Part shown: piece by piece, positions 1 through 64,000 of the stretch
Numbering within the stretch: position 1 is the stretch's first letter
Layout: every line of letters begins with the position of its first letter
NCBI RefSeq assembly: GCF_024609325.1
Contig: NZ_JANHMQ010000001.1
Span: forward strand, 1,116,001 to 1,180,000
From: Geothrix fuzhouensis
GTDB lineage: Bacteria > Acidobacteriota > Holophagae > Holophagales > Holophagaceae
Length of the DNA: 64,000 nt
Direction of reading: 5' to 3'
The notes under the pieces: model-generated
What the model saw: the letters and a program-made list of their open reading frames with translations, nothing else
Told to the model about the DNA's origin: nothing
Database searches by the model: none
Translations under genes and position numbers: made by a program

Positions 1-486
1 GATCCACCCGGCTGACACGAGGCGTGCCGTGTTCATGTCACGGGTCCAGAGGATCACCAGGGACAGGCTGTACCAGGGATGCCGCACAAAGCGGTGCAGC
101 GACGAGATCCTGAGCGGTTCCAGATCCTCCGCGCTTTCGCGGCCCATCCGGATCTGCCGCCAGCCCAGGAATTCCTTCAAGTCGTACCCGGCCGGCCCGA
201 ACACCAGGACTCCAGCTGCGACGAGGGCCAGACCGTTCATCACCCACGCCGCCGGACCGGTCCAGCGCCAGAGCCAGGGTCCGGGGCGGTACGCCAGCAG
301 CCAGAGGATCGGCAGCAGCGTCAGCCCGGCCACCAGGTTGTAGAACAGTCGGTAGGCCGGCACCAGACGCGGGCAGTGCAAGGCCGTGACCCGTTTTAAT
401 CCAAGGGAGGCCAGGCTGGAGTGCACGGCCGCGAAGGCGACCCATGCGAGGCAAAGCAGGAATACATTGGCGGTGTCAGAACCCAT
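1..486 (-). CDS. Partial isoprenylcysteine/phospholipid-type membrane methyltransferase
   Basis: Open from an ATG at 486 to the window edge without a stop (162 codons), so the C-terminus is outside. Hydrophobic stretches at about residues 6-22, 45-65 and 78-97 indicate a polytopic inner-membrane protein. An R-H-P-W-Y motif at 135-139 followed by another hydrophobic run is the hallmark of the ICMT/PEMT/NnrU-like methyltransferase superfamily, whose SAM-binding site is formed by the C-terminal helices. The early H-S-S-L-A and Y-R-L-F-Y-N segments resemble the subgroup with a conserved HS motif in the first loop. It is divergent from psd, with a 69-bp shared upstream region. The substrate cannot be told; the frame and family are fairly sure. 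Confidence 0.72.
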   Translation of the reverse strand, partial: MGSDTANVFLLCLAWVAFAAVHSSLASLGLKRVTALHCPRLVPAYRLFYNLVAGLTLLPILWLLAYRPGPWLWRWTGPAAWVMNGLALVAAGVLVFGPAGYDLKEFLGWRQIRMGRESAEDLEPLRISSLHRFVRHPWYSLSLVILWTRDMNTARLVSAGWI

Positions 487-555
487 GTATCGATTGTGGG
501 CGCCTGAGTCTTCGAGGGCCACCGGCGGAACCGGCTGGCGGGTTATCCTGTTGCG

Positions 556-1488
556 ATGCATCTGACTTGGCCCCAGCCCGCGCGTGTTGCGCTCGTCCTA
601 GCCCTGCTCTGGGTGGCCTATGTCCTGCTCTGGACGCCCGGCCCCCTGTCCTTGAGGGTGCTGGGACTGTACCCGAAGAAGCTGGGTTCGCGGGTGGTGG
701 GCTGGGCCGCCGCCTGCCCTCTGCCCCGCGCCTGGCGTCAGCCTCTGCTGGGGCGTTTCGCAGGCCACTACGGGATCAACCTGGCGGAAGCGGAGCTTCC
801 CCTGGGTGACTATCCCAGCCTCCAGGCCCTGTTCACGCGGCGTCTCAAGGCGGGCCTCCGCCCCCAGGACGCCGCCACGCCCGGCGGCCTGAACAGTCCC
901 GTGGACGCCCGCATCATCGCCAGCGGCCGCATCGAGGCCGACACGGCCATCCAGGCCAAGGGGCTCTCTTACCGCGTTTCGGAACTCTTGAAGCACGAAC
1001 AAGGGGCCGGGCGCTTCGAGGGCGGCCACTACCTCACGCTTTACCTCTCGCCCAAGGATTACCACCGCATCCACGTGCCGCTGGAAGGCAAGGTCAGCGC
1101 CGTCAGCCGCGTGGAAGGAGAGCTCTGGCCCGTGAATGACCTCAGCACCGGCGCCATTCCGCAGCTCTACGAACGCAACCGTCGCGCAGTCTGGATGGCC
1201 CTGGGCACGGGCCCTTGTGAAGGACTGGAAGTGGCTGCCGTACTGGTGGGTGCCACGCATGTGGGTGGCGTCGTGATCGACCGGCGCTGGCTCGCTGGAC
1301 GCGACCTGCCGAAAGACGGTGGCTTCGCCGTGGACCTGCTGCCCTGCGCGCCCGGCGAAGACCTCGGCACCTTCGAATTCGGCTCCACCGTGGTGCTGCT
1401 GATCGGGGGTCCCAGAGCCGGTGACTGGGTTCCGCTCCAAACCCAGGGCAACGTGAACGTCGGACAGCGTCTGGGGGCCTACCGGTGA
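556..1488 (+). CDS. psd: Phosphatidylserine decarboxylase
   Basis: Converts phosphatidylserine to phosphatidylethanolamine at the inner membrane using a pyruvoyl group made by self-cleavage. 310 residues, normal for the long (E. coli-like) class. An N-terminal hydrophobic helix (about 9-27) anchors it. The triad is visible: D117 in SPVDAR, H173 in the LSPKDYHRIHVP block, and the self-cleavage serine S277 in F-G-S-T (276-278), which replaces the more usual LGST. The last four bases overlap the GTG start of scpB, so the two are translationally coupled. No strong Shine-Dalgarno is seen before the ATG. Confidence 0.95.
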   Translation: MHLTWPQPARVALVLALLWVAYVLLWTPGPLSLRVLGLYPKKLGSRVVGWAAACPLPRAWRQPLLGRFAGHYGINLAEAELPLGDYPSLQALFTRRLKAGLRPQDAATPGGLNSPVDARIIASGRIEADTAIQAKGLSYRVSELLKHEQGAGRFEGGHYLTLYLSPKDYHRIHVPLEGKVSAVSRVEGELWPVNDLSTGAIPQLYERNRRAVWMALGTGPCEGLEVAAVLVGATHVGGVVIDRRWLAGRDLPKDGGFAVDLLPCAPGEDLGTFEFGSTVVLLIGGPRAGDWVPLQTQGNVNVGQRLGAYR

Positions 1489-2159
1489 ACGAAACCGAGA
1501 TCTTCAATCAGGATCCTCTCTGGGACGAGGGCGGGGACCTGCCCGGCGCGCTGGAGGCTCTGTTCACCGCGGCCGGCGAGGTGCTGGATCTGGCTCGGCT
1601 GAGGGAACTCACCGGCCTGGGCGACGGCGCCCTCCAGCAGGGCATCGAGAAGCTGCAGGAGCGCCTGAGTGGGCCCAGCGGCCTGCGCCTCCTGGAAGTG
1701 GGCGGCGGGTGGCGCATGGCCACCAGCCCCCTCTACAAGGAGATGGTCGCCCGGCTGGTGACCACCACCCGGAGTGGCAAGCTCACGCCGGCGCAGATCG
1801 AGGCGCTGGCCATCATCGCCTACCGCCAGCCCGTCACCATCACCGAGCTGAATGCCATCCGCGGCGTCACCAGCAGCGCCAACCAGGTAAAGAGCCTCAT
1901 GGAACGGCAGCTCATCACCCCCGCCGGCCGCAAGCCCGTGGTGGGCCGCCCCATGACCTATGCCACCACGCAGGCCTTCCTGCTGCACTTCGGCCTGAAG
2001 AGCCTCCACGACCTGCCCCGGCTGGAGGATTTCGGCGAAGGCCGCCTGGAAGCCCAGGCCCTGGCCGGCCTCGAACCGCCACTGCCCGAAGACGGTCTGT
2101 TCGGCGGAGGGGCGATGGAGAGGATCGAAGACCTGCCGGACGAAGGGGCCGAAGCATGA
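1485..2159 (+). CDS. scpB: Segregation and condensation protein B
   Basis: Kleisin-associated winged-helix protein that dimerises and binds ScpA in the SMC-ScpAB condensin on the nucleoid. 224 residues. It has the two winged-helix halves; the second contains the family-typical segment LTPAQIEALAIIAYRQP (about 104-120) and later VVGRPMTYATT. It starts at GTG 1485, four bases inside psd. ScpA, which usually sits immediately upstream of scpB, is not in the window; here scpB follows psd instead. Its stop overlaps the ATG of the next small gene (ATGA), suggesting one transcript. Confidence 0.93.
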   Translation: MNETEIFNQDPLWDEGGDLPGALEALFTAAGEVLDLARLRELTGLGDGALQQGIEKLQERLSGPSGLRLLEVGGGWRMATSPLYKEMVARLVTTTRSGKLTPAQIEALAIIAYRQPVTITELNAIRGVTSSANQVKSLMERQLITPAGRKPVVGRPMTYATTQAFLLHFGLKSLHDLPRLEDFGEGRLEAQALAGLEPPLPEDGLFGGGAMERIEDLPDEGAEA

Positions 2160-2407
2160 GCCAGCCCACCACCCTCAGCCTCCAGGAACAGCCGGAGAAG
2201 CCGAAAGCCGAGAGCCCCACGGGGTTCTTCCTCCAGTCCTGGCAGAAGGGCTGCCTGCTGGTCGTGCTCCTCGGCGTCCTCTACCTGCGGATCTGGCGCC
2301 GCAAGCGGGCCCATGTCCTGGTGTGCAGCCACTGCGGCAAGAAGAATCCGCCCCATCAGAGCAACTGCCAGAAGTGTGCTGCGCCGCTGATGCGGATTCA
2401 TGAATAG
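2156..2407 (+). CDS. Small membrane-anchored zinc-ribbon protein
   Basis: 83 residues, starting at an ATG that overlaps the scpB stop by four bases. One hydrophobic helix at about 32-45 is followed by a basic stretch (WRRKRAH), as expected for a cytoplasmic-facing C-terminus. Two CxxC knuckles follow (C57-S-H-C60 and C71-Q-K-C74), a minimal zinc ribbon of the kind found in DUF/zinc-ribbon_2 proteins. I do not recognise a named family. The tight coupling to scpB argues that it is real and expressed with psd-scpB; its role is unknown. Confidence 0.7.
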   Translation: MSQPTTLSLQEQPEKPKAESPTGFFLQSWQKGCLLVVLLGVLYLRIWRRKRAHVLVCSHCGKKNPPHQSNCQKCAAPLMRIHE

Positions 2408-2443
2408 CTGGGCGGCGAAACCGCTCCACCACCCAGAGGTCGA

Positions 2444-2674
2444 TCAGAATTCGATGTCGATGGACTCTTCGGCGAGGTCGTTCTCTTCGCCCAGCACTTC
2501 ACAGGCGGCGCCGTACATCTGAAGCACGGCGGTCTTGCGGTTGCTCAGACTCGTGAGCAGTTCCTTCACGCGCTGTACTTCGGTGGCGATGGTGTTGTTG
2601 ATCTGGGATACCTCGGAGCGGCAGCGCTCGCGCGTCGTCTCGTAAAAGGCCTTCTGATCCTGGCTCAGATCCAT
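2444..2674 (-). CDS. Small coiled-coil protein, unknown function
   Basis: 76 residues, acidic C-terminus (EESIDIEF). Residues about 5-50 are rich in charged residues with heptad-like spacing (QKAFYETTRERC, INNTIATEVQRVKELL), predicting one long helix or coiled coil. A GGGAG ribosome-binding site lies 6-7 bases before the ATG at 2674. It sits between two convergent units, downstream of the kinase fusion on the same strand (71-bp gap). No membrane segment or signal peptide. Not a family I recognise; the codon use and RBS support a real gene. Confidence 0.6.
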   Translation of the reverse strand: MDLSQDQKAFYETTRERCRSEVSQINNTIATEVQRVKELLTSLSNRKTAVLQMYGAACEVLGEENDLAEESIDIEF

Positions 2675-2745
2675 GGCAACTCCCTGGGCGATGAAAGGTA
2701 CGGAAAAGCTGATCTTATCCCGATCCCCGAGTCACGACCACTGGC

Positions 2746-4713
2746 TCAGGACCACCGGGCGATGGCAAGCAGGGCCACGAGGAGCGCCGCGAGGCCCAGG
2801 ATCACCGGCAGCAGCCAGCGAGGGCGGGGTGCGGCGTCGGGCAGCGGCTCGATGGGTTCCAGCGATTCCAGGGTGGACTCGAGAACCTCGCTGGGCAGGG
2901 GGGCCTTTCGGATGGCCGTCTCCGTTTGGAAGGCCAGATTACGGTGCGTGCCGCTCGTCAGGCCGGTGGGTGGCGGGAACCGGGACGCCATCAGGTGCTC
3001 CAGGTTCTCCGGGGTCCCATTGAGCAGGACGTGCATGTATTCCGCCACATCATGTTCCGTGATGGGCGGTCCAAGCCGCTGCAGGTAGTCGCGCAGATCG
3101 CGCTCCATGAAGCGGGCCGAGGGATAACGGTGGTCCACACCCTTCTGGAGCGCCCGGTTCACGATGGCCGCCATCTCCTTGGACACATTCGGATTCAGCG
3201 TGGCTAGGTCAGATATCCGGCCCAGGCGGACCTTCTCGAGCACGCCCAGCTCCGAGTCCGCCTGGAAGCAGCGCTCGCCCGTGAGCAGCTCGAAGAGCAC
3301 CAGGCCGAGGGAATACAGGTCCGACCGGTTGTCCAGGGGCTGGCCTGTAGCCTGTTCCGGGCTCATGTAGAGCAGCTTCCCCTTGAGGGCGCCGGCCACC
3401 GTGTGGCTCGCCTTGCTGGCGGCCTTGGCGATGCCGAAGTCCACGAGCTTGACGGCGCCTTCGGTGGAGAGGATCACGTTCTGGGGGCTGATGTCCCGGT
3501 GGACCAGCTTCAGCTCCCGATCGTCGAAGCCCCGCTTGCGATGGGCGTAATCGAGGGCCGCGGCCACCTTCATCACCACGAAGGCCGCCACCTGCTCCGG
3601 GAACGGCAGGCCGTATTCCCGCACCTTCCGCAGCAGCGTGCGGAGGTCGCGGCCATTCACGTACTCCATGGCGATGTAGTAAGAACTGCCAGCCTTCCCC
3701 AGGTCGAAGATCTGCACGATGTTCGGGTGGGTCAGCTGGGCCGCCAGCTTGGCCTCGTCGATGAACATGGTGACGAAGTCCTCGTTGTCGCTGAAGTGCG
3801 GCAGGATGCGCTTGATGGCGACGATCTTCTGGAAGCCCTGCACCCCTCGCTGCTGGGCCTTGAAGAGCTCGGCCATGCCGCCGATGGCGATCTTCTCCAG
3901 CAGGAAATAGTTCCCGTATTCCTCCAGGACTTCCGGTGGTCCCGCCGGCGCCGGCTTCGCACCCTTCGTCGGTGGGACCGCGGCGGGTCCCGCCGGGGCC
4001 CCGGTCCAGGCAAAGGGATCATTGACCCCGGAGATGCCACTGAGGGTGAAATCCGAGGGTCCCAGAGACTCGATCGGAGCCGCGGACGACGCTGCAGGCG
4101 GAGCCGAGAAAAGGGATGGGGTCGGCGCCGAGACCGAGGCCAGGGCCGGAACCACGCGCACCAGGTTCCTGGCCGGAGCGGGTTCCGGAACGGCCTCCAC
4201 CTCTTCGATCACCCGCCCGAAGATTTCCGCGGCACTGAGGGGTGGTTGCGTCGCCGGCGCCTTCGATGCGGCGGCAGGAGGCACGGGTTCCGCCCCCCCC
4301 TCCAGATCCGCCAGAAGGTCGCCAAAGATGTCGCTGGTCGTGAGCTTGGCGGGTCCGGGCCGGTATCGGCGGAGGATGGCCGCGATCTCGCCATCGGGAC
4401 GGGTCCGTTCCAGGTATTCCTGGACGCCTGCCCCGCCCTCCTGCCCGCTTTCCGAGCCCTCGGTGAGCACCAGCACGGGCAGTCGGGGGTTCCGCTCGCG
4501 GAGGCGCTGGACCAGATCGCTGCCGCCGCCGCCGGGGGCCCCGGAGTCCACCAGCAACAGGTCTGGAGCCCGGTCGGCCTGGAGGATGGCCTCCGTCCCG
4601 TCGTGCCGGATCCACTGGACCTCCCAGCCATCGCCTTCCATGGCGGACACCAGGCCAGGAGTCCGCAAGGACTCACCGTCCACGATGAGAAGGAAGGGGC
4701 GCTGCATGGGCAT
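2746..4713 (-). CDS. Receiver-like domain fused to PknB-type Ser/Thr protein kinase
   Basis: 655 residues. Residues 1-118 resemble a response-regulator receiver, with D12 and D56 (L-L-L-V-D-S) present, but only one acidic residue at the first site and the C-terminal lysine replaced (Y-L-E-R-T-R), so phosphorylation is doubtful. A Pro/Ala-rich linker (about 120-265) follows. Residues 268-545 form a Hanks-type kinase: VAIK lysine K301, HRDISPQN catalytic loop (405-412), DFG 425-427, and an MSPEQ segment in the activation region. A C-terminal transmembrane helix (about 633-651) leaves almost nothing outside, unlike PASTA-type PknB. Divergent from rpsU. The kinase assignment is certain; its targets are unknown. 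Confidence 0.93.
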   Translation of the reverse strand: MPMQRPFLLIVDGESLRTPGLVSAMEGDGWEVQWIRHDGTEAILQADRAPDLLLVDSGAPGGGGSDLVQRLRERNPRLPVLVLTEGSESGQEGGAGVQEYLERTRPDGEIAAILRRYRPGPAKLTTSDIFGDLLADLEGGAEPVPPAAASKAPATQPPLSAAEIFGRVIEEVEAVPEPAPARNLVRVVPALASVSAPTPSLFSAPPAASSAAPIESLGPSDFTLSGISGVNDPFAWTGAPAGPAAVPPTKGAKPAPAGPPEVLEEYGNYFLLEKIAIGGMAELFKAQQRGVQGFQKIVAIKRILPHFSDNEDFVTMFIDEAKLAAQLTHPNIVQIFDLGKAGSSYYIAMEYVNGRDLRTLLRKVREYGLPFPEQVAAFVVMKVAAALDYAHRKRGFDDRELKLVHRDISPQNVILSTEGAVKLVDFGIAKAASKASHTVAGALKGKLLYMSPEQATGQPLDNRSDLYSLGLVLFELLTGERCFQADSELGVLEKVRLGRISDLATLNPNVSKEMAAIVNRALQKGVDHRYPSARFMERDLRDYLQRLGPPITEHDVAEYMHVLLNGTPENLEHLMASRFPPPTGLTSGTHRNLAFQTETAIRKAPLPSEVLESTLESLEPIEPLPDAAPRPRWLLPVILGLAALLVALLAIARWS

Positions 4714-4851
4714 CCGGAAGAAGTAGTGAGGGTTAAGGGTAACCAGAGGCTTTCGTCCTCGCCATAACCCCAGTCATGAGGTAGACTTTTCGTTCGGCTC
4801 GGTCCTGCCTGGCAGGCCCTTGTCAATCCACGGGAAAGGAGGTGCATCCAT

Positions 4852-5058
4852 ATGCCTTTGGTCAAGGTCAAAGAAGACGAAACCTTCGAGTTCGCCCTTC
4901 GCCGCTTCAAGCGGAAGTGCGAGAAGTCTGGCATTCTCAGCGAGCTGAAGAAGCGCCAGCACTACGAGAAGCCCAGCACCAAGCGCAAGCGCAAGATGCT
5001 CGCCGCCCGTAAGAAGACCCTGAAGCGCCTCGCTCAGGAGCGCCGCATGATCGGTTGA
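4852..5058 (+). CDS. rpsU: 30S ribosomal protein S21
   Basis: 68 residues, very basic, with the S21 signature ([16 protein letters not shown] and the K-R-K-R-K-M tail). A component of the small-subunit platform near the anti-Shine-Dalgarno end of 16S rRNA. Preceded by an almost perfect ribosome-binding site (AAAGGAGGTG, 9 bases before the ATG). Monocistronic in appearance: a double hairpin and U-rich tract follow directly. The 138-bp upstream region is shared with the divergent kinase gene. Confidence 0.97.
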
Positions 5059-5112
5059 GATGAAGCTTGGCTTCATCTCGAAAAAGGCCCGCGGAAGCGG
5101 GCCTTTTGTTTT
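5057..5112 (+). terminator. rpsU tandem hairpin terminator
   Basis: Two adjacent hairpins: GAGATGAAG/CTTCATCTC (5057-5079), overlapping the rpsU stop, then AAAAGGCCCGC/GCGGGCCTTTT with a GAA loop (about 5082-5106), followed by GTTTT. The second is a classic intrinsic terminator for rpsU. Confidence 0.85.
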
Positions 5113-5126
5113 ACTGAAGGCTGAAG

Positions 5127-7556
5127 ATGTCGCCCATGAACCCTGAACTCCATGCCCTTGAATTCCCCGATGCGGTACGCTTGATCCAGGCGGGCGCCCG
5201 CACGGCGCCTGCGTGGGCGGCGCTGGGGGCCATGCAGCCCTGGGACGGGCGGACGGGGCTGCGGCGGCTGCATCAGATGGAGCTGCAGGACCTTTGGGTC
5301 CAGGCCCCGGACATGCTGCCCATCCTGCCCATGGACGAGGCCCTGGACGAATTGCTCAATCCGGCGGGCTGGCTGCTGCCGGAGCATTGGCGGCAGCTGC
5401 GGGAGGGCCTCAAGGCCATGGCCCGCCTCCTCAACAGTCTGGCGGCCCTGCCTTGGCCTGAAGTCCGCCCGGCTCCCGTGGGAGCCCACCTGGGCATCGA
5501 CCGCCTGCAGGTGACGGCCGCCTTGCTGCCGGACCCCACATCCATCGCGGAGCGCCTGGCCAAGAGCTTCAACGCCGATGGCCAGCTGGACCCCCTGCGC
5601 ATCCCGGCCCTGGCCAGCCTCCACCGGCACCGTCAGGATGCCTTCCAGACCGTGCAGACCAAGCTCCAGAAACTGCTGCGGGCCACACCCGACGCCTTCA
5701 ATGAAGCCATGGTCGTGGAGCGCAATGGGAGGGCCTGCCTGCCGGTCCGCCAGGAACGGCGAAGCCTGGTGCCGGGCCTGGTGCTAGACCGCAGCGGCAG
5801 CGGCGCCACGGTCTTCATCGAACCCATGGAGGCCGTGCCCCTCAACAACGCCTTCGTGGAGGCCGACCGCGACTACGCCCTGGCCGTGCAAGCCTTCCTG
5901 CGGGACCTGCTGGCCGATCTGCGGGGCCGGCGTGAGGACTTCACCCGCTGGCGGGACCTTCAGGCCCAGGCAGACCAGGGTCTGGCCCTCCTGCGCTGGG
6001 CCGCGCTGTGCGATGGCCGTCTGCCGGACCTGGAAACCGATCCCAAGCAGGGCCGGCTCTGCTTGCTGGAGGCGCGGCATCCCATGCTGCTGCCCACCGT
6101 GCGGGAGGCCATGGGCCTGGAGCCCCTGCCGCATCCGGTGGTTCCCCTGAACCTGGTGCTGGAGGCGGAGAAACCAGGCCTCGTCATCTCGGGATCCAAC
6201 ACCGGCGGCAAGACCGTCGTCCTGAAGACCGTGGGCTTGCTTTCGGTGCTGGCCGCCTGCGGCTGCGCGGTGCCCGTGCAGGAAGGCTCCAGCTTCCCCG
6301 CCCTGCCCAGCCTCCACGCGGACATCGGCGATCACCAAACCATCACGGGAAGCCTCTCGACCTTCAGTAGCCATATTTTGCATCTGAAAGAGATCCTGAA
6401 AAGCGTCCATGACGGCGGGCTGGTGCTGCTGGATGAGCTGGGCACGGGCACGGATCCCAAGGAGGGAGCCGCCCTGGGCATTGCCCTGCTTCAGACCCTC
6501 TCCCGACGCCGCTGCTGGATCCTCTGCTCCACGCACTTGGGCGAGATCAGCCAGTGGGCCCTCCGCCACACGCGATTCCAGAACGCCTTCGTGCAGTTTG
6601 ACGAGGACCGCCTGGCACCCACCTACCGCCTGCTGGTGGGCCAGCCGGGCCAGAGCCGCGCCCTCACCATCGCCGCCAAGCTGGGGCTGCCCAAGGCCGT
6701 GTTGGACCACGCCGACAAGGTGCTGGGCAAGCGGGAGCAGGACTGGCGCGACTTCCTGCGGGAGCTGGAGGCCGAGCGCACACGCCTGCTGGACGAGGCG
6801 GAAACCCTGCGCCAGCAGATGGCCGCCGCCGAGAAGGACCGGGAGATCCTCCGCCAGCGGGAGGAGAAGCTGCGCATCGAACGCGAAGCCTTCCAGCAGG
6901 AATCGAAAGAGAAAGTGGCCCGGGTGCTCGATTTCCTGGATTACGAAGGCAAGCGTCTGGTGAAGGAGCTGAAGGAACGGCAGAAGGCGGCCGAGGTGAA
7001 TGCCGATCGGCTGGGCACCGAGGCTCACGAGCGGGTGAAGCAGCTCAGCCGCCTGGCGGAGGCGGAGTTGGTGCCGCGGGGCGCGAAGCCGCAGGCCCCC
7101 GCCCCCAAGGAGGTCCGGGAAGGCGGGTACGCCCGCCACCGGGGTCTGGGCGTCGAAGGCAAGGTCGTTTCCCTCAAGGGGGACCGGGCCACACTGGAGA
7201 CGCCCCAGGGCCGCCGCCTGGAGTGCCGCCTGGGTGAGCTGGAGCCCATCGGAGCCCGGGAGGCGGCGCCGAAACCCACCGGCAAGGTGCGGGTACGGGC
7301 CGAAGTCCAGGAGATCGACTCCGAGATCAACCTCATCGGCCGGGCCAGCGACGATGTGGACAGCGAGATCTACCGCTTCGTGGAAGAAGCCCTGGCCGCT
7401 GGTCGGCGCATCATCCGCATCGTCCATGGGCACGGCACCGGCCGGCTGAAGGCGGCGGTCCGTGAGGCCCTGCGCGGCCATCCCGGCATCATCCGGGTGG
7501 AGGACGCCCCCCAGAACCAGGGCGGAGCCGGCGCCACGGTCATCACCCTGAAATGA
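5127..7556 (+). CDS. mutS2: Endonuclease MutS2
   Basis: 809 residues. MutS-family ATPase core with Walker A G-S-N-T-G-G-K-T at 356-363, an ST-rich segment (TITGSLSTFSSH, about 405-416) and Walker B LVLLDE at 432-437. A long coiled coil (about 520-640) and a C-terminal Smr nuclease domain with the H-G-H-G-T-G-R-L-K motif near 775 follow. It lacks the mismatch-binding domain I of MutS. MutS2 proteins act on branched DNA and, in Bacillus, on collided ribosomes. The start is ATG 5127 or ATG 5136 (MNPEL); no strong RBS separates them. Transcribed alone, ending at a perfect 20-bp hairpin. Confidence 0.95.
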   Translation: MSPMNPELHALEFPDAVRLIQAGARTAPAWAALGAMQPWDGRTGLRRLHQMELQDLWVQAPDMLPILPMDEALDELLNPAGWLLPEHWRQLREGLKAMARLLNSLAALPWPEVRPAPVGAHLGIDRLQVTAALLPDPTSIAERLAKSFNADGQLDPLRIPALASLHRHRQDAFQTVQTKLQKLLRATPDAFNEAMVVERNGRACLPVRQERRSLVPGLVLDRSGSGATVFIEPMEAVPLNNAFVEADRDYALAVQAFLRDLLADLRGRREDFTRWRDLQAQADQGLALLRWAALCDGRLPDLETDPKQGRLCLLEARHPMLLPTVREAMGLEPLPHPVVPLNLVLEAEKPGLVISGSNTGGKTVVLKTVGLLSVLAACGCAVPVQEGSSFPALPSLHADIGDHQTITGSLSTFSSHILHLKEILKSVHDGGLVLLDELGTGTDPKEGAALGIALLQTLSRRRCWILCSTHLGEISQWALRHTRFQNAFVQFDEDRLAPTYRLLVGQPGQSRALTIAAKLGLPKAVLDHADKVLGKREQDWRDFLRELEAERTRLLDEAETLRQQMAAAEKDREILRQREEKLRIEREAFQQESKEKVARVLDFLDYEGKRLVKELKERQKAAEVNADRLGTEAHERVKQLSRLAEAELVPRGAKPQAPAPKEVREGGYARHRGLGVEGKVVSLKGDRATLETPQGRRLECRLGELEPIGAREAAPKPTGKVRVRAEVQEIDSEINLIGRASDDVDSEIYRFVEEALAAGRRIIRIVHGHGTGRLKAAVREALRGHPGIIRVEDAPQNQGGAGATVITLK

Positions 7557-7565
7557 GCGTTCCAG

Positions 7566-7609
7566 CCGCATGAAGAAGGCCCCGCGAGTGCGGGGCCTTC
7601 TTCATGCGG
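7566..7609. terminator. Bidirectional terminator, perfect 20-bp stem
   Basis: A perfect inverted repeat with 20-bp arms (7566-7585 and 7590-7609) around a GAGT loop, lying between the convergent mutS2 and TonB-receptor genes. The outer part of each arm contributes the A-rich and T-rich flanks (GAAGAAGG/CCTTCTTC), so it can stop transcription from both sides. Confidence 0.85.
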
Positions 7610-7618
7610 GCTACTTGA

Positions 7619-10600
7619 TCAGAACTTGGCGCGGACGCCGAGCTGGACCTCGCGGGTGCTGCGGTCGGGCAGGTTGATGAAGCCGAAGTCCGTCGAGGGG
7701 ACAAAGCCGACGGTGGGGTTGCCCTGGGTGCCGGTGGTCAGCGTGGTGCGCTGGTTGGCCCAGTTCGGCAGGTTGAAGATGTCGATGAAGGTCTGCACCT
7801 CGAAGCGGCGGGCGATCTTGAAGTCCCGGCTCAGGCGCAGGTCCAGGCTGCGGACCGAGGGCTGCCGGAACTGGTTGCGCTCGGTGTCCGGGCTGTAGTC
7901 GTTCGTCGCGCCGTCGCCGTTCAGGTCGCCGGAGTAGGAGACACCCGCGATGGTGCGACCGGTGTTGAAGGAGCTGTAGGGCCGACCGGAGGTGTAGCTG
8001 AAGTTCACGGCGCCCTGGATGCCCCAGTAGACGGGGAAATAGCCGGCGAAGACCACGCGCCAGCGGCGGTCATTGTCGCTGTAGGCGTAGGTGGCCAGGG
8101 GATCCGCCGGGTTGTTGACGTTGGAATCCGAGCTGGCGCTGGCGGTGGTGCGCTCGTTGGAGTTGTTGTCCCGGGCCTTGGACCAGGTCAGGTTGGAGGT
8201 GAAGCCCCACCCGGACTCGGCCCGCTTGGACAGCGTGAGGATCAGGGCCTGGTACTTGCCCTCGCCGTCGTTCCGGCTGAGGAACACGTCCCCGAAGCCC
8301 GTGAAATCCAGGACCCGGCCCGCCACCACGGCCTTGCCGGGGCGGGTGCCGCCGAACCGGTTGGTGGCGAGGGGGTAGCCATCGCTGTAGTACGAGCCGG
8401 CGGGGGCCCCGGTCTGGTTCAGGTTGATATTGACGAAGTACTGGAGGTTCTCGAACTTCGCGTAGACGCCCTGGATGCCCACGGTGTAGCCGCTGTCATA
8501 GGCGTGCTCCACGCCCAGGGCGGCGCGCTTGGCCACAGCCAGATCATTCCGGGGATCCCAGACCTGGCCCTGCTTCGAATTGGTGTTGCCCACCGTGGAG
8601 AGCAGGGTGGGATCAAGGCGGGTGAGGGTGGTCCCGGACACGCGGTTCGCGAAGGAGAGGGGCCCGGAGTTGAACAGGGCGTTGTTCGACACGCCGTTGG
8701 CGATCCGGTAGGTGGCGGTGGTGTTCCCGTTGCTGTTCATCGTGTTCGACACGGTGAGGCTGGCGTTCGGGCTCGAGAACCAGCCGTAGCCGCCGCGGAT
8801 GAGGGTCTTGCCATCGCCTTTTAGGTCATAGGTGAAACCGAACCGGGGGTCGTACGACGTGGCGTCGTTGGCCTGGTCCAACCCGGCGAACTGGGGGTTC
8901 GGGCGCGGGTTGTCCGGCTGGTTCTCGCGGGTGGCGCGGAGGCCGAGGCTGAGGAGCAGGCGACGGTCCAGGAGGCCCTGATACTGGCCCTGGACATACC
9001 CGGCGAAGAGCTTGGACTTGTAGGAGATGGCCCCGCCGTAGTTGCTGAAGGCGCCCTGGTAGACCAGCGTGTCGCCGGTGCCCACGGTGCCCGCGGCCCA
9101 GCGGCTGGCCGTGGCGTAGTTCCCGAACTGGAAGGAGCCGTTCTGGTAGCGGAAGAAGGTGTTCTTGAAGTCGAAGAACTGGAGGTCCACGCCGCCCTTC
9201 ACCGTCCAGTCGCCCTGGCTCCAGGTGAGGTTGTCGATGACCTGCCAGCTGTACTCGTCCAATCCGTTGGGGAGGAAGTTGTTCTGGCCCGCCGTGAAGC
9301 CGCTGTTCACCTGGAACTCCGGGGCGGCGGTGGTGTTGGCGTAGCGGGGGCGGCGCTCGATGGCGCGCTGGATGCGGGCCTCGTTCACCAGGTTCGAGCC
9401 GAAGATGCTGTTCAGCTCAGCCACCCAGGAAAGGCCGCTGTTCTTCTCCAGGCCCTGCTGCGTCTGGCCCGTGGTGGGGGCGAAGCTGCTGGTAAAGGAC
9501 GTCGTGCCATTCTCGGACTTCCAGTCCTGGGCGTTCACGCGCAGGGTGGCCCGGTGGTTCTCGTTGATGGTCCAGTCCAGGCGCCCGAAGTAGACGGTGT
9601 TGGTGCGGTCGTTCGTGTAGCTGTGGCCGCCCTCCTGGGCCAGGGTGCGCCCATCGTTCCCCATCACTAGGCCGCCGAAGGTGCCGATGAAGGTGTTGAA
9701 CGCCGCGAGGTTCGTGGAGCTGGAGGTGCCGATGGCGAAGTCCGGCGTCATGTCCTCTTTGTACTTGTAGGTCTCGACGCCCACGAAGAAGAACAGTTTG
9801 TCCTTGATGATGGGACCGCCCACGTTCACGTTGAACTGGGTCTGGGTGAAGTTCTTCGTCCGGGCCTTGTCGGTGTTGGTGGTCCCGCGCGGATCGTAGG
9901 GCACGGACCGGATCTTGGCGACCAGGGACTTGGGGCGGACCTGGTAGAGCGCAGACCCGCCGAATTCGTTGGTGCCCGTCTTGGAGACGGCATTGATCAC
10001 CGCGCCCGCCGCATTGCCGTACTGGGCGTCGAAAGCATTGGTGATGATCTGGAGTTCCTTGATGGTGTCGGCGCCGAAGGCGAAGGGGATGCGCGTGGAG
10101 CCGCGCTGCTCGCCGAAGAAGTTCGACTGGTACGATGCACCGTCAATGGTCAGGTTGTTCTGGATGCCGCGGGCGCCCTCCATGGACACGCGGTTGTTGT
10201 CGGAGTCGTAGACGGACCCGGGGGTGAGCTGCACCAGGGCCGTGAAGTCCCGGCCGCCGGCCAGGGGGAGCGATTCCACCAGCTTGCTGTCCACGGCGGT
10301 GACGCTGTTCACCTGGGTGGTGTCCAGGGTCTGGGACGACGCGACGATCTCCACCATGGCTGAGGCCTCGGCCACGTCCAGGCTGAAGTTGGCGACGGTG
10401 TTCTGGCCCAGGGACACCTGGACCTGAGTGTCCTTCAGGGTCCGCATGCCGGCTGCGACCACCGTGAGTTCGTAGCTGCCCACCGGCAGCAGACCGATCT
10501 GGTACTCGCCCTGGGCATTGGTGGTGGCCGTGCGGACCAGACCTGTCTCCAGATTCCGCAGGGAGAGGCTCGCGGCAGGAAACGCCTGGCCCGCCTTGTT

Positions 10601-10705
10601 CTTGACCACGCCGCGCACCGCGCCGGCCGTGGAGGAGGTCTGGGCCGAGGCAACCATGGCGCAGGCCAGGGCTGTCAGCGTGAGGGTTGCCCAACGTCGA
10701 TTCAT
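7619..10705 (-). CDS. Oar-type TonB-dependent outer-membrane receptor
   Basis: 1028 residues from the ATG at 10705, chosen because a GGAG site precedes it and a signal peptide starts there (hydrophobic to about residue 20, then A-S-A-Q). An open frame extends 37 codons upstream but lacks these. Residues about 28-115 form a carboxypeptidase-regulatory-like (transthyretin-fold) domain (VRGVVKNKAGQAFPAA), then a plug (GGRDFTALVQLTPG, GNAAGAVINAVSKTGTNEF) and a 22-strand-type barrel ending in F. This architecture, often called Oar/'TonB-dependent receptor with CarboxypepD_reg', is strongly expanded in Acidobacteriota. The substrate cannot be inferred; no SusD partner is adjacent. Confidence 0.93.
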   Translation of the reverse strand: MNRRWATLTLTALACAMVASAQTSSTAGAVRGVVKNKAGQAFPAASLSLRNLETGLVRTATTNAQGEYQIGLLPVGSYELTVVAAGMRTLKDTQVQVSLGQNTVANFSLDVAEASAMVEIVASSQTLDTTQVNSVTAVDSKLVESLPLAGGRDFTALVQLTPGSVYDSDNNRVSMEGARGIQNNLTIDGASYQSNFFGEQRGSTRIPFAFGADTIKELQIITNAFDAQYGNAAGAVINAVSKTGTNEFGGSALYQVRPKSLVAKIRSVPYDPRGTTNTDKARTKNFTQTQFNVNVGGPIIKDKLFFFVGVETYKYKEDMTPDFAIGTSSSTNLAAFNTFIGTFGGLVMGNDGRTLAQEGGHSYTNDRTNTVYFGRLDWTINENHRATLRVNAQDWKSENGTTSFTSSFAPTTGQTQQGLEKNSGLSWVAELNSIFGSNLVNEARIQRAIERRPRYANTTAAPEFQVNSGFTAGQNNFLPNGLDEYSWQVIDNLTWSQGDWTVKGGVDLQFFDFKNTFFRYQNGSFQFGNYATASRWAAGTVGTGDTLVYQGAFSNYGGAISYKSKLFAGYVQGQYQGLLDRRLLLSLGLRATRENQPDNPRPNPQFAGLDQANDATSYDPRFGFTYDLKGDGKTLIRGGYGWFSSPNASLTVSNTMNSNGNTTATYRIANGVSNNALFNSGPLSFANRVSGTTLTRLDPTLLSTVGNTNSKQGQVWDPRNDLAVAKRAALGVEHAYDSGYTVGIQGVYAKFENLQYFVNINLNQTGAPAGSYYSDGYPLATNRFGGTRPGKAVVAGRVLDFTGFGDVFLSRNDGEGKYQALILTLSKRAESGWGFTSNLTWSKARDNNSNERTTASASSDSNVNNPADPLATYAYSDNDRRWRVVFAGYFPVYWGIQGAVNFSYTSGRPYSSFNTGRTIAGVSYSGDLNGDGATNDYSPDTERNQFRQPSVRSLDLRLSRDFKIARRFEVQTFIDIFNLPNWANQRTTLTTGTQGNPTVGFVPSTDFGFINLPDRSTREVQLGVRAKF

Positions 10706-10890
10706 CGTCGCTCCAAAGGCCAGGGGAATGGCCGTCAATACGGATTGCGAGTCCCGGTTTATTCCGGTCACCCGAGGGAAGGGAAGCCCCAAGGATCCTC
10801 GATCCCGATCGGGCAACTCAAGTGCCTTTTTTACCCGAACTGTTTCCGGACATTTCCGGCGGCCTTCACCCGGCCGTCACGGCTGGCCCC

Positions 10891-11295
10891 TCAGGCCAGA
10901 TTCCGCGATTTCAGGTAGGTCACGAAGCCGAAATCCCCATCGCTGATGTGGTGCTTCAGCCAGCCTTCCATGAAGGTCGGAACCATCAGGGCCAGCGCAT
11001 GGTGGCTCTCCTGGAACTTGCTGAGCAGTTCGTGGAGGCTGGTGAGCATGGACGCATGCTCGGAGACGTGCTGGGTCAGGTCCGGATACCCGTACCTCGC
11101 CATGAAGGACTCCTCGGTGGAGAAGTGGCGCTCGGAGTGGCTGACCAGCGTGGCCAGCAGCGCCTCCACCTCCTCGCGCTTTCCGCCGGACTGGACGGAG
11201 TTCCGAAGCTGATCGACGATGGCGAAAAGTTCCTGATGCTGCTCGTCGATAATCTGGATGCCCGTGTTGTAGCGGGTGTTCCAAACAACATCCAT
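10891..11295 (-). CDS. Bacteriohemerythrin
   Basis: 134 residues, a single-domain four-helix di-iron O2-binding protein. All ligand motifs are visible: H20 (IDEQHQEL), H57 and E61 (HFSTEE), H76 and H80 (HVSEH), H116 and D121 (HHISDGD). No signal peptide, so it is cytoplasmic. It probably buffers or delivers oxygen, or senses it, in a microaerophile or facultative anaerobe. It lies upstream of the TonB receptor on the same strand, but 185 bp separate them, so a shared transcript is not evident. Confidence 0.95.
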   Translation of the reverse strand: MDVVWNTRYNTGIQIIDEQHQELFAIVDQLRNSVQSGGKREEVEALLATLVSHSERHFSTEESFMARYGYPDLTQHVSEHASMLTSLHELLSKFQESHHALALMVPTFMEGWLKHHISDGDFGFVTYLKSRNLA

Positions 11296-11540
11296 GGTCC
11301 AGATCCTTTTCGTGATGAAAGCACTGGGATCCGGTCAGGGGCCATCGCGAACAGGCAGGCTAACTAGCGGATCTACATACAGGGGACTGACAGCTGAATG
11401 TAGACTTCCGCGATCTTTAGATCAAGGAGATTGTGCTTTCCCATGACATGGGTGTAGTTGCCTGGCAGACCCCGATTTGGCCCTCTTCCCGCGCAGGCCC
11501 GGGGCCGCCATCCCTACCATGAGACAACTCACCAAACCAA
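11296..11540. other. Intergenic region without a recognisable gene
   Basis: The space between the bacteriohemerythrin start and the terminator of tRNA-Leu(CAA). Short imperfect palindromes occur near 11376-11405 (CATACAGGGG / GACAGCTGAATG) but no coherent gene, riboswitch or repeat was found. It should contain the hemerythrin promoter. Confidence 0.4.
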
Positions 11541-11542
11541 CA

Positions 11543-11559
11543 GGGCCCCTTCGGGGCCC
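11543..11559 (-). terminator. Terminator of tRNA-Leu(CAA)
   Basis: GGGCCCC-TTC-GGGGCCC hairpin 6 bases downstream of the tRNA 3' end on the minus strand, followed on that strand by TGTTGGTTTGG. Consistent with intrinsic termination of the tRNA transcript. Confidence 0.7.
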
Positions 11560-11564
11560 GTCCT

Positions 11565-11651
<87 letters not shown>

Positions 11652-11758
11652 CAGAAGCGCCAGGATATCGCGGCAATGCGGGTTTTCATAGGCCCCGGAA
11701 TCAGTGCCTTGCGTTGCGCCGCCTGAAGACATGCAGCAGGGAACCCCCGGGAAGAACC

Positions 11759-13468
11759 TCAAATCGCCGTAAGGGGAATCCTCCGCCCGGCCCCGAAGGC
11801 CTTGGGACTCACCTTGAAGGCAAATGGCAGTTGGCGCCGCTTGAATTCAGTGCGGCGCAGCAGTCCGAGAATGCGGGGCAGTCCGGCCCGCGCCTGCTCC
11901 AGGGCCGGGCCCTCCAGCAGCAGGGCCAGATCTTCAGCAAGTCCCTCCTCGGGTCGCTGGGCTTCAAGGGCCGTGCCCAGAATGGCGTCCAGCTGGGCGT
12001 AAGGCAGCAGGCTGGCCTCGTCCGTCTGATCTGGCCGCAGTTCCGCGGTGGGCGCGCGCTCCACCACGCCGCGGGGGACGGCCTCCCCCAGTTCCCGGGC
12101 CACGGCGTAGACCCGGGCCTTGAGACAGTCCCCCAGCGGCGCGAAGGCCCCGATGCCATCGCCATAGAGCGTGAAGTAGCCCGTGGCGGCTTCGCTCTTG
12201 TTGCCCGTATTCAACACGGCGACATGGCCCGTGCCAAGCCGGCGGTGAACCTCCGGTTCGGATGTCATGGCCATGAGCAGGCTGCCGCGGCAACGGCTCT
12301 GCAGGTTTTCGTCGGTCAGGCTGAAGGCGCGCCCCGGCAGGGCCTGCTCAAGCGCGGCGGCGAAACCCGCGAAAGGTGCATCCGCATCCAGACTGAGGAA
12401 GGAGATGCCGAGCTGCCGGGCCTGCTGCTCCGCCAGGGCCGAGCTTTCCCCGCTGCTGAACCGGGTGGGCAGGGCCACGCCCAGGACGCGTCCGGGGCCG
12501 ACAGCTTCTACCGCCAGGGCGGCGGCCACGGCGCTGTCGATGCCACCGGAAAGCCCCATCACCAACGCCTCGAGCCCCTGTTTGGCCAGGTTGTCGCGGA
12601 TCCCCAGCACCAAGGCGGTTCGTAGCCAAGAGCCCTCTTCCACCGTCCGCCACGCCTCACCGGGCAGGCTGGTATCCACCATGAGCAGGCCTTCGTGGAA
12701 GGGTTCGCAGCCCTGCCAGCGCCCATCCGGGAGTGCCAGCCCCGACCCGCCGTCGAACAGCAGCCAACTTTCAGCGCCCACCCGGCTGGCGTAGGCAATG
12801 GGAACCCGGTGTTTCTGTGCCAGCCCGGGCAGCAGGCGACAGCGCTGAGCATCCTTCGAGGGGATGGCCCAGGGCGCGGTACGGCCCGACGGCAGGTAGC
12901 TGCCCAGGGCGCTGGGACTGGCGCTGCCATTGAGGATCAGCGTGGCCCCGGCCGCCGCCAGATCCGCGATCGGATCGATGCCGTAGTCCACCGGGGCATT
13001 CCCCAGCTGCGGATCCGCCCAGAGATCCTCGCAGATGGAGAGGCCAATTCGCTGGCCGCGGAAGGCCACCAGCGGCTGAGGCGAGGGGTCCGGCTCAAAG
13101 TAGCGGTGTTCGTCGAAGACGTCGTAGCTGGGCAAGACGCGCTTGTGGGCACAGTGGCGGAGGGCGCCGTCCTCGCACCACCACAGCTCGTTCCAGAGGC
13201 GCCCCGAGGGGGCCGACCTTGCCGTGCCGAAGACCAGGGGCACGGGGCCGGAAAGGGCCGCCAGCCGGTGGGATTCCCGCTCGATGCGCCGGCGCAGGGC
13301 CGGCTCCCAAAGCCGGTCCTCGGCGAGATAACCTGGAATCGCCAGCTCCGGCGCCAGGACCAGCTCCGCTCCGGCGGCCACGGCCCCAGCATAGGCAGAC
13401 TCCACCCTTCGGCCGTTGCCCTCGGGATCGCCAAGGCGGGCGTTGAGCTGAAGCAGGGCGATTCTCAT
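11759..13468 (-). CDS. nadE: Glutamine-dependent NAD+ synthetase
   Basis: 569 residues: an N-terminal nitrilase-type glutaminase domain with triad E41 (APELAIPGY), K109 (HKRVLP) and C146 (SICEDLW), then an ATP-pyrophosphatase synthetase domain with P-loop S-G-G-I-D-S at 307-312. It amidates nicotinic acid adenine dinucleotide to NAD+ with ammonia channelled from glutamine, in the cytoplasm. It lies 21 bp downstream of the PAS histidine kinase gene on the same strand and may share its transcript. Length and motifs are typical of the E. coli-distinct, two-domain NadE class. Confidence 0.96.
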   Translation of the reverse strand: MRIALLQLNARLGDPEGNGRRVESAYAGAVAAGAELVLAPELAIPGYLAEDRLWEPALRRRIERESHRLAALSGPVPLVFGTARSAPSGRLWNELWWCEDGALRHCAHKRVLPSYDVFDEHRYFEPDPSPQPLVAFRGQRIGLSICEDLWADPQLGNAPVDYGIDPIADLAAAGATLILNGSASPSALGSYLPSGRTAPWAIPSKDAQRCRLLPGLAQKHRVPIAYASRVGAESWLLFDGGSGLALPDGRWQGCEPFHEGLLMVDTSLPGEAWRTVEEGSWLRTALVLGIRDNLAKQGLEALVMGLSGGIDSAVAAALAVEAVGPGRVLGVALPTRFSSGESSALAEQQARQLGISFLSLDADAPFAGFAAALEQALPGRAFSLTDENLQSRCRGSLLMAMTSEPEVHRRLGTGHVAVLNTGNKSEAATGYFTLYGDGIGAFAPLGDCLKARVYAVARELGEAVPRGVVERAPTAELRPDQTDEASLLPYAQLDAILGTALEAQRPEEGLAEDLALLLEGPALEQARAGLPRILGLLRRTEFKRRQLPFAFKVSPKAFGAGRRIPLTAI

Positions 13469-13489
13469 GTCAACAAGTTACCAGCGTCC

Positions 13490-14632
13490 CTACCAGCGGA
13501 TCTCCGCGCAGGTGCCACCCTCTGGGCGGGGCGCCAGGCGCAGGTCGGCCCCCTGGGCATTGAGCCATTTCAGTGCCAGCGGTAGCCCCAGGCCTGTGCC
13601 ATCGGGGCGGCCGCTTTCGAAGGGCCGGAGCATGCGGAGGGCGGCGTCCTCCGAAAGGCCCGGCCCATCATCCAGGATATCGATCCGCCCCTCGGCAATC
13701 CGCACCAGGATCCGGCCGCCGAGGGGCGTGGCTTGACAGGCATTTTCCAGCAGATTCACCAGGGCCTGGTGGAGCAGCAACGGGTCGCCTATGGCCCCGC
13801 CCTCCCCCTCCGCCGTCAGCTGGCGGCCCTGGCTCATCGAACGGCGCTTCAGCTCCGCCAGGGCCTGGGCCGCCGCCTCCTCCAGGCGGAGCGGTTCCGC
13901 CGCCGGGTCCAGCGGTTTGGCCCACTGGAGGAAACGTTGGACCATCCGCTCCAGGTCCTCGGTCTCCTCCAGCAGGTCCCCCGCGGCTTCGCCGAGGCCG
14001 GCGCGCTTCAGCATCTGCCCCCGGCCCTTGATGACCGCCAGGCCATTCTTCAACTGATGGGCCACCCCCGCCGTCATCTCGCCCAGGTCCGCAAAGCGCT
14101 CCCGCAGCTGGCGACGGTGTTCCTCGATCTCGGCCTCGGTGACGTCCTCGAACTGCACGAGCGCGCCGATGCGATCCGGAGCCTCGATGCGCTGGAGCCG
14201 CCAGCGACGGCCCCCAGCCGAGCAGCGCCAGGCCGGACCGGGATCCCGCCCCAAGGCTTCCCGCAGCCAGGGAAAGGGCTCCAGCACAAAGGCCGCCTCC
14301 AGACCCACAACCCCGGGCCGGACCCCCAGCAGATCGCATCCACGCCGGTTCAGCGCCGCCAGGCGCAGGCGCTGGTCCACCCAAAGCACGCCTGTGGGCA
14401 AGGCATCCAGGAGCCGCTCATGGACGGTGCGCAGCTCTCCCAGCGAGGAGGCCAACTCGCCCCGCTCCCTCAGGCTGCCGGACACCGCTGACAGCAGGAG
14501 AGCCTCTGGATCCGCCTTCGCCCGGCGGTGGATCCGCGCCCAGCGCGCGAGGACCAAAGCCAGGCCGCCGATCGCCACTCCGGACGGGAGGGCGAAGGCC
14601 AACCAGGCGACACTACGGGACAGCGGTTCCAT
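13490..14632 (-). CDS. Membrane-anchored PAS sensor histidine kinase (NtrB-like)
   Basis: 380 residues. One N-terminal transmembrane helix (about 9-30) with no periplasmic sensor domain, a PAS-type domain (about 72-165), then the H-box around H192 (AGVAHQLKNGLAVIKG), N-box (LLENACQA) and G-boxes (DDGPGL, GTGLGLPLAL). The HQLKN H-box and order match the NtrB/AtoS group that usually pairs with sigma-54 activators. No response regulator is adjacent, so it is an orphan in this window. Followed 21 bp later by nadE; 11 bp divergent from the PPDK-regulator start. Confidence 0.92.
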   Translation of the reverse strand: MEPLSRSVAWLAFALPSGVAIGGLALVLARWARIHRRAKADPEALLLSAVSGSLRERGELASSLGELRTVHERLLDALPTGVLWVDQRLRLAALNRRGCDLLGVRPGVVGLEAAFVLEPFPWLREALGRDPGPAWRCSAGGRRWRLQRIEAPDRIGALVQFEDVTEAEIEEHRRQLRERFADLGEMTAGVAHQLKNGLAVIKGRGQMLKRAGLGEAAGDLLEETEDLERMVQRFLQWAKPLDPAAEPLRLEEAAAQALAELKRRSMSQGRQLTAEGEGGAIGDPLLLHQALVNLLENACQATPLGGRILVRIAEGRIDILDDGPGLSEDAALRMLRPFESGRPDGTGLGLPLALKWLNAQGADLRLAPRPEGGTCAEIRW

Positions 14633-14643
14633 CGCCCCAGGGT

Positions 14644-15483
14644 ATGCTCATTCCCATGGAGAGACAGCCCATCTACGTGGTGTCCGGAGGTTCCGGCGAG
14701 ACCGCCCAGCGCATGGTCCAGGCGGCGCTGACCCAGTTCTCCAAGGGGGAAAGCTCCGCCCTGGTGCGGCGGTTCCAGAACGTCCGGTCCCAGGAGGACA
14801 TGGATCGGGTGCTCCAGATGGCCGCGGAGAAGCGGGCCGTCATCATCCACACCACCGTTTCCCGGGAGATGCGGTTCTACCTGGCGGACCGCTGCGCCGA
14901 GCTGCGGCTCACCCAGGTGGACCTCTTCGGCAACCTGCTGGACACCCTGGCTCTCTACCTGCGGGAGCGCCCGGAAGAGCGTCCCGGCAGCTTCCATGCG
15001 GTCGGGGACAAGTACTTCCGCCGGATCGAGGCCATCGAGTTCGCCCTGAAGTTCGACGATGGGATCGACATGGGCGGGTTGCCCGACGCCGACATTGTGC
15101 TGGTCGGCATCAGTCGTACCAGCAAGACCCCCCTCTCCATGTACCTCGCCATGGAGGGCTACAAGGTGCTCAATGTTCCATTGGTGCCTGGTGTCCCGCT
15201 GCCGCCGGAACTTGACACCATCCCCCAGGGCCGCATCGTGGGCCTCACCATCCAGCCGGATCGCCTCCAGGAAATCCGCGCCTACCGCCTGAAGCGCCTG
15301 GGCGCCGCGGGCAGCGCAGACAATTACAGCGACCTGGGCCACATCCTCGATGAATTGGTCTATGCCGATGAAATCTTCAAACAGCACCGCCGCTGGCCCA
15401 TCCTCGACGTCACCGGTCGCAGCATCGAGGAAACCGCCGGCCTTGTGCTGGACCGCGTCTTCGGCAAGGAGCGGGCGGTCTGA
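14644..15483 (+). CDS. ppsR: Pyruvate,phosphate dikinase / PEP synthase regulatory protein
   Basis: 279 residues (or 275 from ATG 14656, which lies nearer the conserved start PIYVVSGGSGETA; neither ATG has a clear RBS). DUF299/PSRP family: a bifunctional ADP-dependent kinase and phosphate-dependent pyrophosphorylase that switches PPDK or PEP synthase off and on by modifying a threonine. The P-loop G-I-S-R-T-S-K-T (155-162) and DLFGNLLD (93-100) are family-typical. The target enzyme is not in the window. Divergent from the histidine kinase gene with only 11 bp between starts. Confidence 0.92.
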   Translation: MLIPMERQPIYVVSGGSGETAQRMVQAALTQFSKGESSALVRRFQNVRSQEDMDRVLQMAAEKRAVIIHTTVSREMRFYLADRCAELRLTQVDLFGNLLDTLALYLRERPEERPGSFHAVGDKYFRRIEAIEFALKFDDGIDMGGLPDADIVLVGISRTSKTPLSMYLAMEGYKVLNVPLVPGVPLPPELDTIPQGRIVGLTIQPDRLQEIRAYRLKRLGAAGSADNYSDLGHILDELVYADEIFKQHRRWPILDVTGRSIEETAGLVLDRVFGKERAV

Positions 15484-15514
15484 ACCATCGAACGCAGCGG
15501 GTGCCTCCTAGGCT

Positions 15515-16120
15515 TCAGTGCATGCCCGGAGGAAGGGGGCGGCGCCTCGGGATTTTGGAGAATCGGGGTGCATCCCGCGAGACCGAAGGTGGGTAAGTCC
15601 CGGGCTCGAACCCGTAGCGGAAGATGACTTGCCCGTCAGGGAGGTCGGTCATCCGCACCGGATCCGCCAAGGCCAGTTCCTCTCGGACCTTGGCCTGGAA
15701 GGCGAAGGCTTCTTCCCTGGTCTTTCCAATGAAATGAAGGCGCTGCGGATCGCCGGTCTCCTTGTATCGCCCTTTGCTCGCGGTCTCCAGGGCCACGAAT
15801 AGCGCGCTGGCCACCCATGGCTCAAGTGCGTCCCCACATCGGGTCCAGGCGAGGATGGGCACCACGATGTCGATGTCGTAGATGTCCTCCAACGGTCGGA
15901 TGCGGAGCTCCCCATAGTTGTGAGCCATACCAGGAACCAACCGATAGCGGGCCTTCCGATCCGCCCCGGGCAGTTGCCGGACCACCTCCTGCAAGCTGGG
16001 TGAATGCGCGAGCGCCCATTGGAATGCCCCGAGGATAATGGGGTCCGAGCCGGGGAGGAGTGGCAGTTCCTCAGCGGGTTGAGTGGCCTGAGGTGGTGGG
16101 AGTGGGGGGTGGGTCAGCAT
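15515..16120 (-). CDS. Hypothetical protein downstream of polyP:AMP phosphotransferase
   Basis: 201 residues, not recognised. The N-terminus is Pro-rich (PPLPPPQATQPAEELP). The middle (about 65-135) looks like a folded alpha/beta domain with GELRIRPLEDIYDIDIVVPI and a later TREEAFAFQAKVREELA helix. The C-terminus is basic and Pro-rich (KIPRRRPLPPG). No signal peptide or membrane segment. It starts 43 bp after the pap stop on the same strand and is convergent with ppsR (31-bp gap). Possibly co-expressed with pap; the function is open. Confidence 0.65.
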   Translation of the reverse strand: MLTHPPLPPPQATQPAEELPLLPGSDPIILGAFQWALAHSPSLQEVVRQLPGADRKARYRLVPGMAHNYGELRIRPLEDIYDIDIVVPILAWTRCGDALEPWVASALFVALETASKGRYKETGDPQRLHFIGKTREEAFAFQAKVREELALADPVRMTDLPDGQVIFRYGFEPGTYPPSVSRDAPRFSKIPRRRPLPPGMH

Positions 16121-16163
16121 GGAAAAAGATCTCGCCAGAATGGGTCATCCCAGTCGTTGAATC

Positions 16164-17642
16164 CTACATTTCCTCCTCCAGCCGCTGCACGAGGGTCCTG
16201 AGGATCTTGATCCGGCCGTAGTGCTTGTCCTCGCTTTCGACGAGAGTCCATGGGGCGATCTCAGTGCTGGTGCGGTCCAACATGTCGCAGATGGCGGCCT
16301 CATAGGCAGGCCACTTTTCGCGGTTGCGCCAGTCCTCCTCGCCGAGCTTGAATCGCTTGAAGGGCGTATCCTGGCGCTCCTGGAAGCGGCGCAATTGCTC
16401 TTCCTGGCTGATGGAAAGCCAGAACTTGAGGACGATGGTACGGCTGCGGACGAGCTGGTCCTCGAACTCGTTGATCTCGCTATAAGCCCGCTGCCAGTCG
16501 GCTTCGGAGCAGAACCCCTCCACCCGCTCCACCAGCACGCGGCCGTACCAGCTGCGGTCGAAGATGGCCACCTTCCCGCGACGCGGCAGGTGCCGCCAGA
16601 AGCGCCAGAGGTAGGGCTGGGCCCGCTCCTCCTCTGTGGGCGCGGCGATGGGATGGATCTGGTAATGGCGAGCGTCCAGGGCCTGGGTGATGCGGCGGAT
16701 GCTCCCACCCTTTCCCGCCGCATCCACACCTTCGAAGGCCATCACCACCGAATGCTTCCGGAAATTCCGATGCCGTGTGAGCAGGTTCAGCTTCCCCTGG
16801 AGGGTGAGCAGCTCATCTTCGTACTCCTTCTTGTCGTCGATCCGTTTCGAGAGGTCCAAGGCCTTGAGGATGTCCACGCCGTCCAGGGAGGGCGGCGGCG
16901 GATGCAGGGGCAGCGCAGGCACCACCGGGGCAGGATGGTCCAGGCGGGCCCGCAGCCGCTCCAGCAGGATCTTCCCTACCGTGAGGCGCTGGTAGTGGGG
17001 GTCGGTGGCCTCCACCACGATCCAGGGCGCATCGGCCGTGCTGGTGGAACGCAGAGCCCGCTCAGCCACCTGCCGGAACGTGTCGTACATCTCGAAATGT
17101 TTCCAATCCCGGGGCGTCACGCGCCAGCGGGTCTTCGGATCCTTCTCCAGGCTCTTCAACCGCTTCTTCTGCTCCCCCTTGCCCAGGTGCATCCAGAATT
17201 TCAGCACCAGGGCGCCCTCGTGGATGAGCATCTGCTCGAAGCGCGCCACCCGGGTCATGTCCTGGTCCAGGTCCGAGGTCTTGATGCGGCCATTGGCCCG
17301 CTCGAGAATCGGCCACGTGTACCAGGAACCATCGAAGATCCCCATCCTCCCTTGGGGAGGCAGCAGGCGCCAGTAGCGCCACATGTAGGGTCGTTCCAGC
17401 TCTTCATCCGAAGGCTCAGCCAGACCGTGGGTCTGGATGTGGCGTGGATCCATCCACTCGTTGAGCGTATTCACGGTCTCGCTCTTGCCGGCCCCATCCA
17501 CGCCCGCCACGAGAATGATCACCGGGAACTTCGCCGTGGTGAGGTCGAACTGCGCGTCCAGAAGGGCCTCGCGAAGGGCGGGAACCTCCCGGTCCCACAC
17601 GTCCTTGTCGATCTTGTGGCCGAGCTCCGCGGATTCGAACAT
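16164..17642 (-). CDS. pap: Polyphosphate:AMP phosphotransferase (two-domain PPK2, class II)
   Basis: 492 residues made of two tandem PPK2 domains, as in Acinetobacter/Pseudomonas PAP: domain 1 with Walker A G-V-D-G-A-G-K-S (47-54), domain 2 with G-V-D-A-A-G-K-G (305-312). It phosphorylates AMP to ADP using polyphosphate in the cytoplasm. The second domain keeps the F-D-R-S-W-Y motif, while the first has F-D-G-S-W-Y, so the arginine there is lost and domain 2 is the likely catalytic half. GGAGG lies 6 bases before the ATG. The nearby PPDK/PEPS regulator and NadE fit an energy and nucleotide theme, but that is only proximity. Confidence 0.93.
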   Translation of the reverse strand: MFESAELGHKIDKDVWDREVPALREALLDAQFDLTTAKFPVIILVAGVDGAGKSETVNTLNEWMDPRHIQTHGLAEPSDEELERPYMWRYWRLLPPQGRMGIFDGSWYTWPILERANGRIKTSDLDQDMTRVARFEQMLIHEGALVLKFWMHLGKGEQKKRLKSLEKDPKTRWRVTPRDWKHFEMYDTFRQVAERALRSTSTADAPWIVVEATDPHYQRLTVGKILLERLRARLDHPAPVVPALPLHPPPPSLDGVDILKALDLSKRIDDKKEYEDELLTLQGKLNLLTRHRNFRKHSVVMAFEGVDAAGKGGSIRRITQALDARHYQIHPIAAPTEEERAQPYLWRFWRHLPRRGKVAIFDRSWYGRVLVERVEGFCSEADWQRAYSEINEFEDQLVRSRTIVLKFWLSISQEEQLRRFQERQDTPFKRFKLGEEDWRNREKWPAYEAAICDMLDRTSTEIAPWTLVESEDKHYGRIKILRTLVQRLEEEM

Positions 17643-17734
17643 GGTTCCTCCGGGGCGGATGCGCGCTCGTTTCGGGTGCGCGAGGGCGAGGGGTCATTCT
17701 ATGCCCAATCCCGATTGTGGAATGATGGGACACC

Positions 17735-18637
17735 ATGATCTCCATCCTCGATCCCATTCAACCCGCGCTGGCCCATGCCCGGCGCATCCTCTTCGAGCCC
17801 TTCAGTGCCCGGAAATGGTTCGTTTTGGGGTTCTCCGCCTTCCTCGCCCACTTGGGGAGCGGCGGATCCTTCAACTTCAATGGGAATCCCTTCAACCATT
17901 CCTACCGCGGGACCGGCCCGGATTTCGGCCCTGTGAGGGAGTGGATCGCCCACCATCTGCCGCTGGTCATCGCCCTGGGTGTGGTGCTCTTCGTTCTGGC
18001 CCTGGGACTGGCCGTTCTGTTCCAGTGGCTGGGCAGCCGGGGCACATTCATGTTCCTGGACGGCGTGGCCCGGGACCGGGCGGAGATCGTGGAACCCTGG
18101 ACTCGCTTCCAGGACCTTGGCAATCGCCTGTTCCGCTTCCGCCTGCTGCTGCTCCTGGCCACACTGGCCCTCCTCATCGTCTGTGGCGGTCTTGGCGCCC
18201 TCATCGCCCTGCCCGACATCCAGGGCCGGACCTTCGGCACTTCCGCCCTCACCGCGGTCTTCACGGCAGGAGCGGCCCTGGTTCTGGGGCTCCTGGTGAT
18301 CACTGCCATCAGTCTGCTGCTCCGGGATTTCGTGGTGCCCATCATGTACCAACGGAACGTGGGCACCTCGGAAGCCTGGGCCCTCTTCCGCCGCGAGTTC
18401 CTGCCGGGGAACAGCTGGCGATTCGTCGGGTTCTACCTGATGACCCTCCTGCTCTGGATCCCCGCCACCATCCTGATCCTGGTCGGCTGCTGCCTCACCT
18501 GCTGCGTGGCCATCCTGCCCTACCTCAGCTCCGTGGCCTTCCTGCCCATCTTCGTGTTCTTCCGCTGCTACTCGCTGGGTTTCCTGGAGCAGTTCGGGGA
18601 GGAATGGCGCATCATCCAGGTTCCTGAACCCGCCTAG
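17735..18637 (+). CDS. Polytopic membrane protein, DUF7544-like
   Basis: 300 residues with about five to six hydrophobic segments (near 28-40, 73-102, 135-160, 170-198, 228-258, 262-280). The N-terminal pattern RRILFEPFSARKWFVLGF is characteristic of a family of membrane proteins annotated as uncharacterised/DUF7544 or 'glycerophosphoryl diester phosphodiesterase membrane domain'-like; no catalytic motif is visible. A glycine/asparagine-rich loop (about 40-55) follows the first helix. It ends one base before the stop of the convergent flavoprotein. The role is unknown. Confidence 0.8.
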   Translation: MISILDPIQPALAHARRILFEPFSARKWFVLGFSAFLAHLGSGGSFNFNGNPFNHSYRGTGPDFGPVREWIAHHLPLVIALGVVLFVLALGLAVLFQWLGSRGTFMFLDGVARDRAEIVEPWTRFQDLGNRLFRFRLLLLLATLALLIVCGGLGALIALPDIQGRTFGTSALTAVFTAGAALVLGLLVITAISLLLRDFVVPIMYQRNVGTSEAWALFRREFLPGNSWRFVGFYLMTLLLWIPATILILVGCCLTCCVAILPYLSSVAFLPIFVFFRCYSLGFLEQFGEEWRIIQVPEPA

Positions 18638-18638
18638 G

Positions 18639-20282
18639 CTAGTACTCGTTCGCCAAATCACCAACCCGGACCTGCTTCTCGAAGGACTGGAACACGGGGG
18701 CGCCCGCAGACTGGGCGATCCATTCGGCCACGCGGATGCCATCCACGGCGGCGGATGTGATGCCGCCCGCGAAGCCTGCGCCCTCGCCACAGGGGTAGAG
18801 GCCGGGGTGGGACACGGACTGCCCATCTTCGCCCCGCAGGAGCTGGATGGGGCTGCTGGTGCGGCTCTCGATGGCCAGCAGGATGGCCTGGCTGCTGGCG
18901 AAGCCGTGGATCTTCTTATCGAATGTGGGCAACGCGCCAGCCAGTTGCTCCCGTACGAACTCCGGCAGGCAGGTGCGCAGGTCCGCAGCCACGGCGAAGG
19001 GCTTGAAGCTGGTGCGTGGCAGGCGTCCGGTGGCGCGGCCCTTCAGGAAATCCTGCACCGACATGGCCGGGGCACCATAGGTCTCGCCCGCGGCGCGGTA
19101 GGCAGCCTGTTCCCATGTGCGCTGGAAATACATGCCGCCGAGCAGGTGGTCGCTGCCGAAATCCGCCGTGTTCACCTTGGCCACCAGACCCGAGTTGGCG
19201 AAACCCGAATCGCGTTTTTCGTTGCTCATGCCGTTCACCACCACGCCGCCGGGCTCACTGCTGCACTGGATGACCTCGCCCCCGGGGCACATGCAGAAGC
19301 TGTAGGCGGCCCGGTTCAGACCGAAGTTGCAGACCAGCTTGTAGTCCGCGGCGGGCAGCGACGGATGCCCCGCGCTGGGGCCGTATTGCGAGCGGTCGAT
19401 GAGATCCTGGGGATGCTCCACACGCACGCCCATGGCGAAAGGCTTCTGGCGCATGGCGACACCATGGCCGTGCAGCATCTCGAAGGTGTCGCGGGCACTG
19501 TGGCCCGGCGCCAGCACCAGGGCCTCGCAGGGGATCTCCTCGCCATCGGCAAGCACAGCCGCACGAACGCAACCCCGATCATCGAATCGCACATCCTCCA
19601 GCCGGGCCCGGAAACGGTACTGGGCGCCACGCGCCTCGGCTTCCTTCCGGATGAGCACCGCGCAGCGCCGGATGACATCCGTACCCACATGGGGCTTGGC
19701 CAGGTAGAGGACCCGAGCATTCGCTCCGAAGCGCACGAAGGTCTCCAGCACGTAGCGGGTGGCTGGATGACCAATGCGGGTGGTGAGCTTCCCATCGCTG
19801 AAGGTGCCGGCCCCGCCCTCGCCGAATTGGGCATTGGCTTCGGGGTCGAGCACCGCATCCTTCCACAAGCCGGCGATGGCCTTCACCCGCTCGCCCATGG
19901 CGGGGCCGCGCTCCAGCACGATCGGCTCGATGCCGTAGTCCAGCAGGCGCAAGGCACAGAAGGTGCCTGCAGGCCCGCTGCCCACCACGACCACGCGGGG
20001 CCGACGTGGCGGCGGCACCACGGCGTAGGGCGCCAGCTCCGTTGCCGGATCCAGCTTCAGGCCACCGGGCAGTTGCCCCAGCTCCAGCCGGCGATCAGTC
20101 TCGAAACTGAGCGCGGTGAGGAAGCGGATGGCTCCCTTGTGCCGGGCATCCAGGCTGCGGCGTTCCAGGGTCACGGCGCGATAGTCCTTCGGTCCGCCGC
20201 CCAGGGCGTGGGCCAGAGGCTTCGCCAAGTCCAGCGCTTCCTCGCCCAGGTTCAGCGGCAGGTTGGAGAGCAGGTAGCGCAT
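18639..20282 (-). CDS. FAD-dependent dehydrogenase (COG2509-type)
   Basis: 547 residues. It has a basic N-terminal domain (about 1-90) typical of this family, followed by a Rossmann FAD-binding motif V-G-S-G-P-A-G (about 100-106), ERG after beta2, and a C-terminal FAD motif (GLYPCGEGAGFAGGITSAAVDG). The family is widespread and called 'uncharacterised FAD-dependent dehydrogenase'; substrate and partner are unknown. The motif CMCPGGEV, which is diagnostic for the family, is present around residue 330. No signal peptide. Convergent with the membrane-protein gene, stop to stop, with one base between. Confidence 0.9.
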   Translation of the reverse strand: MRYLLSNLPLNLGEEALDLAKPLAHALGGGPKDYRAVTLERRSLDARHKGAIRFLTALSFETDRRLELGQLPGGLKLDPATELAPYAVVPPPRRPRVVVVGSGPAGTFCALRLLDYGIEPIVLERGPAMGERVKAIAGLWKDAVLDPEANAQFGEGGAGTFSDGKLTTRIGHPATRYVLETFVRFGANARVLYLAKPHVGTDVIRRCAVLIRKEAEARGAQYRFRARLEDVRFDDRGCVRAAVLADGEEIPCEALVLAPGHSARDTFEMLHGHGVAMRQKPFAMGVRVEHPQDLIDRSQYGPSAGHPSLPAADYKLVCNFGLNRAAYSFCMCPGGEVIQCSSEPGGVVVNGMSNEKRDSGFANSGLVAKVNTADFGSDHLLGGMYFQRTWEQAAYRAAGETYGAPAMSVQDFLKGRATGRLPRTSFKPFAVAADLRTCLPEFVREQLAGALPTFDKKIHGFASSQAILLAIESRTSSPIQLLRGEDGQSVSHPGLYPCGEGAGFAGGITSAAVDGIRVAEWIAQSAGAPVFQSFEKQVRVGDLANEY

Positions 20283-20380
20283 GGTCGCCTCGGCAGAAGG
20301 AGTCCACGGGACTCAAAGCCAAGGTTCAAGAATAGCGCCGGAGCTTAGGACTTAACTTATATTCGTGCTGGGAGATGCCC

Positions 20381-21298
20381 ATGACGGGTCCAGGTCTTAG
20401 GCGGGTGGTGGTCGCCGGCGGTACGGGGTTGGTGGGCCGACCGATGGTGCAGGCACTCCTGGATCTGGGCGCGCAGGTGACGGTGCTGACCCGGAATCCC
20501 GTTGGGGCGGGTCTGCCCACAGGTGCCCACGCCCAGGGCTGGGAAGACCTCACCGCCCTGCTCGACGGCACGGATGCCGTCATCAACCTGGCGGGCGAGG
20601 GGATCGCGGAGAAACGCTGGAGCGTGGCCCGCAAGGCCGCCATTCGGGACAGCCGGATCCTCGCGACTCGTCGTCTGGTGGAGGCGATGAAGGATTGCCA
20701 GCGGCCGCCGAAAACCTTGGTGAACGCCTCGGCCGTCGGCTACTACGGGGCTCGGGGCCAGGCGCCCATGGACGAGGGCGCCGCAGCAGGGGCCGGGTTT
20801 CTCGCCGACGTCTGCCGGGTCTGGGAGGCGGAGGCCATGGCAGCCTCGGATATCGGCGTCCGCGTCGCCCGGATCCGCATCGGTGTCGTGTTGGCTCGGG
20901 ATGGTGGCGCTCTGCCGAAGATGGCGTTGCCGGTGCGGCTCTACCTGGGATGCAAACTCGGATCGGGCCAGCAGGGCCTCAGCTGGATCCACCTGAATGA
21001 CCTGGTCGCCATGTTCATGGAGGCGGCTCGCAACCCCGCCTGGGAGGGGCCCTTCAACGGCACGGCGCCAGAACCTGTCAGCAACGAGGTCTTCACCGAC
21101 CTGCTGGCCCGACGCCTCCATCGCCCCCTGTTCCCGGTACCAGGCGCCGTCACCGCCACTGCCGCCAAGGTGATGCTGGGCGAGATGGCCACCAGCCTGC
21201 TGCTCCAGGGCGCCTTCTTGATCCCGGCCCATGCCCAGGCTCTTGGCTTCGGCTACCAGTTCCCCACCGCGGCTTCGGCCTTGGAGGATCTGCTGTAA
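20381..21298 (+). CDS. TIGR01777-type NAD(P)-dependent epimerase (YfcH-like)
   Basis: 305 residues from ATG 20381; a GGAG at 20371-20374 gives proper spacing to this codon and is too close to the upstream ATG at 20375. The extended SDR Rossmann fold begins with V-A-G-G-T-G-L-V-G. Family signatures are NLAGEGI, SAVGYYG and the R-I-G-V-V-L-A segment, with a C-terminal DUF1731-like part (PAHAQALGFGYQFP). The biochemical reaction of YfcH-like proteins is not established. Divergent from the flavoprotein gene, convergent with the helicase (7-bp gap). Confidence 0.9.
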   Translation: MTGPGLRRVVVAGGTGLVGRPMVQALLDLGAQVTVLTRNPVGAGLPTGAHAQGWEDLTALLDGTDAVINLAGEGIAEKRWSVARKAAIRDSRILATRRLVEAMKDCQRPPKTLVNASAVGYYGARGQAPMDEGAAAGAGFLADVCRVWEAEAMAASDIGVRVARIRIGVVLARDGGALPKMALPVRLYLGCKLGSGQQGLSWIHLNDLVAMFMEAARNPAWEGPFNGTAPEPVSNEVFTDLLARRLHRPLFPVPGAVTATAAKVMLGEMATSLLLQGAFLIPAHAQALGFGYQFPTAASALEDLL

Positions 21299-21305
21299 GT
21301 GCGGG

Positions 21306-23603
21306 TCAGACCCGCTCCAATCCCCCGAACCGGGCCATGATGCGCCGGTCGCCGCCCTGGTCGAAACGGATCGTGTAGGTCAGGCCCTCCCCGCGCCCCG
21401 AGGCAGCCAGGATGGTACCCGCGCCGAAGCGGGCGCTCTTCACCCTGGTGCCAGCTGGAAACGCATTGGGATCTTCCTTCTCGGCCGGTGCGGCGCGCAG
21501 GCCGCCATCCGAGTCGGAGGATGGCATCGGGGTGTCCTTCACCCGGTCGAAGAAGCTGCGGATGCGCTGGAGTTCCGAGGCCACGGAGCCGCCGCCCGCA
21601 CCCCGGGTGAAGGAACTGCCCGGCCGCACGCCTTCACCAGACTGGTAGAGCTCAGTGCCCCAGCGGATGGGTGCCGTCAGGGCCTCCGCCGGGAGTTCCC
21701 GCAGGAAACGGCTGGGCATGGAAAGCATCTCGGTACCCATGATGCGGCGCCGCCGGGCGGCGCTCAGCGTGAGGCGGCGTTGGGCACGGGTGATGGCCAC
21801 GTAGAAGAGGCGGCGTTCCTCCTCCAGCCCCTCAGGCGTCTCGCGGGCGTTGCGATTGGGGAAGACATCCTCTTCCATGCCGATGACGAAGACGAAGGGG
21901 AACTCCAGGCCCTTGGCGCAGTGGATGGTCATGAGGCTGAGGTGGGCGGACTCTTCCAGCTGGTCCGTATCCGAGGCGAGGGTGATGCGGTCCAGGAATT
22001 CCGAGAGGCGCAGACCCAGCGATTCAGATTCAGCGGCGGCGCTAAGGAATTCCTCCAGGTTGCGGATGCGTCCTTCGGCCTCCAGCGTAGCCTCGTCCTC
22101 CAGGCTCTGGAGGTAGCCGCTTTCCTGGAGCACCCACTTCACCAGTCCCGCCAGGTCCTGGGCCTCCCGTTCGGCGCCGGCCCGGTGGAAGAGCTCGAGA
22201 AATTTGCCCATCTCGCGCTGGGCCCGACCCTTCAGCTCGCCCGCCCGTAGCAGGATGGCCAGCCCTTCAAGCGGTGTGCCGCCCTCAGGAATGGCGCCCT
22301 CGATCTTCCCCAGCGTGGTGGGCCCCACGCCACGGGTGGGGGCGTTCACGCAGCGGCGGAAGCTCACCAGGTCAAACGGGTTCGAGATGAGGCGCAAGTA
22401 CGAGATGAGGTCCTTCACTTCCTGGCGCTCGTAGAACTTCACGCCGCCCACCAGCCGGTAGGGCAGGTTCTGGGCGCGCAGCGCTTCTTCCATCTGGCGG
22501 GACTGCCAGTTGGCGCGGTAGAGCACAGCCACCTTGGCGTCTGGCTCGCGGTACCGCAGCTCCTGGATGCGCTGTACCACCCACTCTGCCTCCAGGCGCC
22601 CCTCGTCCGTGAGCTTGAACGTGATGGACTCGCCGTCGCCCAGGTCGGTGATCAGGGCGCCTTTGCCTTCCACGCGCTGGGAGTTGTTGGCGATGACCTC
22701 GGAAGCCGCGTCCAGGATCTTCTTCGTGGACCGGTAGTTCTGCAGCAACTCGATGCGCACGGCTTCGGGGAAGTCCTGCTGGAAATCCAGGATGTTGCGG
22801 ATGTCCGCGCCACGCCAGCCATAGATCGACTGATCTTCATCGCCCACGACGCACAGGTTGTGGTGCCGCCGGGCCAGGTGCTGCACGAGGAGGTACTGGG
22901 CGCGGTTGGTGTCCTGATACTCGTCCACGAGGATGAACTTGAAGCGCTCCCCGTACTGGGCCTGGATGACGGACTCGCGGAAGAGGCGCTCGGTGTAGAG
23001 CAGCAGGTCGTCGAAGTCACATGCCCGGTGGTTCTTCAGGCCCTTCTGGTAGAGGTCGTAGGCATCCAGGACTTTGCGCGTCCAGGGATCCAGGGCTTCC
23101 TCGCGGGCCTCCTCTGGCAGCAGGCAGCGGTTTTTGAAGTCGCTGATGAGCTCGAGGACCTTCTTCGGGTGGAACTGCTTCTCGGGTAGCTTCAATTCCG
23201 CCAGCACCTGCTTCATCAGGCTCTTCTGGTCCGCCGGATCGAAGATAACGAAATCCCGGCCCACGGGTGTGCGCTCACCCTCGCGCCGGAGGATGCGGGT
23301 GCAGAAGCTGTGGAAGGTGCTCACCCACATCTGCGCGGCGGGCACAGAGACGAGCCGCTGGACGCGCTCCCGCATCTCCTCGGCCGCCTTGTTCGTGAAG
23401 GTCATGGCCAGGATGGAGCCCGGATGGACACCCTCTTCCTCGATGAGCCAGGCGATGCGGCGCGTGATCACCGTGGTCTTGCCCGATCCGGCACCCGCCA
23501 GGATGAGCAGCGGCCCATGGGCATGGCAGACGGCCTCCCGCTGGGGGGCGTTCAGATTGCGGAGCAGGGGGTGGGTGGAAGGATCGTGGGCGGCGCCGGG
23601 CAT
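21306..23603 (-). CDS. pcrA: UvrD/PcrA-type 3'-5' DNA helicase
   Basis: 765 residues, superfamily 1A helicase: motif I A-G-A-G-S-G-K-T-T (36-44), motif II LVDEYQDTNRAQ (about 231-242), motif III GDEDQSIYGWRGAD, motif IV ELLQNYRS, motif VI YVAITRAQRRLTLS. A C-terminal Tudor-like segment (SARFGAGTILAASGRGEGLTYTI, split by family norms) suggests RNA-polymerase binding as in PcrA. It unwinds DNA during excision repair and clears recombination intermediates. Followed 24 bp before the cytochrome gene stop on the same strand, so the cytochromes lie upstream of it. Confidence 0.95.
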   Translation of the reverse strand: MPGAAHDPSTHPLLRNLNAPQREAVCHAHGPLLILAGAGSGKTTVITRRIAWLIEEEGVHPGSILAMTFTNKAAEEMRERVQRLVSVPAAQMWVSTFHSFCTRILRREGERTPVGRDFVIFDPADQKSLMKQVLAELKLPEKQFHPKKVLELISDFKNRCLLPEEAREEALDPWTRKVLDAYDLYQKGLKNHRACDFDDLLLYTERLFRESVIQAQYGERFKFILVDEYQDTNRAQYLLVQHLARRHHNLCVVGDEDQSIYGWRGADIRNILDFQQDFPEAVRIELLQNYRSTKKILDAASEVIANNSQRVEGKGALITDLGDGESITFKLTDEGRLEAEWVVQRIQELRYREPDAKVAVLYRANWQSRQMEEALRAQNLPYRLVGGVKFYERQEVKDLISYLRLISNPFDLVSFRRCVNAPTRGVGPTTLGKIEGAIPEGGTPLEGLAILLRAGELKGRAQREMGKFLELFHRAGAEREAQDLAGLVKWVLQESGYLQSLEDEATLEAEGRIRNLEEFLSAAAESESLGLRLSEFLDRITLASDTDQLEESAHLSLMTIHCAKGLEFPFVFVIGMEEDVFPNRNARETPEGLEEERRLFYVAITRAQRRLTLSAARRRRIMGTEMLSMPSRFLRELPAEALTAPIRWGTELYQSGEGVRPGSSFTRGAGGGSVASELQRIRSFFDRVKDTPMPSSDSDGGLRAAPAEKEDPNAFPAGTRVKSARFGAGTILAASGRGEGLTYTIRFDQGGDRRIMARFGGLERV

Positions 23604-23627
23604 CCCTTCATCCTATCGGCCCGCCTC

Positions 23628-23987
23628 CTATCGCGGCACGATGGCTTTGCCCTTCTCGGCCTTCCGAAGCACCTCTTTCACCATGAGTGCCCGATCGGCC
23701 TCGGTAAGACGGTCTTTGAAGGAGGGCATGACGAAGCCGAAGAAGATGCCCTTGCGGATGGTCTTCTCCATGTCGGCATCGGTTTCCTTCGCGGCCTTTT
23801 TGGTGTCCGTGAAATCGAACCCGCCCAGTTTCTTCCCTTCGGCGCTGTGGGCTGACCCATCCGGGCCGTGGCACTTCACGCAGTTCTGGGAGAAAAAGGC
23901 CCGCAGCTCGTCTACTGATTTCATGGGGGTCTGAGCCCCCAGACCAGTAGCAAGGAGGAGGGAGGAGAGCAGCACGACGATCCGCAT
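23628..23987 (-). CDS. Periplasmic monohaem c-type cytochrome
   Basis: 119 residues from ATG 23987, where a GAGGTGG site and a signal peptide (about 1-18, cleavage after GAQ) coincide; an upstream in-frame extension to 24047 has neither. One haem site C-V-K-C-H (36-40) and a probable axial methionine in F-V-M-P-S-F near 80 are seen. Cytochrome-c family small electron carrier. It lies 66 bp downstream of a second small cytochrome gene on the same strand, so the two likely form a pair. Confidence 0.9.
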   Translation of the reverse strand: MRIVVLLSSLLLATGLGAQTPMKSVDELRAFFSQNCVKCHGPDGSAHSAEGKKLGGFDFTDTKKAAKETDADMEKTIRKGIFFGFVMPSFKDRLTEADRALMVKEVLRKAEKGKAIVPR

Positions 23988-24053
23988 GGCCACCTCGTTG
24001 GATGTTGAAACACCAGGCCAGGATGGGTCCTGGGCCGGCTCCCGCAAGACCCC

Positions 24054-24383
24054 TCAGCGTTTTTTGTGTGAGGCCATGGGCCGCAGCACCTCAGTCACCA
24101 GGCGACGGGCCTCCGGTTCCGTGAGCTGCCGGCCGAAACCTGGCATGGCCCCACGACCCCTGAGGATGGTGATCACCAGGCCCGCCTCCTCCTGCCGGGC
24201 CATGCGCCGGAGGTCCAAAAGGGATCCGCCGCCCAGACGGGCGCCATTGGGACCCCGGCCAGTACCCTCCGCCCCGTGGCAGGCCACACAGCGCTCCCGG
24301 TAGAACTCCCGCAGGTCCCGGACCTGGGCGGACAGGGAGGCGGGCAAGATCACCAGCAGCAGCGCAACGGAACGGGTCCCCAT
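24054..24383 (-). CDS. Periplasmic monohaem c-type cytochrome
   Basis: 109 residues with a signal peptide (about 1-19, SLSAQ). Haem-binding motif C-V-A-C-H at 32-36, and a likely methionine ligand in G-A-M-P-G-F-G. Similar in length and layout to the following cytochrome but clearly diverged in sequence, so an old duplication or separate recruitment. No oxidase or reductase gene is adjacent; the electron donor and acceptor are unknown. Divergent from tRNA-Leu(UAA). Confidence 0.9.
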   Translation of the reverse strand: MGTRSVALLLVILPASLSAQVRDLREFYRERCVACHGAEGTGRGPNGARLGGGSLLDLRRMARQEEAGLVITILRGRGAMPGFGRQLTEPEARRLVTEVLRPMASHKKR

Positions 24384-24430
24384 GGCTCGACGCTACCATG
24401 GGCGGCGAAGCGCCGTTAGGCTGGAGCCAC

Positions 24431-24516
24431 GCGCCCGTGGCGGAATGGCAGACGCTGCGGACTTAAAATCCGCTTCCGGAAACGGAGTACCAGTTCGAGT
24501 CTGGTCGGGCGCACCA
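24431..24516 (+). tRNA. tRNA-Leu (anticodon UAA)
   Basis: An 86-nt class II tRNA with encoded CCA. Acceptor stem GCGCCCG/CGGGCGC, discriminator A. Anticodon stem GCGGA/TCCGC with loop CTTAAAA gives anticodon UAA. A long variable arm (CTTCCGGAAACGGAG) and T-arm AGTTCGAGTCT are present. Confidence 0.95.
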
Positions 24517-24800
24517 ATTTGCCTCGGGTACCCAGGTCAACCCGTGGATGGAGTTGAAACCCTTTTCAAACACTTCCAGGCGGTGCGCCTGAGCGTCCGC
24601 CTTCGATCTATGAAGAATTTAGCTGTCCCACAGGGAATCTGCGCGATTTACGCCTGGTGGCTAGCGTTGAATAGACGCCTTGCAGATGCGTTTGCCATTT
24701 CCCGGGATGAACCATGCAATGGAGCAACAGAGCAATTGAGTATCTATGCTAACCCTGTTTATCTTTAGTGAGATCACATTGAATATCTCTGGGAGCCACC
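24517..24800. other. Low-GC gene-free stretch after tRNA-Leu(UAA)
   Basis: 284 bp with visibly lower GC than the flanks and no convincing coding frame. It ends in the upstream region of the orphan nuclease gene (GGGAG before its ATG). No copy of the tRNA 3' end, integrase remnant or repeat was found. It is compositionally continuous with the following gene and may belong to the same acquired segment. Confidence 0.45.
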
Positions 24801-25874
24801 ATGGATTTCCTCGATCAACTTCGGCTGATTGCTTCTCGTGTTCCGAATCAGGCTGGACATCTCCAGACTGAAGAGGCGACTAAGAACGCCCTCGTCCTTC
24901 CTTTCATCAAAGCGCTTGGCTTCGATGTGTTCGACCCCACGGAAGTCCAACCTGAACTCACCGCGGATGTCGGCGTGAAGAAGGGCGAGAAGGTGGACTA
25001 CGCCATCCTTCGAGATGGGAAACCCATCATCATCATGGAATGCAAGAAGTACGGGACGGACCTGAAGAAGATCACTGCCACTCAGCTGTTCCGCTACTTC
25101 ACAGTCACCGAAACCCGCTTTGGAGTCCTCACAAACGGCATCCATTATTTCTTCTACACCGACCTGGATCAGCCAAACATGATGGATGCCAAGCCGTTTC
25201 TAGAATTCAACTTGCTGGATTTCAAGGATCAGGATGCAGAGGAACTCAAGAAGTTCACCAAGTCTACTTTCGACATAAGCAATATCCTCTCCACCGCTAC
25301 GGATCTCAAATACACGAAGGAGATCCAGCGGGTGCTTAACGAGCAACTCCACAGCCCTTCCGAAGAGTTTGTGCGGCTTTTGGCAGGGAAGGTCTACAGC
25401 GGAAGAATGACCCAGGTTGTGAAAGATCAATTCGCCACCCTCACCAAGCGGGCTTTTCAGCAACTGGTCAACGACAAGATCAGTGACCGGCTGAAGGTTG
25501 CTCTAGCTGATAACGGATCGAATATCACCGAGCCAGTGGAGCCAGTCGTTCCTCCCCAAGAGGAAGAAGAGAAGATCATTACCACCCCGGAAGAATGGGA
25601 GGCCTTCTACATCGTTCGAGCGATCCTTAGAGAAGTCGTGGAGCCGAAGAAGGTCGCGATTCGCGATGCGCAAAGTTATTGTGCGGTGTTGTATGACGAT
25701 AACAATCGCAAGCCGATCTGCCGCTTCTATTTCAATTCAAAGAGCAAGGCGGTAGGAGTATTCGATACCCAGAAGATCGAAACCCGTACGCCGATCAGCG
25801 ATCTCACTGACCTCTACCAAATGGCAGATGGTTTGAAGGCTGTTGCCACTTTCCACGGAAACGGAAAGCCGTAG
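24801..25874 (+). CDS. Orphan HsdR N-terminal-type restriction-like protein
   Basis: 357 residues. Residues about 18-130 match the type I restriction R-subunit N-terminal nuclease fold (HSDR_N_2): E25 in QTEEATKNALVLPFI, D66 in VDYAI, and E80-C-K82 forming the PD-(D/E)xK site. The rest lacks helicase motifs, so this is not a full HsdR; residues 255-350 form a second, unrecognised domain (EEWEAFYIVRAILRE... SKSKAVGVF). No HsdS or HsdM is nearby. Many genomes and phages carry such stand-alone proteins annotated as 'type I restriction endonuclease'. GC content is near half against about two thirds around it, and it sits behind a tRNA gene, so transfer is likely. Confidence 0.82.
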   Translation: MDFLDQLRLIASRVPNQAGHLQTEEATKNALVLPFIKALGFDVFDPTEVQPELTADVGVKKGEKVDYAILRDGKPIIIMECKKYGTDLKKITATQLFRYFTVTETRFGVLTNGIHYFFYTDLDQPNMMDAKPFLEFNLLDFKDQDAEELKKFTKSTFDISNILSTATDLKYTKEIQRVLNEQLHSPSEEFVRLLAGKVYSGRMTQVVKDQFATLTKRAFQQLVNDKISDRLKVALADNGSNITEPVEPVVPPQEEEEKIITTPEEWEAFYIVRAILREVVEPKKVAIRDAQSYCAVLYDDNNRKPICRFYFNSKSKAVGVFDTQKIETRTPISDLTDLYQMADGLKAVATFHGNGKP

Positions 25875-25950
25875 ATGGCGACTGGGCCGGAGCAAGGCGA
25901 CCCGGCACACTGGCCGGATGGCTCCCGTCGTCCGCGCACAGGCCTTCGTC

Positions 25951-26493
25951 TCACCCCTGCTCGGGCAGCAGCCTCAGCAGGGGGATGAGAATGCCGTTGA
26001 ACCGCTTCCAGCCAGAAAGGTCGCTGCGGACCAGGCGGTGCACCTTCACCCACTCACCCTCGGCGGCGGCTTTCGGCACTTCCTTGAGCATGAAGTCGTA
26101 GGCCAGGATGCGGGCGGCCAGGGCTGGTTCCAAGGCCCGGTCCGGATCCTCCACCAGATCGACGCCCACCAGCTTGCCGAAGCGTGCGTACTCAGCCTTA
26201 CCCAGCACGGGGATGAACCCCCGGCCGCAGTATTTGGCCCCGTCGCCGGGCTCGGTGTTGCCCAGGGCGCGCTTGAACTCGTACATGCGCCGGAAGTAGG
26301 CGTCGCTGCCCTGCTCCCGCTCCGGCGCGAAGAGGTAGCTCTCCGCCCCGATGGTGGCGATGGCGGCCACCTCCGTGGTCAGATCCAGGATTTTGAGCGC
26401 GCTCAGGGCCTCCACCACCAGTGGCCAGTGCTTCTCCACGTTCGCGAGGGGCGCGTGGAGGGTCGTCGCGATGACGTCCGCCGTGAATGGCAT
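25951..26493 (-). CDS. GH19-like chitinase/lysozyme-family protein
   Basis: 180 residues, no signal peptide. A GH19-type core is suggested by A-T-I-G-A-E-S (about 46-52, with a candidate catalytic E51), the Y-C-G-R-G-F-I-P-V-L-G-K-A-E-Y segment (88-102), which corresponds to the GRGxIQLTGRxNY block of GH19 endolysins, and the following DLVEDPD. Such small GH19 proteins are commonly phage endolysins or secreted cell-wall hydrolases. Here it is alone, with no holin or structural genes. It could be a domesticated lysin or act after non-Sec export; no evidence decides. Confidence 0.75.
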   Translation of the reverse strand: MPFTADVIATTLHAPLANVEKHWPLVVEALSALKILDLTTEVAAIATIGAESYLFAPEREQGSDAYFRRMYEFKRALGNTEPGDGAKYCGRGFIPVLGKAEYARFGKLVGVDLVEDPDRALEPALAARILAYDFMLKEVPKAAAEGEWVKVHRLVRSDLSGWKRFNGILIPLLRLLPEQG

Positions 26494-26561
26494 GGCTGGC
26501 TCCCGGAGGAAAGCGGCAGGCTTGGCGGGGAAAATCTACCATGGCAGGGATAATCTCGTGC

Positions 26562-27434
26562 ATGGACATCCATCGATTGCACACCGGCGCGGCTGAAGCG
26601 GTCATCTCAGCCCAGGGCGCCGAGCTCCAGTCCCTGCGCCTGGGCGGCCTTGACCTGCTGTGGGAGGCAGGCCCCCTCTGGCCCCGGCACGCTCCCCTGC
26701 TCTTCCCCATCGTCGGCCGCCTGCAGGGTGACGTCCTGCGACATCGGGGCGAGGCCTTCCCCATGCCGCGGCACGGCTTCGCCCGGGATCGGGACTTCGC
26801 CCTGCTCGAAGGGACTGCCACCACCTGCACCGTGGAACTGCGCGACGACGAAGGCGGCCGCGCCGTCTACCCCTTCCCCTTCCTGCTGCGGGTGGCCTAC
26901 ACCTTGAAGGCCACCTCCCTGCGCATGGATATCGCCCTGCGCAACCCTCGCGACACGCCCCTGCCCGCCAGCCTGGGCCTGCATCCGGCCTTCCGATGGC
27001 CCTTGGTGCCCCACCTTCCCAAGGCCGCGCATTGCCTCGTCTTCGAGGCCGACGAACCCGGCCCCCTCCGGCGCCTGACGCCTGGGGGGCTGTTGGATCC
27101 AACCCCACAGGCCACCCCCATCCAAGGGCGTGTGCTGCCACTCGACCAAGATCTGTTCGCCGAGGATGCCTTGATCTTCCTGGAATCCCGGAGCCAAAGC
27201 CTCCGCTTCGAGGCCGAAGGCGGACCGACCCTCACCCTGCGGTGGGAGGGCTTCCCGCACCTGGGCCTGTGGGCCAAGCCCGATCCCGGCCCCGCCTTCC
27301 TCTGCATCGAGCCCTGGGAGGGCTATGCGGCCCCCGAAGGTTGGGACGGGGAGTTCGCCGACAAGCCGGGTGGCTTCCTGCTGCCTCCCGGCGAGACCCG
27401 CCGCTGGTGCCTCACCATCTCCACCGAAGGCTGA
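26562..27434 (+). CDS. Aldose 1-epimerase family protein
   Basis: 290 residues from ATG 26562 (in-frame ATG 26541 is an alternative). Galactose-mutarotase-like beta-sandwich: ISAQGAELQSLRL near the N-terminus, FPIVGRLQGD, PRHGFARD with the conserved His (about 66), LGLHPAFRWPL with a second His, and a late C-I-E-P-W-E-G with the general-base Glu position. It is closer to the bacterial 'aldose 1-epimerase family' (LacX-like) than to GalM proper. Substrate unknown. Divergent from the GH19-like gene, convergent with miaB (13-bp gap). Confidence 0.9.
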   Translation: MDIHRLHTGAAEAVISAQGAELQSLRLGGLDLLWEAGPLWPRHAPLLFPIVGRLQGDVLRHRGEAFPMPRHGFARDRDFALLEGTATTCTVELRDDEGGRAVYPFPFLLRVAYTLKATSLRMDIALRNPRDTPLPASLGLHPAFRWPLVPHLPKAAHCLVFEADEPGPLRRLTPGGLLDPTPQATPIQGRVLPLDQDLFAEDALIFLESRSQSLRFEAEGGPTLTLRWEGFPHLGLWAKPDPGPAFLCIEPWEGYAAPEGWDGEFADKPGGFLLPPGETRRWCLTISTEG

Positions 27435-27447
27435 TGGCTGAAGGCTG

Positions 27448-28752
27448 CTAGACCAGTTCGGCCCCCAAAAAATGCGGGCTGGCCATAGTGACCCGCGCCT
27501 GCACCAGCTCGCCGAAGGGCAGCTGCCGGCCGGGTTCCACCATCAGGTGAACCGTCTTCCACTCGCCACTGTGGGCCAACCACCAGCCGTTTTCGTTGGG
27601 ACCGTGATCCTCCACGCGCACGGGGATCTCGCGCCCCACGAATCGCTCATTGCTGGCGCGGGTCAGCTCCATCTGGCGCTGTTGGAGGCGCATCAGCCGA
27701 GCGGACTTCTCTGCCATGGGCAGGTCATCCTTGAGGCGCAGCGAAGGCGTCCCTGGTCGCGGTGAATAGATGAAGCTGAAGGAGCCGTCGAACGCCACTT
27801 CATCCAGCACGCGCAGGGTGGCCTCGAAGTCCTCGTCGGTCTCGCCGGGGAAGCCCACGATGAAGTCCGTGCTGAGGGTCATCCGCGCGCGGCCTTCGCC
27901 CAGGTAGCCCAGGCGCTCCAGATACTCGGCCACGGTGTACTCCCGCAGCATGCGCTTCAGCACCCGGTCGCTGCCGCTTTGCAGGGGCAGGTGGAGGAAG
28001 GGCACCACCTTGGGATTCGTCACCAGCACCCGGGCCAGATCCTTCGTGAAGTTCATGGGGTGGCTGGTGGTGAAGCGGATCCATTCGAGGCCTTCGACCT
28101 CGGACACGCGCTCCAGCAGGTCCGCGAAGGTGCAGCCGCCCGCATAGCTGTTCACGTTCTGGCCCAACAGCTCCACCTCGCGGTAGCCGCGTTCCACCAA
28201 GCCCCACACTTCGGCCAAGACGTCCTCGTAGGGACGGTGGCGCTCGGCCCCCCGGGTAGTGGGCACGATGCAGTAGGTGCAGGCGTGGTTGCAGCCCTCA
28301 GTGATGGTCACCAGGGCCTTGGCCGTGTCCCGGCGGCGCGTGACGGCGGGCGGGAACAGGTGGTTGTCCGGATACTCGCCGGTGTCCATCACCCGGGCCT
28401 TGCCGGCCCGGGCTTCGGCCACCAGGCGCGGCAGCTGCTTCAGGGCCATGGTGCCCAGCACGAAGTCGATGTGGGGCGCCCGCTTGAACAGAGCCGCCTG
28501 CTCCTGCTGGGCCAGGCAGCCCGTGACGCCCACCAGCAGGGGGCGCCGCTGCTTCTCCTCACGGAGCCGGCCCAGCTCTGAATAGACCTTGTGCACGGCC
28601 TTTTCTCGGATGGAGCAGGTGTTCAGCAGCACCAGCTCCGCGTCTTCCGCGGCATCCACCGCCTCGAAGCCCTCCGCCGACAGCAACCCCGACAACTTCT
28701 CGCCGTCGTGGTCGTTCATCTGGCAGCCCCAGGTCTGAATGTGGAACTTCAT
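27448..28752 (-). CDS. miaB: tRNA-2-methylthio-N6-dimethylallyladenosine synthase
   Basis: 434 residues from ATG 28752; an open frame continues upstream into the repeat region but the family begins at MKFHIQTWGCQMN. UPF0004 domain cysteines C10, C46 and C79 hold the auxiliary [4Fe-4S] cluster; the radical-SAM cluster motif is C154-N-H-A-C158-T-Y-C161; the C-terminal TRAM domain ends with ASPHFLGAEL. It methylthiolates i6A37 in tRNAs reading UNN codons, which include the tRNA-Leu genes of this window. The upstream region is a dense repeat element rather than a neighbouring gene. Confidence 0.96.
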   Translation of the reverse strand: MKFHIQTWGCQMNDHDGEKLSGLLSAEGFEAVDAAEDAELVLLNTCSIREKAVHKVYSELGRLREEKQRRPLLVGVTGCLAQQEQAALFKRAPHIDFVLGTMALKQLPRLVAEARAGKARVMDTGEYPDNHLFPPAVTRRRDTAKALVTITEGCNHACTYCIVPTTRGAERHRPYEDVLAEVWGLVERGYREVELLGQNVNSYAGGCTFADLLERVSEVEGLEWIRFTTSHPMNFTKDLARVLVTNPKVVPFLHLPLQSGSDRVLKRMLREYTVAEYLERLGYLGEGRARMTLSTDFIVGFPGETDEDFEATLRVLDEVAFDGSFSFIYSPRPGTPSLRLKDDLPMAEKSARLMRLQQRQMELTRASNERFVGREIPVRVEDHGPNENGWWLAHSGEWKTVHLMVEPGRQLPFGELVQARVTMASPHFLGAELV

Positions 28753-28790
28753 CGCACCGCCCAAACCCTTGAGTGTACTGAAAAAGATAC

Positions 28791-29250
28791 CTGGACAGGA
28801 TTGACAGGATTTCTTTGGATTCACAGGATTCAGGCCAAGGAAATGAATCCTGTTATCTGCTTATCGGCGAGCCTCAGCCTGAAAGTCTGAAACCGCAGAG
28901 GTCGCAGATGGGCGCAGAAAAGGCGTCCATAAGCGGAGGTTTGCGGAGGAGCCGAGGAAAGCGGAGGAAAGGAACATGCACCTGGCGCTCCAGCCAGGAC
29001 ATCCGGGCCTCCGGCCCCAGGTCGCGCTTCGCGCGGCCTGCTTCGTGGGCGGCGGCCATGGCGGCCCCTGGAAGCCGCCCGGAGTCGCCGCCCGCGGAGG
29101 GATGTCTGCGGTGAGCCCGGCCCCTTCTGCGCCCTCTGTGTGCGCCCAACGGGCGCTTCTGTGCCTTCTGTGTTCCTGCTTTTCTGGCTGAGTCTCGCCG
29201 ATAATCAGATCCTTTTAATCCTGTTTGTCATCCTGTTCATCCTGTCCAAG
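28791..29250. repeat. Nested composite inverted-repeat element
   Basis: The 518-bp gap between miaB and the TonB receptor has no coding frame worth keeping and is instead built of repeats. Outer arms: 28791-28885 and 29179-29250 are imperfect inverted copies. Both carry CTGGACAGGAT-type units (ACAGGAT at near-9-bp spacing) and a TTATCGGCGAG-x-CTCAGCC-x-GAAAG block at their inner ends. Inside lie a second set of GC-rich, period-like units: AACCGCAGAGGTCGCAGATG (28890-28909), GCGGAGG repeats (about 28934-28975) and, on the right, CTTCTGTGCC/CTTCTGTGTTCC (about 29155-29176). The centre (about 28980-29120) is GC-rich with no repeat seen. Confidence 0.8.
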
Positions 29251-29270
29251 CTTTTCAGGGCTCTGAGCCC

Positions 29271-31304
29271 TCAGAACCGGTAGCGGGCACTCAGGGCCAC
29301 CTGTCGGCCGGGCGGCAGGTAGTACTGGGCATCCCCCAGCTCGCTCTCGGCCACGGGCTTGCGGCGGTCCGTGAGATTCCGGCCGTCCAGGCGGACCTCC
29401 CAGCCCTCCCACCGCCAGCCCAGGCTGGCCGCCCAGGTGGCATAGCCGCCGGCCGGGGCGGTGTTGCGCTGATTGAGGAACACGGCCCCTACATAGGACA
29501 TCTCCGCGGAGGCGGTGAGGCCTCGGGCAGGCGCATAGGCGAGGCCCAGGCCCCCGAGGTGGTAGGGCGACATCTCCAATCGCTTCCCGGCCAGTTGGGT
29601 GAGGGTGCCGTCGCCGAAATCCTTGGCGTAGTCGCGAAAGCGGGCGTCGTGGTAACTGTAGGCGAGCCGGGCTGCCAGGTCGTGCGTGAGACGCCAGGCT
29701 GCGCTAGCCTCCACGCCCTGGAACCGCTCGGTGCCGGCGTTCGCGAGCCCCGGTGAACCGGCCACGGACTGGGGCACCACCAGGTTCTCGAAGTCCATGA
29801 GGAAGGTGCCGAGCTCCAGGGCGAGCCGCCGGCCCAGAAGCTCCGCCTTGAGGCCGAGGTCGTAGCTGGTGGCGGTCTCAGGCTTCAGCATCCGGGCGCC
29901 ACTATCCAGGCCGAAGTCGATGGCCGCGGGCTTGAAGGTGCTGCGAAAGCCCGTGTAGAGATTCACGCGGTCCTCGCCGCGCTGCCAGGCGGTCCAGGTG
30001 GCACCGGCGCTGCCGCCCAGGCGGGTGGTGGCCCGGGCGTCGGATCCGCCCTCAACGGCTCCACTGGTCAAATCCAGCGTGGACGTGCGACGGGTTTCTT
30101 CCGCCCGCGTGAGCCGCAGGCCCGCCTCAAGCGTCAGGCGGGGCGCGGCCTGCCACTGGACGAAGGCGTAGAGGCCTGAGAAGTCGCGCCGATCGTCGAT
30201 GCGGATGTCCGCCTGGCTGGGGAGGTCGGCAGCCCCGGGGGCACCGGATCCATCGAGGTTCACGAAGTAGTCGAAGTCCCCGCCCCGACCGCGGCCCTGG
30301 CCATGGAGGTGATCCAGACCGGCCACCACCTTAAGGTTGGAGCGGCCCGTCCACGTGAGGTGCGAATCGAAGTAGACATCTGTGAGGTCGATGCGCTCCC
30401 GGAAGCCGTGGGCATTGGGAGCCGCGGCGCTCACGTCCGTGAGGAAGCCGCGGAAGGCGTCCTGCCGGGCCCGGGACACCGAGAGGGTGCTGGACCACAA
30501 CGTGGCGGCATCCAGCGCGCGGTCATAGCCCGTGGTAAGCGTGACCCGCCGGTCGTCGAGGTGGGCCCCGGCCGGATTGTGGTTGGCGTCGAGGGGCACC
30601 TGGTCGGTCAGCGCCCTGCCCACGCGGGGGAAAGGGCTGGCGGGCTGCTGGTCCGTGGCCGTGCCCTCCAGATCGAAACGGAGCACCCCATCCAGGGCCT
30701 GCAAGCGGTTCCGCCACAGAAGGTGGGTGCGCTGGAAGCCGGTGCGGGCATCCTCGAAACCCTGGCTGTCGTGATCCACGGTGAGGGTGCTGTCCGTGTT
30801 GGCCCCCGCCGGAAGCCGGAGGGAGACCGCCCCTCCGAAACTCCCGTGGCTTCCCGCGGACAAGCGGACGGAACCCTTGGCATCGGCTGGCAGGCCGCGG
30901 ATGACATGGATGACACCCACGAACGAGGTGGCGCCGTACATCACCGGCGCCGCGCCGCGTTGGATCTCGATGCGCTCGACGCCTTCGAGGCTCAAGGTGG
31001 AGAGGGCCGGATTGAATGCACCGCCCCAGGGCACACCGTCCACCACGAGCAGGAAGGCGTCGAACTCCTTCAGGCCCCAGAACTCGGGCACGCTGCCGGC
31101 CGGACCGCCATCTCCGCCAGGGGCGATGGCGACACCGGCCAGAAGCCCTAGAGCGCCACCCAGGTCCGTGGCGCCACGCTCCGCCAGCTCCCTGGCCGTG
31201 AGGACCGTGATGGAGGCGGGCACCTTCGCGGGGTCCTCAGGGAAGCGCGTGGCGGTGACCTCCACCACGGCTGCGGGTGGAACGGGAGGTAGAGCCTGGA
31301 GCAT
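29271..31304 (-). CDS. TonB-dependent receptor without visible signal peptide
   Basis: 677 residues. Plug domain from about 12 (VVEVTATRFPEDPAKVPASITVLTARE with a TonB-box-like VVEVTATR) through RIEIQRGAAPVMYGATSFVGVIHVI near 110-135, then a barrel with NLTDRRKPVAESELGDAQYYLPPGRQ and a terminal Phe, as in ferric-siderophore/vitamin B12 receptors. The start codon shares one base with the stop of the upstream gene (TGATG). The N-terminus MLQALPPVPPAAVVEV has no hydrophobic signal sequence and an in-frame stop lies upstream, so export as drawn is puzzling. Substrate unknown. Confidence 0.88.
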   Translation of the reverse strand: MLQALPPVPPAAVVEVTATRFPEDPAKVPASITVLTARELAERGATDLGGALGLLAGVAIAPGGDGGPAGSVPEFWGLKEFDAFLLVVDGVPWGGAFNPALSTLSLEGVERIEIQRGAAPVMYGATSFVGVIHVIRGLPADAKGSVRLSAGSHGSFGGAVSLRLPAGANTDSTLTVDHDSQGFEDARTGFQRTHLLWRNRLQALDGVLRFDLEGTATDQQPASPFPRVGRALTDQVPLDANHNPAGAHLDDRRVTLTTGYDRALDAATLWSSTLSVSRARQDAFRGFLTDVSAAAPNAHGFRERIDLTDVYFDSHLTWTGRSNLKVVAGLDHLHGQGRGRGGDFDYFVNLDGSGAPGAADLPSQADIRIDDRRDFSGLYAFVQWQAAPRLTLEAGLRLTRAEETRRTSTLDLTSGAVEGGSDARATTRLGGSAGATWTAWQRGEDRVNLYTGFRSTFKPAAIDFGLDSGARMLKPETATSYDLGLKAELLGRRLALELGTFLMDFENLVVPQSVAGSPGLANAGTERFQGVEASAAWRLTHDLAARLAYSYHDARFRDYAKDFGDGTLTQLAGKRLEMSPYHLGGLGLAYAPARGLTASAEMSYVGAVFLNQRNTAPAGGYATWAASLGWRWEGWEVRLDGRNLTDRRKPVAESELGDAQYYLPPGRQVALSARYRF

Positions 31305-31930
31305 CAGAAATCCTTGAACTGGGTCGTTGCGGCACTCTCGCGGGGAATGCGGGCCTGGATGAAATCATGGGAGGTCTCGAACGTCAGGTCCATGTGGCTG
31401 GCCATGCCGCGCAACCATAGCCCAGCCAGATTTCGCGGCGCTTCCGGAGCTGGTTCGGCTTCCAAAGCGACCGGGAGCGGGGCATCGGTGAGCCAGCGAA
31501 GCACCCAGGCATCGAGGTCGACTTGAGCTTCCAGGCGCAGGGGACCGGGCGCGGCCCAGGGGAGAATCTGCCTGGTGAAGGTCACGACCCAATCCTGGAG
31601 CAGGGGCGCGGGCCAGGGAGCGCCTCTCGCTCCTGCATCCACCAGTTCCACCGGGCATCGGAAGAGGCTGCCGGTGGCGTCGAGGCGCGCCCGTACTCCA
31701 GCTTCCCAATCCTCCCAGGGGACCGGCTCGGAAAGGGGCAGGCGGCCCAGGGCCATGGCGCGGGCCTGGGCGATGAGGGTCTTGCCATCTGCGAGAATCG
31801 TCTCCAACCTTGCATGGTTGTGCGGATCGAACGGGAGGTCCGGGTCGCCCAGGTCGATGACTCCCTGGAGCCCCGTCACCAGATTGTTGAAATCGTGCAA
31901 GACCGCACGCCAGAGATCTTCAGAATCCAT
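31304..31930 (-). CDS. Histidine-kinase-like (DHp) protein, degenerate
   Basis: 208 residues from ATG 31930, preceded by GGGGGAG. Residues 8-65 look like a dimerisation/phosphotransfer helix pair: L-H12-D-F-N-N-L-V-T-G matches the HDFNN-type H-box of hybrid histidine kinases. The remaining part should be the ATPase domain, but no N-box or G-box motif is evident. It therefore resembles ChpT-like phosphotransferases or a decayed kinase. Its stop overlaps the TonB receptor start, implying coupled translation. Divergent from the MshEN gene. No receiver partner is adjacent. The family assignment rests mainly on the H-box and is moderate. Confidence 0.65.
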   Translation of the reverse strand: MDSEDLWRAVLHDFNNLVTGLQGVIDLGDPDLPFDPHNHARLETILADGKTLIAQARAMALGRLPLSEPVPWEDWEAGVRARLDATGSLFRCPVELVDAGARGAPWPAPLLQDWVVTFTRQILPWAAPGPLRLEAQVDLDAWVLRWLTDAPLPVALEAEPAPEAPRNLAGLWLRGMASHMDLTFETSHDFIQARIPRESAATTQFKDF

Positions 31931-32021
31931 GCTCCCCCCAGCCCACAAAAGCCTTGAATGACGTTACCTTGGGGGCCAACCTCTGTGCATCCCCGGAAGA
32001 CCTAAGCCCCAGGACTCCCTC

Positions 32022-32894
32022 ATGCAGCAACCGATCAAACGGCTGGGCGAAATGCTCGTGGAGGCTGGCCTCATCACGCCAGCCCAGCTTCAAAGCGCCA
32101 TTACCCATCAGAAGATCGCCCGTGGGCGCCTGGGCAGCAACCTGGTGGCCCTCGGCTACATCACCGAGGAAATCCTCATGGATTTCCTCAGCCACCAGAC
32201 CGGCGTGCCTCAAGTCGACGTGCGGGACCTGGCGGTGCCGCCGGAGGTGCTGAAGCTCGTGCCTTACCGCTTGGCGGACCAGTTCACAGTGCTCCCCATC
32301 TCGGTCAAAGAGCCCAAGTCGCTGGTCCTGGCCATGTCCGACCCCTCGGATTTGAATGCCGTGGATAGCGCCAGGTTCGCTTCGGGCCTGCACATCCAGC
32401 CGGTGGTGGCCTCCCATAGCGCGCTCCGGAAGGCCATCGGCGATCTCTACCGGAACCTGGAGGTGCCTGCCCCCGGGGCACCTGTGCGGGTGGACGTGGG
32501 CGCCGACCAGGCGGAGGGTGAGGCGCTTCCGGTCACCTTCAGCCTCGACCCGCTGCCCTTGCCTACCTCGGGCAGCGCCGCTGAGGCAGCCTTCCCGCCA
32601 GACCCCTTCTTCGGCAGCCACGGTGCCCCGGTTCAAGAACCCGCAAACCTTGATCCCTTCCGCTTCTTCGAGCCGGTGGAGGCAGCTCGGCCGGCGGCGC
32701 CCTCCGAACTCATCCATGGCAAGACGCTGCGCGAATCGATTCCCCCGTTGGACACCTACCAGACTCGCGCCCTGGTGCTCGGCATGATCCGCCTGTTCCA
32801 GCGCCGCGGCATCCTCGGCGATGACGAGCTCCAGCGCCTGCTGGCCAACCTCGTCGAGTCTGGCGAGATCAAGAACGGCGGGAAAGATACCTAG
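32022..32894 (+). CDS. Stand-alone MshEN (c-di-GMP-binding) domain protein
   Basis: 290 residues. Residues 7-30 and 36-59 are two copies of the 24-residue cyclic-di-GMP motif known from MshE (R-L-G-x-x-L... G-x-I... L-x-x-x-L-x-x-Q), separated by five residues as in MshE itself. The T2SS/PilB N-terminal fold continues to about 145. No ATPase domain follows; instead there is a Pro-rich linker (about 150-235) and a short C-terminal helical part (TRALVLGMIRLFQRRG). Cytoplasmic. A probable c-di-GMP-responsive adaptor for a pilus or secretion motor encoded elsewhere. Convergent with lepA. Confidence 0.87.
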   Translation: MQQPIKRLGEMLVEAGLITPAQLQSAITHQKIARGRLGSNLVALGYITEEILMDFLSHQTGVPQVDVRDLAVPPEVLKLVPYRLADQFTVLPISVKEPKSLVLAMSDPSDLNAVDSARFASGLHIQPVVASHSALRKAIGDLYRNLEVPAPGAPVRVDVGADQAEGEALPVTFSLDPLPLPTSGSAAEAAFPPDPFFGSHGAPVQEPANLDPFRFFEPVEAARPAAPSELIHGKTLRESIPPLDTYQTRALVLGMIRLFQRRGILGDDELQRLLANLVESGEIKNGGKDT

Positions 32895-32906
32895 TCCCGC
32901 CCGCGA

Positions 32907-34724
32907 TTAGCCTTCAACCTTCAAGATCGCCAGGAAGGCTTCCTGCGGAATCTCCACGTTGCCGATGGACTTCATCCGCTTCTTGCCCTCTTTCTGCTTG
33001 TTGAGGAGCTTCTTCTTGCGGGAGACGTCGCCGCCGTAGCACTTGGCAAGCACGTCCTTGCGCCGGGCCTTCACATTGGTCCGCGCAATGATCTTGCTGC
33101 CGATGGCGGCCTGGATGGCCACGTCGAACATCTGCTGGTGGATGACCTCCTTCATCTTCTGGCAGAGCGCAAGACCCAGGGCCTGGCTCTTGCTCCGGTG
33201 CACCAGGAGGGAGAGCGCATCCACGGGCTCGGCATTCACCAGGATGTCCATCTTCACCAGGTCTGATTCGGTGTAGTGCTTCATGTGGTAGTCGAAGCTG
33301 GCATAGCCCTTCGACAGGGATTTCAGCTTGTCGTAGAAGTCCAGCACCACTTCATTCAGGGGCAGCTCGTAGATCAGCATCACGCGGTCCTGGCTCACGT
33401 ACTCGAGCTTCTGCTGGATGCCCCGGCGCTCCTCGCAAAGCTTGATCAGGCCGCCCACGAAATCCGTGCGGGTCAGGATCGTCCCCTCGATGATGGGTTC
33501 CTCGATCTTGGCGATCTTCTGCAGGGGCGGCAGCTTCGAGGGATTGTCCACGTCGGTTTCGGTGCCATCGGTCAGGTGCACGTGGTAGCGCACGCTGGGA
33601 GCGGTGGTGATGAGGTCGAGATCGAATTCCCGCTCCAGACGCTCCTGCACGATCTCCATGTGGAGCAGGCCCAGGAAGCCGCAGCGGAAGCCGAAACCCA
33701 GGGCCGTTGAGGTTTCGGGCTGGTAGGTGAAGCTGCTGTCGTTCAGGCGCAGCTTGTCCATGGCATTGCGCAGGTTCTCGTAATCGTCGCTGGAGGTGGG
33801 GAAGATCCCCGCGAACACCACGGGCTGGATTTCCTTGAAGCCCTTCAACATCTGGGTGGCTGGCTTCGTCGTGAGCGTCACCGCGTGCGTCACCGTATCG
33901 CCGACCTTGACGTCCACCAGCTGCCGGATGTTGGCCACCAGGTAGCCCACCTCGCCCACCGACAGGGATTCCTGCTTGTCCATCTTGGGGTCGAAGATGC
34001 CGATCTCGTCCACCCGGTGCTCGCTGCCCGTGGACATGAAGCGGATCTGGTCGCCGGTCTTCAGCGTCCCGTTCATCACCCGGATGAGGTTCACCACGCC
34101 GCGGTAGGCATCGTAGTAGCAGTCGAACACCAGGGCCTGGAGCGGTGCGTCGGGGTCACCCTGCGGCGCCGGGATGCACTTCACGATCTGCTCCAGGACC
34201 AGCCCACAGTTCTCGCCGGTCTTGGCGCTGACATTCACGGCATGGGCCGTGTCCACCAGGCCGATGACCGTGTCGATCTGCTCCAGCACTCGCTCGGGAT
34301 CGGCGCTGGGCAGGTCGGTCTTGTTCAGCACCGGAAACACTTCCAGCCCGTTCTCCAGGGCCAGGTAGGTGTTCGCCAGAGTCTGGGCCTCCACGCCCTG
34401 GGTGGCATCCACCACCAGGATGGCGCCTTCGCAGGCGGCGAGGCTGCGGCTCACCTCGTAGGTGAAGTCCACGTGCCCCGGCGTGTCGATGAGGTTCAGG
34501 GTGTAGGTCTGGCCGTCCAGCGCCAGGTACTTCAGTGTCACCGCATGGGCCTTGATGGTGATGCCGCGTTCCCGCTCCAGATCCATGTCGTCGAGGATCT
34601 GGGCCTGCATGTCCCGTCCAGCCACGGTCTTCGTCAGCTCGAGCAGGCGGTCCGCCAAGGTGGACTTGCCGTGATCGATATGGGCGACGATGGAGAAATT
34701 ACGGATGAGACTGGGATGAGCCAC
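32907..34724 (-). CDS. lepA: Elongation factor 4 (LepA)
   Basis: 605 residues. Translational GTPase with G1 A-H-I-D-H-G-K-S-T (14-22), the switch region [10 protein letters not shown]3 DTPGHVDF and G4 NKTD, followed by EF-G-like domains and the LepA-specific C-terminal domain ([27 protein letters not shown]-type segment near the end). It back-translocates or remodels stalled ribosomes and affects initiation. Length is typical (about 600). Convergent with the MshEN gene. Confidence 0.97.
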
Positions 34725-34860
34725 TGAGGAACCTCGAACTGGCCATTGTACCGTTGGAAACCCTTGCTGTCTGCGGGGTTTTACCTACTCCATCTGCATC
34801 CTGCTGTTGATTGGAACCGATAGGGCCTATACCCTCAAGCCACGAGAGCAAGGAGTCCGC

Positions 34861-35676
34861 TTGTCCCACTTCGCGTCTCCCATGACCATTCTGATGGTGG
34901 AGGACAATGCCCTGCAGCGCCGAGTCCTGGAGGCGCAGCTGCAGCCGCTGGGACATCGGCTTCTGGTGGCGGCCAACGGCGAAGAGGCTCTGGCGTGTCT
35001 CAAGGCCGGCGGACCCGGGCCCGACATGGTGATCATGGACGTGGTCATGCCCTCCTTGGATGGCTTCAAAGCCTGTGAATCCATAAAAGCGGACCCGGCC
35101 ACCGCCGACATCCCCGTGCTGGTGCTGACCGCCCTGAGCCGGGATGCCAAGGACCGCAGCTATGCGGCTGGGGCTGACGATTTCATCCGAAAGCCCGCCA
35201 ACACCTTGCTGCTGCAGGTGCGTGTGCAGACCCACCTCCGCATCCGCACCCTGTCTCTCCGCACGGGGCCGCTGGCCCCGGCCCGCCCCAAGGTCGTGGT
35301 GGCGTCTGCCAACGCGATGGTGCTGACCCAGGTCCAGAATCACTTCGGCAAGGACCAGGCCACCTACTTTGAGGCCCAGGGCGAAAGCCAGACTCGGGCC
35401 CAGATCCTCGCCCACCAGCCCGATCTGCTGGTACTCGACACGGATCTGTCTGAAGGCAGCGCCCAAGCCCTGGCGATGGCGCTGCATCAATCCAAAGAGC
35501 TGACGAACCTGCCGATCCTCCTGATGCACGATCCCGGCGAGCTGGAGACCTGGTCGCGCCTCCAGGAGCCCGTGGCCGATGCCCTGGAAAAGCCGCTGGT
35601 GGCGCCCGAAACCCGCCGCCGCGTGGCCCTGCTGGCCCGGCTGGCTCACCTGCAGAAACTTGTCGGCCAGGCATGA
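34861..35676 (+). CDS. Double-receiver response regulator, no output domain
   Basis: 271 residues from a TTG at 34861, chosen because AAGGAG lies five bases before it; the open frame extends further upstream only through a codon without RBS. The first receiver (about 8-125) is complete: E14/D15, phospho-acceptor D60, T90, K111. The second (about 143-265) keeps D193 and K244 but lacks the acidic pair after strand 1 (VVVASAN), so it is probably a pseudo-receiver. No DNA-binding or enzymatic output follows. The last four bases overlap the start of a secreted protease gene, so the two are coupled. Confidence 0.88.
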   Translation: MSHFASPMTILMVEDNALQRRVLEAQLQPLGHRLLVAANGEEALACLKAGGPGPDMVIMDVVMPSLDGFKACESIKADPATADIPVLVLTALSRDAKDRSYAAGADDFIRKPANTLLLQVRVQTHLRIRTLSLRTGPLAPARPKVVVASANAMVLTQVQNHFGKDQATYFEAQGESQTRAQILAHQPDLLVLDTDLSEGSAQALAMALHQSKELTNLPILLMHDPGELETWSRLQEPVADALEKPLVAPETRRRVALLARLAHLQKLVGQA

Positions 35677-37172
35677 CCCTTTGTTCCAACCGCGGCTTCG
35701 GAGCCGCCCTCGGCCTCCTCGTTGCCCTGGCCTCCCCTGCCGCCACCCTGGAGGGCCGCGTCACCGATGGCCACCGTGGGCTGGCCGGCGTGCGTGTCTA
35801 TCCAGATCGCCAGCCGAGGGTATCGCCTGACACTGATCCGCCCTTGGCCGTGACCAATGCAGAGGGCCGCTTCCACCTGGACCTGGAGCCCGGAGACAGC
35901 GTGCTGGCCGTGGAAAAGGATGGCTGGCGGCGCGATCTGGTGCCCGCCGCCGAGTGGCGCGGTGACATCGCCCTCAGCCCTGAGCCCAGGCATCGCCAGG
36001 AAGCGGTCTTCATCGTGCGCCTCGATTTCACGGATACGCCCTCGAATTTGCCGGATGGCGCGCTGCGGGAGCTGCTCTTCTCCCGCCGCCCCGGCGTGGC
36101 CAGCGCGGCCAACTACCTGTACGAAGTCAGCAAGGGCGCTCTGTCTTTCGTCGAGGGCCGCTTCCTCAAGCTGCGGAGTGCCGATTTTCCAACTCCCCGG
36201 ACTGACGCCCAGAAGCAGGCCATGTCCGAATGGGTGGTGGAGCGCCTGCAGGGGGAGAACCTCGGCGACTGTGACCGGCTGGATAATCGCACCGGGGCCC
36301 TCCACCCTGATGGCAAGCCTGACCACCTCTGGATCATCACGCCCGGCAAGCCCCAATCGCTGACCGCCGACGAAGCCGACCTCAAGGCTGTGAGCCTGCT
36401 GCTCCCCCTGCCCTGGGACCGCTCCCGGCGCTGGCCCTTGATCTTCATGACGGAAGAAGTCCCCCTCGGGAACATCGTCCACGAGGCCTTCCATGCCATG
36501 GGCGAGCACCGCGTGGACGACCTCTATCTGGGGTGTGACGATCCCCTGACCGCCGGCATCTGGGACCTCATGGACGCGGGTCAATACCGCGGCTGGGACC
36601 GCTCCCATCCCGAGGAGGGGCCCTGGGTGGAGGACACGGGCTACAGCCCCTCGCATCCCTCCGCCTGGGTGCGCTCAGACCTTTGGTACCGCGGGCATTT
36701 CCGGGACCAGGTCCGCCACCTCGCGGTGAAGGGCCGGCGCTGGGAGGGCTGGATCGCCCCGGTCTCCCGCGCTCCGGGCGCCGACCCCCAGTGGGTGACC
36801 CTGCCCGATCCGCGCAAGAAGGGCCAGTTCTTCAGCCTGGAAGTCCGGCGCCCCTGGGGCTTCGAGCGGGGCCGGGTGGGTGGCCGCTTCGGCCCCGGCT
36901 ACGAGGGCCTCATCGTGGCCCACATCGACCCCTCGCTGCTGAGCCCCAATGATCCCAAAGGCCCCATGCGCGTGGTGGACGCCCATCCCGGCACCCACGA
37001 GCCCCCGAAGCCCCGGTTCCCCTGTCGGCGCTGGGAACTTGACGACGCCGCCTTCAACCTGGGCCCTGGCGAGAATCCCAAGGGCCGGAGCGGCCCCCTG
37101 TCGTGGGAGGTTCTGGAGACCGATGCCAGCGGCCGGATGCGGGTACGGGTGGAACTGGCCCGGCGCCGTTGA
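35673..37172 (+). CDS. Secreted M6-like metallopeptidase with N-terminal CarboxypepD-like domain
   Basis: 499 residues. Signal peptide about 1-24; residues 25-100 form a carboxypeptidase-regulatory-like beta domain (LEGRVTDGHRGLAGVRV, EGRFHLDLEPGD). Residues about 110-420 resemble M6 (immune inhibitor A-type) peptidases, with zinc-binding H270-E-A-F-H274 and a downstream W-D-L-M-D segment that fits the met-turn/third-ligand region. The C-terminus is a short beta-rich part. ATGA overlap with the double-receiver gene suggests co-translation. The peptidase call is good for the HExxH site and moderate for the family. Confidence 0.8.
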   Translation: MTLCSNRGFGAALGLLVALASPAATLEGRVTDGHRGLAGVRVYPDRQPRVSPDTDPPLAVTNAEGRFHLDLEPGDSVLAVEKDGWRRDLVPAAEWRGDIALSPEPRHRQEAVFIVRLDFTDTPSNLPDGALRELLFSRRPGVASAANYLYEVSKGALSFVEGRFLKLRSADFPTPRTDAQKQAMSEWVVERLQGENLGDCDRLDNRTGALHPDGKPDHLWIITPGKPQSLTADEADLKAVSLLLPLPWDRSRRWPLIFMTEEVPLGNIVHEAFHAMGEHRVDDLYLGCDDPLTAGIWDLMDAGQYRGWDRSHPEEGPWVEDTGYSPSHPSAWVRSDLWYRGHFRDQVRHLAVKGRRWEGWIAPVSRAPGADPQWVTLPDPRKKGQFFSLEVRRPWGFERGRVGGRFGPGYEGLIVAHIDPSLLSPNDPKGPMRVVDAHPGTHEPPKPRFPCRRWELDDAAFNLGPGENPKGRSGPLSWEVLETDASGRMRVRVELARRR

Positions 37173-37192
37173 CCCTTCCCCTTGGAGTTCCC

Positions 37193-37672
37193 GTGCGCGT
37201 CGCCCTGCTCCCTGCCCTGGTCTTTTGCCCCGCCCTGGTTTTACCGGCCCAGTCACCTGGCGAGCAGGCTGCCGCTGCGGTGTTGGACGATTGGCACTTG
37301 GCGGCAGCCCAGGCCGACGAAAGCCGCTACTTCAGCCATCTCGCCAAGGACGCCGTGTTCCTGGGCACCGATCCGACGGAACGCTGGACGAAGGCCACCT
37401 TCCAGGCCTGGGCCCACCCGATCTTCAAACGCGGGAAGGCCTGGACCTTTCAGGCCACGCGGCGGGCGATCACCTTGTCGCAAGATGGCCGAACCGCCTG
37501 GTTTGACGAGGACCTTGCGACCCCGAACCTGGGGCCCGCCCGGGGTACGGGCGTATTGACGCGGGAAGGGGATCGCTGGCTCATTCAGCAGTACAGCCTG
37601 AGCATTCCCATTCCCAACCCGCTGACGAACACGGTGAAGGCGCAGATCGAGGCCCTGGCAAAAAAGCCGTGA
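37193..37672 (+). CDS. Secreted SnoaL/NTF2-like protein
   Basis: 159 residues from a GTG at 37193 with TTGGAG six bases upstream; the signal peptide (about 1-19) begins exactly there, whereas the upstream open frame lacks both. The body has the NTF2-like cone pattern common to DUF4440/SnoaL-3 proteins (AAAQADESRYFSHLAKDAVFLGTDPTERWTKATFQAW, split by family norms, then GVLTREGDRWLIQQYSLS). Such domains bind small ligands or act as enzymes; no catalytic residue can be assigned. It follows the M6-like gene by 20 bp and precedes the M28 peptidase by 29 bp, all on one strand, so the group may be one operon. Confidence 0.82.
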   Translation: MRVALLPALVFCPALVLPAQSPGEQAAAAVLDDWHLAAAQADESRYFSHLAKDAVFLGTDPTERWTKATFQAWAHPIFKRGKAWTFQATRRAITLSQDGRTAWFDEDLATPNLGPARGTGVLTREGDRWLIQQYSLSIPIPNPLTNTVKAQIEALAKKP

Positions 37673-37701
37673 TTCTTCACAATTGCCCAGTAAGATGAGG
37701 C

Positions 37702-39072
37702 ATGAATCCAAGCCGCCTCCTACTCTTCTGTCTCGTGGCCGCCACCCTGGGCGCCCAGCCCGCTCCTGCTCCCCTCCACGCCACGGCCGAGCGGCTGCGG
37801 GCCGAGGCCTTCCGGACCCACGGCGCCTATGCGGATCTCGCCTGGCTCTGCGACCGCATCGGGAACCGGCTGTCCGGCTCGCCCCAGCTGGATCAGGCCA
37901 TTGCATGGGCCCAGGCGCGTCTGAAGGCCGCGGGCCTCACCAACGTCCACGCCGAACCCGCCATGGTGCCCCACTGGGTGCGGGGCCACGAATCCGCCGA
38001 GCTGCTGCTGCCTACGCCGCAGCGTGTGAACCTCCTGGGACTGGGCGGCAGCGTGGGCACCCCCGAGGGCGGGCTCACGGCGGACGTGGTAGTGGTGGGA
38101 TCTTTCGACGAGCTCGACAAGCTCGGCACGGCCGTGAAGGGGAAGATCGTCCTCTATGACGTGCCCTTCAAGGGCTACGGCCGGACGGTGGTCTATCGCC
38201 ACGACGGCGCCTCGCACGCCGCCCGCTACGGTGCCGTGGCCGCCCTGGTGCGCTCCGTGGGCCCCGTGAGCCTGGACACCCCCCACACCGGCGTCATGGA
38301 CTACGATGCCGCCTATCCGAAGATCCCCACCGCCGCCGTCACCATCGAGGCCTCCACGCAGATGCGGCGCATGCAGGACCGGGGCGAGCGCATCCGCCTG
38401 AAGCTGGAGATGGGCGCCAAGACTTTGCCCGATGCGCCTTCCGCCAATGTCGTGGCCGACATCCGGGGTTCGGAGAAGCCTGATGAGGTGGTCATCCTCA
38501 GCGGCCATCTGGATAGCTGGGATGTGGGTCAGGGCGCTCAGGACGACGGCGCGGGCACCGTCGCCGCCATGGAGGCCGCGCGTCTCATCCAGGCCCTGGG
38601 CCTGAAGCCCCGCCGCACCATCCGCGTGATCCTGTGGACCAACGAGGAGAACGGGCTGCGCGGCGGCCTCGCCTACCGGGACGCCCACCGGGCCGAGCTC
38701 GGGAAGATCGTCGCCGCCTTCGAGACCGACTCGGGCAGCGAGCGGATCAAGGCCTTCAGCCTGGACCTGCAGAAGGCCAAGCCCGAGGCCAAAGCGGTCG
38801 CGTTGGCCTCATTGAAAAGCCTGGGCGCGAGTCTCGAACCCTTCGGTGTCGTGGAGCTCCGGCTGGGCGGCTCCGGCGCGGACGTGGGCCCCATGGTGGC
38901 CGAAGGCGTCCCCGGCATCGGTGTGGGCCATGCGGCCACCCACTACTTCGACATCCACCACACCCAGGCCGACACGGTCGACAAAGTGGACCCGGACGAC
39001 CTGGCCTTCAACGCCGCCGCGCTAGCCAGCTTCGCCTATGCCCTGGCGCAGTCGGACCTGCGGTTCCAGTAG
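37702..39072 (+). CDS. Secreted M28 family metallopeptidase
   Basis: 456 residues with a signal peptide (about 1-18, GAQ). A PA-like insert (about 115-240) sits within the M28 fold. Zinc and catalytic residues visible: H269 and D271 in SGHLDSWD, D281 in QDDGAG, E315/E316 in WTNEENG, D343 in ETDSG, and a late H in HYFDIHH. It is most like the carboxypeptidase Q/plasma glutamate carboxypeptidase branch of M28, so an exported dipeptidase or carboxypeptidase. With the M6-like and M4 proteases of this window it suggests a protein-degrading lifestyle. Convergent with the methyltransferase gene. Confidence 0.92.
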   Translation: MNPSRLLLFCLVAATLGAQPAPAPLHATAERLRAEAFRTHGAYADLAWLCDRIGNRLSGSPQLDQAIAWAQARLKAAGLTNVHAEPAMVPHWVRGHESAELLLPTPQRVNLLGLGGSVGTPEGGLTADVVVVGSFDELDKLGTAVKGKIVLYDVPFKGYGRTVVYRHDGASHAARYGAVAALVRSVGPVSLDTPHTGVMDYDAAYPKIPTAAVTIEASTQMRRMQDRGERIRLKLEMGAKTLPDAPSANVVADIRGSEKPDEVVILSGHLDSWDVGQGAQDDGAGTVAAMEAARLIQALGLKPRRTIRVILWTNEENGLRGGLAYRDAHRAELGKIVAAFETDSGSERIKAFSLDLQKAKPEAKAVALASLKSLGASLEPFGVVELRLGGSGADVGPMVAEGVPGIGVGHAATHYFDIHHTQADTVDKVDPDDLAFNAAALASFAYALAQSDLRFQ

Positions 39073-39089
39073 GCACGGCCGCCTGCCAC

Positions 39090-39950
39090 TCAAAGCCCCG
39101 GAGGAAAGCCCACGGCCAACCTCAGGCGGGCGATGGCGGGATCCACGCTGCCATCGACTCGCCGGATGAGGATGGGCGGTTCGACCTCCGGGCACTGGGC
39201 CCGAGCCTCGAAATCCTCCGGGTAGTCCCTCCGCCGCCCGGCGGCAAACACATCCAGGCCGTACGGTTCGCCCTCCTTGAAGACAATCTCCCGGCGGTGG
39301 AGGCAAAGCAGGCCGGCGTCGTGCAGGGCGGCCAGGGCGCGGGCCCGCTGATCGTTGGGGAAGACACAGGCGAAGAGCCCGCCCGGGGCCAGAATCCGGG
39401 TTGCGGCCATCGCGTAGTCCGTGATGCTGCCGCGCACCTCGAGGCGCGCGGGCACCGACTGGGGGTGGGCGGCAGCCAGACGTTGGCCTTCCGGCCAGTA
39501 GGGCGGCGTGCCCGTCACCAGGTCGAAGGGGGCTTCCCCTTCGAACAAGCCTTGATCGCGGATGTCCCCCAGACGCGGAAAGATACGGCTCTCCTGCCCG
39601 TTGTAGCGGATGCTCTTCCGAGCCAGACGCAGGCTCTCCTCCTGGGCCTCCACCGTATGCACCACGGCACCCGGGCAACGCCAGGCGGCCATGAGCGCCA
39701 CGCTGCCAATGCCCGAGCCCAGATCCGCGATGCGGCCGGCGCGGGGGCACCAGGTGGTGCCGTACCAGGCGGTCACCAGATCGTCCGTGCTGAACCGGTT
39801 GCCCCGCTTCAGCTGGAAGATCCGCCAATACCCGCAGAGGCCGTCCAGGGTTTCGCCCGGCTCCAAGTCCACCCCGCCCGGAGGAACAGGACCTGGGCGC
39901 GTCCAGCCCTTGTAGGCGGAGGCATCGTCGGGAGCGGAGCGGCGCGGCAT
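39090..39950 (-). CDS. tRNA1(Val) A37 N6-methyltransferase-like protein (COG4123)
   Basis: 286 residues from ATG 39950 (the family start region; the longer open frame runs into a repeat). Class I SAM-dependent methyltransferase: motif I ADLGSGIGSVAL, VEAQ after strand 2, and motif IV T-G-T-P-P-Y-W in place of the N-P-P-Y of TrmN6/HemK enzymes. N-terminal KRGNRFSTDDLVTAWY resembles the conserved start of TrmN6-like proteins. RNA is the likely substrate but the exact site is uncertain because of the altered motif IV. Divergent from the RelA/SpoT gene across a repeat element. Confidence 0.78.
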   Translation of the reverse strand: MPRRSAPDDASAYKGWTRPGPVPPGGVDLEPGETLDGLCGYWRIFQLKRGNRFSTDDLVTAWYGTTWCPRAGRIADLGSGIGSVALMAAWRCPGAVVHTVEAQEESLRLARKSIRYNGQESRIFPRLGDIRDQGLFEGEAPFDLVTGTPPYWPEGQRLAAAHPQSVPARLEVRGSITDYAMAATRILAPGGLFACVFPNDQRARALAALHDAGLLCLHRREIVFKEGEPYGLDVFAAGRRRDYPEDFEARAQCPEVEPPILIRRVDGSVDPAIARLRLAVGFPPGL

Positions 39951-39991
39951 CTGATGAGTGTGGGGCAGGACTGAAAGGACAGGAAAGGCAG

Positions 39992-40099
39992 GGAACGGCA
40001 GATGGCGCAGATTCTCGCAGATGACCACTTCAAGGCCGGGTGGGCCGAACCTGGCATTCGATCCTTCTTATCTGCGCCATCTGCGTCATCTGCGGTTCC
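39992..40099. repeat. Hairpin-type dispersed repeat (GCAGATG family), copy 1
   Basis: Inverted arms 39992-40024 and 40068-40099: GGAACGGCAGATGGCGCAG... on the left and its near-complement ending CATCTGCGGTTCC on the right, with 43 bp between. Units of CGCAGAT recur at about 10-11 bp steps within each arm. It lies in the divergent region between the methyltransferase and RelA/SpoT genes. It matches the element at 54930-55006 closely. Confidence 0.85.
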
Positions 40100-40152
40100 A
40101 ACTTCAATTCCTTCCCCCCTGTTTCCCGCACTTCCGGTCTGGCATATGGACA

Positions 40153-42399
40153 ATGGCTGCGCGACACTCGAGCATGGCCGTACCTGGGAAAGTCCTGGAG
40201 CCCGTCCTCCGCGAGGGGGAAGGCACGGCTTGCGAAGGGGACAGTTGCCTTACGCTTGAAGGGGCGTTCGACCGTGTGAAGGCGGCCTTCCTGCAGCACC
40301 ACCCCAAGGGGGATGTGGCCCTGCTCCGCCGGGCCTTCACCGTGGGCCGGGACATGCACGCCACCCAGCTCCGGCGGAGTGGCGAGCCCTACTTCTTCCA
40401 TCCCCTGGCCGTGGCCCAGAGCCTGGCGGACTGGCGGCTGGACGCCGCGAGCGTGGCCTGTGGCCTCCTCCACGACGTGGTGGAAGACACCCTCATGACC
40501 CTGCCCCAGGTGAAAGCGCAGTTCGGGGACGAGATCGGCGAGATCGTGGACGGCCTCACGAAGATGAGCAAACTGGCCTTCACGGACAAGCATCTGCTGA
40601 ACGCCGAGAACGTCCGCAAGCTGCTGGTGGCCATGGGCAAGGACGTGCGCGTGCTGCTGGTGAAGCTGGCGGACCGCCTGCACAACATGAAGACCCTGGG
40701 GGTCATGGAGGAGGAGAAGCGCCGCCGGATCTCGCGCGAGACGCTGGAACTTTACGCCCCCCTGGCCAACCGCCTGGGCATGGGGTTGGTGCGCCTGGAG
40801 TTGGAGGATCTGGCCTTCCGCCAGCTGGAACCCGAGCAGTACGAATACCTGAAAAACGCGGTGGAGGCCAAGCGCGCCAAGCTTGCCGGCACCATCCAGG
40901 AGATCCACGGCTCGCTCCAGGCCATCCTCCGCCAGCAGGGCATCAACGCCCACGTCACCGGCCGCGTGAAGCACCTCTACGGCATCTGGAAGAAGATGGG
41001 CGCCCAGGCCAAAGGGTTCGAAGACATCCACGACTGGCTGGCCTACCGCATCATCTGCCCGGACCGGGCCAGCTGCTACACGGCCTTGGGGCTTGTGCAC
41101 GGCCTCTACCGGCCCGTACCCGGCAAGTTCAAGGACTACATCAGCCTGCCCAAGGAGAACGGCTACCAGAGCATCCACACCACCGTGCTGATGAACTCCG
41201 GGGACATCTTCGAGGTGCAGATCCGCACGGAGGAGATGCACCTCCACGCCGAGGCCGGCATCGCCAGCCACTGGACCTACAAGGACGGCCGCATCGCCAA
41301 CCGTCTGGAGATCAACCAAGTGGCCTTCCTCCGGCGCATGGTCGAGCTGCACCAGGACGCCCAGGACAGCCGCGACCTGGTGGCCAACCTGCGTGGTGAG
41401 CTGAACTTCAACCGCATCCAGGTCTTCACACCCAAGGGTGACCTGCGCAGCCTGGTGGAAGGCAGCACGCCCGTGGACTTCGCCTACGCCATCCACACCC
41501 AGGTGGGCCACCGCTGCGTGGGCGCCAAGGTGAACGGGCGCATGGTGCCGCTCAAGCACACCCTCCAGAACGGGGACCGTGTGGAGATCCTCACGCGGCC
41601 CGACCACAAGCCCAGCCGGGACTGGCTGGGCTTCGTCAAGTCCGCCGGCGCCAAGAGCCGCATCCAGGCCTTCATCCGCGAAGAGGAGCGCGCCCACGCC
41701 ATCACCCTGGGCCGTGAGCGGCTGGAGCGCGAGGCCCGCACCATGGGCGTGCGCCTGGACGATCCCGACTCCCAGGCCAAGCTCGAGGCGCGGCTCATCG
41801 AACTCAAACTGGCGAACTGGGATGCCGCCCACGCGTCCCTGGGCTTCGGCCGCCTCACGGTCCACAAGCTCCTTGAGCCCCTGATCCCCGAGCCCGAGCG
41901 CGCCAAGCCCAAGGAAAACGTCTCGAACCTCATGGATTCCGTGGTGGTGGGCGATACCGCCGGCATCCTCTATGCCCTGGCCGCCTGTTGCAAACCCATC
42001 TGGGGCGACGAGGTGGTTGGCTACATCACCCGCACCCGCGGCACCGCCATCCACCGGGCCGACTGTCCCCAGCTGACGAAGGGGACCATGCATCCCGAGC
42101 GCCGCGTGAACGTGGCCTGGGGCAAACACGGGACGGAGCTCTACGACACGGAGATCGCCCTCACCACCGAGGACCGGCCCGGCATGGTGGCCGCCATTTC
42201 CGAAGGCATCCAGCGCGTGGGCATCAACGTACAGCGCTTCCACGGCTCGGCCACGGAGGAGGGCGCCGGCCTCTTCCACATCGCCCTGCGGGTGCGCGAC
42301 CGGACCCACCTCGTGGAGCTCATGGCCAGCCTGCGCCGCATTCGCGGAGTCTACACCGTGGAACGGGTGAAGGGATCCGTGTTCGGGAAGGTGAAATGA
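40153..42399 (+). CDS. Bifunctional (p)ppGpp synthetase/hydrolase (RelA/SpoT)
   Basis: 748 residues from ATG 40153 (ATG 40174 possible). HD hydrolase domain with H83 and H107-D108 (LLHDVVEDT) intact; synthetase domain with FEDIHDWLAYRI, the GKFKDYISLPKENGYQSIHTT segment; then TGS (RIQVFTPKGDLRSLVEGSTPVDFAYAIHT), a zinc-finger/helical region (CCKP) and a C-terminal ACT domain (TTEDRPGMVAAI). Both catalytic halves look complete, so it should make and degrade the stringent alarmone. The NUDIX gene overlaps its stop. The upstream region is a repeat element, so the promoter lies close to or within it. Confidence 0.95.
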   Translation: MAARHSSMAVPGKVLEPVLREGEGTACEGDSCLTLEGAFDRVKAAFLQHHPKGDVALLRRAFTVGRDMHATQLRRSGEPYFFHPLAVAQSLADWRLDAASVACGLLHDVVEDTLMTLPQVKAQFGDEIGEIVDGLTKMSKLAFTDKHLLNAENVRKLLVAMGKDVRVLLVKLADRLHNMKTLGVMEEEKRRRISRETLELYAPLANRLGMGLVRLELEDLAFRQLEPEQYEYLKNAVEAKRAKLAGTIQEIHGSLQAILRQQGINAHVTGRVKHLYGIWKKMGAQAKGFEDIHDWLAYRIICPDRASCYTALGLVHGLYRPVPGKFKDYISLPKENGYQSIHTTVLMNSGDIFEVQIRTEEMHLHAEAGIASHWTYKDGRIANRLEINQVAFLRRMVELHQDAQDSRDLVANLRGELNFNRIQVFTPKGDLRSLVEGSTPVDFAYAIHTQVGHRCVGAKVNGRMVPLKHTLQNGDRVEILTRPDHKPSRDWLGFVKSAGAKSRIQAFIREEERAHAITLGRERLEREARTMGVRLDDPDSQAKLEARLIELKLANWDAAHASLGFGRLTVHKLLEPLIPEPERAKPKENVSNLMDSVVVGDTAGILYALAACCKPIWGDEVVGYITRTRGTAIHRADCPQLTKGTMHPERRVNVAWGKHGTELYDTEIALTTEDRPGMVAAISEGIQRVGINVQRFHGSATEEGAGLFHIALRVRDRTHLVELMASLRRIRGVYTVERVKGSVFGKVK

Positions 42400-43034
42400 G
42401 CACCTGGCGCCCCCCGGCCGAAGCTCCGCCGGTCCCCTGGCCCCGCATCGCGGAAAGCCTGCGGCGGCCACAGCTCGGACCGAACCCGCACAAGATCAGC
42501 GCCCGCATCCCTGAAGATCCCCGGCGCGCGGCGGTGGGGGTGATCCTCTGGGGCGATCCAGCGGGCGCCCGCAAGCTCGTGGTGGCCCAGCGCGGCTACG
42601 GCGCACCCCACCACCCGGGCGAGCTCGCCTTCCCCGGCGGCATGGTGGAGCCCCGCGACCGGGATCTGACCGCCACGGCCCGACGCGAGGTGGCCGAGGA
42701 GATCGGGGTGTCCGAAGGGCTTTGGGAATTGGGTTGTTTCCCCGATGGTGTGGCCAAGGCCCGGGTGCGCTTCACCCCGGTCTTCTTCCGCTGGGAGCAT
42801 CCCGAACCCAGATTTCATCTGGATCACGAGCTGGAACAGGTCCTCATGCTGCCGCTGGCACCCCTCATGGAAGCGCCCTGGACCATCGAGCGGCTTGAGC
42901 GCCACGGCCTGGCCCTGGACGTGCCCAGGCTCGAGCTGCCCCAGGCCCCCTTGTGGGGCGCCACGGCCTTCATCCTCAAGGCCTGGCTGGATGTGCTGAA
43001 GGACTGCTCCGACCTTACTCCGGGCGCAAACTGA
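42396..43034 (+). CDS. NUDIX hydrolase, probable CoA pyrophosphatase
   Basis: 212 residues, starting at an ATG that overlaps the RelA/SpoT stop. NUDIX box about 87-111: GGMVEPRDRD... REVAEEIGV, with the REVAEE catalytic core. Preceding P-G-E-L-A-F-P-G-G matches the CoA-type NUDIX signature (HxGqiaFPGG), so CoA or acyl-CoA diphosphohydrolase activity is favoured. Coupling to the alarmone enzyme is notable because some NUDIX proteins hydrolyse (p)ppGpp, but the CoA-type motif makes that less likely here. Confidence 0.88.
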   Translation: MSTWRPPAEAPPVPWPRIAESLRRPQLGPNPHKISARIPEDPRRAAVGVILWGDPAGARKLVVAQRGYGAPHHPGELAFPGGMVEPRDRDLTATARREVAEEIGVSEGLWELGCFPDGVAKARVRFTPVFFRWEHPEPRFHLDHELEQVLMLPLAPLMEAPWTIERLERHGLALDVPRLELPQAPLWGATAFILKAWLDVLKDCSDLTPGAN

Positions 43035-43162
43035 CGCGCTGGTGGAATCCAGGTACGGAACCTGATCTCTGGGTCGATTGACACCCATCGCCGGCGACCC
43101 TACATTTCCGGCCCGCCCATGCGGCCCCCGCCAGGACCTGCCGTGAGCGCCGCGGAGGAGCC

Positions 43163-43465
43163 ATGATCCTCACCATCCGAAAGACCGGCGGACCTGGGGG
43201 CATCGAAGAGCTGCTCGGCACCGTGGATGCGACCCGGTTCGACGCCGAGTCCCACCGGATCCTCGCCCTCCAGCTGGAGGACTTGACCGACCTGACCAGC
43301 AGCCACGAGCCCATCGATGGCGACTGCTACCGGTACGAGATCGAAGTCCAGGGACCCGGCAAGGCGCGCAATCTCCTGGCCGTGGATGACGAAGGCGATC
43401 CGGATCATCCAGCCTTCAAGGCCCTGACCGCCCTGCTGCGAACCCTCGGCCTGCCCCCGCTTTGA
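43163..43465 (+). CDS. Emfourin-like M4 protease inhibitor
   Basis: 100 residues, no signal peptide. The pattern of an N-terminal strand L-T-I-R-K-T-G-G-P-G-G-I, a middle helix (ALQLEDLTDL), then D-C-Y-R-Y-E-I-E-V and a C-terminal helix (FKALTALLRTL) resembles the emfourin (protealysin inhibitor) family. These cytoplasmic proteins block M4 metallopeptidases and are usually encoded next to one. An M4 protease gene does lie next door (43533-45182), but convergent. GGAGGAG precedes the ATG. The family call rests on pattern and neighbour; moderate confidence. Confidence 0.68.
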   Translation: MILTIRKTGGPGGIEELLGTVDATRFDAESHRILALQLEDLTDLTSSHEPIDGDCYRYEIEVQGPGKARNLLAVDDEGDPDHPAFKALTALLRTLGLPPL

Positions 43466-43478
43466 GCCGGCGCGAAAG

Positions 43479-43515
43479 TGCGCCACGCGGTGGCCCATCG
43501 GCCGCCGCGTGGCGC
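43479..43515. terminator. Hairpin between inhibitor and protease genes
   Basis: GCGCCACGCGG (43480-43490) pairs with CCGCGTGGCGC (43504-43514) around a 13-base loop. It lies in the 67-bp space between two convergent stops and could terminate both transcripts. The T-tracts are poor, so the assignment is moderate. Confidence 0.6.
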
Positions 43516-43532
43516 GTTCTGGACGCTCCGCC

Positions 43533-45182
43533 CTATTTGACGTTCACCGCCAGCCAGGCTGTGTTCACGGTGGCGTACTCGGTGGAACCGGCCCCGTAGA
43601 GATCCGCAGCCGCGTTCAGGGTGGCGACCCGGGCACCCGCGTAGTCGGTGCGCTTGGTCATGTAGACGGTGAGGGCCCGGTACCAGATGCGGCCGGCCTT
43701 GTCGTTGCCGATGCCAGTAATGCTGGTGACGTCGTTGGTCATGGGCGAGGCGATGTTGTCACAGAGGTCGTCCACTTGGCTGCCGTGGGCCAGCAGGAAG
43801 AAGAAATGGTTCGCCACGCCAGAGCTGTAGTGGACATCCAGTCGGCCGAGGGTCTTGCTGTAGAAGTCCGGGCTGCGGCCGTCGCGGCTGGGCTTGTACA
43901 TCCAGCGCAGGGCCTCATTCGGGTAGGCGTGGCCCCAGCTGTTCTCGAACAGCTTGTAGTTGGCAGTGATGGGCCCGGGACCGGCCGTGCTGGGGATGAA
44001 GCTGCCGGTACTGTTGTTCAGAGTGTAGAACTCCACCAGGGTGCCGAAGATGTCTGAATTGGCTTCGTTGAGACCGCCGGACTCCCTGCGGTACTGCAGG
44101 TTGGCAGTGGCTGAGCACACGCCGTGGCTCATCTCGTGGCCCGCGGTATCCAGATCCGCTTCGCCGACAGACCCTCCCACCTGGCCGTCGCCATAGGTCA
44201 TGCAGAAGCAGCTGTCGGACCAGAAGGCGTTGTCGTACTGGCTGCTGTAGTGCATGCGGCTGAAGGTGGCCCGGCCAGCATCGTCGATGCCATCCCGGCT
44301 GAAGGCATTCAGGTAGAAGTCCCAGGTGGCCTGCATGCCCCGGTGGCCATCCACACCCGCGGTCTGGGCGTTCGCGCTCATACCCGGCGTGCCGTTGTAC
44401 TGCAGCCCGTCGCCCCAGGCGTTGTCGGCGTCCGTGAAGATCGTACCTGTGCCCGAGGTGCCGTTGAGCAGGTTGGTCGTGACGTTGTTGTTGAAGGTGC
44501 CACCTGTGCCCCGAGTCATGTCCCGCAGCTCGTAGCCCGTGCCGGTGCTGTTGGTGTTGAGGGTCACCGTCCCGTACCACTGGGACTTGCCCGTTCCGCT
44601 GGCCCCGGCGGTTCGGAGGGTATCCCAGGACTCGAGGATCTTGCCCGAGTGGGCGTCCACCAGGAAGTCCGTGTGTTTGGTCTCCTGGGCGCCGTTCTCC
44701 AACTCGGTGTGGATGTGGTAGGCCAGCACCTGCCGGTTGGCGCGGCCGGGTTCGTTGGCCTCGATGCTGGCCACGACCAGGGTCGCGGTTGGCTCGTAGG
44801 TGTAGCTCCCGCGGGGGGCCAGGGCCGCGTGGGCGGCGGCCAGGGCTTCGGCGCGACCGAGGGTGGGTTCCACGCTCAGGGCCAGCCCGCGGACCAAGTC
44901 ATCCGTGACGGCTCGCACCCGGCCATTCCGGAAGTGGACGATGGCCTCGCCTTCGAGCACGGGAACGCCCTTGTAGGTCTGGTCCAGGCGGACGTGGTCC
45001 TCGCCGAAGGCATCGGCAACCCGATTCTTGAAGGCGAAGCCCAGGTGCTGGTCGAGACCCAGCTGGAAGGCGCGAGCGGTCAGATGGCCCCGGGCCTCCC
45101 GGACGAGGGCATCGGTCCGGGCCTGATCGGGTGGAGCAGCCAACAGGAAGGCAGGAAGGAGGAAGGGAACCAGGTAGCGCAT
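43533..45182 (-). CDS. Secreted M4 (thermolysin-type) metalloprotease
   Basis: 549 residues: signal peptide about 1-16, an FTP/PepSY-type propeptide (about 40-190, with HLGFAFKNRV and TYKGVPVLEGEAIVHF), then the catalytic domain. Zinc ligands H349-E-M-S-H353 and E373 in G-G-L-N-E-A-N-S-D; a later H in YSSGVANHFF fits the active-site His. An extracellular endopeptidase made as a zymogen. GGAGG precedes the ATG. An emfourin-like inhibitor gene is convergent to it. Its upstream region contains an AT-rich block not seen elsewhere in the window. Confidence 0.95.
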   Translation of the reverse strand: MRYLVPFLLPAFLLAAPPDQARTDALVREARGHLTARAFQLGLDQHLGFAFKNRVADAFGEDHVRLDQTYKGVPVLEGEAIVHFRNGRVRAVTDDLVRGLALSVEPTLGRAEALAAAHAALAPRGSYTYEPTATLVVASIEANEPGRANRQVLAYHIHTELENGAQETKHTDFLVDAHSGKILESWDTLRTAGASGTGKSQWYGTVTLNTNSTGTGYELRDMTRGTGGTFNNNVTTNLLNGTSGTGTIFTDADNAWGDGLQYNGTPGMSANAQTAGVDGHRGMQATWDFYLNAFSRDGIDDAGRATFSRMHYSSQYDNAFWSDSCFCMTYGDGQVGGSVGEADLDTAGHEMSHGVCSATANLQYRRESGGLNEANSDIFGTLVEFYTLNNSTGSFIPSTAGPGPITANYKLFENSWGHAYPNEALRWMYKPSRDGRSPDFYSKTLGRLDVHYSSGVANHFFFLLAHGSQVDDLCDNIASPMTNDVTSITGIGNDKAGRIWYRALTVYMTKRTDYAGARVATLNAAADLYGAGSTEYATVNTAWLAVNVK

Positions 45183-45249
45183 GGAACCTCCAAGGCGATG
45201 AAGCTGGGGCTTTCATCCCAACCTAGGGCCACGATCCTACTCTCGACGG

Positions 45250-45306
45250 TTAAGAGATGTTAATTTTTCGACTACAATTAATAAATATCAATAATTATTA
45301 CGATGA
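45250..45306 (-). promoter_or_regulatory. AT-rich promoter region of the M4 protease
   Basis: About 57 bp that are mostly A/T in an otherwise GC-rich window, 70-120 bp upstream of the protease ATG. On the minus strand TTGATA (45291-45286) is followed 17 bases later by AAAAAT (45268-45263), a possible -35/-10 pair with a weak -10. AATTAAT/ATTATT near-palindromes could be protein-binding sites. The placement of the promoter is tentative. Confidence 0.45.
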
Positions 45307-45339
45307 CAAAGGTTGCTCTCGTGGATACCCAAACACGGC

Positions 45340-45388
45340 GGGGCCCCGGGGGGCGGAATCGGCTTCCGCTTTCCCCGGGGCCTGGAAA
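45340..45388 (-). terminator. Terminator-like hairpin after the Cus operon
   Basis: GGGGCCCCGGGG...GCGGAA (from about 45340) pairs with TTCCGC...CCCCGGGGCC (to about 45388), an imperfect GC-rich stem directly after the stop of the last YHS-like gene at 45404 on the minus strand. No long T-tract is seen. Confidence 0.5.
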
Positions 45389-45403
45389 TCGCAGGTGTTC
45401 GGG

Positions 45404-45643
45404 CTACTTCTTCTCAGCCTTTACCGAGCCGTCCTTGCCCAGGTACTTGTCCGGGTCCTTCTGGAGGGTCGCGCCGCAGGACTTGCTGCACACGCGGTAT
45501 TCCCGGCCCCTGACGACTACGGTGGCGGCCTTGGCATCCACCGTCATCTTGCAGACGGGATCCTTGGTGTTGGTGGCGGGCTTGGCCTTCTCGGGCGCAG
45601 GGGCGGCCAGGACGGCCAGGGTGAGCAGGGCGGTATGAAGCAT
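45404..45643 (-). CDS. Secreted YHS-like metal-binding protein (paralog 1)
   Basis: 79 residues: signal peptide about 1-17, then a YHS-type unit D-P-V-C-K-M (metal-binding start), V-V-V-R-G-R-E-Y-R-V-C and C-G-A-T-L-Q-K-D-P-D-K-Y-L. The cysteines C31, C52 and C56 (roughly) could hold copper or another soft metal in the periplasm. Last gene of the minus-strand efflux operon. Clearly paralogous to the preceding gene: both share KPATNTK, a VRG-EYR segment, C-x-x-x-C/C-x-x-C spacing, PDKYL and a KDG-K tail. Confidence 0.8.
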   Translation of the reverse strand: MLHTALLTLAVLAAPAPEKAKPATNTKDPVCKMTVDAKAATVVVRGREYRVCSKSCGATLQKDPDKYLGKDGSVKAEKK

Positions 45644-45674
45644 ATGACCTCCGGGTAATATTCTAGTCTATCCA

Positions 45675-45902
45675 CTATTTCTTGGCGTTTTTCGGTGTGC
45701 CGTCCTTTTCGAGGTACTTGTCTGGGTTCTTCAGCAGGGTCGCGTCGCAGCCACCACAGCAGAGGCGGTATTCCTGGCCGCGAACCGCCACGGTCTTGGA
45801 CTTTTCGCTCACCTTGCCCCCCAGGACGGGGCACTTGGTGTTCGTGGCGGGCTTGGCTTGGGGGCTGGCGGCGATGGCCAGGGTCAGCAGAAGGTTGAGC
45901 AT
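45675..45902 (-). CDS. Secreted YHS-like metal-binding protein (paralog 2)
   Basis: 75 residues: signal peptide about 1-16, then N-T-K-C-P-V-L-G-G, V-A-V-R-G-Q-E-Y-R-L-C-C-G-G-C and N-P-D-K-Y-L-E-K-D-G. Compared with the next gene, the DPVCKM start has become KCPVLGG and the cysteine pair is CCGGC, so its metal site is altered. 31 bp separate the two genes and 114 bp separate it from cusA on the same strand. A periplasmic metal-binding accessory is the likely role. Confidence 0.78.
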   Translation of the reverse strand: MLNLLLTLAIAASPQAKPATNTKCPVLGGKVSEKSKTVAVRGQEYRLCCGGCDATLLKNPDKYLEKDGTPKNAKK

Positions 45903-46016
45903 GGGAGGTCCTTGTGCAATGGTCGGCCCGTGAAGCGTCGGCGGAACCTGGGCCGTTTGTGGGCACCGCCGTGGGGAGCAATCGGGAAGTCACGAGCAGG
46001 TATGCCTTTCAAGGCG

Positions 46017-49000
46017 TCAGACCGGTTCCGGTACGGGTTCAGGCGTGACTGGGCCTTCCACCACCTCCTTGCGCTTCCAGAGGTAGTAGATGGAGGGATA
46101 GACCAGCAGTTCGAGCAGGAAGCTGGTGGCCAGGCCGCCCACCATGGGCGCGGCAATGCGCTTCATGACGTCGGCGCCGGTACCCGTACTCCACATGATG
46201 GGGAGCAGGCCCATGAAGGCCGCGAAGACGGTCATAGCCTTGGGACGCACGCGCTTCACGGCCCCGTGGATGATGGCCTCCACCAGGTCGCCCGTGGTGT
46301 TCAGGCGGCCTTCCTTCCGGGCCTCGTCGTGGCTGAGGTCCAGGAAGAGCAGCATGAAGACGCCGGTCTCCGCATCGAGCCCCATGAGGGCGATGAGGCC
46401 CACCCACACGGCGATGCTCATGTTGTAGCCGAGCAGCCACAGAAGCCAGAAGGCGCCGATGGCGCTGAAGGGCACGGCCAGCATCACGACCGAGGCCTTG
46501 AAGGCGCTCTTGGTGTTGGCGTAGAGCAGACCGAAGATCAGCACCAGGGTGATGGGCAGGATGATCTTCAGGCGTTCTTTCACGCGGATCATGTTTTCGT
46601 ACTGTCCTGACCAGGTGAGGCTGTAGCCCGCGGGGAGCTTGAGCTCCTTCTCCACCGCGGCCTTGGCCCGCTGGACGTAGGTGCCCACGTCCAGCTTCGA
46701 CGTGTCGAAATCCACCAGCACGTACCCGTTCATCTGGCCGTTCTCGTCGCGGATCATGGCAGGGCCATTGGTCCACTGCAGGTCCGCGATCTCCTCCATG
46801 GGCACCAGGGCGCCCGTCGGCGTGGGGACGAGAACCCGCTTCAAGGCATCGGGACTTTCGCGGTAGTCCCGGGCGTAACGCACATTCACGGGGTACCGGG
46901 CCCGACCGTCGTAGACCGTGCTCTGGTTGTCGCCGCCCACGGCGGTCATCACCAGCATGTTGGCCTGCTCGACGCTGAGGCCGTAGCGGGCCAGCTGGTC
47001 CCGCTTCAGCACGAAATCCAGGAAGTAGCCCTGGGCCGTGCGTTCCGCGAAGGCGCTGCGGGTTCCGGGAACGCCCGACAGGATGCGCTCCGCTTCCACG
47101 GCGACCTTCTGGATAGTGTCCAGGTCCGCGCCGTTGATCTTGAGGCCCACGGGCGTGCGGATGCCGGTGGACAGCATGTCCTGCCGCGCCTTGATGGGCA
47201 TGGTCCAGGCGTTGGGGATGGCCGGGAGTTTCACCACGCGGTCCAGCTCGGCGACGATCTCCTCCTGGGTGATGCGATCCCGCCACACCGGGCGCAGGAC
47301 GGCCTTCAGGAAATCCGGGGCCCAGGCGCTGAACCAGCGGGGCTTCTCGCGCCACTGGTCCTCGGGCTTCAAGGTGATCACCGTCTCCATCATGGAGAAG
47401 GGCGCGGGGTCCGTGGACGTGTCGGCCCGTCCAGCCTTGCCGAAGACGCCCGCCACTTCCGGCACGGTGCGGATCAGGCGGTCCTGCACCTGGAGGATGC
47501 GCTGGGCCTCGGTCTGGCTTAGACCCGGCAGCGTCGAGGGCATGTAAAGCAGCGTCCCTTCGTTCAGCGGCGGCATGAACTCGCTGCCCAGGCTCATGAA
47601 GGCAGGGATCGTGGCCAGCACCAGCAACACAGCTACGCCGATGGTCGCCTTGGCATGCTTCACCACGAAGCGGCAGGGCCCCTCGTAGATCCGGTGCAGG
47701 AAGACGCTGATGGGATGCCTTTCCTCCGCGTAGTACTTCCCGACGGCCAGCTGGGTGAAGGTCCAGGCCAGCCACCTCGGCTTGAACTGGAAGGGTTCGA
47801 TGCGCGCGAAGAGCATGCGCATGGCCGGATCCAGGGTCAGCGCCAGGAGCGCGGCGATGCCCATGGCGAAGTTCTTGGAGAAAGCCAGGGGCTTGAACAA
47901 CCGCCCTTCCTGGTCCACCAGCGTGAAGATGGGCAGGAAGCTCACCGCCACCACCAGCAGGGAGAAGAAGACGCTCGGCCCCACCTCCATCAAGGCTTCG
48001 AGCCTGATGTGGTAGAAGCTCCCGGGTTTTCCGGCCGCGATCCACCGTTCGATCTTCTTGTAGGCGTTCTCCACTTCGACGATGGCTCCGTCCACCAGCA
48101 CGCCGATGGATATGGCGATGCCGGCGAGGCTCATGAGGTTGGCGTTCTGGCCGATGCCGTACATCGGGATGAACGCGAGCGCCACGCTCACCGGAATGGT
48201 GATGATGGGCACGATGGCCGAGGGCACGTGCCAGAGGAAGATCAGAATGATGATCGAAACGACGATCATCTCCTCGATGAGCTTGTGTTTCACCGTCTTG
48301 ATGGCGTGGTGGATCAGCTCGGAGCGGTCGTAGACCGTGACCACTTCCACGCCCTCGGGGAGCCCCTGCTTCAGTTCGTTGATCTTCGTCTTCACGCGTT
48401 CGATCACGTTCAGGGCATTTTCACCCTGGCGCATCACCACGATGCCGCCGACCACGTCCCCCTGGCCGTCCAGGTCCGTGAGGCCCCGGCGCATCTCGGG
48501 CCCCAAGGTCACCGTGGCCACCTCGCCCAGGCGCACCGGCGTGCCGTTCTCGGCCTTGAGCACCGCCTGTTCGAGATCATGGGTGGTCTTCACGTAGCCG
48601 CGGCCCCGGACCATGTACTCGCGCCCGCTGTACTCCACCAGGCGTCCGCCGACCTCCGAATTGGCCGACTTGACGGCACCGATGACGGAATCGATGGGGA
48701 TCCGGTAGGCCGCCAGTTTGTTGGGATCGACCTGGACCTGGAACTGCCGGGCCTGGCCGCCCACCGTGGCCACCTCAGCCACCCCGGGCGTGCTTTGGAT
48801 GGAGTAGCGGAGGAACCAATCCTGCAGCGACCTCAGCTCATCCGTGCTGTGCTTCCCGCTGTGATCCACCAGGGCGTACTGGTAGATCCAACCCACGGAG
48901 GTGGCGTCAGGACCGATGACCGGCGTCACGCCAGGAGGCAGGCTCGACGTGATCTTGCTGAGGTACTCCAGCGTGCGGGATCGGGCCCAGTAGATGTCCG

Positions 49001-49337
49001 TGCCGTCCTCGTAGATGACATAGACATAAGAGAATCCGAAATCCGACAGGGCGCGGACCGCCTTCACCTTCGGCGCGCCGAGCAGCGCCGTGACGATGGG
49101 GTAGGTCACCTGGTCCTCGACGATGTCGGGGCTCCGGTCCCACTTGGTGTAGACGATCACCTGGGTGTCGCTGAGATCCGGCAGGGCATCCAGCGGGATG
49201 TTCCGCATGGTCCAGAAGGACATGGCGATCAACACCACCGAGGCGGCCATCACCAGCCAGCGGTTCTCCGCCGAGAAGCGGATGATCCGCTGGAGGAAAG
49301 TCGGGTGTTCGGGGTCGTAGCCCACGTGTGCGCTCAT
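46017..49337 (-). CDS. cusA: CusA/CzcA-type heavy-metal RND efflux pump
   Basis: 1106 residues, inner-membrane proton-driven pump of the HME-RND family with 12 transmembrane helices and two large periplasmic loops. The segments DIYWARSRTLEYL, GPDATSVGWIYQYALVDHSGKH and VGPEMRRG-like LGPEMRRGLTDLDGQGDVVGG are much closer to the Cu(I)/Ag(I) CusA branch than to CzcA. An extra C-terminal tail ends in PEPVPEPV. GAGGGGG before the ATG; 10 bp after the cusB stop. Extrudes metal from the periplasm or cytoplasm through CusB/CusC. Confidence 0.94.
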   Translation of the reverse strand: MSAHVGYDPEHPTFLQRIIRFSAENRWLVMAASVVLIAMSFWTMRNIPLDALPDLSDTQVIVYTKWDRSPDIVEDQVTYPIVTALLGAPKVKAVRALSDFGFSYVYVIYEDGTDIYWARSRTLEYLSKITSSLPPGVTPVIGPDATSVGWIYQYALVDHSGKHSTDELRSLQDWFLRYSIQSTPGVAEVATVGGQARQFQVQVDPNKLAAYRIPIDSVIGAVKSANSEVGGRLVEYSGREYMVRGRGYVKTTHDLEQAVLKAENGTPVRLGEVATVTLGPEMRRGLTDLDGQGDVVGGIVVMRQGENALNVIERVKTKINELKQGLPEGVEVVTVYDRSELIHHAIKTVKHKLIEEMIVVSIIILIFLWHVPSAIVPIITIPVSVALAFIPMYGIGQNANLMSLAGIAISIGVLVDGAIVEVENAYKKIERWIAAGKPGSFYHIRLEALMEVGPSVFFSLLVVAVSFLPIFTLVDQEGRLFKPLAFSKNFAMGIAALLALTLDPAMRMLFARIEPFQFKPRWLAWTFTQLAVGKYYAEERHPISVFLHRIYEGPCRFVVKHAKATIGVAVLLVLATIPAFMSLGSEFMPPLNEGTLLYMPSTLPGLSQTEAQRILQVQDRLIRTVPEVAGVFGKAGRADTSTDPAPFSMMETVITLKPEDQWREKPRWFSAWAPDFLKAVLRPVWRDRITQEEIVAELDRVVKLPAIPNAWTMPIKARQDMLSTGIRTPVGLKINGADLDTIQKVAVEAERILSGVPGTRSAFAERTAQGYFLDFVLKRDQLARYGLSVEQANMLVMTAVGGDNQSTVYDGRARYPVNVRYARDYRESPDALKRVLVPTPTGALVPMEEIADLQWTNGPAMIRDENGQMNGYVLVDFDTSKLDVGTYVQRAKAAVEKELKLPAGYSLTWSGQYENMIRVKERLKIILPITLVLIFGLLYANTKSAFKASVVMLAVPFSAIGAFWLLWLLGYNMSIAVWVGLIALMGLDAETGVFMLLFLDLSHDEARKEGRLNTTGDLVEAIIHGAVKRVRPKAMTVFAAFMGLLPIMWSTGTGADVMKRIAAPMVGGLATSFLLELLVYPSIYYLWKRKEVVEGPVTPEPVPEPV

Positions 49338-49347
49338 ATCGGCCCCC

Positions 49348-50832
49348 TCAATGCTGGTGGCCGGACGGCGCCGGCTGGGCAGGGGCCTTCGGGCCCTCGG
49401 TGTTGGTCGCCTTCTGGCTCATCTGGGCCAGGGCCGCCTTCAGGCGGGATTCAGAATCCACCAGGAAGTTGGCCCGGACGACGACCTCTTCGCCGGCCTT
49501 GAGGCCGGAGCGGATCTCCACCTTCTCTCCCACGGTGGTTCCCGTGGTGACCTCCCTCGGTTCGAACTTCCCGTCGCCCAGGGCCACGAAGGCGACCTTG
49601 GTGGTGCCGGCATCCAACACCGCATCCAGAGGGATGATGAGGCCCTTCCGTCCCTGGCCCTTGAGTACCACGTCACCGAACATCTCGGGCTTCAGGACAC
49701 CCCCGGGGTTCGGGAACTCCACGCGGGCCTTGGCGGTGCGGGTCTTGGGATCCATGACCGGATCCACGAAGGCGATCCGCCCCTTGAAAATCTTGCCGGG
49801 GGCTGTCTGGACCGTCAGCTCGGCGGGGGTGCCCACCTTGGCGCGGCTCAGCTCGGCTTCGTAGACATCCACCAGCACCCAGACTCGGCTGAGATCCGTG
49901 ATCTCGAAGGGGATGTCCGCAGGTGTGATGCGGGCGCCTTCCACCACATTCTTGGCCGTCACGACACCGGAGATGGGGCTGCGCAGGGTGAGGGCCCGCA
50001 GGACCTCGCCAGTCTTCTCCAGGTTATCGATGGCCGCCTGCGGGACGTCCCACAGCGTGAGACGGCGCCGCGCCGACTCCAGCAAATCCCCGCCGCTGCT
50101 CTGCAACGATCCGCCTGACAGAGCCTTCTGGGTCTTGAGGGCCAGAAGGTACTCCCGCTGGGCGCTGACGAAGTCGGGGCTGTAGAGGCTGAACAGAGGC
50201 TGCCCCTTGGCCAGGGGCTTTCCGACGAAATCCACGAAGAGTTTCTCGACGAAACCCTCCACCTTCACGTTCACCTTGCGGACGCGGGTCTCGTCCACGG
50301 CCACGCGGCCCAGGGCGCGCAGCTCGCCGCTCACGGCCCCCTCGGCCACCTTCTCGGTGCGCAGGCCGATGAGCTGCTGGCGCTCAGGATCGATCTTCAC
50401 CGCGGCGTGGTCCTCGAGGCCCGCGCCCTCGCTCTGGAGATCGCCTTCATAGACCGGCACATAGTCCATCCCCATCTCGTCCTTCATGGGGACCTGGGAC
50501 GTCTGGCTCGGGTTCATGGGGGAGCGGTAGTAGACGATCCTGCCCTTTTCCTTGGGGGCTTCGCTCGCCATGGGCACGAGTTCCATGCCACAGATGGGGC
50601 AGGTCCCCGGGTGGTCCTGGATGATCTGCGGATGCATGGGGCACTGGTACATCTGCTTCTTGGGCGCCGTCGCGCTGGCAGCTTCGTGGTTGTGGTCATG
50701 CTTCGCGGAGGGCCGCAGGAGGAGCGTGCCGCCGATGCCCGCGACGAGACCCAAGGCCACCAGGCCGAGGGTGCGGATGCGTGAGGCGCGGGATGCGGCG
50801 GGATGTTCGAAGGTGGGTTGCTCGAGGCTCAT
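49348..50832 (-). CDS. cusB: CusB-type membrane fusion protein with two heavy-metal-binding domains
   Basis: 494 residues from ATG 50832 (AGGAG upstream; the long upstream open frame is a shadow of cusC). An N-terminal membrane anchor (about 21-39) is followed by a His-rich piece (KHDHNHE) and a heavy-metal-binding domain M-Y-Q-C-P-M-H-P... C-P-I-C-G-M-E-L (61-85), then a second, cysteine-free copy (RSPMNP... MKDEMGMDYVPVY, 103-127). The usual barrel-sandwich hybrid, hairpin and beta-barrel domains follow, ending in a His-containing tail (GHQH). Periplasmic adaptor that delivers metal to CusA. Confidence 0.93.
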   Translation of the reverse strand: MSLEQPTFEHPAASRASRIRTLGLVALGLVAGIGGTLLLRPSAKHDHNHEAASATAPKKQMYQCPMHPQIIQDHPGTCPICGMELVPMASEAPKEKGRIVYYRSPMNPSQTSQVPMKDEMGMDYVPVYEGDLQSEGAGLEDHAAVKIDPERQQLIGLRTEKVAEGAVSGELRALGRVAVDETRVRKVNVKVEGFVEKLFVDFVGKPLAKGQPLFSLYSPDFVSAQREYLLALKTQKALSGGSLQSSGGDLLESARRRLTLWDVPQAAIDNLEKTGEVLRALTLRSPISGVVTAKNVVEGARITPADIPFEITDLSRVWVLVDVYEAELSRAKVGTPAELTVQTAPGKIFKGRIAFVDPVMDPKTRTAKARVEFPNPGGVLKPEMFGDVVLKGQGRKGLIIPLDAVLDAGTTKVAFVALGDGKFEPREVTTGTTVGEKVEIRSGLKAGEEVVVRANFLVDSESRLKAALAQMSQKATNTEGPKAPAQPAPSGHQH

Positions 50833-50842
50833 CGGAGTTCTC

Positions 50843-52240
50843 CTACATCTTGGGCATAGCAGGGCCGCTGTCCTGGGCCTGGCCCGGAACCTTGGCGGAG
50901 GTTGAAGCGGTGGGGGCTGCTGCGGCTCCGGAGGCCAGGCTGGCCGAGGCCAGGAACCCGCCACTGATGGGGGTCGTGGGACCGAGGGCAGCCTCGCGCA
51001 GGGCGATGTGCTGGGCCTGGAGTTGGGCCAGGGTCTGCAGGTAGGCGCCCTGATCTCCCACCCAGCCGTTGAGAGCCTCAAGGGTGCTCAGGAAGGACGC
51101 GCGGCCGGTCTCGTACTGGGCCAAGGAGGCCTTGAAGTTGGCCTCGCTCTGCACCAGCAGGCCCTCACGGTAGAGGTCCCGGGTGCGGCGCAGCGTCTCG
51201 ATCTGGATGGTGCGCTCCTCCGTGCGCTGGCGGAGCAGGGTGCGCACCGATTCCACTTCTGCGCCTTGGCCGAGGCGGTGGTGCTCATGCTCGGCGATGG
51301 CCCGCTGCTGCTTGTGCCGGCCATAGATGGGCAGGGAGATGCTCACGCCCACCTGCCACATGGGATCCAGGCTGCCCCGGGGCATGATGCCCGCGGTGAC
51401 GGCGAAATCCGGGCGCCGGTCCAGCTTCGCCAGGTCCAACAGTTTCTCGGTCTGGCGCACGCTCGCCCGCGCGCCAGCCAGTTCGGGACTGCGGGCCTCG
51501 ACCTGTTCCGGGGTGAGGAGCCCAGGCTCGGGCAAGTCCGCCAGCACGGCCGTGGTGGCGATGGGGTCCGCCGGGGCGTGCTGGCGGAGGCGGTTCAGGC
51601 CTGCGAGGGTCGACCGCTCCTCGGCCTCCAGGGACCAGGCCGCCTGCTTCAGGCGCGTGAGTTCCAGCTGGGCCCGCAACAGATCACCCTGGCTGCCCTG
51701 CCCCACCTCGTAGCGGGTGCGGGCCAGGCGCTCGGCCTGTTCCAGGAAGACGGACTGCTGCGTCAGCAACTCCTTCTGTCCGCGGATCAGGAGCAGGGCC
51801 GCGTAGCCGCGCCGCACATCGGCCTCCAGGCCCAGGAGCACCCGGGAGCGGGTGGCTTCGGACAGATCCACTCCCGCCGCCGCCACCTCTTTTCGCAGGC
51901 CCCGCTTGCCTGGCCAGGGGAACGGCTGGGTGAAGGCGATGCTGTAATAGCTCGTCTCCATCTTGCCGATCTGGAGTTCCTTGAAGCCGTCGTTCTGGAG
52001 GCCCAGCGACAAGGACGGATCCGGCAGGACACCCGCCTGGGGGATGCGTTCCTGATCCATCCGCACCGCCGCGTCGGCCTTCTGGACGTCAGGGTGCTTC
52101 CCGAGGGCGTCCGCCAGCAGGGAGGCCAGGACGGGATCGGCCGCTTGGGGAGAGATGGCTGGGGGGTTGTAATGGGGGGCCTGGGCCAAGGCCGGTGCGG
52201 CGAGCACCAGGGCCGGGGCCAGGCGCAGCAGCGTGCGCAT
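50843..52240 (-). CDS. cusC: CusC/TolC-family outer-membrane efflux channel
   Basis: 465 residues with a signal peptide (about 1-19, ALAQ). Two OEP repeats of long helices (for example EQAERLARTRYEVGQGSQGDLLRAQLEL, split by family norms, and TRDLYREGLLVQSEANFKASL) typical of TolC-type proteins. An Ala/Pro-rich C-terminal tail (about 430-465). Starts 69 bp after the Cys/Met-rich protein stop; cusB starts 10 bp after its stop. Forms the outer-membrane duct of the metal efflux complex. Confidence 0.92.
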   Translation of the reverse strand: MRTLLRLAPALVLAAPALAQAPHYNPPAISPQAADPVLASLLADALGKHPDVQKADAAVRMDQERIPQAGVLPDPSLSLGLQNDGFKELQIGKMETSYYSIAFTQPFPWPGKRGLRKEVAAAGVDLSEATRSRVLLGLEADVRRGYAALLLIRGQKELLTQQSVFLEQAERLARTRYEVGQGSQGDLLRAQLELTRLKQAAWSLEAEERSTLAGLNRLRQHAPADPIATTAVLADLPEPGLLTPEQVEARSPELAGARASVRQTEKLLDLAKLDRRPDFAVTAGIMPRGSLDPMWQVGVSISLPIYGRHKQQRAIAEHEHHRLGQGAEVESVRTLLRQRTEERTIQIETLRRTRDLYREGLLVQSEANFKASLAQYETGRASFLSTLEALNGWVGDQGAYLQTLAQLQAQHIALREAALGPTTPISGGFLASASLASGAAAAPTASTSAKVPGQAQDSGPAMPKM

Positions 52241-52309
52241 GGGGAACTCCGAGAAGGGAAAGAGGCGTGGGCCCGCTCAAAAGCAGGCAGAGCTTCGCAT
52301 CATTTCCGA

Positions 52310-52699
52310 TCAGATCCGGAGCGTATTCAGTCGTGCGAGGTGCCGTCCCAGATCCGGGTCACGACCACCTTGGATGGCGATGGGGAGGATTTCGGCAACC
52401 TCCGAAGTCGCACGGGCCCAGCCGACGGGTTCGGGTCGGGGCTCGGTCCGGCGTGCGCCCTGTTCCGCCCGGCGGGCCGCAGGAGCGACGACCACCTGGC
52501 GCTCGGCGCAGGCACCCCGCTGGGGCGTGCGGTTCCCTTCGGGCTTCGGGCAGGGGCACGAATCCTCCATGCCGCCGGGCATCATCCCACAGCAGCATTC
52601 GTGAGGTGCTGCCGCCCGGTCCCCGGCCAGCGCCCAGTCCCCGCCCACGCCGCCCAGGAGCAGCGCAACGGCCAGGATGGCGCGCAGGATCGACCGCAC
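52310..52699 (-). CDS. Small Cys/Met-rich secreted protein heading the Cus operon
   Basis: 129 residues from GTG 52699, chosen because GGAGG lies seven bases upstream and a signal peptide (about 1-25) begins there; two ATGs further upstream have no RBS. The mature N-terminus holds a compact soft-metal cluster H-E-C-C-C-G-M-M-P-G-G-M...C-P-C-P (about 33-51), then an Arg/Ala-rich part without known motif. As first gene of the copper/silver efflux operon, a periplasmic Cu/Ag-binding or sensing role is plausible. No known family is recognised. Confidence 0.65.
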   Translation of the reverse strand: MRSILRAILAVALLLGGVGGDWALAGDRAAAPHECCCGMMPGGMEDSCPCPKPEGNRTPQRGACAERQVVVAPAARRAEQGARRTEPRPEPVGWARATSEVAEILPIAIQGGRDPDLGRHLARLNTLRI

Positions 52700-52731
52700 G
52701 GAATAACCTCCGGAGATTCTCATCATATGCC

Positions 52732-52747
52732 TTCCAGTCAGATGGAA
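52732..52747. promoter_or_regulatory. Inverted repeat upstream of the Cus operon
   Basis: TTCCA (52732-52736) and TGGAA (52743-52747) flank a 6-base spacer, 33 bp upstream of the GTG start. The dyad resembles the arms of metal-responsive operators of MerR- or CopR-type regulators, but is short. No regulator gene is adjacent. Confidence 0.4.
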
Positions 52748-52843
52748 TCCCGGAATCCTTGATGAAAATCACAGCCATTCAGGGGCGGAGAGGCCTCAAA
52801 CCCAGGTCCCGTGGGCCTCGGACCTAGACTACAGGAAGGCGCC

Positions 52844-53671
52844 CTAGTTCGGGATGGCCCTCGCAGCTCCCTCGAAGGCCGACTTTCCGGCCGTCATGAC
52901 CGCCATCCGAAGTTTGGGATCGATCTGCACTTTCGCGGCCTCAGCCAGGTGGAGGGAGGCCGTGGCCTGATCGTACTCCCGGTCAACCCAGAGGACGTTG
53001 ATGAGGTTATTCCAGGCGCTGCTGTAGGTTGAATCCACCTTGAGGGCATCCCGATACTGGACCTTGGCCTCGGCATGCCGTCCGAGCCGAAAGAGGCAGT
53101 TGCCTTGAAGAAAGGGGTACTCCCTGGGAATGGTGAAGGGGTCCGCACCCCGGGACAATGGCCCGCTTTTCCGCTTCTCCATGGAAATCGCGGTTTTGAG
53201 GCTAAGAATATCGCCTTCCCAGCACCCATTATTGCCGGCACCCAAGTCCGTATACTTAAGAGCGCCCTCGAGCAATTCGATGGTTTGTCTGTTTGAGGCC
53301 TCCAATTTGGCGATCTCGACCTGATAGAGCCGGTCCAGTTCACCGAGGCTGGCCATTGAACGCTCGATACAGGCCAGAGCCGTTTCGTAGTCCTTCATGT
53401 CGTAAGCCATGAGGGCCAGGTAGTAGTGAGCCTCGAAGTGATCCGGGATTGTGGCCAAACAGGACCTGATCAATGCCCGGGCTTGATCGAACTGCCGGTC
53501 GGCAACCAACCGGTCCACCTTATCCAGGGTGGGGGCCAGGGCCTTGTACCTGGGGAAAATGGTGAAATCTTTGGTCTGGCTACGCAGGGGCAGGGTCCAC
53601 GTAAGCAGGCCCACGAGCAGCACTACGCCAAAAAATTTCCAGTGATTCCGGCAAGGGAAATGGGGAGTCAT
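52844..53671 (-). CDS. Membrane-anchored or secreted TPR protein
   Basis: 275 residues. A hydrophobic segment at about 12-27 (signal peptide or anchor) is followed by tetratricopeptide-type helix pairs: about 50-110 (ALIRSCLATIPDHFEAHYYLALMAYDMKDYETALACIERS, split by family norms) and about 185-245 (YPFLQGNCLFRLGRHAEAKVQYRDALKVDSTYSSAW, likewise). The middle (about 125-175) is not TPR-like. Protein-protein interaction role; partner unknown. It has somewhat lower GC than its neighbours. CGGAG precedes the ATG. Divergent from the DAO-type oxidoreductase. Confidence 0.82.
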   Translation of the reverse strand: MTPHFPCRNHWKFFGVVLLVGLLTWTLPLRSQTKDFTIFPRYKALAPTLDKVDRLVADRQFDQARALIRSCLATIPDHFEAHYYLALMAYDMKDYETALACIERSMASLGELDRLYQVEIAKLEASNRQTIELLEGALKYTDLGAGNNGCWEGDILSLKTAISMEKRKSGPLSRGADPFTIPREYPFLQGNCLFRLGRHAEAKVQYRDALKVDSTYSSAWNNLINVLWVDREYDQATASLHLAEAAKVQIDPKLRMAVMTAGKSAFEGAARAIPN

Positions 53672-53846
53672 GCCGTGCTCCGTGATCCTCTGGTTCTTGT
53701 TGTCGAGATAGTTTGGACCCTATCTCATCCGCATCGATAGTCCCACCAAAGCTCAACCACCCTGCTTGCACATCGATCGCGGCTCGTGCTCTCCAACCGC
53801 CACTCCAGACCCAGGCCGCTCTCAACGTTTCGTTTACGATAAAGGC

Positions 53847-54917
53847 ATGGGCACGATTGAGACGGCAGAGCTTGCGATCATCGGCGGCGGCATCGCCGGA
53901 TTGAGCTTGGCGTTCCACCTGGCCCGGGCCGGTCAGCGGGGCCTCGTCCTCCTGGATCGGGAGGACCAGCCCGGCACCTACGCCAGCGGCCACAATGCCG
54001 CGGTGGCCCGGTCGCTGACGGGCCGCGACGAGCACACGGCCCTGACCGTGGAAGGTTGCCGGCGCCTGGCGGAAGTTGGCCTGATGACCGCCGGTGGCGG
54101 CCTGCTGGTGAGCGTGGCGCGCGGTCCCCTGGACGCCTTCGAGGCCGAGGCGACTCGCCACGGCGTAGAAGTCCAGCGCGGCGAAGGCATCCCCCTGCCC
54201 GGCCTCCGGGCTGCCGAACATTTGGCCATCCCTGGCGATGGGGTCATCGACGCCGCGGGCCTGCTGCAGGCCTGTGCCGACGGCGCCCGGACCGGAGGCG
54301 CCGACTTGCGCTTCGGCTGCGGCGTGAGCGGAATTCATCCGACGCAGGACGGGTTCGACCTGGACACGGATCGCGGGCCGTTGCATGCACGGGCCCTGGC
54401 CATCGCCGCGGGCGCCTGGGCCGGAGAGCTGGGCCGCCTGGCGGGATCGCAGATCGCTTACACCCCCCTGCGGCGCTCCCTGGTGTGGAGTGGCGCCGCC
54501 CATCCCCAGCAGGAACCCTGGGCCTGGTGGGTGGACCGGCCCTTCTACCTGCGCCCCGAGAGCGGTGGCGTCCTCATGTGCCCCTGCGAGGAGGTGGCCG
54601 TGCCCCTGCCTCCCCGCGGGCGCCAGCCGGATACCGATGCCTCCGTGCTCGACGGCCTCTTCGCCAGCCTGCGCGAGCTGGCGCCCGACCTGGCGGAGCG
54701 CCCCATCACCCGCTACTGGACCGGCCTGCGCACCTTCGCGCCGGACCGCCGCTTCGTCATCGGTTGGGATCCCTGGAATCCGCGCCTGTTCTGGTCCGCC
54801 GGCCTGGGCGGCCACGGCATGACCAGCGGCCTCGCCGTGGGCCAGCTTGCCGCCGACTGCTACCTGCGGAAGGCCACCGCCGGGCCCCTGGATCCAGCGC
54901 GGTTCCGCCAGGCGTAA
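53847..54917 (+). CDS. DAO-family FAD-dependent oxidoreductase
   Basis: 356 residues from ATG 53847 (AAAGG close by). Rossmann FAD motif I-I-G-G-G-I-A-G-L-S (about 10-19) at the N-terminus, then the DAO fold with S-G-H-N-A-A-V-A-R and a C-terminal F-W-S-A-G-L-G-G-H-G-M. It is similar to D-amino-acid dehydrogenase/glycine or sarcosine oxidase relatives; the substrate is not determined. Cytoplasmic, single FAD domain. It precedes the repeat element and the omega-amidase on the same strand. Confidence 0.88.
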   Translation: MGTIETAELAIIGGGIAGLSLAFHLARAGQRGLVLLDREDQPGTYASGHNAAVARSLTGRDEHTALTVEGCRRLAEVGLMTAGGGLLVSVARGPLDAFEAEATRHGVEVQRGEGIPLPGLRAAEHLAIPGDGVIDAAGLLQACADGARTGGADLRFGCGVSGIHPTQDGFDLDTDRGPLHARALAIAAGAWAGELGRLAGSQIAYTPLRRSLVWSGAAHPQQEPWAWWVDRPFYLRPESGGVLMCPCEEVAVPLPPRGRQPDTDASVLDGLFASLRELAPDLAERPITRYWTGLRTFAPDRRFVIGWDPWNPRLFWSAGLGGHGMTSGLAVGQLAADCYLRKATAGPLDPARFRQA

Positions 54918-54929
54918 AAGTCTGGATTT

Positions 54930-55006
54930 GAACCGCAGATGGCGCAGATGAATTCACCCTTCGCATCTTGGTTTTCATCTGCGTTCATCTGCGTCATCTG
55001 CGGTTC
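54930..55006. repeat. Hairpin-type dispersed repeat (GCAGATG family), copy 2
   Basis: Arms 54930-54952 (GAACCGCAGATGGCGCAGAT...) and 54974-55006 (ending CATCTGCGGTTC) form an inverted repeat with a 21-base spacer in the gap between the oxidoreductase and the omega-amidase. The right arm has an extra ATCTGCG unit. Very similar to the copy at 39992-40099. Confidence 0.85.
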
Positions 55007-55043
55007 CCACCTTTTTCCTCGGGGTTGGATCTAGGATCGTTCC

Positions 55044-55847
55044 ATGAACCCCACCACGCTCCGCGTCGCCCTCGTCCAGCAGGACACGGTCTGGCAGGAT
55101 CCGGCCGCGAACCTGGCCCGGGCCCGCGGCTTCGTGGAGGCAGCGGCCCGCTCAGGCGCGCGGGTGGCGGTGTTCCCGGAGCTGTTCACCCTGGGCTTCA
55201 CCATGGCGCCGGAGCCCTTCGCCGAACCCATCCCCGGCGCCACCACGGAGGCCGTGGCGGCGCTGTCCCGGGAGTTCGACGTCTACCTCGTGGGCACGGT
55301 CGTGGAAACCCACGCGCCCCACCCGCGCAACGCGGCCTTCGTCACCGCGCCGGACGGCTCGCTGCTCGCGACCTATCGGAAGATCCACCCCTTCTCCTAC
55401 GGCGAGGAGCATCATCACTACTCCGGCGGCACGGACTGTCCGGTGTTCGAGATCGACGGCATCTGCTGCGGCCTGCAGATCTGCTACGACCTGCGCTTCC
55501 CCGAACCTTTCCGTGCCCTGGCTGCCAGGGGCGCCGAAGTGGTCTTCCTCCCCGCCAATTGGCCCGTGCGCCGCATTGCCGCATGGTCCACGCTGCTCGC
55601 CGCCCGGGCCATCGAGAACCAGATGGCCATCTGCGGCGTCAACCGCGTGGGCCGCGATGCGATGGACCTGGAGTACCCCGGCGCCTCCGCGATCCACGAT
55701 GCCTTCGGAGAAGTCCTCGTGAAGGGGGATGCCACCGAGGGCCTGGTCGTCGGGGACCTCGACCTGGCCGCTCTGCGTACCTGGCGGGAACGATTCCCAG
55801 CGCTCAAAGACCGGCGGCCGGACATCTATTCGAGGCTGGATGGATGA
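55044..55847 (+). CDS. Omega-amidase (nitrilase superfamily, YafV-like)
   Basis: 267 residues. Catalytic triad of carbon-nitrogen hydrolases: E46 in FPELF, K113 in YRKIHPF, C147 in QICYDLRFP. The FPELF/ICYDLRF and VVFLPANWPVRR segments are typical of omega-amidase/YafV rather than N-carbamoylputrescine amidases. It deaminates alpha-keto acid omega-amides (for example alpha-ketoglutaramate), a clean-up step for glutamine transamination. A spacing of 150 bp separates it from the following export genes. Confidence 0.9.
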   Translation: MNPTTLRVALVQQDTVWQDPAANLARARGFVEAAARSGARVAVFPELFTLGFTMAPEPFAEPIPGATTEAVAALSREFDVYLVGTVVETHAPHPRNAAFVTAPDGSLLATYRKIHPFSYGEEHHHYSGGTDCPVFEIDGICCGLQICYDLRFPEPFRALAARGAEVVFLPANWPVRRIAAWSTLLAARAIENQMAICGVNRVGRDAMDLEYPGASAIHDAFGEVLVKGDATEGLVVGDLDLAALRTWRERFPALKDRRPDIYSRLDG

Positions 55848-55997
55848 CCTCCATGGGGCTCGATCGCCGTCCTGCCTGACCCTCTGAAGTTCCTGGGATG
55901 CGTTCCCCGAGGCAACATGGACTCGAAATCCATGCCTGGGCCTTGGAAGGAGCGATCGACCCTTCCTGGGTTTCCTCGGGGACCTAGATTGGTAGAT

Positions 55998-57167
55998 ATG
56001 AGAAAGGTGCCTCGCTGGGCCGTCCTCCTCCTCGCGGTCGGGATCGGGGCGGTGATCCTGAGGCTGCTGGTCTTCCGGGGGGCAGGCCTGGAAGTGAAGG
56101 TCGCCCGCGTCGAGATGGGGTCGGTGGAGGAGATCATCACCAACACCCGGGCCGGCACGGTCAAGGCCCACCACCGCGCCAAGCTGTCGCCGCAGCTGGG
56201 TGGGCTCGTGACCGCCCTGCCCCACCGGAAGGGCAGCTGGGTGACCGCGGGGGACCTTCTCCTTCAGCTCGACGATTCGGTCCAGCGGGCCCAGTTGCGC
56301 CTCGCGGAACAACAGGTCCGCACCGCCGAGGCCCGGACGCAGGAGGCCTGCCTCGCGGCCGACCTCGCCGAGAAGGAACTTTCCCGGGGCCTGGCCCTCG
56401 CGCGGGATGGCGTCCTCAGCCCGCAGAACCTCGATGTCCTCCAGAGCACCCGGGACCGCACCGCCGCCACCTGCCAAGCCCTGCGCGCCACCCTGGACGA
56501 GGCTCGGGCCCAGGTGCGGCTGGCCAACGCCCAGCTTGCCCTCACCGAGGTCAGGGCTCCCTTCTCCGGAATCGTGGCGGAGTGTTCCGGCGAGGTGGGC
56601 GAATGGATCACACCCTCGCCCCCGGGCATTCCCATCCCTGCCGTCCTGGATCTCCTCGATCCAGCTTCCCTCTACATCAGCGCCCCCATCGACGAGGTCG
56701 ACTCCCAGCGGGTCAAGGTCGGGCAGCCCGCCCGGATCACCATCGACTCCCGCCCCGGCGAAAAGCTGGCGGGCCGCCTCGACCGGGTGGCGCCCTTCGT
56801 CCTGGATGTGCAGGAGCAGAACCGCACGGTGGAAATCGAGGTCGTCCTGGTGGATCCGCGCCTGGCGCAGGGCTTCCTGCCCGGCACCTCCAGCGATGTC
56901 GAAGTGATCCTGGCCCGGCGGGACGGAGTGCTCCGCGTTCCCACCTCCGCCATCGCCGAAGGCGGGAAGGTGCTCGTGCTGGAGGGCGGCCGCCTGGTGG
57001 AGCGGACGGTGCAGACCGGCCTCCGCAACTGGCAGTTCACGGAAATCCTGTCGGGCCTCGCGTCGGGCGAACGGGTGGTCACCGCGCGGGACTCCGCGGA
57101 GATCCGGCCCGGCGCCAGGGCCCATGCTCAGGATCGGGCCCATGAACAGGGTCGGGAGGGGCCATGA
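55998..57167 (+). CDS. Periplasmic adaptor (MacA-like) of an ABC exporter
   Basis: 389 residues from ATG 55998 (weak RBS; the longer open frame lacks family similarity). N-terminal transmembrane anchor (about 7-24), then lipoyl/barrel-sandwich hybrid (GTVKAHHRAKLSPQLGG), coiled hairpin (about 100-170), the return lipoyl half (TEVRAPFSGIVAE) and beta-barrel. HlyD/MacA-type membrane fusion protein. Its last four bases overlap the ATPase start (ATGA), and the four genes to 60271 form one operon. Confidence 0.9.
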   Translation: MRKVPRWAVLLLAVGIGAVILRLLVFRGAGLEVKVARVEMGSVEEIITNTRAGTVKAHHRAKLSPQLGGLVTALPHRKGSWVTAGDLLLQLDDSVQRAQLRLAEQQVRTAEARTQEACLAADLAEKELSRGLALARDGVLSPQNLDVLQSTRDRTAATCQALRATLDEARAQVRLANAQLALTEVRAPFSGIVAECSGEVGEWITPSPPGIPIPAVLDLLDPASLYISAPIDEVDSQRVKVGQPARITIDSRPGEKLAGRLDRVAPFVLDVQEQNRTVEIEVVLVDPRLAQGFLPGTSSDVEVILARRDGVLRVPTSAIAEGGKVLVLEGGRLVERTVQTGLRNWQFTEILSGLASGERVVTARDSAEIRPGARAHAQDRAHEQGREGP

Positions 57168-57859
57168 TCGGCCTCCAGGGCGTGTGGCGCACCTACCCAA
57201 TGGGGGAGGGCGTGGTCCACGCCCTGCGGGATGTCAGCCTGAGCATCGCCGCGGGTGAGTACGTCGCCCTGATCGGCCCCTCGGGCTCCGGCAAGTCCAC
57301 GCTGCTGCACATCCTGGGCTGCCTGGACCGCCCCACCCAGGGCCGCTACAGCTTCGAGGGCCGGGAGGTGGGCTCCCTGCCGGACGGGGAGCGGTCCCTG
57401 CTTCGGCGGAACCGGATCGGCTTCGTCTTCCAGTTCTTCCACCTGCTCCCCCGGCTCACCGCGCAGGGCAATGTGGAGCTGCCCATGCTGTTCGGCGGGA
57501 TCGCCCGGGACGAACGGCGGGAGCGGGCGACCCGGGCTCTCGCGTCGGTGGGCCTCCTGCCCCGGGCGGGCCACCGGCCGGACCAGCTCTCGGGAGGGGA
57601 GCGCCAGCGGGCGGCCATCGCCCGGGCCGTGGTCATGAACCCCGCGGTCCTGCTCGCGGACGAACCCACGGGCAACCTGGACCGCGCTTCGGCCCAGGAG
57701 GTGATGGGCGTGCTCGAGGCCATGAACAGGCAGGGACTGACCTTGGTGGTGGTCACCCACGATCCGGTCCTCGCCGGCCACGCGCAACGGGTCGTCCATC
57801 TCACGGATGGGGCATTGTCGGGCCCGCCGGAAGTCCTCACGTCCACGGTGGAGGCCTAG
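57164..57859 (+). CDS. ABC transporter ATP-binding protein (MacB/LolD type)
   Basis: 231 residues. Walker A G-P-S-G-S-G-K-S-T (38-46), Q-loop FQFFHLLPRL, signature L-S-G-G-E-R-Q-R (about 143-150), Walker B LLADEPTGNLD, H-loop VTHD. The length and ADEPTGNLD block match MacB/LolD-type ATPases, which drive mechanotransmission exporters. Coupled to the adaptor upstream by a four-base overlap, with the permease starting one base after its stop. Confidence 0.95.
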   Translation: MIGLQGVWRTYPMGEGVVHALRDVSLSIAAGEYVALIGPSGSGKSTLLHILGCLDRPTQGRYSFEGREVGSLPDGERSLLRRNRIGFVFQFFHLLPRLTAQGNVELPMLFGGIARDERRERATRALASVGLLPRAGHRPDQLSGGERQRAAIARAVVMNPAVLLADEPTGNLDRASAQEVMGVLEAMNRQGLTLVVVTHDPVLAGHAQRVVHLTDGALSGPPEVLTSTVEA

Positions 57860-57860
57860 G

Positions 57861-59060
57861 GTGGCCCTCCTGGATCTGCTCGGCTTTGCGATCGGGGCCC
57901 TCCGGGGCCACCGGCTCCGGACCGCGCTCTCGGTCGCGGGCGTGGCCATCGGGATCGCCTCTGTCCTCACGCTCACGGCCCTGGGCGAAGGCGCCCGTCG
58001 CTACATCGTGGACGAGTTCGCCGCCCTCGGATCGAACCTGATCATCGTCCTGCCCGGGAAGGTGGAAACCACGGGGGGCGTGCCGTTCGGAGGAGTCACG
58101 CACGACCTCACCCTGGAGGACCACGGCGCCCTGGCCCGCCTGGACCGCCTGCGCCGCACGGCGCCCATCGTAGTGGCTACCGAGACACTGCGCTTCCAGG
58201 GCCTGGGCCGCGCGGTCCCGGTCCTCGGGACCACGGCCGAATACCTTGAGATCCGCCGTCTTAAGCTGGCCTCCGGCAGCTTCCTGCCGCCCGGGGATTC
58301 GGACCGGGCGGGCACCGAGATCGTCCTGGGGACGCGCGCCGCCCAGGAGCTGTTCCGCGGGGAGAATCCCCTGGGCCAGATGGTCCGCGTCGGGCCCGCC
58401 CGCTTCCATGTGGTCGGGGTCCTGGCACCGCGCGGTCCTTCGGTGCTCGGGTTCGACCTGGACGAAGCGGCGTTCGTCCCCGTGAAGACGGCCATGCGCC
58501 TGTTCAACCGCACCAGCCTGTTCCGCATCGTGGCCGAGGTGCGGATCTTCGCGGACATGGACCAGGCCAAGGCCGAAGCGCTCGCCCTCCTGAAGGAGCG
58601 GCATCGGGCGGAGGATGTCACGGTCTACACCCAGGACGCCATGGTGTCCTCCTTTTCCGCCATCCTCGGCGCCCTGACCCTGACTCTCGCGGGCATCGCC
58701 TCGGTCTCCCTGGTCGTGGCGGGCGTGGGGATCATGAACGTCATGCTCGTGTCCGTGACCGAGCGGCGCGCGGAGATCGGCCTGCTCAAGGCCCTGGGCG
58801 CGGCGGAACCCCAGATCCTCCTGGCCTTCCTCGCCGAAGCCACGATCCTGGCGGCCCTGGGCGGCCTGCTCGGGCTGGCGGTGGGAGCCTTCGGCGTGCG
58901 GCTCCTGGGGCTGATCTATCCAGACTTCCCGGCCGCGATCCCCCCGTGGGCGGTGGCCGCTTCCCTGAGCCTCTCCTTCCTGGTCGGCGTGGGCTTCGGC
59001 GTGTGGCCGGCCCGACGGGCGACTCGGCTAGACCCGGTCGCGGCCCTGGCGAGGCGGTGA
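57861..59060 (+). CDS. MacB-type ABC permease 1
   Basis: 399 residues from GTG 57861, with GGAGG six bases upstream (inside the ATPase 3' end). One N-terminal helix (about 19-40), a periplasmic MacB_PCD domain (about 50-260), then three helices in the FtsX domain near 275-395, with GVGIMNVMLVSVTERRAEIGLLKALG as the family signature. Exporter subunit that acts as dimer or, here, possibly as heterodimer with the next permease. Confidence 0.93.
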   Translation: MALLDLLGFAIGALRGHRLRTALSVAGVAIGIASVLTLTALGEGARRYIVDEFAALGSNLIIVLPGKVETTGGVPFGGVTHDLTLEDHGALARLDRLRRTAPIVVATETLRFQGLGRAVPVLGTTAEYLEIRRLKLASGSFLPPGDSDRAGTEIVLGTRAAQELFRGENPLGQMVRVGPARFHVVGVLAPRGPSVLGFDLDEAAFVPVKTAMRLFNRTSLFRIVAEVRIFADMDQAKAEALALLKERHRAEDVTVYTQDAMVSSFSAILGALTLTLAGIASVSLVVAGVGIMNVMLVSVTERRAEIGLLKALGAAEPQILLAFLAEATILAALGGLLGLAVGAFGVRLLGLIYPDFPAAIPPWAVAASLSLSFLVGVGFGVWPARRATRLDPVAALARR

Positions 59061-59062
59061 GC

Positions 59063-60271
59063 ATGGCCGCCCCTTCGTCCGAGCTCTTCCGCTTCGTCCT
59101 CGGGGCCGTGGCGGGGCACCGGCTCAGATCCTCGCTCTCCGTGCTCGGCGTGGGCATCGGCGTCGCGGCGGTGGTGCTGCTCTCCTCGCTGGGGGAGGGC
59201 ACGCGCCAGTACATCGTGTCCCAGTTCAGCCAGTTCGGCACCAATCTCATGGCGATCAATCCCGGCAAGGTGAAGACCATGGGCATCCCAGGGGTGTTCG
59301 GCGGTACCACCCACCAGCTCACCCCCGAAGACGCGGGGTCCCTCCGCCGCCTGCCCGGTGTCGACGCCATGATCCCGGTAGCGATGGGCCAGGGACGGGT
59401 GGAGTTCGGCGGTCGGGGGCGCAGCGTCTACATCTACGGTGTCAACCATGAGCTGCCCCGGGTGTGGGGCGTCGGCACGGCCCAGGGCAGCTTCCTCCCT
59501 CCGCTGGACTCGGGGAGACGGGCCTCCCTCACCGTCCTGGGCCCGAAGCTCGCCCGCGAGATCTTCGGGACGGCCTCGCCCCTTGGTCAGCGGGTCCGCA
59601 TCGGCTCCGAGAGCCTGGTCGTCATCGGGGTCATGGAGCCCAAGGGCCAGCTGCTCGGCTTCGATCTGGATGATACGGCCTACATCCCCGTGGGCACCGC
59701 CATGGGCCTGTTCAATCTGTCCGAACTCCAGGAGATCGACCTGCTCGCGTCCAGCAGTGAGGGGATCCCCGCGCTCGTGGCGCAGGTCCGAGCGGCCCTC
59801 ATGGCCCGGCACCGCGGCGAGGAGGACTTCACCATCACCACGCAGACTGAAATGCTGGACGTCTTCGGGCGCGTGATCGGCATCGTGACCCTGGCGGTCA
59901 CCGCCATCGCCGGGATTTCGCTGGTGGTGGGGGCGGTCGGCATCCTGACGGTGATGTGGATCTCGGTGCACGAGCGCACGGCCGAGATCGGGCTCCTGCG
60001 GGCCCTGGGCGTGGAGGGTTCGACCGTGCAGGCCCTCTTCCTCCTCGAGGCGATCCTGCTGGCGGCCGGGGGAGGCGTGGCGGGGCTGGCCTTCGGGCTG
60101 CTGGTGCAGGCGCTCCTCAGGCTGATCGTGCCGGGCCTGCCCCTCGCGACGCCTCCGGAAGCGGTGGTCGCCGCCCTGGTGATGACCTTGGGAGTGGGCG
60201 CCGCCGCCGGGGTGCTCCCGGCGCGGAAGGCCGCCTCCCTGGATCCCATCGAGGCCCTGCGAGCGGAGTAG
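59063..60271 (+). CDS. MacB-type ABC permease 2
   Basis: 402 residues from ATG 59063 (GAGG 8 bases upstream; the GTG 59057 overlapping the previous stop is an alternative). Same topology as permease 1: one N-terminal helix, a MacB_PCD periplasmic domain and a C-terminal FtsX domain with ERTAEIGLLRALG. The two permeases are diverged (for example VSQFSQFGTNLMAINPGKVKT against VDEFAALGSNLIIVLPGKVET), pointing to an ancient duplication and a heterodimeric exporter. Substrate unknown. Confidence 0.93.
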   Translation: MAAPSSELFRFVLGAVAGHRLRSSLSVLGVGIGVAAVVLLSSLGEGTRQYIVSQFSQFGTNLMAINPGKVKTMGIPGVFGGTTHQLTPEDAGSLRRLPGVDAMIPVAMGQGRVEFGGRGRSVYIYGVNHELPRVWGVGTAQGSFLPPLDSGRRASLTVLGPKLAREIFGTASPLGQRVRIGSESLVVIGVMEPKGQLLGFDLDDTAYIPVGTAMGLFNLSELQEIDLLASSSEGIPALVAQVRAALMARHRGEEDFTITTQTEMLDVFGRVIGIVTLAVTAIAGISLVVGAVGILTVMWISVHERTAEIGLLRALGVEGSTVQALFLLEAILLAAGGGVAGLAFGLLVQALLRLIVPGLPLATPPEAVVAALVMTLGVGAAAGVLPARKAASLDPIEALRAE

Positions 60272-60349
60272 TCCCCGCGCCGGCGCGCGCTCTGATCCAC
60301 CGCTTCCAGGCGGCGCCGAGCGTCCCCAGCCGCCCGGTAGAATCGGGCG

Positions 60350-61603
60350 ATGCCTGGCCTCCCCGAAGCCCTCCGCGCCCTGCGCTACCGCAACTACCGC
60401 CTCTTCTTCTCGGGCCAGCTGATCTCACTCATCGGCACCTGGATGCAGACCGTGGCCCAGTCCTGGCTGGTGTACCGGCTCACGGGCCAGGCCACCATGC
60501 TGGGCTTCGTGGCCTTCGCCGGGCAGATCCCGGTGTTCCTCCTGGCCACGGTGGGCGGCCTGGCCGCCGACCACATGAAGCCCCACAGGCTGATCGTCAT
60601 CACCCAGAGCGCCTCCATGGGCCTGACGCTCATCCTCGCCCTCCTGACGCTCACGGGCCACGTCCACCTGTGGCACATCATCGCCACCTCGCTGCTGCTG
60701 GGCATCGTGAACGCCTTCGACATCCCGGCCCGCCAGGTCTTCGTGGCCCAGACCGTCGGGCGGACCGACCTGATGAACGCCATCGCCCTGAACTCCTCCA
60801 TGTTCAACGGCGCGCGCATCCTGGGCCCCGCCGTGGCCGGCGTGCTGGTGGCCTCCGTGGGGGAGGGCTGGTGCTTCCTCATCAACAGCGTGAGCTACCT
60901 CGCGGTCATCGCCGGGCTGCTGGCGATGCACCTCGAGCCCGCCCCCAGCCGGCCCGCGCCAAGCGGCCACTCGATCCTCGAAGGGTTCCGCTACGTGCGC
61001 CGGACCCGCCCGGTCCGGGACCTCCTCCTGCTGCTGGGCCTGATCAGCCTCCTGGGGATGCCCTACAGCGTGCTCATGCCCATCTTCGCGGGCCAGATCC
61101 TCCACGGCGGGGCCAGAGCCCTGGGCACCCTCATGGGCGCTTCCGGAGTAGGCGCCCTGGCGGGGGCCGTGACCCTGGCGCTGCGGCCCAGCCCGAAGGG
61201 CCTCGGCACCTGGATCGCCGCCTGCGCGTCCGGCTTCGGCGCGGCCCTCATCGCCTTCTCGCTGTCGCGGACCTTCCCGCTCTCCGTGCTCCTCATGCTG
61301 CCCGTGGGCTTCGGCATGATCGTGCAGATGGCCTCCAGCAACACCCTCATCCAGATGATGGTCCCGGATGCCCTCCGGGGCCGGGTCATGTCCGTCTACT
61401 CGATGATGTTCATGGGCATGGCCCCCATCGGCGCGCTGCTCGGCGGCACCCTGGCGCACCACCTCGGGGCCCCCCTCACCGTGGCCCTGGGCGGCGCCGG
61501 CTGCTTCCTGGGCGGCCTGGTGTTCGCGCTGCGCTTGCCGGCCTGGCGGCAGAGCGCCCGGACGCTGTTCCACGCCCAGGAGGCCGCGCGGAACGGGCGC
61601 TGA
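60350..61603 (+). CDS. MFS exporter (EntS-like)
   Basis: 417 residues, 12 predicted helices, in the MFS_3/EntS-type group with ALRYRNYRLFFSGQLISLIGTWMQTVAQSWLVYRLTG at the start (characteristic of this branch; split by norms) and motif-A-like G-G-L-A-A-D-H-M-K-P-H-R. Likely an exporter of siderophore-like or drug-like compounds; the substrate is not indicated by neighbours. It follows the ABC operon after 78 bp on the same strand and is convergent with the methyltransferase gene. Confidence 0.9.
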   Translation: MPGLPEALRALRYRNYRLFFSGQLISLIGTWMQTVAQSWLVYRLTGQATMLGFVAFAGQIPVFLLATVGGLAADHMKPHRLIVITQSASMGLTLILALLTLTGHVHLWHIIATSLLLGIVNAFDIPARQVFVAQTVGRTDLMNAIALNSSMFNGARILGPAVAGVLVASVGEGWCFLINSVSYLAVIAGLLAMHLEPAPSRPAPSGHSILEGFRYVRRTRPVRDLLLLLGLISLLGMPYSVLMPIFAGQILHGGARALGTLMGASGVGALAGAVTLALRPSPKGLGTWIAACASGFGAALIAFSLSRTFPLSVLLMLPVGFGMIVQMASSNTLIQMMVPDALRGRVMSVYSMMFMGMAPIGALLGGTLAHHLGAPLTVALGGAGCFLGGLVFALRLPAWRQSARTLFHAQEAARNGR

Positions 61604-61635
61604 GGCGTCCTGGGCCGCAGGGCCCTGAATGGCCG

Positions 61636-62493
61636 TCAGGTGGTCGCCACCAGCAGTTCCTCGGCGGGATTGGGGAGACGGAGACCGTCGGTGCGGCCCG
61701 CGAAGTAGCGCTGGGCCAGGGTGCCGGAGGACACGTGCCGCGCCTCGCGGAAGCCGGCTTCGCGGGCGAGGGCCACCAGCTCCGACGGGTCGAAGAAGCT
61801 GAGGAAGGGCGTGCCGCTGGCCCGGGCGCCTTCCATGGCCCGCGCCATGCCGGGGCGCACCTCGGGATCGGCCATATCGAGGGGCACCAGGAAGGACATC
61901 ACCAGCGTGGAGCCTGGCGCCAGGGCCGCGACCCGGCCCAGCGTGGCCGCCACCGCCTCCCGGGTGAGGTACATGCTCACGCCCGTGGAGGCCACCACCG
62001 CCGGGCCCGCCGGGTCGAAGCCCGCCGCCGCCAGCCGCTCCCACTCGCCGTCGCCGGCCTCGAAGTCCACGGGCACGAGCCGCAGCCAGGCCGGGAGGCC
62101 GTAGCCCAGATCCACCAGCCGCTGACGCTTCCAGGCCTGGGGCCCGGGCTGGTCCACCTCGAAGACCGTCATGCGGGCAGCGAGGTCGGCCCGGCGCTGG
62201 GCGAAGGTGTCCAGCCCCGCGCCCAAAAGCACATATTGAGCGACACCCCGGGCGGCCTGTTCCTCCACGCAGTCCTCGATGAACCGCGCCCGCGCCACGA
62301 TGGACGCCCGGAAGGGCCGCGTGAACGGCGCCATATCCGGCCGTTCCCGCCACCCCGCCTCTGGCGCCGCCAGCCGCAGCCCCACCTCGTCCCGGAACAC
62401 CGGCGGCGGCGCGTCCACCTCCAGATGCAGCGCCCGCCACAAGGCCACCCGAACCGCCGTACTGTCCGGTGAAGCCACCGATTCCTCGCGCAC
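61636..62493 (-). CDS. LCMT/TIGR00027-type SAM-dependent methyltransferase
   Basis: 285 residues from GTG 62493 (GTG 62478, with GAGGA five bases upstream, is a good alternative). Leucine-carboxyl-methyltransferase (Ppm1)-family fold with motif I L-L-G-A-G-L-D-T-F-A-Q-R, F-E-V-D-Q-P after strand 2 and V-V-A-S-T-G-V-S-M-Y-L. Common in actinobacteria and environmental bacteria; substrates are mostly unknown, some act on polyketides or small acids. Next to an MFS exporter but convergent, so no evidence for a joint pathway. Confidence 0.88.
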   Translation of the reverse strand: MREESVASPDSTAVRVALWRALHLEVDAPPPVFRDEVGLRLAAPEAGWRERPDMAPFTRPFRASIVARARFIEDCVEEQAARGVAQYVLLGAGLDTFAQRRADLAARMTVFEVDQPGPQAWKRQRLVDLGYGLPAWLRLVPVDFEAGDGEWERLAAAGFDPAGPAVVASTGVSMYLTREAVAATLGRVAALAPGSTLVMSFLVPLDMADPEVRPGMARAMEGARASGTPFLSFFDPSELVALAREAGFREARHVSSGTLAQRYFAGRTDGLRLPNPAEELLVATT

Positions 62494-62527
62494 CAGGCCC
62501 CCGAAAGAACCCTCATCATAGGCCCGT

Positions 62528-62899
62528 CTAGAGGGGCCGGAGCTGATCCTCCAGGGACCGCGTCTTGTCGGTGACCTCGTCCCCCGTGTGCCGGGTCGTC
62601 TTGCGTTCCAGCAGCATGACGAGACACTCCTCGTCTGCGATGGGATTGTGCCGGACGCCTTTGGGCACCACGTAGAACTCCCCCGGGCCCACGCGGACCG
62701 TCTTGTCCTCCATTTCCAGGGTCAGCACGCCGGCCAGCACATAGAACAGCTCGTCCTCGTGTTCGTGGGCGTGCCAGGCCAGGCGGCCGTGCAGCCGCGC
62801 CACCTTGACGTAGGCCTCATCCACTTCGCCGATGACCCTCGGGGACCACAGCTCCGTGAGCGATTGCGCGGCCCGGAGGGGAGAGATCGCCTGATCCAT
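62528..62899 (-). CDS. Cupin-domain protein
   Basis: 123 residues from ATG 62899 with GAGGTG upstream. Single double-stranded beta-helix cupin: motif 1 H-A-H-E-H-E-D-E-L-F-Y-V-L-A-G (about 43-57) with the His/His/Glu metal set, and motif 2 P-K-G-V-R-H-N-P (about 79-86). A small metal-binding cupin of unknown substrate. 34 bp separate it from the PH-like membrane protein gene upstream on the same strand; the methyltransferase is downstream. Confidence 0.9.
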   Translation of the reverse strand: MDQAISPLRAAQSLTELWSPRVIGEVDEAYVKVARLHGRLAWHAHEHEDELFYVLAGVLTLEMEDKTVRVGPGEFYVVPKGVRHNPIADEECLVMLLERKTTRHTGDEVTDKTRSLEDQLRPL

Positions 62900-62933
62900 G
62901 AGCACCTCGAAAACGGAGGAAAGGGATGGGCCC

Positions 62934-63449
62934 TTAAATTTGATTCGGGGCCTCGAGCGGGATGCCCGTCCGTTGACTCACCTTGGCCGCCACCTGGATG
63001 GCCCGTTCCAGGGTGAAGGCGCCGAAGGCATGTTCACCAAGATAGAGCTCGAATCCATCGCGGCCCACCAGGGCGATGTGCCAGTTGGAGGGTCGGGTGT
63101 ATCGCCCGACCCGGATGTTCCGGAATTCCCCCGGGGCCTTCTCCCAGGCCACGCGGCCGTACAGGTTCTTCTTGTGGAACCGGACCGTCTTCCGGAGGCC
63201 CGACACCGTCAGCCATTGATCCGCCGTGGCGCTGTAGACACTCGAATAGACCAGCATCAGGCCGAACACCCCCACGACCACCAACATCCAGGTTTGGGAG
63301 CGGCCCAAGAGGTACAGGTAGCGAACCAGCCAAAGCAGGGCCACTCCCGGGATCAGGGTCGCCACCGCCCACCGGCGGCCCCTGAAGCGAAAGGTGACTT
63401 CCTCAGGCGATTCTTCGGCCAGCACCATGATCGGCGGGTTTTCCCTCAT
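62934..63449 (-). CDS. Two-helix membrane protein with PH-like C-terminal domain
   Basis: 171 residues. Two adjacent hydrophobic helices (about 27-47 and 53-72) form a hairpin, followed by a cytoplasmic beta-rich domain (about 75-150: WLTVSGLRKTVRFHKKNLYG, VGRDGFELYLG) resembling bacterial PH domains. GGAGG precedes the ATG by six bases. Unknown function; probably membrane-associated signalling or stress. It has no adjacent partner. Confidence 0.7.
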   Translation of the reverse strand: MRENPPIMVLAEESPEEVTFRFRGRRWAVATLIPGVALLWLVRYLYLLGRSQTWMLVVVGVFGLMLVYSSVYSATADQWLTVSGLRKTVRFHKKNLYGRVAWEKAPGEFRNIRVGRYTRPSNWHIALVGRDGFELYLGEHAFGAFTLERAIQVAAKVSQRTGIPLEAPNQI

Positions 63450-63565
63450 TCAGACCTCCAGCCGGTCGGAGTCGCGGACCAGGAACCTACACCACACATG
63501 AAGCGAACCGGCCCCGCCTGCGCTGAGGCGCTGAAGCGCTGAGCGAAGCCAGCAAGAGGTCAGGC

Positions 63566-64000
63566 TCACCGCGGCATCAGCGCGAATACACCCCAGCCCA
63601 GGTATTCACGCGTGTAAGCAGCGTAGCGCTCGGGTTCCGAGGTCAGTTTGGCTCGAACATCCTTCGCGAACTCGTCATTGGGATTGGCTTCAAGCCATCG
63701 GCGCATGGTGAGCCATTGAGCCGCCTCGTATCTGTCCCAGCCGTCTTGATCCGTGAGAACCATTTCAACGACGTCATAGCCAAGGTGGCCGAAAGACGCG
63801 AGAAGATCCGGGAGCAGGAGAAAATCCGAGATCGCGTTGGCAAGACACCCCTTGGCCACATCCCCGGTCTGAGGTAGCTGCCGCCAGTAGGGCTCACCGA
63901 TGAGGATGATCCCTCCGGTGCGCAGGCTCCTTGCCAGAAGCTCGATCGTGCCGGCGACGCCCCCGCCGATCCAGGTGGCACCGACACAGGCGGCCACGCC
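63566..64000 (-). CDS. Partial SAM-dependent methyltransferase (C-terminal part)
   Basis: The frame is open through the right window edge, so the N-terminus with motif I is missing; 144 codons and a stop at 63566 are visible. The visible part fits the methyltransferase type 11 fold: A-A-C-V-G-A-T-W-I-G-G-G (strand 4 region), L-L-A-R-S-L-R-T-G-G-I-I-L-I-G-E-P-Y-W (strand 5) and a C-terminal substrate-side part with QDGWDRYEAAQWLTMRRW. GC is slightly lower than upstream genes. The GTG at 63997 is not taken as the true start, since the frame continues. Confidence 0.75.
   Translation of the reverse strand, partial: GVAACVGATWIGGGVAGTIELLARSLRTGGIILIGEPYWRQLPQTGDVAKGCLANAISDFLLLPDLLASFGHLGYDVVEMVLTDQDGWDRYEAAQWLTMRRWLEANPNDEFAKDVRAKLTSEPERYAAYTREYLGWGVFALMPR

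Follow-up and report, generated by a model that had tools for sequence, protein, structure and literature searches.

Is the small gene that faces the gene of an exported-type M4 metallopeptidase in a Geothrix genome an emfourin gene, and if so, does its product serve the protease next door? The question is raised by a window of 64,000 nt (the whole stretch of DNA that was analysed), taken from a 3.3 Mb Geothrix genome (Holophagaceae, Acidobacteriota). Emfourin is familiar as the inhibitor encoded in a protealysin operon, and the original prediction for this locus was an emfourin that acts as a dedicated cytoplasmic guard of its neighbour, with control of the two genes by antisense overlap of their 3' ends. 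The reading that we favour, tentatively and a little short of an even chance, is that the small protein, a divergent emfourin homologue with a promoter-like site of its own, would act in the cytoplasm as a standing safeguard against M4 activity in the wrong compartment and would not be the dedicated partner of its neighbour.

A small protein without a signal peptide facing an exported-type protease

The small gene (43163..43465, + strand; ATG start, TGA stop) encodes a protein of 100 aa, which begins MILTIRKTGGPGGIEELLG, and the protease gene (43533..45182, - strand; ATG start, TAG stop) encodes one of 549 aa. The two open reading frames face each other with a stop-to-stop distance of 67 nt, so the convergent, non-operonic layout that had been predicted is confirmed. 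The gap also holds the predicted hairpin, with a 17-bp stem and a 4-nt loop (43479..43516, strand not assigned; arms 43479-43495 and 43500-43516). The syntenic anchor upstream of the small gene (42396..43034, + strand) is NUDIX-like by our own reading of the sequence, made without a profile search; the other syntenic flank (45404..45643, - strand) is presumably the gene of a small YHS-like protein, a name likewise given without a profile search. Together with a second short gene, which we also take to be YHS-like, and an efflux pump gene, which we take to be CusA-like, it forms a conserved flank of the locus (45404-49337 in the window).

Three Pfam families match the 549-aa protein above their cut-offs, FTP (E = 1.1e-11), Peptidase_M4 (E = 2.5e-35, with the HEMSH motif) and M4_C (E = 2.9e-44, with NEANSD), and a PepSY match lies below the cut-off. 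Hydropathy over 12 residues peaks at 2.43 at residue 4, as is typical of a signal peptide. These data agree with the motifs, signal peptide and propeptide that had been claimed for this gene. The combination of HExxH, the distal Glu, the M4 and M4_C domains, a propeptide of FTP/PepSY-like type and an export signal (by hydropathy) is that of a thermolysin-type M4 enzyme; neither the PLN propeptide (PF16485) nor the lack of a signal peptide, which mark protealysin-like enzymes, was found in the 549-aa protein. Over the stretch examined, the small protein reaches a hydropathy maximum of only 0.88 at residue 33 and has no signal-like N-terminus, as predicted. Signal peptides were called from hydropathy alone for both proteins, without a signal-peptide program. 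The mismatch in compartment between a small protein without a signal and a protease of exported type is real. The genome of the window has three M4_C matches, each in a long protein whose N-terminus is signal-like.

Homology and predicted fold of the small protein

At E ≤ 1 the only Pfam family matched by the small protein is Emfourin (PF20242; E = 0.016), and the score of 16 bits is below the cut-off of 27; no NCBIfam family is matched. The predicted identity therefore fails as a direct profile hit and stands as homology through orthologues, chiefly a protein of genome G053 (E = 9.4e-11, 35% identity to the window protein) that itself passes the Emfourin profile with 44.6 bits. Assignment to another family would have told against the prediction; in Pfam the small protein matches Emfourin only, below the cut-off. 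Its orthologues in the genus score 24.8 (G011), 21.8 (G005), 20.8 (G006) and 13.5 bits (G013), and the G025 protein has no Emfourin match at E ≤ 1, so that five of the six genus proteins scanned lie between 13.5 and 24.8 bits, all below the cut-off. Homologues of the window protein are present in eight of the 77 genomes of the family, its own included, and a profile built from seven homologues found the same eight among 93 genomes of the class; PF20242 is matched above its cut-off in one of the 77, G053. The sequence evidence thus supports the small protein as a divergent emfourin at the level of homology.

Met1, Gly10, Asp22 and Leu88 are invariant in a 16-row alignment. Emfourin contacts the catalytic zinc of its target by way of an Asp, a second, hydrophobic loop also being involved. 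The GGFA turn has its Phe in the Serratia prototype and in seven of the 10 rows of a further alignment (A2), the other three having Leu or Ile. In the window protein the turn reads GGPG, with the Gly pair kept and Phe replaced by Pro, and the other five genus rows aligned have Pro or Ser at this position; the Geothrix emfourins also share a clade-specific DLTSSHEP-like segment. Replacement of GGF(A) by GGP may mean altered or lost activity.

The AlphaFold2 model of the window protein, made from the 16-row alignment (pLDDT 86.4), has the element order β-β-α-β-β-α, the same as in a control model of the protealysin-linked emfourin of genome G262 (pLDDT 85.8). The two predictions thus agree in fold, the control being a canonical emfourin. 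With VIA-align the window model gives a weak match to the solved emfourin structure (6zyg; Z = 4.2, r.m.s.d. 6.4, 80 aligned residues, rank 10) and the control model a similar one (Z = 5.3, r.m.s.d. 5.0, 79 aligned residues, rank 9), surrounded by the same kinds of chain. For both models eight Mago-nashi chains rank above 6zyg, so the fold match is not specific and the Z values are middling. SSI-type inhibitors are also among the matches. For the two emfourin models the best Z values are 5.9 and 8.5 with Mago nashi and 4.4 and 4.5 with SSI-type protease inhibitors, a likeness that may reflect only a common arrangement of elements. Searches of solved structures with single emfourin sequences did not have 6zyg among their matches, profile searches placed it weakly (E = 1.4, 1.1 and 0.34) beneath unrelated chains, and Foldseek gave nothing at E ≤ 0.001, 6zyg being absent from the best 50 rows listed.

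Linkage, promoter and selection in the genus

The order of the locus (MTase, RelA, NUDIX, emfourin where present, M4 where present, YHS, YHS, CusA, the names other than emfourin and M4 being our own reading) is widely syntenic in the genus. We examined 47 genus genomes and kept 40, having dropped seven for a missing or partial NUDIX match (G014, G019, G024, G036; G022, G027, G031). Both genes are present at the locus, convergently, in four genomes (G000, G005, G006 and G011), the emfourin gene only in three (G013, G023 and G025), the M4 gene only in 10 (G004, G007, G008, G009, G010, G012, G020, G026, G029 and G049) and neither in 23, of which 20 have an M4 gene elsewhere (E ≤ 1e-20); absence of both was scored by tblastn, and some stretches end soon after NUDIX (e.g. 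G040). The co-occurrence is not significant (4/3/10/23, Fisher P = 0.21). The protease at the locus is without an emfourin in 10 of 14 genomes (two of them, G009 and G026, less than 65% complete), and the emfourin is without an adjacent protease in three of seven. This is where the predicted dedicated guard loses ground: comparison among genomes speaks against an obligate pair, and it does not support the guard and antisense ideas, which are possible but unlikely. With relatives often keeping one gene without the other, the two look more like neighbours than like an obligate pair; the linkage is loose.

The tree of RelA plus NUDIX supports the emfourin-only clade (98/94); the remaining 37 genus genomes are joined by a fork with 80/97 that is drawn open, and an early branching of this clade is therefore not firm. 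The paired genomes are scattered among protease-only ones. In four independent pairs that differ in the emfourin, the protease is unchanged in 3.7 on average, changes the same way in 0.2 and the opposite way in 0.1, a comparison of little power. Equal-cost parsimony needs four changes for each gene, with which repeated gain and repeated loss are both compatible. Sharp recombination of an emfourin cassette was considered and rejected, identity along the locus showing no clear step; the G006 emfourin is about as close to that of G000 as its flanks are, the G011 emfourin less so. Two protease-only genomes carry a stretch of ~300-400 nt between NUDIX and M4 (L061:5563-5960 in G049 and L063:5382-5685 in G012) with inverted ends (GAGTGCCTAACAAA / TTTGTTAGGCACTC), which looks like a miniature mobile element.

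A sigma-70-like promoter candidate (43078..43106, + strand; TTGACA, 17 nt, TACATT) with 10 of 12 consensus matches lies 56 nt upstream of the emfourin ATG. TTGACA with a 17-nt spacer recurs 49-62 nt before the ATG in all seven emfourin loci of the genus, four with and three without an M4 gene, and is followed by TACATT in four loci, CACATT in G025 and G023 and CACCTT in G013. The emfourin gene therefore looks like its own transcription unit even where no M4 gene adjoins it. The 73-nt stretch that includes the hairpin has a folding energy of -47.9 kcal/mol, a stability reached by none of 200 shuffles (z = -4.2), and the long hairpin is found in three of the four paired genomes, with counterparts in G005 (-51.6 kcal/mol, per stretch) and G006 (-66.0); G011 has a shorter, different hairpin between the stops (-13.6). 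A terminator scan of the gap gave no hit that had both a hairpin and a T tract, and a role as terminator is therefore plausible only. The predicted 3' antisense overlap control is not supported here, with a promoter of the emfourin's own kept in both settings and the long hairpin lacking in G011.

For the emfourin gene, comparison of the four paired genomes gives Nei-Gojobori dN/dS ratios of 0.13-0.28; G013 against G025 or G023 gives 0.31-0.32, the near-identical G023 and G025 give 0.37, and comparisons across the two clades give 0.38-0.55. The neighbours have 0.08-0.19 (M4) and 0.08-0.26 (NUDIX). By these ratios the emfourin gene is under purifying selection, looser than that on its neighbours, and the rise across clades could be due either to a changed partner or to saturation of dS.

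Emfourins elsewhere in the phylum and explanations of the locus

PF20242 is matched above its cut-off in 17 of 396 genomes of the phylum, 16 without G053. At E ≤ 0.1 the PLN propeptide of protealysin type was detected in 15 of these 16 and in none of the eight emfourin genomes of the window's family, that of the window included. The test is coarse, since the profile is short and few matches exceed its cut-off (six of the 24 genomes have such a match, and in G102, G211 and G270 even the best one has an E value above 0.01). The M4 enzymes of the eight family genomes point the same way: each has at least one, and all 25 M4_C matches lie in open frames of 559-1187 aa. By coordinates, an M4 gene adjoins the emfourin gene on its own strand in 10 of the 16, and in nine of these 10 the M4 frame has 351-396 aa with a PLN match (G315, G262, G376, G102, G199, G104, G322, G211 and G338). 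G308 is the tenth; its adjacent M4 sits in a frame of 702 aa for which no PLN match is listed, and its PLN matches fall in other M4 genes. The PLN match of G253 is at the end of a contig, on the strand that carries the emfourin, and this genome gives no M4_C match; in G156, G241, G189 and G270 emfourin and M4 genes are on different contigs. In 11 genomes an M4_C match shares the contig of the emfourin, and in none of them are the two genes convergent. With a same-strand PLN partner common though not universal elsewhere, the layout in the window is unusual in being convergent, in its signal-like partner and in the lack of a detected protealysin-like enzyme.

Two other loci have features of their own. 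In G312, another of the 16 (L158:4804-5253, contig C472), the emfourin-like domain has an N-terminus that resembles a signal peptide and follows, ~0.85 kb downstream on the same strand, the gene of a 992-aa M4 enzyme (HEISHG), possibly an exported emfourin with an exported protease. In G053 (L023:7317-9105) the emfourin gene follows the gene of a 476-aa metallopeptidase (HETGH...GLHEAFGD), which matches no Pfam family above cut-off, after 52 nt on the same strand; no relative of this tandem protease was found in the genome of the window at E ≤ 0.01, in a search without a positive control.

Direct convergent adjacency in four genomes would be expected if the emfourin specifically inhibited the neighbouring M4 enzyme until it is exported, and if the hairpin and the opposed transcription tied the expression of the two genes together. 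By our own estimate such adjacency is rare by chance (~0.2%, from three M4 genes among ~3000), and the accessible part of PMC9505478 describes emfourins as often adjoining an M4 gene. Between paired and unpaired genomes dN also rises more for the emfourin (0.318 for G000-G013, 0.123 for G000-G011) than for NUDIX (0.119 and 0.065), as a change of partner might give. We nevertheless regard a specific guard as unlikely: the co-occurrence of the two genes at the locus is not significant (and the independent pairs, mostly without a difference in protease, have little power), the emfourin also has its own promoter in the clade without the M4 gene, the long hairpin is not kept in G011, and the final products belong to different compartments. 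An emfourin that shields the cytoplasm from protealysin-like proteases delivered by competitors would need no partner at home, and it would fit the missing PLN propeptides, the patchy presence, the own promoter and the cytoplasmic location; an immunity role for emfourins is proposed in that same part of PMC9505478. Such immunity seems rather improbable to us, as the adjacency to M4 would then be coincidence and the turn has changed from GGF to GGP. That change, found as Pro or Ser in all six genus rows aligned, together with the sub-cut-off or missing Pfam matches and the clade-specific segment, could also mean that the Geothrix clade no longer binds proteases and has taken on another role, which we consider distinctly unlikely with Gly10 and Asp22 invariant, the overall predicted fold retained and the convergent M4 linkage present in four genomes.

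According to the safeguard reading that we favour, the emfourin would be made alone and presumably constitutively from a housekeeping-type promoter, would stay in the cytoplasm, having no signal-like N-terminus, and would most likely still bind proteases of thermolysin fold. It would act on any of the cell's own exported M4 enzymes, three in this genome, when molecules of them fail to be exported or are mis-sorted. Sec-exported zymogens are normally kept unfolded and inhibited by their propeptides, and this may leave a cytoplasmic inhibitor with little to act on. The 10 protease-locus genomes and the 23 with neither gene, 20 of them with M4 elsewhere, do without an emfourin at the locus, which also speaks against a safeguard, as does the altered turn.

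It is possible, if doubtful, that an emfourin clade has lost both the protealysin-like partner and the canonical turn residue and is now either an orphan, constitutive immunity protein of the cytoplasm or an inhibitor re-aimed at exported proteases of thermolysin type. If true, this would separate emfourins from protease operons. A branch of emfourins under selection in genomes without a detected protealysin-like protease offers a natural test of two questions: whether the family regulates from within an operon or stands alone for immunity or as a safeguard, and which of its residues determine the target. A limited literature search, of sources available in part, found no treatment of Acidobacteriota emfourins. 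Work on emfourin in Int J Biol Macromol (2021) is cited in PMC9505478, and its NMR structure in J Biol Chem (2023) in PMC12844201; in the portions available, PMC12844201 names emfourin and the Acidobacteria genome paper PMC8841776 protealysin in a reference only.

Among known systems, the G053 emfourin is the nearest homologue above the Pfam cut-off and belongs to the same family, and differs in its same-strand, closely spaced protease of no recognized Pfam family. The emfourins beside protealysin-like M4 genes in nine other Acidobacteriota genomes are of the same protein family and likewise adjoin a protease of M4 fold, which there is a short same-strand enzyme with PLN, whereas that of the window is convergent, 549 aa long and of thermolysin type with a signal-like N-terminus. 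Emfourin (M4in) of Serratia proteamaculans (6zyg, PF20242) resembles the window protein in size, the lack of a signal peptide, the GG turn and linkage to an M4 gene, with a weak structural match (Z = 4.2); the window locus differs from it in its convergent layout, its own promoter, the absence of a detected protealysin propeptide, GGPG in place of GGFA and a Pfam score below the cut-off.
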